23,149 bases of DNA from positions 1 to 23,149 of the forward strand of contig JAMDBS010000020.1 in NCBI GenBank assembly GCA_023487325.1, given 5' to 3'. This stretch comes from Patescibacteria group bacterium. Lineage in GTDB: Bacteria; Patescibacteria; UBA1384; JAMDBS01. A program made the translations under genes and the position numbers. Of this stretch, positions 1-23,149 are shown piece after piece (the first letter of the stretch is position 1; the number at the start of each line of letters is the position of its first letter). Below the pieces are notes generated by a model that was given only the letters and a program-made list of their open reading frames with translations, had not been told where the DNA came from and did no database searches.

Positions 1-74
1 GAAAAACATCGGCTCGAACCATATTTTGCGAAACCGCCAATTCGTTTTTACCCCCAAAATTGAATACAAATTAG

Positions 75-95
75 TCGCCGAGCGAAGCGAGGCGA
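75..95. repeat. Short inverted repeat downstream of tRNA-Leu
   Basis: TCGCC at 75-79 and GGCGA at 91-95 are perfect inverted copies around a GAGCGAAGCGA core. On the minus strand it lies about 27 bases past the encoded CCA of tRNA-Leu, so it could help end that transcript, but no T-run follows it. I see no gene in bases 1-121; open frames there run into the antisense of the tRNA. It may be a dispersed palindromic repeat; this cannot be decided from one copy. Confidence 0.3.
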
Positions 96-121
96 ACCAA
101 AACTCTTTGACTTTTCCTACG

Positions 122-208
122 TGGTGCCGATGGTGGGAGTCGAACCCACAATCCCTTGCGAGAATAGGTTTTTGAGACCTACGCGTATACCAGTTCCGCC
201 ACATCGGC
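122..208 (-). tRNA. tRNA-Leu (anticodon CAA)
   Basis: Read on the minus strand, GCCGATG (208-202) pairs with CATCGGC (132-126). The discriminator A is at 125 and a genome-encoded CCA at 124-122. The anticodon stem TAGGT/ACCTA encloses the loop CTCAAAA, giving anticodon CAA, which reads UUG. A long variable arm of the class II type follows, as expected for leucine, and the T-arm GGGTTCGACTCCC is canonical. Its 5' end lies only 7 bases after the tsaC stop codon, so it is probably made from the tsaC transcript. Confidence 0.96.
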
Positions 209-215
209 ACATATG

Positions 216-821
216 TTATATTTCTATTTTTTCTGCTCCTTGACGAATAATCTTTGGCGGCCATTTTATTAAATCGACGACCGTGGAAGGATCAGATTTT
301 GGCAATATGCCGGCGTCTAAGATTAAATCAGGCTTATATTCCCTATTTTTAAATTGATATATCAGTTCTGGAATATCGTAGCATGGTCCAAGATCGGAGA
401 TATTAGCAGAAGTTGAGGAATATGGTTTATCTAATCCTTCAGAAATTAATTGGGTAATTTTATATTTGGGTATACGAATACCTATAGAGTTACTTTTGAA
501 ATTGGTAAAATCTGTATTTAATAGTACTGCGGTAATTTTTCCTGGCAAATATTTTTTCAAAAATTCTGTTTGTTTATCTTCAACCAAGGCAATTTGTTTT
601 ATTTGGGCAATATTTTTTACAATTACAGAAACCGGTTTGCTAAAATCGCGACCTTTTATTTTAAATAATTTATCAACAGCGAAAATATTAGTCATATCTG
701 CGCCTAGTCCGTAGCAAGTATCGGTGGGATAGACTATCACTCCCCTATTTTCTAATACATTAATAGCTTCTTTAATTGCTTCCGGCTCGGGATTTTGGGG
801 GTTTATTTTGACAATTTTCAT
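216..821 (-). CDS. tsaC: L-threonylcarbamoyladenylate synthase (TsaC/Sua5/YrdC family)
   Basis: This enzyme makes threonylcarbamoyl-AMP from threonine, bicarbonate and ATP, the first step of the t6A37 modification of tRNAs reading ANN codons; it acts in the cytosol. The 201-residue protein is a single YrdC domain. Near the N-terminus it has the family signature VYPTDTCYGLG, followed by KxxR-type basic residues in KIKGRDFSKP and later a conserved SANIS segment. The length fits TsaC rather than Sua5, which carries an extra C-terminal domain. The ATG at 821 follows an AAGGGG ribosome site at a spacing of about 5 bases. The gene runs divergently from tRNA-Ala and reads directly into tRNA-Leu. Family assignment is firm; the choice of TsaC over the paralogue YciO is from the motifs and typical occurrence. 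Confidence 0.93.
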   Translation of the reverse strand: MKIVKINPQNPEPEAIKEAINVLENRGVIVYPTDTCYGLGADMTNIFAVDKLFKIKGRDFSKPVSVIVKNIAQIKQIALVEDKQTEFLKKYLPGKITAVLLNTDFTNFKSNSIGIRIPKYKITQLISEGLDKPYSSTSANISDLGPCYDIPELIYQFKNREYKPDLILDAGILPKSDPSTVVDLIKWPPKIIRQGAEKIEI

Positions 822-843
822 ATTTTCCCCTTTTTACGACTTT

Positions 844-852
844 ATTTTAGCA
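844..852 (-). promoter_or_regulatory. Candidate extended -10 promoter for tsaC
   Basis: On the minus strand the sequence reads TGCTAAAAT: an extended -10 (TGn) followed by TAAAAT at 849-844. This would start transcription about 15 bases before the tsaC ATG. No good -35 box is visible at 16-18 bases. Inferred from sequence only. Confidence 0.5.
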
Positions 853-860
853 TAAATAAA

Positions 861-869
861 TGTTAAAAT
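861..869 (+). promoter_or_regulatory. Candidate extended -10 promoter for tRNA-Ala
   Basis: TGTTAAAAT provides a TGn plus TAAAAT on the plus strand, about 80 bases upstream of tRNA-Ala. It overlaps the tsaC promoter region in divergent orientation. The nearer TGCTAACTA (939-947) is too close to the tRNA 5' end to be its -10 box. If this promoter is used, the decamer repeats at 881-930 lie in the transcribed tRNA leader. Confidence 0.35.
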
Positions 870-880
870 CCAGATGCATA

Positions 881-947
881 GTAACCAACTGTAATTTTAA
901 GTAATCGTTAGTAACCACAAGTAACCTTAAAGCAACCTTGCTAACTA
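881..947. repeat. Imperfect 10-bp tandem repeats, GTAAC-type
   Basis: Five consecutive decamers start with GTAA exactly every ten bases (881, 891, 901, 911, 921): GTAACC, GTAATT, GTAATC, GTAACC, GTAACC, each followed by a variable AT-rich tail. Decayed copies follow at 932 (GCAACC) and 941 (CTAAC). The array ends immediately before tRNA-Ala. The 10-base spacing puts every copy on the same face of the helix. Confidence 0.6.
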
Positions 948-948
948 T

Positions 949-1023
949 GGGCCAGTAGTTCATCGGTAGAACGCCTCATTCGCATTGAGGAGGCAGAGGG
1001 TTCAATTCCCTCCTGGTCCACCA
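949..1023 (+). tRNA. tRNA-Ala (anticodon CGC)
   Basis: The acceptor stem is GGGCCAG (949-955) with CTGGTCC (1013-1019), discriminator A and encoded CCA (1021-1023). It contains the G3:U70 wobble pair, the alanine identity element. The D-stem is GTTC/GAAC, and the anticodon stem CCTCA/TGAGG encloses TTCGCAT, giving CGC. The T-arm is GAGGG-TTCAATT-CCCTC. A DUF5655 gene starts 16 bases downstream with its own ribosome site, so the two are probably cotranscribed. Confidence 0.97.
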
Positions 1024-1039
1024 ATAATATAAGGAGAAT

Positions 1040-1471
1040 ATGCCAAAGAAAACAAAACTCTGGAAATGTCCTAAATGCCATCGAGAATTTGCTAAAATCA
1101 ACCAGCAACATTCTTGTAAAATCTATCCACTGGAAAATCATTTTGCAAATAAAGAATATGCCAAACAACTTTTTGATTATTTAGTTAAAAAAATCGAAAA
1201 AAATATCGGGCCGCTAAAAATCGAATCACTCCCCTGCTGTATTCATTTGGTTAGCAATTACACTTTTGGCGCAGTTTGGACTTTGCGCGACAGAGTAAGA
1301 ATTGATTTTCGTATTAGCGCTAAAATTGAAACCAAGAAAAAATTTAAAATAATTCAAATGTCCCCTAACCGCTACTTGTATTATCTGGATATTTTTAAAA
1401 AATCCGAAATCGACCTCGAACTTCTCTCCTACCTCCACGAATCATATAAATTAAATTTTTTAAAAAATTAG
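1040..1471 (+). CDS. DUF5655 domain protein with N-terminal Cys/His knuckle
   Basis: This 143-residue protein begins with a short zinc-knuckle-like segment (C10, C13, H24, C26), followed by a DUF5655-type domain of about 110 residues. The segment LKIESLPCCI near the middle and the later run of alternating basic and aromatic residues match what I recall of that family. The biochemical role of DUF5655 is not established. No membrane segment or signal peptide is present, so the protein is probably cytosolic. The ATG is well supported by AAGGAG at 1031-1036. It sits 16 bases after the tRNA-Ala CCA end and is likely expressed from the tRNA promoter. Family assignment is from recall of the pattern; function is unknown. 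Confidence 0.75.
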   Translation: MPKKTKLWKCPKCHREFAKINQQHSCKIYPLENHFANKEYAKQLFDYLVKKIEKNIGPLKIESLPCCIHLVSNYTFGAVWTLRDRVRIDFRISAKIETKKKFKIIQMSPNRYLYYLDIFKKSEIDLELLSYLHESYKLNFLKN

Positions 1472-1498
1472 TTTTAATATATTATACTAACCACTTAC

Positions 1499-1517
1499 TT
1501 CCACTTCAGAAGTGGAA
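1499..1517 (+). other. 8-bp hairpin after the DUF5655 gene
   Basis: TTCCACTT (1499-1506) and AAGTGGAA (1510-1517) form a perfect 8-bp stem around a 3-base loop, 28 bases past the DUF5655 stop. A T-run (1526-1530) follows only after a gap, so it is a weak terminator candidate at best. Confidence 0.35.
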
Positions 1518-1543
1518 AAGGAAGGTTTTTGTCAAGGAAAAAA

Positions 1544-1636
1544 ATGAATAAATTTCCCAAAGGAATTGAGGTTGTCGGAGTGGATATTATTGAAAATATT
1601 AAAAATTACATCCGTTACAAATCGTTAGAGACTTAA
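1544..1636 (+). CDS. Possible 30-residue small ORF
   Basis: ATG to TAA encodes 30 residues, beginning MNKFPKGIEVVGVD and ending with a lysine- and tyrosine-rich tail. An AAGGAA-like ribosome site ends close to the ATG. I do not recognise it. It could be a real small protein, the remnant of a longer gene, or chance in AT-rich DNA. It lies between a hairpin (1499-1517) and the next promoter (1642-1650), which is compatible with a tiny separate cistron. Confidence 0.25.
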   Translation: MNKFPKGIEVVGVDIIENIKNYIRYKSLET

Positions 1637-1641
1637 TTTAA

Positions 1642-1650
1642 TGGTATAAT
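1642..1650 (+). promoter_or_regulatory. Extended -10 promoter for the alpha/beta hydrolase gene
   Basis: TGG followed by TATAAT (1645-1650) is a consensus extended -10 element; the -35 region at 17 bases is poor. Predicted start is near 1657, which leaves a leader of about 58 bases to the preferred ATG at 1715. Confidence 0.55.
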
Positions 1651-1714
1651 TATAGTAGATCTAAATTTTTTTGTGTTATTAACGGATTATTTAATTTTTG
1701 GAGAACAAAAACTA

Positions 1715-2644
1715 ATGTTATACACTTACTTAATTCTTGTGATTGTTGCAATCGTTTTAATCTTGCTAATTATTTGTTGGGTTTTTGCTACTTCCATCAT
1801 TAAACCATTCCGACAGAAAATTGACAAAACGCCAAAAGATTATGGTATGGAATATGAAGACGTAGAATTTGTAACTAGAGATGGCATAAAAATTAAAGCC
1901 TGGCTTATTAAGGGCGTGAGCGATAAAATAATAATCCAATCCCACCCGATGCCGTTTTGCCGCACCGGTTTTAATATTAAATATCAATTTCCGTTTAAAC
2001 TATTTAATATTAACGTCGATTTACTCAAAACAACTCAGGAATTAAATAAGGCCGGTTATTGGGTTTTAACCTTAGATTTGCGAAATTGCGGTCAGAGCGG
2101 CGATGCTATTACCGGTGTTGGTTTAAGCGAGTGGCAAGATATTGCCGCAGCCTTGGATTATATTGCCAAAAATAAAAGCCTAAATACTAAAAAAATCGGT
2201 TTTGCCGGTTTTTGTATGGGTGCTAATTCTACCATTATCGCGTTAAGCAAGTTGTCGAACAAGATCAATAACGTTAAATGCGCCATGCTGATTCAGCCGA
2301 TTTCTATGCTGGTTTTCCTGAAAGCTTTTATTAAAAAACAATTTACTGTTTTTGGCTTAGTGATGATGCCAATTGTCGAATTATTTGCGCGTCTACGCGG
2401 CGGGTATCCCTTTAAAGAAATGTCGCCAATAGCGTATGCTAAAGATGTAAAAATACCGGTTTTACACATTCAAGGTAAGTATGACAAATGGACAACCCAA
2501 GAAGATACAAAAAATATCTTTAATAATTTTTCTGGACCCAAAGAGCTGTATTGGATAGAAAAACCAATGCCGCGTTTTGAGGTATATAATCTCGTTGGCC
2601 AAGACCCTCAAATAATGCTGGAATTTTTTAAAAAATATTTATAA
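1715..2644 (+). CDS. Membrane-anchored alpha/beta hydrolase-fold protein with Cys at the nucleophile position
   Basis: I prefer the ATG at 1715, which has GGAG at 1700-1703; an in-frame GTG at 1673 would add 14 residues. The 309-residue product has one N-terminal membrane helix (about residues 3-28) and then an alpha/beta hydrolase fold. The sheet strand LTLDLRNCGQSG (119-129) and the nucleophile elbow G-F-C-M-G (165-169) are clear, with Cys167 where Ser is usual. A candidate acid is Asp257 in QGKYDKW. At the usual catalytic His position near the C-terminus the sequence reads KPMPRFEVYN, without His. Substrate is unknown. A Cys nucleophile occurs in dienelactone-hydrolase-like enzymes; the missing His could mean a non-enzymatic or unusual member. 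The next gene starts 9 bases later, so they likely form an operon. Confidence 0.75.
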   Translation: MLYTYLILVIVAIVLILLIICWVFATSIIKPFRQKIDKTPKDYGMEYEDVEFVTRDGIKIKAWLIKGVSDKIIIQSHPMPFCRTGFNIKYQFPFKLFNINVDLLKTTQELNKAGYWVLTLDLRNCGQSGDAITGVGLSEWQDIAAALDYIAKNKSLNTKKIGFAGFCMGANSTIIALSKLSNKINNVKCAMLIQPISMLVFLKAFIKKQFTVFGLVMMPIVELFARLRGGYPFKEMSPIAYAKDVKIPVLHIQGKYDKWTTQEDTKNIFNNFSGPKELYWIEKPMPRFEVYNLVGQDPQIMLEFFKKYL

Positions 2645-2653
2645 AGGAGTAAA

Positions 2654-3709
2654 ATGAATGAAGAAAATAAATCTCCAAAATCATTTTTAGCTAAATGGTG
2701 GTGGATAATAATTTTAATTATTATTGCGCTCAGCGCACTCTTAATATTTTTGCGCGGCGATGAAGATACTTGGATTAAAGATAAAATGGGAAATTGGATA
2801 AAACACGGCAATCCTAGCTCCACCGCACCAAGTCCTAAAGCCTCAGCGGTAAAAGAAGCGGAGGCATGGACAAAAGACCCGACTGTTTTAATGACTAATA
2901 CTACCTCAACTGATACCCATAAGATATCGGAAGGGCTATTTCGGATGTTTCTAAATGGACAAGGTGGCATTGCTTATGTCGAAACTGCGGATGGAAAAAC
3001 TTTTTCTAGTCTTATTTCAACTAAAGTCACTGAAGACAGCGGTAAAATGATCTCGAATCCGGCCACGCTACAATTAGCCGATAACAGTTGGATTATGCTC
3101 TACGAGCAAGCGCCAAGAAAAAATCCTGGTCAAAAAGATGGGCCTCCTGGTACCGCCAATCAGCGCAATCTTTATTTAGCTACATCAAGTGATGGTAAAA
3201 ATTTTACAAAACAAGGTATCGCTGTTGATTCGAGCAAGGAAGATGATTATTTTGCCTCTGTTCCCGACTTGGTTTTACTGCCGAATAACAATATCCGCCT
3301 TTATTATGTTTGCGGCGGCGAGTCAATTTGTTCGCGTTTATCTAGCGATAATGGCAAAACATGGGTTAAAGAAAGCGGGTATCGTTTAGCCGATATGGCA
3401 GTTGATCCCGATGTAAAAATCAAAATTGCTGATAATAAAACCAAGTGGGTAATGTATTATTCGATATTAGAACCAAGCAAAAATGGTTTATATAAAGCAA
3501 TTTCCGAAGACGGATTAACGTGGACGCCATTAAAAAATCAGATCATTAGTAAAACTAAAGATAATGCGCTAGTTGATCCAGATGTTATAGAATTTACACC
3601 CAATACTTGGGTGATGTATTTTGGCCAGTCGGGCGGCGCTTCTTCGACTGGCGGAGAACAAATTAATCTTTTTAGAGCAACATATTCAGGTGATATCTTT
3701 GCTAATTAA
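2654..3709 (+). CDS. Membrane-anchored Asp-box (sialidase/GH43-like) beta-propeller protein
   Basis: This 351-residue protein has a short N-terminal cytosolic tail and one membrane helix (about 14-34); the rest is predicted to lie outside. It carries Asp-box-like S-x-D-x-G-x-(T/N)-(W/F) repeats at about 178-185, 230-237 and 284-290, interspersed with strands such as WIMLYE and WVMYYS, typical of five- or six-bladed propellers in sialidases and family 43-type glycosidases. No set of catalytic residues can be assigned by eye, so it may bind or cleave surface glycans or merely be structural. The start has a good AAAGGAG ribosome site 9 bases after the hydrolase stop. The fold class is reasonably sure; enzymatic activity is not. 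Confidence 0.7.
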   Translation: MNEENKSPKSFLAKWWWIIILIIIALSALLIFLRGDEDTWIKDKMGNWIKHGNPSSTAPSPKASAVKEAEAWTKDPTVLMTNTTSTDTHKISEGLFRMFLNGQGGIAYVETADGKTFSSLISTKVTEDSGKMISNPATLQLADNSWIMLYEQAPRKNPGQKDGPPGTANQRNLYLATSSDGKNFTKQGIAVDSSKEDDYFASVPDLVLLPNNNIRLYYVCGGESICSRLSSDNGKTWVKESGYRLADMAVDPDVKIKIADNKTKWVMYYSILEPSKNGLYKAISEDGLTWTPLKNQIISKTKDNALVDPDVIEFTPNTWVMYFGQSGGASSTGGEQINLFRATYSGDIFAN

Positions 3710-3845
3710 ACAAAAACAAAAAACTCCCAAAGCTCCCATTTTGTAAATGAAGTAATTATTCGAATATTCCAGAAATGTCAGAAATTTTCATTTGAGTAAC
3801 ATTCATTTAATATCACCGCCTAAATTCTTAATGTGCTGACAGTTT

Positions 3846-5561
3846 TTACCAACCGCCGCCGCCACCTCCCCCGCCTCCGCCGCCACTAAATCCTCCTCCA
3901 CCTGCACCGGAGCCGGAAGGATTAGAGGAAATCGCTGAATTCATACTATTAGAAAGCGAATTTATAGTCTGGTTAATACTGTCAACATCGAAATGCCCAA
4001 AACTGTAACCAACAAACCAATAAGGATAATAGCGGGTAAAATAGTCTTCACCGTAAATAGCTTTTATTTTTTCAATCCATAATCTGGTAATACCAAAAAT
4101 CATGGCATAAGGCAAGAATTTTTCAAAAATTCCTTCTTTTTCATTAAATTTTTGGCGATATTTTTCGGCGGTTTCCATATACAGTTTAAAACCGTTTATT
4201 TTTAGCATTAACTCGGTCCCTTTTTTAGTTCGTTGTTTTAATAAATAGGAAAAAATCAAAAAAATTATTGATGATAAAAATGCAGAAAAACCGGCATAAG
4301 GGCTTAGCGCAAACATTACAAAAATTAAGGCTAAAGAAACAAAAGCTAAAATCAAAAATATAATTTGAAATATTTTACTGCGCGGTTCGATTAACCTTTG
4401 TCTAGTAAGTTCGTTATTAATTGATTGGGAGATCTGGGGAATGTTGCTATAAAATACATTGCGTAAATTAGAAAGCAATATTTCTTTTTTTCCTGAAAAT
4501 AATGCGTTGATTAATAATTTATCCTGTGAGCTAGTTTTTTTATTGCTTAATAGAATTAGTTTGTAATCGTTGTGGCCGAAGAACGATTTTTTATTTATTT
4601 GCTCAATTTTAATAATTTTATTAACGGCTAGATAAATTATTTGCGCCGAAATATAGCTATTTTTTAGTGAACCATCGGAAATTACTACTCCCATTTCTAA
4701 TGGCGATAGATTGTTAGGAATAGAAAATTCCGGCACAATAGTTCTATTTAGTTTGGGGTCGCGACCAAATTTTTTCCATAGTAAAAAGCTAATAATTAAA
4801 ATAATAAACGGAATTAAAAAATAGCTCATTTGACTATATTTTTCCCAAAAGCTCGGTTTATAAGGAGTAAAAATATTTTTGGGAAATGTAACAGAAGCCG
4901 TTATCCCCTCTTGGGGCTGAAGTGTTGTTGTGGAAACAAATTTTAGAGTGCTGGGGCTTATCCAGCTATATTTGGCTAAATCTTGGCTTGTTTGGCCGAG
5001 TTGACCGGTATAATAACTTATTGAACTATTGGAGGAATTAATATTGGAAGGAAAAATAATGTTGGCCGTAAATTTATCGGTTTTAATTTGCCAGAAATTG
5101 CCGTTTAAATTCCAATAAAATTCATCGAAGTTACTATTGTCAAATCTAATAACATTTTGCACGGTATATTTTATTTTATAATAATTAACTCCTTGAACTT
5201 CTTTTTTAACATCCCCTATCTGCCAACTAATAGTGTGATTATAAAAATCCTTTTTTTCTTGATATTTTAGTGGATTATCGGAAAAATCGGTAATACTAAT
5301 TAATTTTATTGGCGTGTTAACATATTCAGTGCTGGTTTTTTTATAGCGCGTTGGCAAAACTCGATAAATCCCGTGTTTGCCAGTTAAATTATCGGCGTCG
5401 GCAGTAATTTTTTCAGTTATTGTTAGCGAAGAATCGGTATTGACAATAATTTCTGATTGAAAATCCTGTAAATACCAATCACTATTGCTTTGAGCCAAAG
5501 TGTTCTTGGGAAATATTAACAGTAAAATTAGGATAAAGATATGAATGATTGTTTTTTGCAT
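3846..5561 (-). CDS. DUF2207 family membrane protein with poly-glycine tail
   Basis: This 571-residue protein starts with a signal peptide (about 1-23). An extracytoplasmic DUF2207 domain follows, including the typical early segment in which a test of LTITEKI precedes KHGIYRVLP. A membrane helix lies near 243-262, followed by K-K-F-G-R-D-P, and there is a cytosolic part, a second membrane pair near 397-440, and a segment PYAMIFGITRLW common in this family. The C-terminus is a glycine run (about the last 20 residues, encoded at 3849-3905) ending in Trp. DUF2207 proteins resemble E. coli YciQ; their function is unknown. AAAGGA precedes the ATG at 5561. The gene converges on the Asp-box gene and diverges from the RRM gene. 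The glycine tract is prone to slippage and assembly error. Confidence 0.85.
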   Translation of the reverse strand: MQKTIIHIFILILLLIFPKNTLAQSNSDWYLQDFQSEIIVNTDSSLTITEKITADADNLTGKHGIYRVLPTRYKKTSTEYVNTPIKLISITDFSDNPLKYQEKKDFYNHTISWQIGDVKKEVQGVNYYKIKYTVQNVIRFDNSNFDEFYWNLNGNFWQIKTDKFTANIIFPSNINSSNSSISYYTGQLGQTSQDLAKYSWISPSTLKFVSTTTLQPQEGITASVTFPKNIFTPYKPSFWEKYSQMSYFLIPFIILIISFLLWKKFGRDPKLNRTIVPEFSIPNNLSPLEMGVVISDGSLKNSYISAQIIYLAVNKIIKIEQINKKSFFGHNDYKLILLSNKKTSSQDKLLINALFSGKKEILLSNLRNVFYSNIPQISQSINNELTRQRLIEPRSKIFQIIFLILAFVSLALIFVMFALSPYAGFSAFLSSIIFLIFSYLLKQRTKKGTELMLKINGFKLYMETAEKYRQKFNEKEGIFEKFLPYAMIFGITRLWIEKIKAIYGEDYFTRYYPYWFVGYSFGHFDVDSINQTINSLSNSMNSAISSNPSGSGAGGGGFSGGGGGGGGGGGW

Positions 5562-5604
5562 ATTTGTTCCTTTTTTGTTGTATATTATCTATATTAATAA
5601 TTAA

Positions 5605-5610
5605 ATTATA
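5605..5610 (-). promoter_or_regulatory. Candidate -10 box for the DUF2207 gene
   Basis: ATTATA on the plus strand is TATAAT on the minus strand, about 44 bases upstream of the ATG at 5561. No good -35 box is found at the usual spacing. It would sit beside the divergent RRM promoter (-35 at 5620), so the two could interfere. Confidence 0.35.
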
Positions 5611-5619
5611 GATTCTTAT

Positions 5620-5649
5620 TTGACAAATTACTAGTGAGCGTGCTATAAT
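5620..5649 (+). promoter_or_regulatory. Strong consensus promoter of the RRM gene
   Basis: TTGACA (5620-5625) and TATAAT (5644-5649) are both perfect consensus hexamers, separated by 18 bases, with TGC forming an extended -10 just before TATAAT. It is the best promoter in the window. The predicted start is near 5656, giving a leader of about 108 bases. Confidence 0.88.
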
Positions 5650-5655
5650 GCAATT

Positions 5656-5763
5656 AAACGGTTCGAAAGTACTAACGTGGATATTGTGAAATACCCCTAA
5701 GGAACTCAGCCGGGGTCGAATTATTTAGTCGCTTCTAGCAATTAGAAGCATAAGGAACGCACA
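5656..5763 (+). promoter_or_regulatory. Structured 5' leader of the RRM gene
   Basis: The leader can fold into two elements. CCCC (5694-5697) pairs with GGGG (5712-5715), extended inward by GG (5701-5702) with CC (5710-5711) and flanked outside by TTCGA (5662-5666) with TCGAA (5716-5720). A second hairpin, GCTTCTA/TAGAAGC with a 5-base loop (5731-5749), ends just before the ribosome site. The octamer TAAGGAAC occurs twice: at 5698-5705 inside the first structure and at 5751-5758 as the ribosome site. This arrangement suggests control of translation or mRNA stability, possibly by the RRM protein itself. I do not match it to a known riboswitch or thermometer class. Confidence 0.5.
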
Positions 5764-6039
5764 ATGGAAGAACAAATGGATGCAGGCAACAAGCTTTATG
5801 TAGGCAACTTGCCTTATACCACCAATGATGCCGAACTTAAAGATTTTTTTGCCGCTGCCGGCGAAGTCGTTGAAGCTAAAGTTATCACCGACAAATTCTC
5901 TGGCCGATCAAAAGGTTTTGGTTTTGTTACTATGAAAGATGCCAAAGCTGCAGAAAAAGCTTTAAAAGAATTAAACGGCAAAGACATGGGTGGTAGAGCT
6001 TTAAAGATCGATTTAGCCCGACCAATGCAAAAGAAGTAA
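5764..6039 (+). CDS. Single-RRM RNA-binding protein
   Basis: The 91-residue protein is one RNA recognition motif. RNP2 is LYVGNL (11-16) and RNP1 is KGFGFVTM (50-57), with the aromatic residues that stack on RNA bases (Tyr12, Phe52, Phe54) all present. It ends right after the last strand with a short basic tail and lacks the glycine-rich extension seen in many plant and some cyanobacterial relatives. Such bacterial RRM proteins bind single-stranded RNA; targets here are unknown. The start is supported by AAGGAAC and the strong upstream promoter. With its own promoter, leader and terminator it is a stand-alone, probably abundant, transcript. Confidence 0.94.
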   Translation: MEEQMDAGNKLYVGNLPYTTNDAELKDFFAAAGEVVEAKVITDKFSGRSKGFGFVTMKDAKAAEKALKELNGKDMGGRALKIDLARPMQKK

Positions 6040-6059
6040 ATCGTATCTACTGCACTAAA

Positions 6060-6092
6060 CAAAAATCCCCTCCTCTACGGCGGGGATTTTTG
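6060..6092. terminator. Intrinsic terminator after the RRM gene
   Basis: CAAAAATCCCC (6060-6070) and GGGGATTTTTG (6082-6092) form an 11-bp perfect stem with an 11-base loop; the A and T arms give a T-run on either strand. It begins 20 bases after the RRM stop. The element is symmetrical and could work in both directions. Confidence 0.92.
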
Positions 6093-6111
6093 TGATATAT
6101 CGTCATACAAT

Positions 6112-6180
6112 CAACAGGTTAATCTTAATAATATTTTGCAGGTCTAACCTGTTACCACCCCCGAGGTGGTTTAAGGTTAG
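6112..6180 (+). promoter_or_regulatory. Competing inverted repeats upstream of the ZIP-like transporter
   Basis: AACAGGTTA (6113-6121) is the exact inverse of TAACCTGTT (6145-6153). The same right-hand arm also lies in a second hairpin: CTAACCT (6144-6150) pairs with AGGTTAG (6174-6180), enclosing ACCACC (6154-6159) with GGTGGT (6165-6170). The small CAGGT/ACCTG pair (6139-6143 and 6147-6151) also competes. These folds exclude each other. As DNA, CAACAGGTTA (6112-6121) and TAACCTGTTA (6145-6154) are near-palindromes centred 33 bp apart, so a pair of operators is an alternative reading. No T-run follows, so this is not a plain attenuator. Confidence 0.45.
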
Positions 6181-6296
6181 CGTTGTAATAATTCATGTTG
6201 ATAATTTATTGTTTGCCGTCTATTTAAGCGATCGCTTTTTTAGTGGGCAGAAGTTATCGATAATCTAATCGGTCTCTGGTTTTTATTGGCGAAATA

Positions 6297-6302
6297 TATT
6301 AT
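6297..6302 (+). promoter_or_regulatory. Candidate -10 box close to the ZIP gene start
   Basis: TATTAT at 6297-6302 lies about 10 bases before the ATG at 6312, with an overlapping TATATT at 6295-6300. No -35 match or ribosome site is seen in between. If used, it would give an essentially leaderless mRNA. AT-rich context makes this uncertain. Confidence 0.25.
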
Positions 6303-6311
6303 TATTTAGAT

Positions 6312-7040
6312 ATGATTCAGGTAATAATATATGGACTAATTGGCGGCTTGTCGCTGACCATTGGTGCAATAACAGGCATAGTAGCAAAATTTAAGGAGCG
6401 TACTATTGCTGCTTTTATGGCTTTTGGCTCAGGCGTATTAATTTGTGCCTTAAGCATTGGTCTAATGCGCCAGGCATTTAGCCATGGCGGTTTTGACGCT
6501 GTAATTATTGGTTTTTTAGGCGGTGCTGTAATCTATATTTTAGGCGATTCTCTGCTTCATAAATATATTGGCCGAAAACACAAATATAATCAGAAAAATG
6601 CTTCCACTAATAGTAATGGTCAAGCCATAGTTTTAGGGGCTATTTTAGACGGCATTCCCGAATCAATTGCGCTAGGAATTTCAATTTTTTCTGGCTCTGG
6701 TGTGGGTATTTTAGTATTAGCGGCAATTATTTTATCAAACTTTCCCGAAAGCATATCTTCTCTAGTAGGACTAAAAAAAGAGAAATTTAGCAATGGAAAA
6801 ATCATTACTTTATGGTTAATTTTGGGCTTGATTTTTGCCGCTATAACATTTTTAAGCTTTATATTTTTACGCATTCTGGATTTAAACACAGTGGGAATGT
6901 TGGAGTCTTTCGCGGCTGGTGCCATTTTGGCAATGCTGGCCGACACTATGATGCCCGAAGCCTACGAAGAAGGCGGCCTTTCTATTGGGTTTGCAACGGT
7001 TTTGGGATTTCTCGTTGCCTTTATTATTAGTTTTATTTAA
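6312..7040 (+). CDS. ZIP-family divalent metal transporter (variant motifs)
   Basis: This 242-residue protein has about seven to eight hydrophobic helices and a His/Lys/Asn-rich loop near residues 85-103. The two core ZIP helices are recognisable: D-G-I-P-E-S at 113-118 (usually H-N-x-P-E-G) and N-F-P-E-S at 143-147 (usually H-E-x-P-H/E). A third acidic patch, ADTMMPEAYEEGG, lies near the C-terminus. ZIP proteins carry zinc, iron or manganese across the cytoplasmic membrane toward the cytosol; the His-to-Asp and His-to-Asn changes could alter metal choice. The ATG has no visible Shine-Dalgarno site. prmC follows after 4 bases and the P-type ATPase after that, suggesting one operon. Family assignment is fairly secure; substrate is unknown. 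Confidence 0.8.
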   Translation: MIQVIIYGLIGGLSLTIGAITGIVAKFKERTIAAFMAFGSGVLICALSIGLMRQAFSHGGFDAVIIGFLGGAVIYILGDSLLHKYIGRKHKYNQKNASTNSNGQAIVLGAILDGIPESIALGISIFSGSGVGILVLAAIILSNFPESISSLVGLKKEKFSNGKIITLWLILGLIFAAITFLSFIFLRILDLNTVGMLESFAAGAILAMLADTMMPEAYEEGGLSIGFATVLGFLVAFIISFI

Positions 7041-7044
7041 AAAT

Positions 7045-7860
7045 ATGCCTGATTATATTAAAGAAATCGGTTGGATAAAATCGGAAAAATATCATAATCG
7101 AAAATCTAAAGAGCTAGAAAAAGATATTAAACGCCTAAAGCGCGGCGAGCCAGTTGACTACATTATTGGCTTTAAGGAATTTTTAGGGGCAAAAATCGAC
7201 CTTTTGTATCGTCCCCTTATCCCTCGTCTCGAGACTGAATATTGGGTGGAAAAAGTGATAGAAAGTCTTAGGCCATATGCCATAGGTCATAAGCCATACA
7301 CCATACCCCACCCGCCCGCAACGTCTTCGTTTAGGGATGGCGGGCGAGGTAAACCTATTTGTATTCTGGATATCTTCGCGGGGTCGGGATGCATCGGCAT
7401 TGCTTTGTTACGCGCTCTCCCCTTTTATAAAGTTGATTTTGCCGAAAAAAATACTAAATTTATTAAACAGATCCAAAAAAATCTGAAAATTAATAAAATA
7501 AAAACAGATCGCTACAACGTTATTAAATCAAATATTTTCGGAAAAATTTACAAAAAATATGATTATATTTTTGCTAATCCTCCCTATGTTTCGCTAAAAA
7601 ATAATGCTGCGGTCGAAAAAACAGTATTGGATTGGGAGCCTAAAAGCGCAGTTTTTGCTAATGACAAGGGCTTATTTTATATTAAAAAATTCTTATTTGA
7701 TGCGCCAAAATATCTTAAAAAAAATGGCTTGATCTACATAGAATTCGATGCTGGGCAAAAACAAGAAATTAAGCAAATTTGTCAAAAAATTGGCTACGAA
7801 AAAGTTATTTTTTATCGCGATCAGTTTAGGCGCTGGCGATATTTGCGGGCAGAAATTTAA
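7045..7860 (+). CDS. prmC: Peptide chain release factor glutamine methyltransferase (PrmC/HemK-like)
   Basis: PrmC methylates the glutamine of the GGQ motif in release factors, using S-adenosylmethionine. The N-terminal helical part is short; it contains GEPVDYIIGFKEF (34-46) and LIPRLETE (58-65, with Leu replacing the usual Pro of PRPETE). The SAM-binding motif is ILDIFAGSGCIG (107-118), and the catalytic NPPY is at 178-181. I choose the ATG at 7045, 4 bases after the ZIP stop. An upstream in-frame ATG at 6985 would place 20 extra non-family residues inside the ZIP gene. The start lacks a ribosome site and probably depends on translational coupling. Between the substrate domain and SAM motif, residues about 76-103 are encoded by an in-frame repeat insertion (7272-7350). 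The length, 271 residues, is normal despite it. Confidence 0.88.
   Translation: MPDYIKEIGWIKSEKYHNRKSKELEKDIKRLKRGEPVDYIIGFKEFLGAKIDLLYRPLIPRLETEYWVEKVIESLRPYAIGHKPYTIPHPPATSSFRDGGRGKPICILDIFAGSGCIGIALLRALPFYKVDFAEKNTKFIKQIQKNLKINKIKTDRYNVIKSNIFGKIYKKYDYIFANPPYVSLKNNAAVEKTVLDWEPKSAVFANDKGLFYIKKFLFDAPKYLKKNGLIYIEFDAGQKQEIKQICQKIGYEKVIFYRDQFRRWRYLRAEI
7272..7350. repeat. In-frame repeat element inside prmC (heptamers plus palindrome)
   Basis: Positions 7272-7306 are five exact 7-base units of the GCCATAN type: GCCATAT, GCCATAG, GTCATAA, GCCATAC, ACCATAC. They run straight into a GC-rich inverted repeat, CGCCCGC (7313-7319) with GCGGGCG (7340-7346), extended outward by ACC/GGT with one mismatch. 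Base composition is unlike the AT-rich surroundings. Translated, it gives a low-complexity linker with two near-copies of RPYAIG/KPYTIP and then a Ser/Arg/Gly stretch, absent from typical PrmC. Confidence 0.8.
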
Positions 7861-7869
7861 AAGGATAAA

Positions 7870-10467
7870 ATGGATTTTTCCAATCTAAAACCAGAAGCTG
7901 TTTTACAGGAATTAAAAACCAACACCAACGGCTTAAGTAAAAAGGAGGCCGCTAATCGCCTCAAAAAATATGGTTATAATGATATTATCCGTCGGGATAA
8001 TTTTTGGCTGTGGAAAAAAATATTTCATCAGTTTACCGATCTACTGGTAATTTTATTAATTATTGCCGGATCGCTTGCCTTGATATTTCAAGATTATAGA
8101 GACGCTATCGTTATGTTTATAATCGTTTTATTAAACGCCGCAATTGGTTTTTCTCAAGAATTCAAAGCGGAGAGGATATTACAGCAACTGGAAAAATTAA
8201 TTCCCAAAAAATGTACGGTAATGCGCGATGCAAAAGAAATAGAAATTTTATCAAAATATATTGTTCCTGGCGATATTATAGTAATAAATTCCGGCGATGA
8301 CGTGCCAGCTGATGCGCGCATTATTGAAGCATATTCACTATATATTGACGAAGCTTCATTAACAGGTGAAAGTCAGCCCCAGCATAAACATAGCGGTTTG
8401 ATTGCTAGGCATGGGATTACAAAACACAACATGCTCTATATGGGTACTTTAGCTTTGGAAGGAGAAGCGCGCGCCGTAATAACAAATACTGGCACTAACA
8501 CTGAATTTGGCAAAATTGCCCAGGAAACCAGAACAATTAAAGAGGATTTGAGTCCATTGCAAAGAAAGCTTCGCGAAGTCGGTCGCACTGTCTCTGCTAT
8601 TGCTTTAATTGTTTTAATTTTAATGATGGGTTACGGATATTTAATTAGCAAAAACACGCTAGATGCATTTCTTTTAGCCTTGGCGGTTGCGGCGGCGGTA
8701 GTGCCGGAAGGATTGCCGGCAACGGTCTCGGTTGCACTTTCTTTGGGCGCTAAACGTTTGGCAAAAAGCCAGGCAGTTTTAAATAAATTATCTGCCGTAG
8801 AAACCCTGGGTAGCGTTAATGTTATTTGTACTGATAAAACCGGCACAATTACCAAAGGAAAAATGACTGTTAGCGACCATTGGGATTTAAAAGATAATAA
8901 AATTATTAAATGGGTAAATATAAATAAAAAAAACATCGAACGTACTATCGAAATTATATCGCTTTGTCAAAATGTTAAAGAAGACCAAGGCAAGCATAAG
9001 GGTGATGTAAATGAAATATCGCTGGTAAGGGCCATTGAAGATAAGGGTATAAGCATTAATAAAGTCAAAGAAAATTATCATAAAATTAGTGAATTTTCTT
9101 TTTCCTCAGTGCGGAAAATGATGAGTGTTATTTATCAACAAAATAATACTAATAATTTCTATGTTTATACCAAGGGCTTGCCGCATAAAATTATTGAGCA
9201 TTTAAGAAACTCAGTTCAAGAAAAAGCCAGTATATTAAAAGCTGTTGATGAAATGTCCTTGGCGGGGTTAAGGGTTATGGCGCTGGCTTATAAAAAAGTG
9301 CCAAAATTAGCTAAAAATAAGCTCAGCGAGTCTTTTATTGAACACGATCTTGAATTTAACTGCCTGATTGGTATTAAAGACGAAATACGCCCCGAAGTAC
9401 CTGATGCCATCGATTTGTGCCATAAAGCCGGAATTAATTTAATTATGATTACCGGTGATTATAGTTTAACGGCAATGTCGGTTGCGCAGAGCGTTAATTT
9501 ATCCAAAAATCAAAAGCCGAGACTGATTTCCGGCGATCAGTTGGCAAAAATGAGCGAAATTGAATTACGCGAGAATTTACAGCATCCGGCAATTTTCTAT
9601 CAAGTTTTGCCCGGCGATAAATTAAAAATTGTTACCAATTTACAAAAAATGGGAAAAATTGTTGCTGTTACCGGCGACGGCATTAATGATGCGCCAGCGC
9701 TTAAAAAAGCCGACATAGGTGTAGCGATGGGAAAAATTGGAACAGATGTTGCTCGGGATGCCGCCAGTATGGTTTTGTTAGACGATAATTTCGCTACTAT
9801 CGTTAAAGCTATAAAAGAAGGCAGATTGGTTTGGGATAATTTAAAAAAATTTTTATTTTATGTTTTTGCTTCTAATTCTGGTGAATTATTAACGGTTATT
9901 TTGGGTCTAATATTTTTCATGCCGCTGCCAATTACAGCAGTGCAAATTTTAGCTGTTGATTTGGGAACAGATGTTTTACCCTCGCTTGCTTTAGCGGCCG
10001 ACAAGGCGGAAAAAGATATAATGCAAAGAATGCCGCGCAGTCCCAGAGAAACTCTATTAAATAGTTTAATTTTATGGCGCTTGCTTTATGTTGGCTTAAT
10101 TATGGGCGGCGGTGCTGTTAGTGTGTTTTATATTCTGACCAGATCAGGCGCTTCCTATCTGGCGGCAACCACAGCATCTTATACTATTTTGGTTTTATGC
10201 CAGATTATTAATGCCTTTTCGATTCGGTATCCCAACCAGCCGGTATTTTATAATTTCTTCAAGAATAGATATTTAATCGGCGCGGAAATTATATCTTTAC
10301 TATTATTGCTAGGGATTATCTATTATAAGCCACTAAATATATTTTTAGGCACTGCTCCATTTCCTTCTTGGGCGTGGGGTTTAATTTTGATTGTTCCAAT
10401 AGTATTCTGGGTAGTCGAAGAAACTAAAAAATATTTGGTCAATAGGAAGCCATTGGGCAGGGCTTGA
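7870..10467 (+). CDS. P2-type cation-transporting ATPase (Na+/K+- or Ca2+-ATPase-like)
   Basis: This 865-residue membrane pump has every P-type landmark: a cation ATPase N-terminal domain (about 1-65), TGES at 165-168 (phosphatase step), VPEGLPA in helix 4 near 278-284, the phosphorylated Asp322 in DKTGT, KGLP in the nucleotide-binding domain, and GDGIND at 602-607. Ten membrane helices fit the hydrophobic pattern. Helix 5 contains SNSGE and helix 6 the stretch VDLGTDVLPSLALA (about 694-707), followed by D-K-A-E and DIMQR, close to the Na+/K+-ATPase pattern rather than to the Ca2+ pump pattern. Ion specificity is therefore suggestive, not settled. A ribosome site (AAAAGGA) lies 9 bases after prmC, so it is the third gene of the ZIP-prmC operon. 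Confidence 0.93.
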   Translation: MDFSNLKPEAVLQELKTNTNGLSKKEAANRLKKYGYNDIIRRDNFWLWKKIFHQFTDLLVILLIIAGSLALIFQDYRDAIVMFIIVLLNAAIGFSQEFKAERILQQLEKLIPKKCTVMRDAKEIEILSKYIVPGDIIVINSGDDVPADARIIEAYSLYIDEASLTGESQPQHKHSGLIARHGITKHNMLYMGTLALEGEARAVITNTGTNTEFGKIAQETRTIKEDLSPLQRKLREVGRTVSAIALIVLILMMGYGYLISKNTLDAFLLALAVAAAVVPEGLPATVSVALSLGAKRLAKSQAVLNKLSAVETLGSVNVICTDKTGTITKGKMTVSDHWDLKDNKIIKWVNINKKNIERTIEIISLCQNVKEDQGKHKGDVNEISLVRAIEDKGISINKVKENYHKISEFSFSSVRKMMSVIYQQNNTNNFYVYTKGLPHKIIEHLRNSVQEKASILKAVDEMSLAGLRVMALAYKKVPKLAKNKLSESFIEHDLEFNCLIGIKDEIRPEVPDAIDLCHKAGINLIMITGDYSLTAMSVAQSVNLSKNQKPRLISGDQLAKMSEIELRENLQHPAIFYQVLPGDKLKIVTNLQKMGKIVAVTGDGINDAPALKKADIGVAMGKIGTDVARDAASMVLLDDNFATIVKAIKEGRLVWDNLKKFLFYVFASNSGELLTVILGLIFFMPLPITAVQILAVDLGTDVLPSLALAADKAEKDIMQRMPRSPRETLLNSLILWRLLYVGLIMGGGAVSVFYILTRSGASYLAATTASYTILVLCQIINAFSIRYPNQPVFYNFFKNRYLIGAEIISLLLLLGIIYYKPLNIFLGTAPFPSWAWGLILIVPIVFWVVEETKKYLVNRKPLGRA

Positions 10468-10492
10468 TTTTTTTGCTAGAATAGTGTATATT
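10464..10492 (+). promoter_or_regulatory. Promoter of the small Cys-rich gene
   Basis: TTGATT (10464-10469) and TATATT (10487-10492) are separated by 17 bases. The -35 box overlaps the ATPase stop codon. Predicted start is near 10499, giving a leader of about 42 bases that includes the strong ribosome site AAAGGGGG. Confidence 0.6.
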
Positions 10493-10540
10493 AAACTGTC
10501 GGGAAAAAATCTTTAAAAAAATAGAAAGGGGGCGTATAGA

Positions 10541-10879
10541 ATGTACTGGATTTATTGTGCCAGTTGCACGTTGTATGGGAAAACCCTAGAGCAAGGGACA
10601 AGGAATTTACTAGCTGGGTATATCGTGTGCCCGCATAACGGTAAAATTGTTGGAGCATGCGACGTTGCCTGCGAAGATGGGCATATGATTTCCACTAATC
10701 CCCATCGGCTGAAAAAAACTTGTGATCCAGGTAAAATTGAGGATTTAAAACAAGCCATCGAGAAAATGGAGCGTGAACGTTTCGAGCAAGAACAGCAAAA
10801 AGCTCAACAGCCAGTTCAGTTGGTGTTTTTTAACCCAACCGCTTCTGAACTTTTCCCGCAGAGAGGCCTTTATTCATAG
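10541..10879 (+). CDS. Small Cys/His-rich protein of unknown function
   Basis: I do not recognise this 112-residue protein. It has six cysteines (C6, C9, C30, C40, C44, C61) and histidines at 32, 48 and 55, arranged like one or two metal-binding knuckles (C-x2-C near the start, C-x-H, C-x3-C, H, then C). A charged, glutamine-rich helix, probably a coiled coil, spans about 66-90, and the C-terminus is hydrophobic and ends in Tyr-Ser. No signal peptide or membrane helix is visible. The very strong ribosome site (AAAGGGGG), own promoter and own terminator indicate an independent, probably well expressed transcript. The stop codon lies inside the terminator stem. Metal binding is inference from residue spacing. 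Confidence 0.75.
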   Translation: MYWIYCASCTLYGKTLEQGTRNLLAGYIVCPHNGKIVGACDVACEDGHMISTNPHRLKKTCDPGKIEDLKQAIEKMERERFEQEQQKAQQPVQLVFFNPTASELFPQRGLYS

Positions 10880-10896
10880 GCCTCTTTTATTTTTGT
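10862..10896 (+). terminator. Intrinsic terminator overlapping the stop of the Cys-rich gene
   Basis: AGAGGCCT (10862-10869) pairs perfectly with AGGCCTCT (10878-10885) around an 8-base loop, followed by TTTTATTTTT. The last codons and the TAG stop (10877-10879) of the gene are part of the hairpin. Confidence 0.9.
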
Positions 10897-10957
10897 GTGA
10901 ATATTTGATAAAATATAGATATTAGTTAAAAATAATTAATGAGGAGCGGAGTATCTT

Positions 10958-12025
10958 ATGAATATTTTAGATGATGAAAAAATTTATCAAAAGCTAGATC
11001 CTAAAGCGATGTTGCAATCTATTAAAGATTTGCCCGATCAATTAAGCGCGGCAACAAAACAAATTGGCGAACTTTCTCTGCCAACCCATTATATTAAGGT
11101 TAAAAACATTGTTATTTTAGGAATGGGCGGTTCAGCCATTGGCGGGTCTCTTACAGCCAGTTTGGCTGCTATGCAAATAAAAGTGCCTGTTTTTGTTTAT
11201 CGCGATTATGATCTGCCAGCTTTTGTAAATCATGAATCATTAGTAATTGGCACTTCTTATTCTGGTAATACCGAAGAGACTGTTTCGGGCTTTGAAGAAG
11301 CCGGCAAGCGTGGCGCTAAACTGGTGGCTATTTCCTCTGATGGAAAAATTGAATCGTTATGCCGAAAATTTCGCGTGCCGATGTTTAAAATAGATTATGG
11401 TGCTCAGCCGCGTGCCGCGTTAGGATATTTATTTGGCGCGGTGGTGGGAATTTTAAATAAGTTACGGTTTATTGAGTTAGAAAAAGATGAGGCGGAAAAA
11501 ACAGTTTTGGCAATGAGAGATTTGGAGAAAAATATTCATTCCGGGATTAATACCGCGCGAAACAAAGCTAAGCAGCTGGCACAGCGAATACAGGATAAAA
11601 TCCCCATAATTATAGGAAGCGGCACGCTCTGCGAGGTAGCAAGACGCTGGAAAACCCAGATTAATGAAAATGCCAAACAAACAGCCTTTTTTGAACATCT
11701 GCCGGAATTAAATCATAATATGGTTGTGGGTCTGGAGTTTCCCGTAAAATTGTCGGAAAAAATATTTATTGTAATGTTACAGAGTCAATTTGACCATAAA
11801 CGCAATAAATTGCGCGAACAGATTACCTTACAAATATTCCAGCAGAAAAAAATCCAGTATGAGACAATTTTTTTACAAGAAGCAAAAACACCATTTATGG
11901 AAATGATGCTGACTATATTCTTGGGTGACTACGTTTCTTATTATATGGGTATTTTAAATAAAGTTGATCCGACGCCAGTAGAGACAATTAATTATCTAAA
12001 AGATAGGCTGGCAGGAAGTAAGTAG
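10958..12025 (+). CDS. Bifunctional phosphoglucose/phosphomannose isomerase
   Basis: The enzyme interconverts glucose-6-P and fructose-6-P, and mannose-6-P and fructose-6-P, feeding glycolysis. The 355-residue protein has two SIS (sugar isomerase) domains. The first contains ILGMGGSAIGGS (53-64) and GTSYSGNTEET (98-108), the phosphate-binding loops typical of the archaeal and bacterial bifunctional family; QPR follows at 150-152. The candidate catalytic residues in PELNHN (Glu250, His253) and the closing segment GDYVSYY...DPTPVETI match the family. A GAGGAG ribosome site precedes the ATG. Enolase follows after 25 bases. It is much shorter than classical PGI, consistent with the bifunctional type. 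Dual activity is from family knowledge. Confidence 0.9.
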   Translation: MNILDDEKIYQKLDPKAMLQSIKDLPDQLSAATKQIGELSLPTHYIKVKNIVILGMGGSAIGGSLTASLAAMQIKVPVFVYRDYDLPAFVNHESLVIGTSYSGNTEETVSGFEEAGKRGAKLVAISSDGKIESLCRKFRVPMFKIDYGAQPRAALGYLFGAVVGILNKLRFIELEKDEAEKTVLAMRDLEKNIHSGINTARNKAKQLAQRIQDKIPIIIGSGTLCEVARRWKTQINENAKQTAFFEHLPELNHNMVVGLEFPVKLSEKIFIVMLQSQFDHKRNKLREQITLQIFQQKKIQYETIFLQEAKTPFMEMMLTIFLGDYVSYYMGILNKVDPTPVETINYLKDRLAGSK

Positions 12026-12050
12026 AAATTAATAAATAAGGAGGGGTTGT

Positions 12051-13247
12051 ATGGCGAAAATAAAAGATATACGCGGTAGAAAGATTTTGGACTCGCGGGC
12101 AAATTCGACGTTAGAGGTTGACGTTTTATTAGATGACGGAGCTTGGGGCAGGGCTTCTGTCCCTTCGGGTGCTTCGACCGGTTCTCATGAAATATTTAAA
12201 CTCGAGGATATCGATAAGGCAGTAGAAAATGTCGATATTTTAGCTAAAAGCCTAATTGGTCAAGAAGCTTCCGATCAAGAAAAAGTAGATCTGTTAATGA
12301 TTAATACCGATGGTTCACCGGAAAAACAAAACTTAGGCGGAAATGTTATTTTAGCTATTTCTTTGGCAGTTTGTGAAGCGCAAGCCAACTCACTGCGTCT
12401 CCCACTTTATAGATACATTGCCAGCTTATATGGTTTAAAAAATAATTTTCGACTCCCCACGCCTCTTTTTAATGTTATAAATGGCGGTAAGCATGCCGAC
12501 AGTAATTTGCCCTTTCAGGAATTTATGATAATTCCGCTCGGACAAAAAAATTTTAAACAAAAAGTTGAAGAAGGCGCCATGATATTTAAATTGCTAAAAA
12601 AGACTTTACACGAGATGGGTCTGGCCGTGGCGGTTGGTGACGAAGGCGGCTTTGCGCCTCGACTTAATTCTAACGAAGAAGCTTTAGAAATTCTTACTAG
12701 TACAATCGAAAAATCGGGCTTAAAGCCTAGACTGGATATGGGTATTGGTTTGGATGTTGCCGCTAGTTCGATTCCTGACCTTAACCCTATCACCTATCCC
12801 CTTGATCCGTTAAGATACTATCAGAAAATCGTCAATGAATATCCTATTGTTTATCTAGAAGACGGTCTCGGCGAAGATGATTGGGAGGGATGGAGCAAGT
12901 TAACTAAATTACTAGGTGGTCAGATTAAAATTGTCGGTGACGATTTATTTACTACTAATCCCGCGCGCATCGAGCGCGGCGTAAGAGAACAATCAGCTAA
13001 TGCAATTATTATTAAGCCCGACCAAATTGGTTCGCTTACAGAAACCCTAAGAGCTATTAAAATGGCAAAACAAGCTGGTTTTAGTATCGTGGTATCTCAT
13101 CGGTCAGGCGAGACCGAATCGACTTTTATTGCCGACTTAGCTGTCGGCGTTGGCGCCGAATTTATTAAAACTGGAGCGCCTTCACGCGGCGAGCGAGTTT
13201 CTAAATATAATCAATTACTCAGAATAGAAGAAGAGCTGAGCATATAA
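12051..13247 (+). CDS. eno: Enolase
   Basis: Enolase converts 2-phosphoglycerate to phosphoenolpyruvate in the cytosol. The 398-residue protein is slightly short for the family (about 420-430); the shortfall is near residues 238-255, where the usual KYDLDFK-type segment is condensed. Key parts are intact: the mobile loop SGASTG (39-44), GGKHADSN (146-152), the catalytic Glu198 in GDEGGF, metal ligands Asp235, Glu270 and Asp297, catalytic Lys322, and SHRSGETE (349-356). At the usual K-x-N-Q-I-G the sequence is KPDQIG. AAGGAGGGG provides a strong ribosome site. It lies in the same direction as the isomerase before it and the three mutases after it, next to its functional partner. Confidence 0.97.
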   Translation: MAKIKDIRGRKILDSRANSTLEVDVLLDDGAWGRASVPSGASTGSHEIFKLEDIDKAVENVDILAKSLIGQEASDQEKVDLLMINTDGSPEKQNLGGNVILAISLAVCEAQANSLRLPLYRYIASLYGLKNNFRLPTPLFNVINGGKHADSNLPFQEFMIIPLGQKNFKQKVEEGAMIFKLLKKTLHEMGLAVAVGDEGGFAPRLNSNEEALEILTSTIEKSGLKPRLDMGIGLDVAASSIPDLNPITYPLDPLRYYQKIVNEYPIVYLEDGLGEDDWEGWSKLTKLLGGQIKIVGDDLFTTNPARIERGVREQSANAIIIKPDQIGSLTETLRAIKMAKQAGFSIVVSHRSGETESTFIADLAVGVGAEFIKTGAPSRGERVSKYNQLLRIEEELSI

Positions 13248-13249
13248 TC

Positions 13250-13284
13250 ATGTGACATATAGCATGTAACATGTAGTATATAGT
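13250..13284. repeat. Five imperfect 7-bp tandem repeats between eno and gpmI
   Basis: The units are ATGTGAC, ATATAGC, ATGTAAC, ATGTAGT and ATATAGT, with exact 7-base spacing and consensus ATRTARY. They fill most of the 67-base gap. On the opposite strand the prmC heptamers read NTATGGC, one base away from ATATAGC, so the two arrays appear to be the same repeat class in opposite orientation. Confidence 0.7.
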
Positions 13285-13314
13285 AATCAGGGCGTCACAT
13301 AATAAGGGGCAATT

Positions 13315-14913
13315 ATGGAAAAAAAACCCGTTATTTTAATTGTTTTAGATGGTTACGGTATGGCCGCAACAACCGAAGGCAACGCGGTATTTTCTGCCAA
13401 AACACCGGTTTTCGACACGCTAATAAAAAAATATCCAACCGGGCTGTTAACTGCATCTGGAACAGAAGTAGGTTTGGATTGGGGCGAAATGGGAAATTCC
13501 GAGGTTGGACATTTAAATTTAGGCAGCGGCCGGGTAGTTTTGCAAGATTTTTCCAGAATAAATAAATCAATTACCGATGGCTCATTTTTTGAAAATGAGG
13601 CCTTATTAGAAATCGCTAATCATGTTAAAAAGAGCAAAAGCACTCTTCACTTAATGGGATTATTATCAAACGGTGGCGTCCATGCGCATATTGATCATAT
13701 AAAAGCATTACTTGATTTTTGCAATCAGCAAAAAATCTCTCGTGTCGCCTTGCATTTATTTACTGATGGCCGCGACACAGCGCCAAAGATCGCACAACAT
13801 TTACTAGATATAGTTCAAGAAAAAATCAACAAAGTCGGTAATAGCAATTGGAAAATAGCTAGTTTAATTGGCCGCTTTTATGCTATGGATCGAGACAAAC
13901 ACTGGGAGCGAATAGTTAAGGCATATGATCTTATAACGCAAGGAAAAGGTGAGAAATTTACTAGCTATAAAGACGCGATTGATAGCGCCTATAAAAATAA
14001 GAATTTTGATGAAGAATTACCGGCATCTATTATAGAACCAAATTATATGCTTTCCGATAATGACGGTTTAATATTTTTTAATTTTCGCCGTGATCGCGCT
14101 AAACAAATCGCTCAAACGCTGATTGATCCGAATTTTAAAGATTTTGCCAGGCAAAAAATCATTAAAAATTTATTTTTTGTCGGTTTTGTCAATTATGGAC
14201 AGGAAGCTAATTTTAAGGTTAAAATCGCTTTTTTTAATGAAAAGATAAAAAATCAGCTTGCTGACGTGTTGGGAAAAAATAAATTTAGTCATTTGCATAT
14301 TGCCGAAACAGAAAAATATGCCCACGTTACTTACTTTTTTAACGGCGGCGAAGAAAAACCGTTTTTAGGCGAAGAAAGGATTTTAGTACCCTCACCGCGC
14401 GTTACTTCTTATGCGCAAATACCACAAATGTCAGCTAAAATGGTAACGGAAAAATTACTTGCTTATATTAAAAAAAATCGACCGGATTTTACAGTTTTAA
14501 ACTTTGCTAATCCGGATATGGTCGGCCATACCGGTAATTTTGCGGCTACCGTAAGCGCAATCGAATTTATTGATCAATGCCTAAAAAAGATATTAACGAC
14601 GATTTACCAGATTCATCCTGACACTTCATTATTAATTACTGCCGATCACGGTAATGCCGAGCAAATGATTAATCCAGAAACAAAAAGCATTGACAAAGAA
14701 CATACCACCAACCCAGTTCCTTTTATTTGCATAGAAAATGTCAGCGATCTAGTCAATATCGAAAAATTTGCCGAAGATAAAGACGCTAAACTGAATATTG
14801 CCGCCCAGAGCAGTACAGGAATTCTTGCCGATGTTACCACGACAATTTTGGATCTAAATGGACTTAAAAAAACCTCGGAAATGACCGGCATAAGCTTAAA
14901 AGGCAGGATATAA
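13315..14913 (+). CDS. gpmI: 2,3-bisphosphoglycerate-independent phosphoglycerate mutase, copy 1
   Basis: The enzyme interconverts 3-PG and 2-PG through a phosphoserine intermediate with two Mn2+ ions. The 532-residue protein has the alkaline-phosphatase-fold domain split by the phosphotransferase domain. Asp12 and the nucleophile Ser62 in GNSEVGH fall at the positions numbered the same in the Geobacillus enzyme. His121, Arg151-Asp152 (DGRD), the two arginines in GRFYAMDRD, FRRDR and Lys in ETEKYAHVTYFFNGG cover substrate binding. DMVGH, TADHGNAE and HTTNPVPF supply the metal ligands. All are intact, so it should be active. AAGGGG precedes the ATG. The second copy starts 2 bases after its stop, which indicates cotranscription. 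Confidence 0.96.
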   Translation: MEKKPVILIVLDGYGMAATTEGNAVFSAKTPVFDTLIKKYPTGLLTASGTEVGLDWGEMGNSEVGHLNLGSGRVVLQDFSRINKSITDGSFFENEALLEIANHVKKSKSTLHLMGLLSNGGVHAHIDHIKALLDFCNQQKISRVALHLFTDGRDTAPKIAQHLLDIVQEKINKVGNSNWKIASLIGRFYAMDRDKHWERIVKAYDLITQGKGEKFTSYKDAIDSAYKNKNFDEELPASIIEPNYMLSDNDGLIFFNFRRDRAKQIAQTLIDPNFKDFARQKIIKNLFFVGFVNYGQEANFKVKIAFFNEKIKNQLADVLGKNKFSHLHIAETEKYAHVTYFFNGGEEKPFLGEERILVPSPRVTSYAQIPQMSAKMVTEKLLAYIKKNRPDFTVLNFANPDMVGHTGNFAATVSAIEFIDQCLKKILTTIYQIHPDTSLLITADHGNAEQMINPETKSIDKEHTTNPVPFICIENVSDLVNIEKFAEDKDAKLNIAAQSSTGILADVTTTILDLNGLKKTSEMTGISLKGRI

Positions 14914-14915
14914 TT

Positions 14916-16493
14916 ATGGAAATATTGCCACAAAAAAAAGTGGTGTTGCTAATCTTAGATGGTTGGGGTTATGCGCCGCCTTGGGGCGGAAACGCTATTT
15001 CTATTGCTAAAACACCCAATTTTGATCATTTGTGGCGCTATTATCCTCATACAATTATTGGCGCTTCCGGAGTTTCGGTGGGATTGCCCGGTCATGAACG
15101 CGGAAATTCAGAAGTCGGACATCTTAATTTAGGCGCTGGGCTCATTCCCCTGCAAGATAGCAATAGGATAAATGAATCGATTAATGATGGCAGCATATTT
15201 AACAATCATGTAATTTTAGAAACCATAAATTACGCCAAACACAAAAATTCCAATTTGCATATAATGGGGTTGGTTTCCAACGGCAATATTCATTCTCATA
15301 TCAATCATTTATTTGCCTTATTGGATATCTGTAAAAAGCAAGATTTTAAAAATGTTTACATTCATGGCTTTTCTGATGGCCGAGATAGTAACCCAATGGC
15401 TGCCCAAACTTTTTTTGCGCAGCTAGAGAACAAGCTCAAAGAGATAGGTTTTGGTAAAATCGCTACAATTTCTGGCCGTTATTACGCCATGGATCGAGAT
15501 AATCATTGGGAAAGGACAGAACTGGCTTATAATGCAATGGTTCAAGGTCGCGGTAATTTTGCACCCTCAGTTTTAAAGGCAATTGCCAGTTCGTATCAGG
15601 CGGGAATTAATGATGAATATATTAAACCCACCGTTATTTTAGACGACAGCAATAAGCCAATCTCCACTATTAAAGATAATGACAGCATGATTTTTTTTAA
15701 TTTTCGCGCCGATCGAGCCAGGCAAATCGCCATGGCTTTTATGAGCGAAAATATGCCATATTTTCATCGACAAAAAATAAATAACTTATTTTTTGTCGGG
15801 ATGATACCCTATGGCTACGAGGAAGAGCTAAAGTTAAATTTATTAAGTGCTTTTAAAACAGAAAAAATAAATAATCCGATTGCCAGGGTACTATCAGAAA
15901 ATAATTTAAAGCAACTCCATATTGCCGAAACCGAAAAATATGCCCATGTTACCTACTTTTTTAATGGTGGCGAAGAAAAGCCATTTTTAGATGAAGATAG
16001 AGTATTAATTGCTTCGCCTCGCATCTCATCTTATGCATTGAAACCGGAAATGTCGGTTTATTCAATAACCGAACAGGTACTAATAAAACTACGTAATTAT
16101 AATTTTATAGTTATTAATTTTGCTAACGGCGATATGGTCGGCCATACCGGTGATTTCGGTGCTACTGTTAAAGCTTGCGAAGTAGTCGATGTTTGTTTGG
16201 GCAAGGTTTTTAATGAGGTTTTAAATCTCAATGGGACACTCATAGTAACTGCAGATCATGGCAATTGCGAAGAAATGATAAATATTAAAACAGGCGAACC
16301 ACACACCGAACACACAAACAACCCGGTACCATTTCTTATAATCGGACAACAATTTAAAAATATAACAAATATTGGTCAATATTTGCGGCCCAATGGTATT
16401 TTAGCCGATGTCTCGCCTGTTTTAATATTTATAATGGGTTTGTCTAAGCCCATGGATATGACTGGTAATTCTATCATTTTTAACAATAAATAA
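14916..16493 (+). CDS. gpmI: 2,3-bisphosphoglycerate-independent phosphoglycerate mutase, copy 2
   Basis: The second full-length member of the array has 525 residues and the same domain order. Metal and nucleophile residues are Asp15 and Ser65 (GNSEVGH). His126, Arg156-Asp157 (DGRDSNP, with Ser for the usual Thr), GRYYAMDRD, FRADR and the ETEKYAHVTYFFNGG lysine are all present, as are DMVGH, TADHGNCE and HTNNPVPF. It keeps every catalytic residue I can check and should be active. The N-terminus PPWGGNAIS is closer to the classical family than copy 1 (ATTEGNAVF). It starts 2 bases after copy 1; AGGCAGG near the end of copy 1 could serve as ribosome site. Its sequence is clearly diverged from copy 1, so this is not an assembly duplication. 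Confidence 0.96.
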   Translation: MEILPQKKVVLLILDGWGYAPPWGGNAISIAKTPNFDHLWRYYPHTIIGASGVSVGLPGHERGNSEVGHLNLGAGLIPLQDSNRINESINDGSIFNNHVILETINYAKHKNSNLHIMGLVSNGNIHSHINHLFALLDICKKQDFKNVYIHGFSDGRDSNPMAAQTFFAQLENKLKEIGFGKIATISGRYYAMDRDNHWERTELAYNAMVQGRGNFAPSVLKAIASSYQAGINDEYIKPTVILDDSNKPISTIKDNDSMIFFNFRADRARQIAMAFMSENMPYFHRQKINNLFFVGMIPYGYEEELKLNLLSAFKTEKINNPIARVLSENNLKQLHIAETEKYAHVTYFFNGGEEKPFLDEDRVLIASPRISSYALKPEMSVYSITEQVLIKLRNYNFIVINFANGDMVGHTGDFGATVKACEVVDVCLGKVFNEVLNLNGTLIVTADHGNCEEMINIKTGEPHTEHTNNPVPFLIIGQQFKNITNIGQYLRPNGILADVSPVLIFIMGLSKPMDMTGNSIIFNNK

Positions 16494-16526
16494 TTATCCA
16501 AATAATTAATAAGGGAAAAAAGAATA

Positions 16527-16535
16527 TGCTATAAT
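16527..16535 (+). promoter_or_regulatory. Candidate extended -10 promoter for gpmI copy 3 and downstream operon
   Basis: TGC followed by TATAAT (16530-16535) is a consensus extended -10; the -35 region (TTAATA near 16506) is weak. The predicted start near 16542 leaves a very short leader that begins about at the ribosome site AAGGAG. It could drive copy 3 and the acetate genes separately from copies 1 and 2. Confidence 0.5.
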
Positions 16536-16554
16536 TAATAATTAAGGAGCTAAT

Positions 16555-18180
16555 TTGCCAGAAGTTGATAATATAACAAAAACGTACAAGCCAATCGTAC
16601 TCATAATTTTAGACGGGTGGGGTTTATCACCTGCTTGGGGTGGCAATGCTATTTCTGTTGGCAACCCAATGAATTTTAATTCCTACTGGCGCGATTATCC
16701 GCATCGAGTCTTGCAGGCACTGGGGAAAATTGTTGATAACAAAAGCGGCAAAGTAAGCAGCTCGGAAGTTGGACACGCTTCTATTGGCACCGGCAGATTG
16801 GTATTAGAAGATTTAACAGAAATTAATAAATCTATCCGCGATGGATCTTTCTATCAAAACGTTGTTCTGACAACTTTAATGGACGATATTAAAGAAAAAA
16901 ATACTAATTTACATCTTATCGGATTGCTTTCTGATGGCGGCGTTCATTCACATACAGACCATATTTTTGCCCTTCTGCTATTGGCAAAAAAACATAATTT
17001 AAATCAAGTTTATATTCATGCGATTACTGACGGGTTGGATACCGATCCGCATTCAGCGCTGGGATATTTATATGAATTAGAGCGCAAAATAAAAGAAATT
17101 GGCATTGGGGTTATAGCTACGGTCTGTGGCCGCGCTTATGCTATGGATAGAAATAATAATTGGGATAAAACCGCCAAAACATACGAAGCACAGGCAATGG
17201 GGCATGGTTACGAAGTTTTTTCTGCTCGTTCGGCCATTAGCGAGGCATACAAACTCGGCTATTCAGATTCTCTGATACCGCCCTCTGTTATTATAGAAAA
17301 TAAAAAACCAATTGTGACTATACAAAATAACGACGGAATAATATTTTTTAATTTTCGGGCCGACAGAATGAAGCAATTAGCCAGAGCTTATGCAGACAAA
17401 AATTGTTTTAAAAGTCTATTTACGCGTCGTTATCGCCTAATGCCGTTGGAAATAGCCTCATTTACTTCTTACCATTTAGAAAAATTACCAATTAAAATTA
17501 TATTTCCGGCAAGCGTTATCAGCTCGTCTTTAGCGCAAATACTTTCTGCCCATGGTTTACGTCAGATGCACATTGCCGAAACCGAAAAATATGCCCATGT
17601 TACCTATTTTTTTAATGGCGGCACCGAAGTCCCGTTTCCCAAGGAAGACAGAATTTTTATTTCATCTATAAAAGTGAGATCTTATGAAGAAAAACCCGCA
17701 ATGGCATTAGATAATTTGACTGACGAGATAATGAGACAAATAAATTCTAATAAATACGATTTTATTGTGGCTAATATTCCTAACGTTGATATGGTAGCTC
17801 ATACCGGCAATATTTTAGCTACACAACGGGCAACTAGCTTGGTTGATAACTCGCTTAAAAAAATTTACAATGAAATCATAAAACGTGATGCGGCCCTAAT
17901 TATTACTGCCGATCACGGTAATGCTGAGCAAATGTCACTTTTGGGCAGAAAATTTGGCGAAAGGCATCACACTCTAAATCCGGTACCATTTATTTTAATT
18001 ACTCCAGATAATAAAAAGAACTTGATGTCCAGTGCTTTAGGTAAAAATCAAAGTATTCTGCCAGAAATGATTTCTAGTTCATATACCTTAGCAGATGTTG
18101 CGCCAACAATTCTAGATATGCTGGGTATTTCTAAACCAGTGGAAATGACGGGAAAATCACTGCTTGATACTTTTAAATAA
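16555..18180 (+). CDS. Divergent iPGM-family protein, copy 3 (substrate-site changes)
   Basis: This 541-residue protein aligns along its full length with the two mutases before it. It keeps Asp20, the nucleophile Ser70, His131, GRAYAMDRN, FRADR, ETEKYAHVTYFFNGG, the DMVAH and TADHGNAE metal sites, and HTLNPVPF. It differs at key points. The GN before the nucleophile is SS (SSSEVGH, 68-74), and DGRD is DGLD, so the substrate arginine equivalent to Arg153 is Leu161. The usual PSP after the lysine motif is SSI. Metal chemistry looks intact but phosphoglycerate binding should be changed; it may act on another phosphate ester or be a weak or regulatory mutase. The start is TTG at 16555, supported by AAGGAG at 16543-16548. 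pduL follows after 17 bases. Confidence 0.85.
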   Translation: MPEVDNITKTYKPIVLIILDGWGLSPAWGGNAISVGNPMNFNSYWRDYPHRVLQALGKIVDNKSGKVSSSEVGHASIGTGRLVLEDLTEINKSIRDGSFYQNVVLTTLMDDIKEKNTNLHLIGLLSDGGVHSHTDHIFALLLLAKKHNLNQVYIHAITDGLDTDPHSALGYLYELERKIKEIGIGVIATVCGRAYAMDRNNNWDKTAKTYEAQAMGHGYEVFSARSAISEAYKLGYSDSLIPPSVIIENKKPIVTIQNNDGIIFFNFRADRMKQLARAYADKNCFKSLFTRRYRLMPLEIASFTSYHLEKLPIKIIFPASVISSSLAQILSAHGLRQMHIAETEKYAHVTYFFNGGTEVPFPKEDRIFISSIKVRSYEEKPAMALDNLTDEIMRQINSNKYDFIVANIPNVDMVAHTGNILATQRATSLVDNSLKKIYNEIIKRDAALIITADHGNAEQMSLLGRKFGERHHTLNPVPFILITPDNKKNLMSSALGKNQSILPEMISSSYTLADVAPTILDMLGISKPVEMTGKSLLDTFK

Positions 18181-18197
18181 AATTATGAAAGGGATTT

Positions 18198-18773
18198 ATG
18201 ACAAAAGTAAATATTGAAATTTCTGCCCGTCATGTTCATTTGTCTCAAAATGATTTAGAGGTTTTATTTGGCAGCGGCTATAAACTAGCAGTCTATAAAA
18301 ATCTATCTCAGCCGGGACAATTTTCTTCTCAAGAAACCGTCGATATTAAAAGTCGCAATAATACTATTGAAAAAATTAGGATTGTTGGGCCGATAAGAGA
18401 GCAGACACAAGTTGAATTGTCTTTGACCGATTGCCGATTACTAAAGATAGATGCTCCAATTTTAGTTTCTGGTAATTTAAATAATTCAGTTGGTGACATA
18501 ATAATTGTTGGACCGCATGGGACTATAAAGTTAAAAAAAGGTGTTATTGTTGCCCAAAGGCATTTGCACATCGAACCAGATAAAGCAAAAACTCTAAACA
18601 TACAAAACGGTGATTTAATAGCAATAAAAATAAATGGACAACGATCGTTAATCTTTAATAATGTTGCCGTTCGCTCACGTAAAGATATCGATAAATTTGT
18701 TGTCCATTTAGATACTGACGAAGCTAATGCCGCCGGCATCGATGGCGAAAATACAGGAGAAATTATTGTATGA
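18198..18773 (+). CDS. pduL: PduL-type phosphate acyltransferase (phosphotransacetylase)
   Basis: The enzyme exchanges CoA for phosphate on short acyl groups, for example acetyl-CoA plus Pi to acetyl-P plus CoA. The 191-residue protein consists of the two beta-barrel halves of the PTAC fold. Zinc-binding histidines are in SARHVHLS (His12, His14) and AQRHLHI (His122, His124). The closing HLDTDEANAAG (170-180) is a family signature. It starts almost directly with the catalytic domain, so the N-terminal encapsulation peptide of microcompartment PduL is absent and the enzyme is probably cytosolic. The stop overlaps the ackA start by 4 bases (ATGA), which implies translational coupling. Acetyl as the acyl group is inferred from that neighbour; PduL is unrelated to the classical Pta. 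Confidence 0.93.
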   Translation: MTKVNIEISARHVHLSQNDLEVLFGSGYKLAVYKNLSQPGQFSSQETVDIKSRNNTIEKIRIVGPIREQTQVELSLTDCRLLKIDAPILVSGNLNNSVGDIIIVGPHGTIKLKKGVIVAQRHLHIEPDKAKTLNIQNGDLIAIKINGQRSLIFNNVAVRSRKDIDKFVVHLDTDEANAAGIDGENTGEIIV

Positions 18774-19930
18774 AAAAGATATTAATATTTAATACTGGCA
18801 GCTCGAGTATTAAATATGATTTATTTGAGTTTGAAAATGAGCATAATATAAATTTAATAAAAAAAGGGTTAGTGGATCGAATTTGTTCACCCCTTGGTCC
18901 TAAAAGCTATAAAGATGCATTGGCTATCCTTTTTCAGGGTTTTGAAATGGGCGACAGCTATCTAAGCAAGATCCCCGATTTATTTGCTATCGGGCATCGT
19001 GTTGTTCATGGAGGAGATAAGTATAATAAAACGACTTTAATTGATAAAAATATTTTAAAAGATTTGGCTCATTATAATTTATTGGCACCATTACATAATC
19101 CCCCAATTATTGAAGTTATCGAATCGATTTTATCGGTAAGCGGCAAAAAAGGGCACAGAAACATACCCAATTATGCTGTGTTTGATACAGCATTTTTTAA
19201 AGATTTGCCCGAAGTTACTAAAATATATCCTCTCCCCTATAGTTTTTATGAAAGCTTCGGTATTAGACGCTATGGTTTTCACGGCATTTCTCATCAATAT
19301 GCTTTTGAGCACACTAAGGAAAAATATCCTAAGGCCGAAAAAATTATCACTATTCATTTAGGGTCTGGTAGCTCGATTACGGCAATAATTGGGGGATTCC
19401 CTATCGACACCAGCATGGGATTCACGCCGCTTGAAGGCTTAATGATGGCTACGAGGTCTGGCGATATCGATGCGGGTATTATACATTATTTAATTGAAAC
19501 AAAACGCATTACTCATAGGGAAGTTGATAATATTTTAAACTACCAATCAGGTCTTTTGGGAATTTCCGGTACAAGGCACGATGTTAGGGATTTGCTTTAT
19601 TTAGCCGATTATCCAGTTGAGGAAACTGGATATAAATTCAAGGCTTCAAATCCACTGGAAGTATCTAGCGAAAATAAAATAAGGGCTAAATTAGCCTTGG
19701 ATATGTATATATACCGAATTAAAAAATATATTGGCGCATATGTGGCCGCACTAGACGGCTGTGATGTGATTGTTTTTACCGGTGCTGTCGGCGAAGGATC
19801 CGCGTTTTTAAGAACCAAAATACTGGAAAATCTATCTTGTGTTTTATCCAATACGATCGTTAATATTGTAAAACAAGACGAGGCCAGACAAATTGCTAAA
19901 GAAATAATTAGCTTGGCACATAAGGAATAA
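18770..19930 (+). CDS. ackA: Acetate kinase
   Basis: It converts acetyl phosphate and ADP to acetate and ATP, the substrate-level phosphorylation step of acetate fermentation. The 386-residue protein of the ASKHA fold has the N-terminal phosphate loop NTGSSSIK (8-15), GHRVVHGG (75-82), the catalytic Asp139 in VFDTAFF, RRYGFHGISHQY (166-177, with His171), and the second phosphate loop HLGSGSS (196-202). MATRSGDIDAG (226-236) and FTGAVGEGS near the C-terminus complete the pattern; the latter is usually FTAGIGEN. It overlaps pduL by 4 bases and is followed 1 base later by the oxidoreductase alpha gene, with AAGGAA as ribosome site. Confidence 0.96.
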   Translation: MKKILIFNTGSSSIKYDLFEFENEHNINLIKKGLVDRICSPLGPKSYKDALAILFQGFEMGDSYLSKIPDLFAIGHRVVHGGDKYNKTTLIDKNILKDLAHYNLLAPLHNPPIIEVIESILSVSGKKGHRNIPNYAVFDTAFFKDLPEVTKIYPLPYSFYESFGIRRYGFHGISHQYAFEHTKEKYPKAEKIITIHLGSGSSITAIIGGFPIDTSMGFTPLEGLMMATRSGDIDAGIIHYLIETKRITHREVDNILNYQSGLLGISGTRHDVRDLLYLADYPVEETGYKFKASNPLEVSSENKIRAKLALDMYIYRIKKYIGAYVAALDGCDVIVFTGAVGEGSAFLRTKILENLSCVLSNTIVNIVKQDEARQIAKEIISLAHKE

Positions 19931-19931
19931 T

Positions 19932-20960
19932 ATGGGGCAAAAGAAATTTATAACTGGAAACCAGGCCGTACTAGAGGCGGCTATAAACGTTGGCGCTCAA
20001 TTTATGGCAGGATATCCAATTAGTCCAACCACGGAAATATTAGAAGGTTGGTCGAAACTATCAGCTAAAAACAAAAAATATCAGTTTTTACAGACTGAAG
20101 ATGAGACTGCGGCTGGTTTTAATGTAATCGGCGCAATTTTGAGTAATAAAATGGCGTTTACCGCTACAACTGGTCCAGGCAATATTTTAATGCAAGATCC
20201 AATTATTATGGCCGAGGCAATGCGTTTGCCATTTGTCGGAATTATTATGCAACGGGGAGGTCCCTCAACTGGGACCATGGTTTATGGCCAACAAGAATTA
20301 ACTTTAACTTGTTTTGGCGGTAATGGCGAGGGCTTGAGAATTGTTTATTCAACTGCTTCTCCGCAAGAGCTGTATGATTATACGATAAAATGTTTTAATT
20401 CCGCTTGGAAATATAAATTTCCATCTTTTATTTTAGGCGACGGTTACCAAGCCAAGCAAAAAACAGAAGTTACATTAAAAGAATCAAAAAAAATTAAAGC
20501 CGATGATATTTTTGCTAAGCATAATCAAAATTTGCGTAATTGCTTTAATTTCGAAAATGAATTAAATAAAAAATTAGTAAAAGATATTAATGATTTTAAA
20601 AAACATTCATCTAAAATTATTGAGTATTTTGCTTATAAATGCTGGGATGCGGAAATTATTATTTGTGCTCACGGAATCGTTAGTTTGACGGCATTAGAAG
20701 CCATTAATACTCTTCGAAAAATGAGTATAAAAGTTGGTTTATTTCGGCCAATTACTTTAAATCCCTTTCCGCAAAGGGCATTAAATATAATGGCCAGAAA
20801 TTGTAAAACAATATTAATTGCTGAATCGGCAAACGGTCATTTTTTTAGACTAGTTAAAGCCAACTTGAATTTAAATAAAATAATTTACACGTTGTTTAGA
20901 CCCGTTGTGGATATATCCCCTCAAGATATTATCAATAAAATTGATGATATAAAGGAATAG
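19932..20960 (+). CDS. 2-oxoacid:ferredoxin oxidoreductase, alpha subunit (KorA/VorB-like)
   Basis: This is the pyrimidine-binding subunit of a thiamine-diphosphate enzyme that cleaves a 2-oxoacid to acyl-CoA and CO2 while reducing ferredoxin. The 342-residue protein starts with the typical KKFITGNQAVLEAA and GYPISPTTEI (about 27-36). LQTEDETAAGF carries the glutamate region expected near the cofactor, followed by TTGPGNILM and QRGGPSTG. The C-terminal part (from about residue 230) is the transketolase C-like domain. Substrate is not settled from sequence: the subunit layout resembles 2-oxoglutarate or 2-oxoisovalerate enzymes, while linkage to pduL and ackA suggests that the product is used for acyl-phosphate formation. 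It lies 1 base after ackA and 2 bases before the beta gene. Confidence 0.91.
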   Translation: MGQKKFITGNQAVLEAAINVGAQFMAGYPISPTTEILEGWSKLSAKNKKYQFLQTEDETAAGFNVIGAILSNKMAFTATTGPGNILMQDPIIMAEAMRLPFVGIIMQRGGPSTGTMVYGQQELTLTCFGGNGEGLRIVYSTASPQELYDYTIKCFNSAWKYKFPSFILGDGYQAKQKTEVTLKESKKIKADDIFAKHNQNLRNCFNFENELNKKLVKDINDFKKHSSKIIEYFAYKCWDAEIIICAHGIVSLTALEAINTLRKMSIKVGLFRPITLNPFPQRALNIMARNCKTILIAESANGHFFRLVKANLNLNKIIYTLFRPVVDISPQDIINKIDDIKE

Positions 20961-20962
20961 TA

Positions 20963-21715
20963 ATGGCATTATTTAAAAAAATCAAACCCGAAATACCTGA
21001 TTCGATCAATAAATACAATAAACCTCATAAATTTTGTCCGGGCTGTGGGCATGGTGTAGCTCTAAAAGAGCTCGGGTTTGCCATCGATGAATTTAAAATT
21101 AAAAATGACACCCTTATAGGAATTGATATTGGATGTTCGCTTCTAGCTTGGGATTTTTTTGGCGTTAAAACTGTGCAAACCCATCATGGCCGCACGGTGC
21201 CAGTTATTTCTGGCTACAAAGTTGCTCAACCCCAAAAAATTGGTATTGTCTATATGGGTGATGGTGGCGCTTACGCAATTGGTTTGCAAGCTCTAATTCA
21301 CGCAGCTTACAGAAATACCCCAATAACTGTTATTGTGATAAATAATACTCTCTATGGTATGACTGGCGGGCAAATGGCACCAACGACGTTATGCCTAGAG
21401 CGTACCGCTACTACACTCAATGGTAGGGTGTGCGGCACACAAAAACCATTTTTGGGTCCAGAAATGTTAAAAGATTTTGCTTGTTCATCTGCTTATATTG
21501 CCAGAACTTCCATTGATAATCCACTTGATGTACGCGAAAAAATTAAAAAAGCTATTGAGACACAAACAAACAAAAATTCTTTTTCTTTTGTAGAAATATT
21601 GTCTATTTGTCCAACAAACTGGAAAAAGAATGCCCATGAATCATTAAAATATTTAAAAAATGAAATGATGAAAAATTTTAAATTAGGCGAGATTAATAGG
21701 GGCGAAAATGATTAA
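20963..21715 (+). CDS. 2-oxoacid:ferredoxin oxidoreductase, beta subunit (KorB/VorA-like)
   Basis: This is the pyrophosphate-binding subunit of the thiamine-diphosphate enzyme. The 250-residue protein has FCPGCGHG (24-31) with two cluster cysteines (C25, C28) and a third in DIGCS (C58), which bind a 4Fe-4S cluster in the family. The THHGRTVPVISG segment and the thiamine/Mg motif GDGGAYAIG (99-107) with NNTLYGMTGGQ (127-137) are intact. ICPTNW near residue 211 resembles the 2-oxoisovalerate-type beta subunit, and its Cys may be the fourth ligand. The gene overlaps the next by 8 bases, a strong sign of coupled translation. Confidence 0.92.
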   Translation: MALFKKIKPEIPDSINKYNKPHKFCPGCGHGVALKELGFAIDEFKIKNDTLIGIDIGCSLLAWDFFGVKTVQTHHGRTVPVISGYKVAQPQKIGIVYMGDGGAYAIGLQALIHAAYRNTPITVIVINNTLYGMTGGQMAPTTLCLERTATTLNGRVCGTQKPFLGPEMLKDFACSSAYIARTSIDNPLDVREKIKKAIETQTNKNSFSFVEILSICPTNWKKNAHESLKYLKNEMMKNFKLGEINRGEND

Positions 21716-22478
21716 AATTTTAATTTCCGCTGAGGGTGGACAAGGCGGGCAAGTTTTAGCTGAGTTATTGTGCTCTGCTGCATATAAAGCTGGCTTCAAA
21801 GTATCACAAATGCCCCATTATGGCGTAGAAAAACGCGGCGGCATATCGCTTTCATATGTAATAATCTCTAAATCACCAATTAGTGACCCAAAATTTTCTT
21901 CCGCCGATATTATCGTTGCCACAACATGGCGACAAATCGAGATACCTAAAAATTATCAAAAGCATAGCAGCATAATTATTAATGGACAAGCATTAGCTAA
22001 AATTATTCGCGGACAAAAATTAAATTATCGTTCTTTAAATATGGCAATCTTGGGGATACTGGTTAACGAACTAAAAAAATGTGGCATTTCTTTAAATGAA
22101 AAAAGGGTTGAAAAATTAATTATAGAAAAATTTAAAAACAAATCAGATTTTACTGACAATATTAATGCCTTTAATTTAGGACTGGATCTGGAGCGGTCAA
22201 AATACAATCTTAGCTTAGAAACAATATTAAAACCGCAGTTTAATCCAATATCAACCAAAGTCACGGGAAAACAATACTTTATTTTTCCTAACCTTTGCAA
22301 AGGATGTGGCCTGTGTGTAGAGGTTTGTCCGGTTAAGGCTCTCGATTGGTCTGAGGAGAATATCAATTTTTTAGGCAGAACTTTGCCACGAGTAGATATT
22401 ACCAAATGCATAGCCTGCAAAAGATGCCAAAATATTTGTCCGGAATGCGCAATTAAAGTAGTTAAAAGTGGAAAATGA
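21708..22478 (+). CDS. 2-oxoacid:ferredoxin oxidoreductase, gamma subunit fused to 2[4Fe-4S] ferredoxin
   Basis: Residues 1 to about 185 are a KorC/POR-gamma domain with the nucleotide-type loop SAEGGQGGQ (8-16) and PHYGVEKRGG near 45, which contacts the catalytic subunits. Residues about 190-256 form a bacterial ferredoxin with two C-x2-C-x2-C-x3-C sets (C197, C200, C203, C207 and C234, C237, C240, C244), the delta-type electron-transfer module. In many organisms gamma and delta are separate genes, so this is a C-D fusion giving a three-gene complex. The start overlaps the beta gene by 8 bases. Electrons would pass to free ferredoxin; no hydrogenase is in the window. Confidence 0.92.
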   Translation: MIKILISAEGGQGGQVLAELLCSAAYKAGFKVSQMPHYGVEKRGGISLSYVIISKSPISDPKFSSADIIVATTWRQIEIPKNYQKHSSIIINGQALAKIIRGQKLNYRSLNMAILGILVNELKKCGISLNEKRVEKLIIEKFKNKSDFTDNINAFNLGLDLERSKYNLSLETILKPQFNPISTKVTGKQYFIFPNLCKGCGLCVEVCPVKALDWSEENINFLGRTLPRVDITKCIACKRCQNICPECAIKVVKSGK

Positions 22479-22501
22479 AAAACTGAAAGTTAAAAATACA
22501 T

Positions 22502-23149
22502 ATGAAGCAAACTGGGATAGAAATAATTAAAATTCTTAAAGATGCAGGATATCAGGCGTATTTTGCTGGTGGCTGCGTGCGAGACATTTTACTTAAAATT
22601 AAACCAAAAGACTACGACATCGTAACATCAGCCAAGCCAGAAGAAGTAGAAAACATATTACCTAAAACTTATGCCGTAGGCAAGCAATTTGGTGTGATTG
22701 TGGCACTGTTTGGCAAATTTAAATACGAGATTGCAACTTTTCGCAGCGAAGGAAGGTATTTAGATCGCCGACGACCGTCAAACGTGTTTTGGTCATCAGC
22801 CCAGGAAGACGCTAAGCGCAGAGATTTTACAATTAATGGTATGTTTTATGATCCAGTAAAGGAAAAAGTTGTTGATTACGTCGGCGGCCAAGAAGATCTT
22901 AAGAATAAGATTTTACGCTTTATAGGTAACCCAAATGACCGTATCAAAGAAGATTATTTGCGAATATTGCGTGCCGTAAGGTTTAAAAATACACTCGGTT
23001 TTGAGTATGATCCGCGGACATGGCAGGCTATTAAGAATAATGCCTATTTAGTACAAAAAATATCTGGAGAACGAATTCGCGACGAATTAAATAAAATGTT
23101 TTTACATCCGTCGCGAGCGCAGGCAGTACTAGATTTATCAAAAAGCGAT
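22502..23149 (+). CDS. CCA-adding tRNA nucleotidyltransferase / poly(A) polymerase family (3' end cut by window)
   Basis: The reading frame is open from the ATG at 22502 to the window edge (216 codons seen). The head domain of class II CCA-adding enzymes is clear: FAGGCVRDILL (about 20-30), the metal-binding D-Y-D in KPKDYDIVTSA, ATFRSEGRY, RRDFTINGM (about 116-124) and DYLRILRAVRF. The neck domain begins with SGERIRDELNKM. The enzyme adds or repairs the 3' CCA of tRNAs; both tRNA genes in this window already encode CCA, so repair is the likely role here. No clear ribosome site precedes the ATG, which lies 23 bases after the ferredoxin-fusion gene. CCA-adding versus A-adding type cannot be settled without the rest. 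Confidence 0.93.
   Translation, partial: MKQTGIEIIKILKDAGYQAYFAGGCVRDILLKIKPKDYDIVTSAKPEEVENILPKTYAVGKQFGVIVALFGKFKYEIATFRSEGRYLDRRRPSNVFWSSAQEDAKRRDFTINGMFYDPVKEKVVDYVGGQEDLKNKILRFIGNPNDRIKEDYLRILRAVRFKNTLGFEYDPRTWQAIKNNAYLVQKISGERIRDELNKMFLHPSRAQAVLDLSKSD

Follow-up and report, generated by a model that had tools for sequence, protein, structure and literature searches.

The window analysed here, a 23,149-nt stretch of a Patescibacteria group bacterium genome (contig JAMDBS010000020.1 of assembly GCA_023487325.1), has the gene order pgi-eno-gpm-gpm-gpm-pduL-ackA-kor, in which the three gpm genes are full-length genes for cofactor-independent phosphoglycerate mutase (iPGM) (Table 1). Copies 1 and 2 are separated by 2 bases and copies 2 and 3 by 61 bases, and all three proteins match the iPGM_N and Metalloenzyme domains as well as the gpmI equivalog TIGR01307, with scores of 623, 613 and 514 bits, respectively, against a cut-off of 330.65. 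With E ≤ 3e-154 for every copy, a chance match is ruled out. Pairwise identity of copy 1 is 50% with copy 2 and 44% with copy 3. An earlier note on this DNA had described three complete, diverged iPGM genes in a row, after enolase and before pduL-ackA-KOR; the open reading frames, gaps and profile scores agree with this description, as do the profile matches of the neighbouring genes. Promoter-like matches of the kind seen in the gap between copies 2 and 3 were no commoner than in shuffled sequences (50 found, 46.1 expected).

Table 1 Features of the iPGM array and its surroundings (positions in the window)
Feature	Position	Strand	Basis or remark
pgi, bifunctional phosphoglucose/phosphomannose isomerase	10958..12025	+	PF10432; NF006426 over cut-off
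eno, enolase	12051..13247	+	TIGR01060, 503 bits vs cut-off 300
iPGM type A (copy 1), 532 aa	13315..14913	+	15/15 catalytic/substrate residues
iPGM type B (copy 2), 525 aa	14916..16493	+	15/15 catalytic/substrate residues
Promoter-like site, B-C gap	16506..16535	+	TTAATA-18-TATAAT, TG before; consensus match only
iPGM type C (copy 3), 541 aa	16555..18180	+	TTG start preceded by AAGGAG; paralogue type decaying in some relatives
Copy 3 Leu161 codon (R153 position)	17035..17037	+	residue alignment
pduL-type phosphate propanoyl/acetyltransferase	18198..18773	+	profile matches
ackA, acetate kinase	18770..19930	+	profile matches
korA, korB, korC with 4Fe-4S domains, 2-oxoacid:ferredoxin oxidoreductase	19932..22478	+	profile matches

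The three copies are three old paralogue types, here called A, B and C. A scan of genome contigs with an alignment of type C gave at least 80 matches, mostly ordinary iPGMs, and the best locus led to the class that contains the Berkelbacteria. Of the checks proposed in the earlier note, a tree of the three proteins with their relatives separated C from A, B and the iPGMs from outside the class (99* in quick trees), and a search of related genomes for the same array found the A-B-C order in five other genomes of the class. That the triple array is an assembly artefact is practically refuted by this recurrence, and the copies are just 44–50% identical to one another. On the profile scores, the divergence of the copies and the recurrence of the order, an origin by chance or artefact is rejected.

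Type C was present in 21 of the 51 iPGM-bearing genomes of the class and was not found in 34 of 55 class genomes in the sequence at hand; distant members (e.g., G002 and G004–G009) had one iPGM match each, of type B. The gene directly 5′ of C on the same strand was A or B in all 19 genomes where it could be read, namely B in 16, counting the broken B gene of G033, and A in the three genomes G023–G025. In 19 of 20 arrays, counting that of the window, the intergenic gap does not exceed 64 bases. Relatives at 82–85% identity were covered as proteins; one with 84.8% identity to copy 2 and another with 83.7% to copy 3 are each assigned to a contig of 3,495 bp, in all likelihood a single contig. A plasmid search returned 45 records, all below 60% identity, with the best at 42% among the five matches listed. 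Outside the class, a second iPGM was directly adjacent in 7 of the 15 iPGM loci examined among the high scorers, and all readable sites of these pairs were intact, indicating that the earlier note went too far in expecting small genomes to be without tandem spares.

Since synonymous sites were saturated, with an NG86 dN/dS value obtained for A alone (0.061) in the G001-G050 comparison, conservation was judged from protein identities. In the two closest pairs compared, C was as conserved as its neighbours, whereas in most wider pairs it fell below A and B. Given the recurrence of three old types in a single order and the conservation of C in the closest pairs, the set appears maintained and specialised, as the earlier note had supposed from its retention; of the roles proposed there, different substrates are conceivable, since the nucleophile and metal site persist in most C proteins.

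Catalytic and substrate residues were counted after alignment to the solved enzyme 1ejj, through which we mapped the 15 positions that we take to be the metal, nucleophile and substrate residues. All 15 were kept in 26 of 27 A rows, 42 of 43 B rows and 16 of 16 outside rows; the two misses have no residue at all at D12, and the 70 A and B rows are otherwise intact where readable. Copy 3 keeps 14 of 15, the sole loss being R153, which is replaced by Leu161, and the residue before its catalytic serine is Ser rather than Asn. The statement that copies 1 and 2 retain their catalytic residues and copy 3 does not therefore stands, albeit narrowly, as copy 3 lost R153 only. R153 is invariant in the 86 A, B and outside rows. 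Among the C proteins, counted as every C-typed member (n = 108) of a 120-protein list, all 15 residues were present in 33 and R153 in 35. This count supersedes a sample of 35 hand-picked C rows (22 from the same list and 13 from the window and genomes), nine of which kept all 15. By contrast with R153, H123, D154, R185, R261, D403, D444 and H445 were kept in 108/108 and S62, K336, H407 and H462 in 107/108. With the nucleophile and metal site in place in the majority of C proteins, many of them may have remained enzymes. The residues replacing R153 were T, I, V, L, Q, Y, E or M, with at least six changes between Arg and not-Arg on a 36-row C tree, and this variety looks like release of the position, not a switch to one new specificity. 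Type C also has a proline of its own, Pro38, in 106 of the 108 proteins and in none of the 86 other rows.

Decay has gone much further in some relatives. Five of the 18 readable C genes of the class keep 0–2 of the 15 residues, and three more have lost 4–5, in G033 partly since the start of the gene is missing. Four of the five are 487–509 codons long, and the fifth (G051) is shortened to 369 aa. G046 and G055 pair a type B gene with a dead type C, which can hardly be an active mutase. Two families of such dead proteins, one with 11 members (479–495 aa, 30–51% identity to the query) and one with four (39–73%), have replacements in common where the active site once lay. None of 150 neutral simulations of the reading frame was still open at 70% identity, and the 11-member family exhibited among-site rate variation (lnL gain 193, alpha 1.44); these are signs of selective maintenance of the dead C proteins. 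An AlphaFold2 model built from dead sequences alone reached a pLDDT of 82 in the best of five (52.5–82.1), and the 22 best matches in a PDB search with it were all iPGMs; a model of the four-member family (pLDDT 37) was set aside. Against TIGR01307, six dead relatives tested scored 85–140 bits and the G018 C protein 294, below the cut-off, and the C proteins of G025 (410) and G033 (395) scored above it. The dead copies scored best with the C profile, by 22–56 bits (111 for G018), and degraded A, B and C proteins used as a control were assigned correctly in 96 of 96 cases. Of the dead families, the smaller has Pro38 in 4/4 members and the larger in 6/11. Because the dead copies have no settled place in the trees, and a tree grouping five dead rows with B exceeded the free one by 11.65 lnL (AU p 0.77), their descent from C is argued from profile scores, a single proline and gene position.

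Given that the same gene type decays elsewhere, a role for C that can do without mutase chemistry is favoured, and the likeliest form of such a role would be a heteromer; we tentatively hold, with less than even confidence, that C partners the active iPGM next to it. On this view the array would be an ancient trio of iPGM paralogues encoded with enolase and acetate-forming enzymes, with A and B as the working mutases and C as a specialised paralogue. The C protein would most likely bind the active iPGM encoded just upstream and tune or stabilise it, as dead 'prozyme' paralogues do, and the partner would not always be B, since it is A that adjoins C in G023–G025. Copy 3 of the window, with nucleophile and metal site present and only R153 gone, would presumably have lost mutase activity; several relatives have kept the protein with nearly the whole active site gone. 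It is possible, though less than probable, that lower glycolysis in Berkelbacteria-like bacteria runs with a heteromeric iPGM in which C serves as a subunit, either obligate or regulatory, that can dispense with an active site of its own. Several observations weigh against a partner role. Most C proteins look catalytic, copy 3 itself passes the gpmI cut-off with 14 of its 15 residues, C lags behind A and B in conservation in most wider pairs, and 34 of the 55 class genomes are without C at hand. The better fit of the dead rows on B and the absence of Pro38 from G019, G046 and G049 also count against it, and iPGMs are described as monomeric in PMC5382265.

The 108-protein count makes a partner slightly less likely and raises the likelihood of altered specificity. 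That type C carries an altered chemistry, as a metal-dependent phosphatase or a mutase acting on a different phosphorylated acid, with dead versions arising later where the activity was unneeded, is conceivable but somewhat doubtful: 107–108 of 108 C proteins, where readable, have the nucleophile, the metal ligands, D154 and K336, against 35 for R153, Pro38 is a fixed change of C's own and the closest pairs show strong conservation of live C, but R153 has eight different replacements instead of one, and dead proteins of this type persist in the same position at nearly their full size. If copy 3 were just one more iPGM isozyme, diverged to some extent and adding mutase activity or regulating it differently, this would account for the TIGR01307 score and residue count of copy 3, for the adjacent active pairs outside the class and for the promoter-like site before it, though that site is no better than shuffles. 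We consider it unlikely, as R153 is universal in the A, B and outside rows and absent from most C, and some relatives have lost nearly all of the active site with the frame intact. Drift of spare genes towards loss is very improbable; the five genomes at 0–2 residues, the shortened G051 and the often faster evolution of C in wider pairs would suit pseudogenes in the making, but not the neutral simulations, the rate variation in the dead family or a live C that matches its neighbours in the closest pairs.

Compared with gpmI as defined by TIGR01307, the window's proteins are alike in fold, length and domains, and the gpmI residue set is complete in copies 1 and 2 and incomplete in copy 3. They differ in forming three paralogue types in one operon-like run, with a type C in which R153 is no longer fixed and which, in some relatives, has been stripped of almost the entire active site. 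The closest analogy for a partner role is found in trypanosomes, where PMC5201418 and PMC3663545 describe a dead paralogue retained beside an active one for AdoMetDC (the prozyme) and deoxyhypusine synthase, with heteromer formation and activation shown by experiment; here it is an analogy only. The enzymes are different ones, and the genes here are adjacent bacterial genes. Judged by loss of catalytic residues with maintenance of the gene, the dead C relatives resemble prozymes, whereas copy 3 and most of the 108 C proteins are not dead by residue count. Gene adjacency (19/19) is the one pointer to a heteromer with an active paralogue, and gene order is likewise the sole support for channelling with enolase, which the earlier note had suggested and which may occur. 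PirC, a protein partner of an iPGM in cyanobacteria, is to our knowledge not an iPGM paralogue. It is a PII-interacting regulator and controls the monomeric iPGAM, according to PMC12077085, and is alike in being a protein partner of a monomeric iPGM. Among the best matches in the open-licence PMC literature, no paper was found on an array of gpm genes in Berkelbacteria, an iPGM pseudoenzyme partner or a non-monomeric iPGM.

A genome close to minimal size should shed spare enzymes, yet those described here carry a glycolytic enzyme as three old copies side by side, and in some of them one copy has outlasted its active site. The retention, in relatives, of a third copy almost devoid of catalytic residues suggests another job, perhaps that of helping its working neighbours. 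If C controls or holds together the active copies, a step described as monomeric has a paralogous subunit in this group. Central metabolism in candidate phyla can be misread if all gpmI genes are labelled mutases, or if the dead versions go by either name now in use. In the source annotations, the dead proteins are called 'hypothetical protein' or 'phosphoglycerate mutase'.

The three open-reading frames in the window were as the earlier note had described them, a row of consecutive genes for cofactor-independent phosphoglycerate mutase (iPGM). Each is a full-length member of the gpmI equivalog by TIGR01307 score with both iPGM domains present, and copies 2 and 3 share 50% and 44% identity, respectively, with copy 1. 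The genes lie in a single-strand run ordered pgi, eno, gpm, gpm, gpm, pduL, ackA, korA, korB, korC. In a hairpin scan whose matches were no commoner than in shuffled sequence, a terminator-like hairpin was found between pgi and the ORF preceding it, and none was listed on the plus strand of the gpm array. Copy 3 starts at a TTG preceded by AAGGAG. Active-site residues were mapped by alignment onto 1ejj, the solved enzyme of Bacillus stearothermophilus, with 15 positions (metal, nucleophile, substrate) numbered and assigned roles as in the literature on it. All 15 were retained in copies 1 and 2, and R153, replaced by Leu, was the sole loss in copy 3, in keeping with the contrast in catalytic residues that the earlier note had drawn between them.

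The nearest proteins to copy 3 showed 82–84% identity, and the next, among the matches listed, 61% and below. The best locus of a profile scan, a Candidatus Berkelbacteria record, pointed to genome G001; of its class, 55 genomes were examined, and iPGM was found in 51, many with two to five matches. Sixty stretches were fetched and the iPGM genes of all 51 genomes were typed by profiles, with five small fragments left out, giving three types, A (copy 1-like), B (copy 2-like), and C (copy 3-like), and a few ordinary iPGMs. The triple array, for which the earlier note had suggested a search of related genomes, recurs as consecutive A-B-C, in the order of the window, in G019, G033 (B broken), G035, G036, and G037. 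B and C stay paired in ten genomes, with A on a different contig or elsewhere; G017 has a B-C pair with no A found, G023–G025 have A-C with B absent, and further genomes have A and B, or B alone, with no C among the sequences examined. Type C occurs in 21 of the 51 genomes, including contig-edge fragments in G032, G034, and G052. Where the gene upstream of C is on the contig, it is a same-strand type A or B iPGM in 19 of 19 cases (B 16, A 3). Array gaps, measured from longest-ORF starts, are at most 64 bases or overlapping in 19 of 20 arrays, the window included, the exception being 214 in G019. In nine of the ten genomes with A elsewhere, the type B motif is NSEAGH or NSETGH, not NSEVGH (loci L118, L119, L120, L121, L122, L112, L136, L139, and L140; exception G018).

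Features in the window and in fetched loci of the class
Location	Genome	Observation
window 10541-10879		Small 112-aa Cys-containing ORF directly upstream of the pgi cluster
window 21708-22478		korC; POR gamma domain and C-terminal 4Fe-4S domains, gamma/delta subunits seemingly fused
L116:2392-3967	G033	Type B gene split between two frames, through either a real break or a sequencing error
L114:5197-7020	G037	Opposite-strand ORF resembling AMP-forming acetyl-CoA synthetase (by eye), between type C iPGM and kor, in the position of pduL-ackA in other genomes
L139:6707-7816	G051	369-aa shortened type C; two Metalloenzyme stretches, no iPGM_N match

In a 130-row quick tree, C and the dead rows (proteins typed as C by profile, with nearly all 15 residues lost) stood apart from all A, B, and outside-class iPGMs (support 99), and A formed a single clade of 27 rows (98). 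A 48-row mixture-model quick tree gave 96 for A, 91 for B, and 97 for C with G018, and a separate C tree gave 99 for the C clade. When 379 genomes drawn from the phylum were scanned with a C-alignment profile at E 1e-165 or better, a limit that decayed C genes would fail, the seven best matches (684–852 bits) were all in the class of G001, and other iPGMs scored at most 665 bits, the C of G053 among them at 612.

All 15 residues were kept in every one of the 16 outside rows, in 26 of 27 A rows, and in 42 of 43 B rows; the A row and the B row that fell short have no residue at D12. The matches listed for copy 3 number 120, of which 99 were typed as C; these together with 13 window and genome C rows, identical rows counted once, make a set of 108. 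Position 153 is Arg in 35 of them; the remainder have T (26), I (18), V (12), L (6), Q (4), Y (4), E (2), and M (1) there. Ninety-one retain R191, the other 13 sites are each kept in at least 106 or, for D12, in all readable rows, and the complete set is present in 33. The typical live C therefore has a nearly whole active site with R153 released. On a 36-row C tree, R153 underwent at least six Arg/not-Arg changes and 13 state changes overall. A C gene was readable in 18 class genomes, of which two keep all 15 residues (G017, G053), eight lack only R153 and/or R191, three keep 10–11 (G018, G025, and G033, with D12 unread in G033), and five keep 0–2 (G019, G046, G049, G055, and the shortened G051, whose phosphotransferase domain seems, by its domain matches, to be gone).

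Queries with the G046 and G055 proteins recovered two dead families, P0121–P0131 (11 proteins including the query's own, 479–495 aa) and P0138–P0141 (four proteins), both keeping 1–3 of the 15 residues and sharing residues of their own instead. The larger has an FC-x-x-FGGA-like sequence at TADHGNA and, in most members, SLYR at the start of NxDMVGHTG. Among nine decayed or dead proteins, Pfam matches exceeded cut-off for Metalloenzyme in nine and for iPGM_N in seven. Modeling from only the 11 dead sequences gave a structure (mean pLDDT 82, best of five at 52.5–82.1) whose 22 best PDB matches are all iPGMs (E 1.9e-27 to 1.3e-23, TM about 0.5–0.7), with a large rmsd that we take to reflect turned domains.

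The C profile was the best match for each dead copy scored, by 22–56 bits (111 for G018). In leave-one-out tests, the assignment to A, B, or C was correct in all 24 cases, and 96 of 96 proteins of these types that had been degraded artificially, drawn from the profiles' own training rows, were also typed correctly, indicating that this typing is not a bias toward C. Pro38 (copy-3 numbering) is present in 106 of 108 C proteins, in none of the 21 non-C proteins in the listed matches, and in none of the 86 rows of A, B, and outside iPGMs (one of which has a gap here); among the decayed and dead proteins it occurs in G018, G055, G051, all four of P0138–P0141, and six of the 11 P0121–P0131 proteins, and is absent from G019, G046, and G049. 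Support for C with the dead rows was 84 in the mixture-model tree, a position of P0138–P0141 next to the C of G053/G054 was not rejected (p = 0.43), and joining five dead rows to B was 11.65 lnL better than the free tree (p = 0.77). Set against the C-profile typing, the trees do not settle the origin of the dead copies, so that active-site loss is compatible with one event or several.

Conservation of C matches that of its neighbors in the two closest comparisons (G001–G050: A 78.3, B 74.6, C 78.3%; window and nearest relatives: B 84.8, C 83.7%). In wider comparisons it is often less conserved, with A, B, and C identities of 62.7, 62.8, and 58.5 for G035–G036, 51.5, 50.4, and 43.1 for G053–G054, and 50.0, 50.1, and 44.9 for window–G036, and A and C identities of 59.7 and 47.0 for G023–G025 and 53.7 and 48.9 for G024–G025; in three other contig pairs with the window, C was 1.8–10.7 points under B. 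C exceeded A in G023–G024 (A 56.7, C 63.2); in window–G037 it fell between its two neighbors (A 50.5, B 56.3, C 53.0). Dead pairs showed a much faster C (G046–G049, B 55.1, C 26.1; G054–G055, B 54.3, C 27.0). Four of the five dead class C genes have open frames of 487–509 codons; in neutral simulations, which ignore indels and so favor survival, 0 of 150 stayed open even down to 70% identity (mean 8.8 stops). The 11-member dead family showed clear among-site rate variation (lnL gain 193, alpha 1.44).

The class thus holds three old types in a fixed order, one of them released at R153 and in some lineages almost wholly decayed yet retained. Judged by residues, mutase activity is very unlikely in the dead C proteins, and for that reason their function would be non-catalytic; if live and dead C proteins share one job, that job would be independent of the chemistry. 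The likeliest partner of C would be the iPGM encoded just upstream, because an iPGM gene precedes C in every readable case. Changed or residual enzyme activity is a serious alternative for window copy 3 and most C proteins, and the fuller count of 108 moved some of the odds toward it. For the proposed partner role, there are known examples of dead paralogues activating a working one, in the AdoMetDC prozyme (PMC5201418) and deoxyhypusine synthase (PMC3663545), and of a bound protein, PirC, that controls an iPGM (PMC12077085). Partner activation is known in the two paralogue systems, whereas for type C the role is read from gene position, and an iPGM heteromer would be unusual, since iPGMs are described as monomeric (PMC5382265). 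Among the papers listed in our literature searches, none was recognized that deals with an iPGM pseudoenzyme or with Berkelbacteria gpm arrays; a glycolysis survey of candidate phyla maps PGM presence and absence (PMC7304191). Retained dead enzyme paralogues are a known kind, and the variant, an iPGM in a bacterial gene row with graded decay, appears to be new.

None of 15 loci outside the class, high scorers of the 379-genome scan, typed as C. In seven of them a second iPGM lies next to the first, intact as far as it can be read, and the oddity therefore lies elsewhere than in tandem iPGM as such. Six of the outside loci (L183, L188, L190, L191, L194, and L196) hold intact adjacent pairs, one member with NSEAGH and the other with NSEVGH, a second tandem theme in the phylum, apparently active; around the catalytic Ser, L188 has NSEVCH where the other pairs show NSEVGH.
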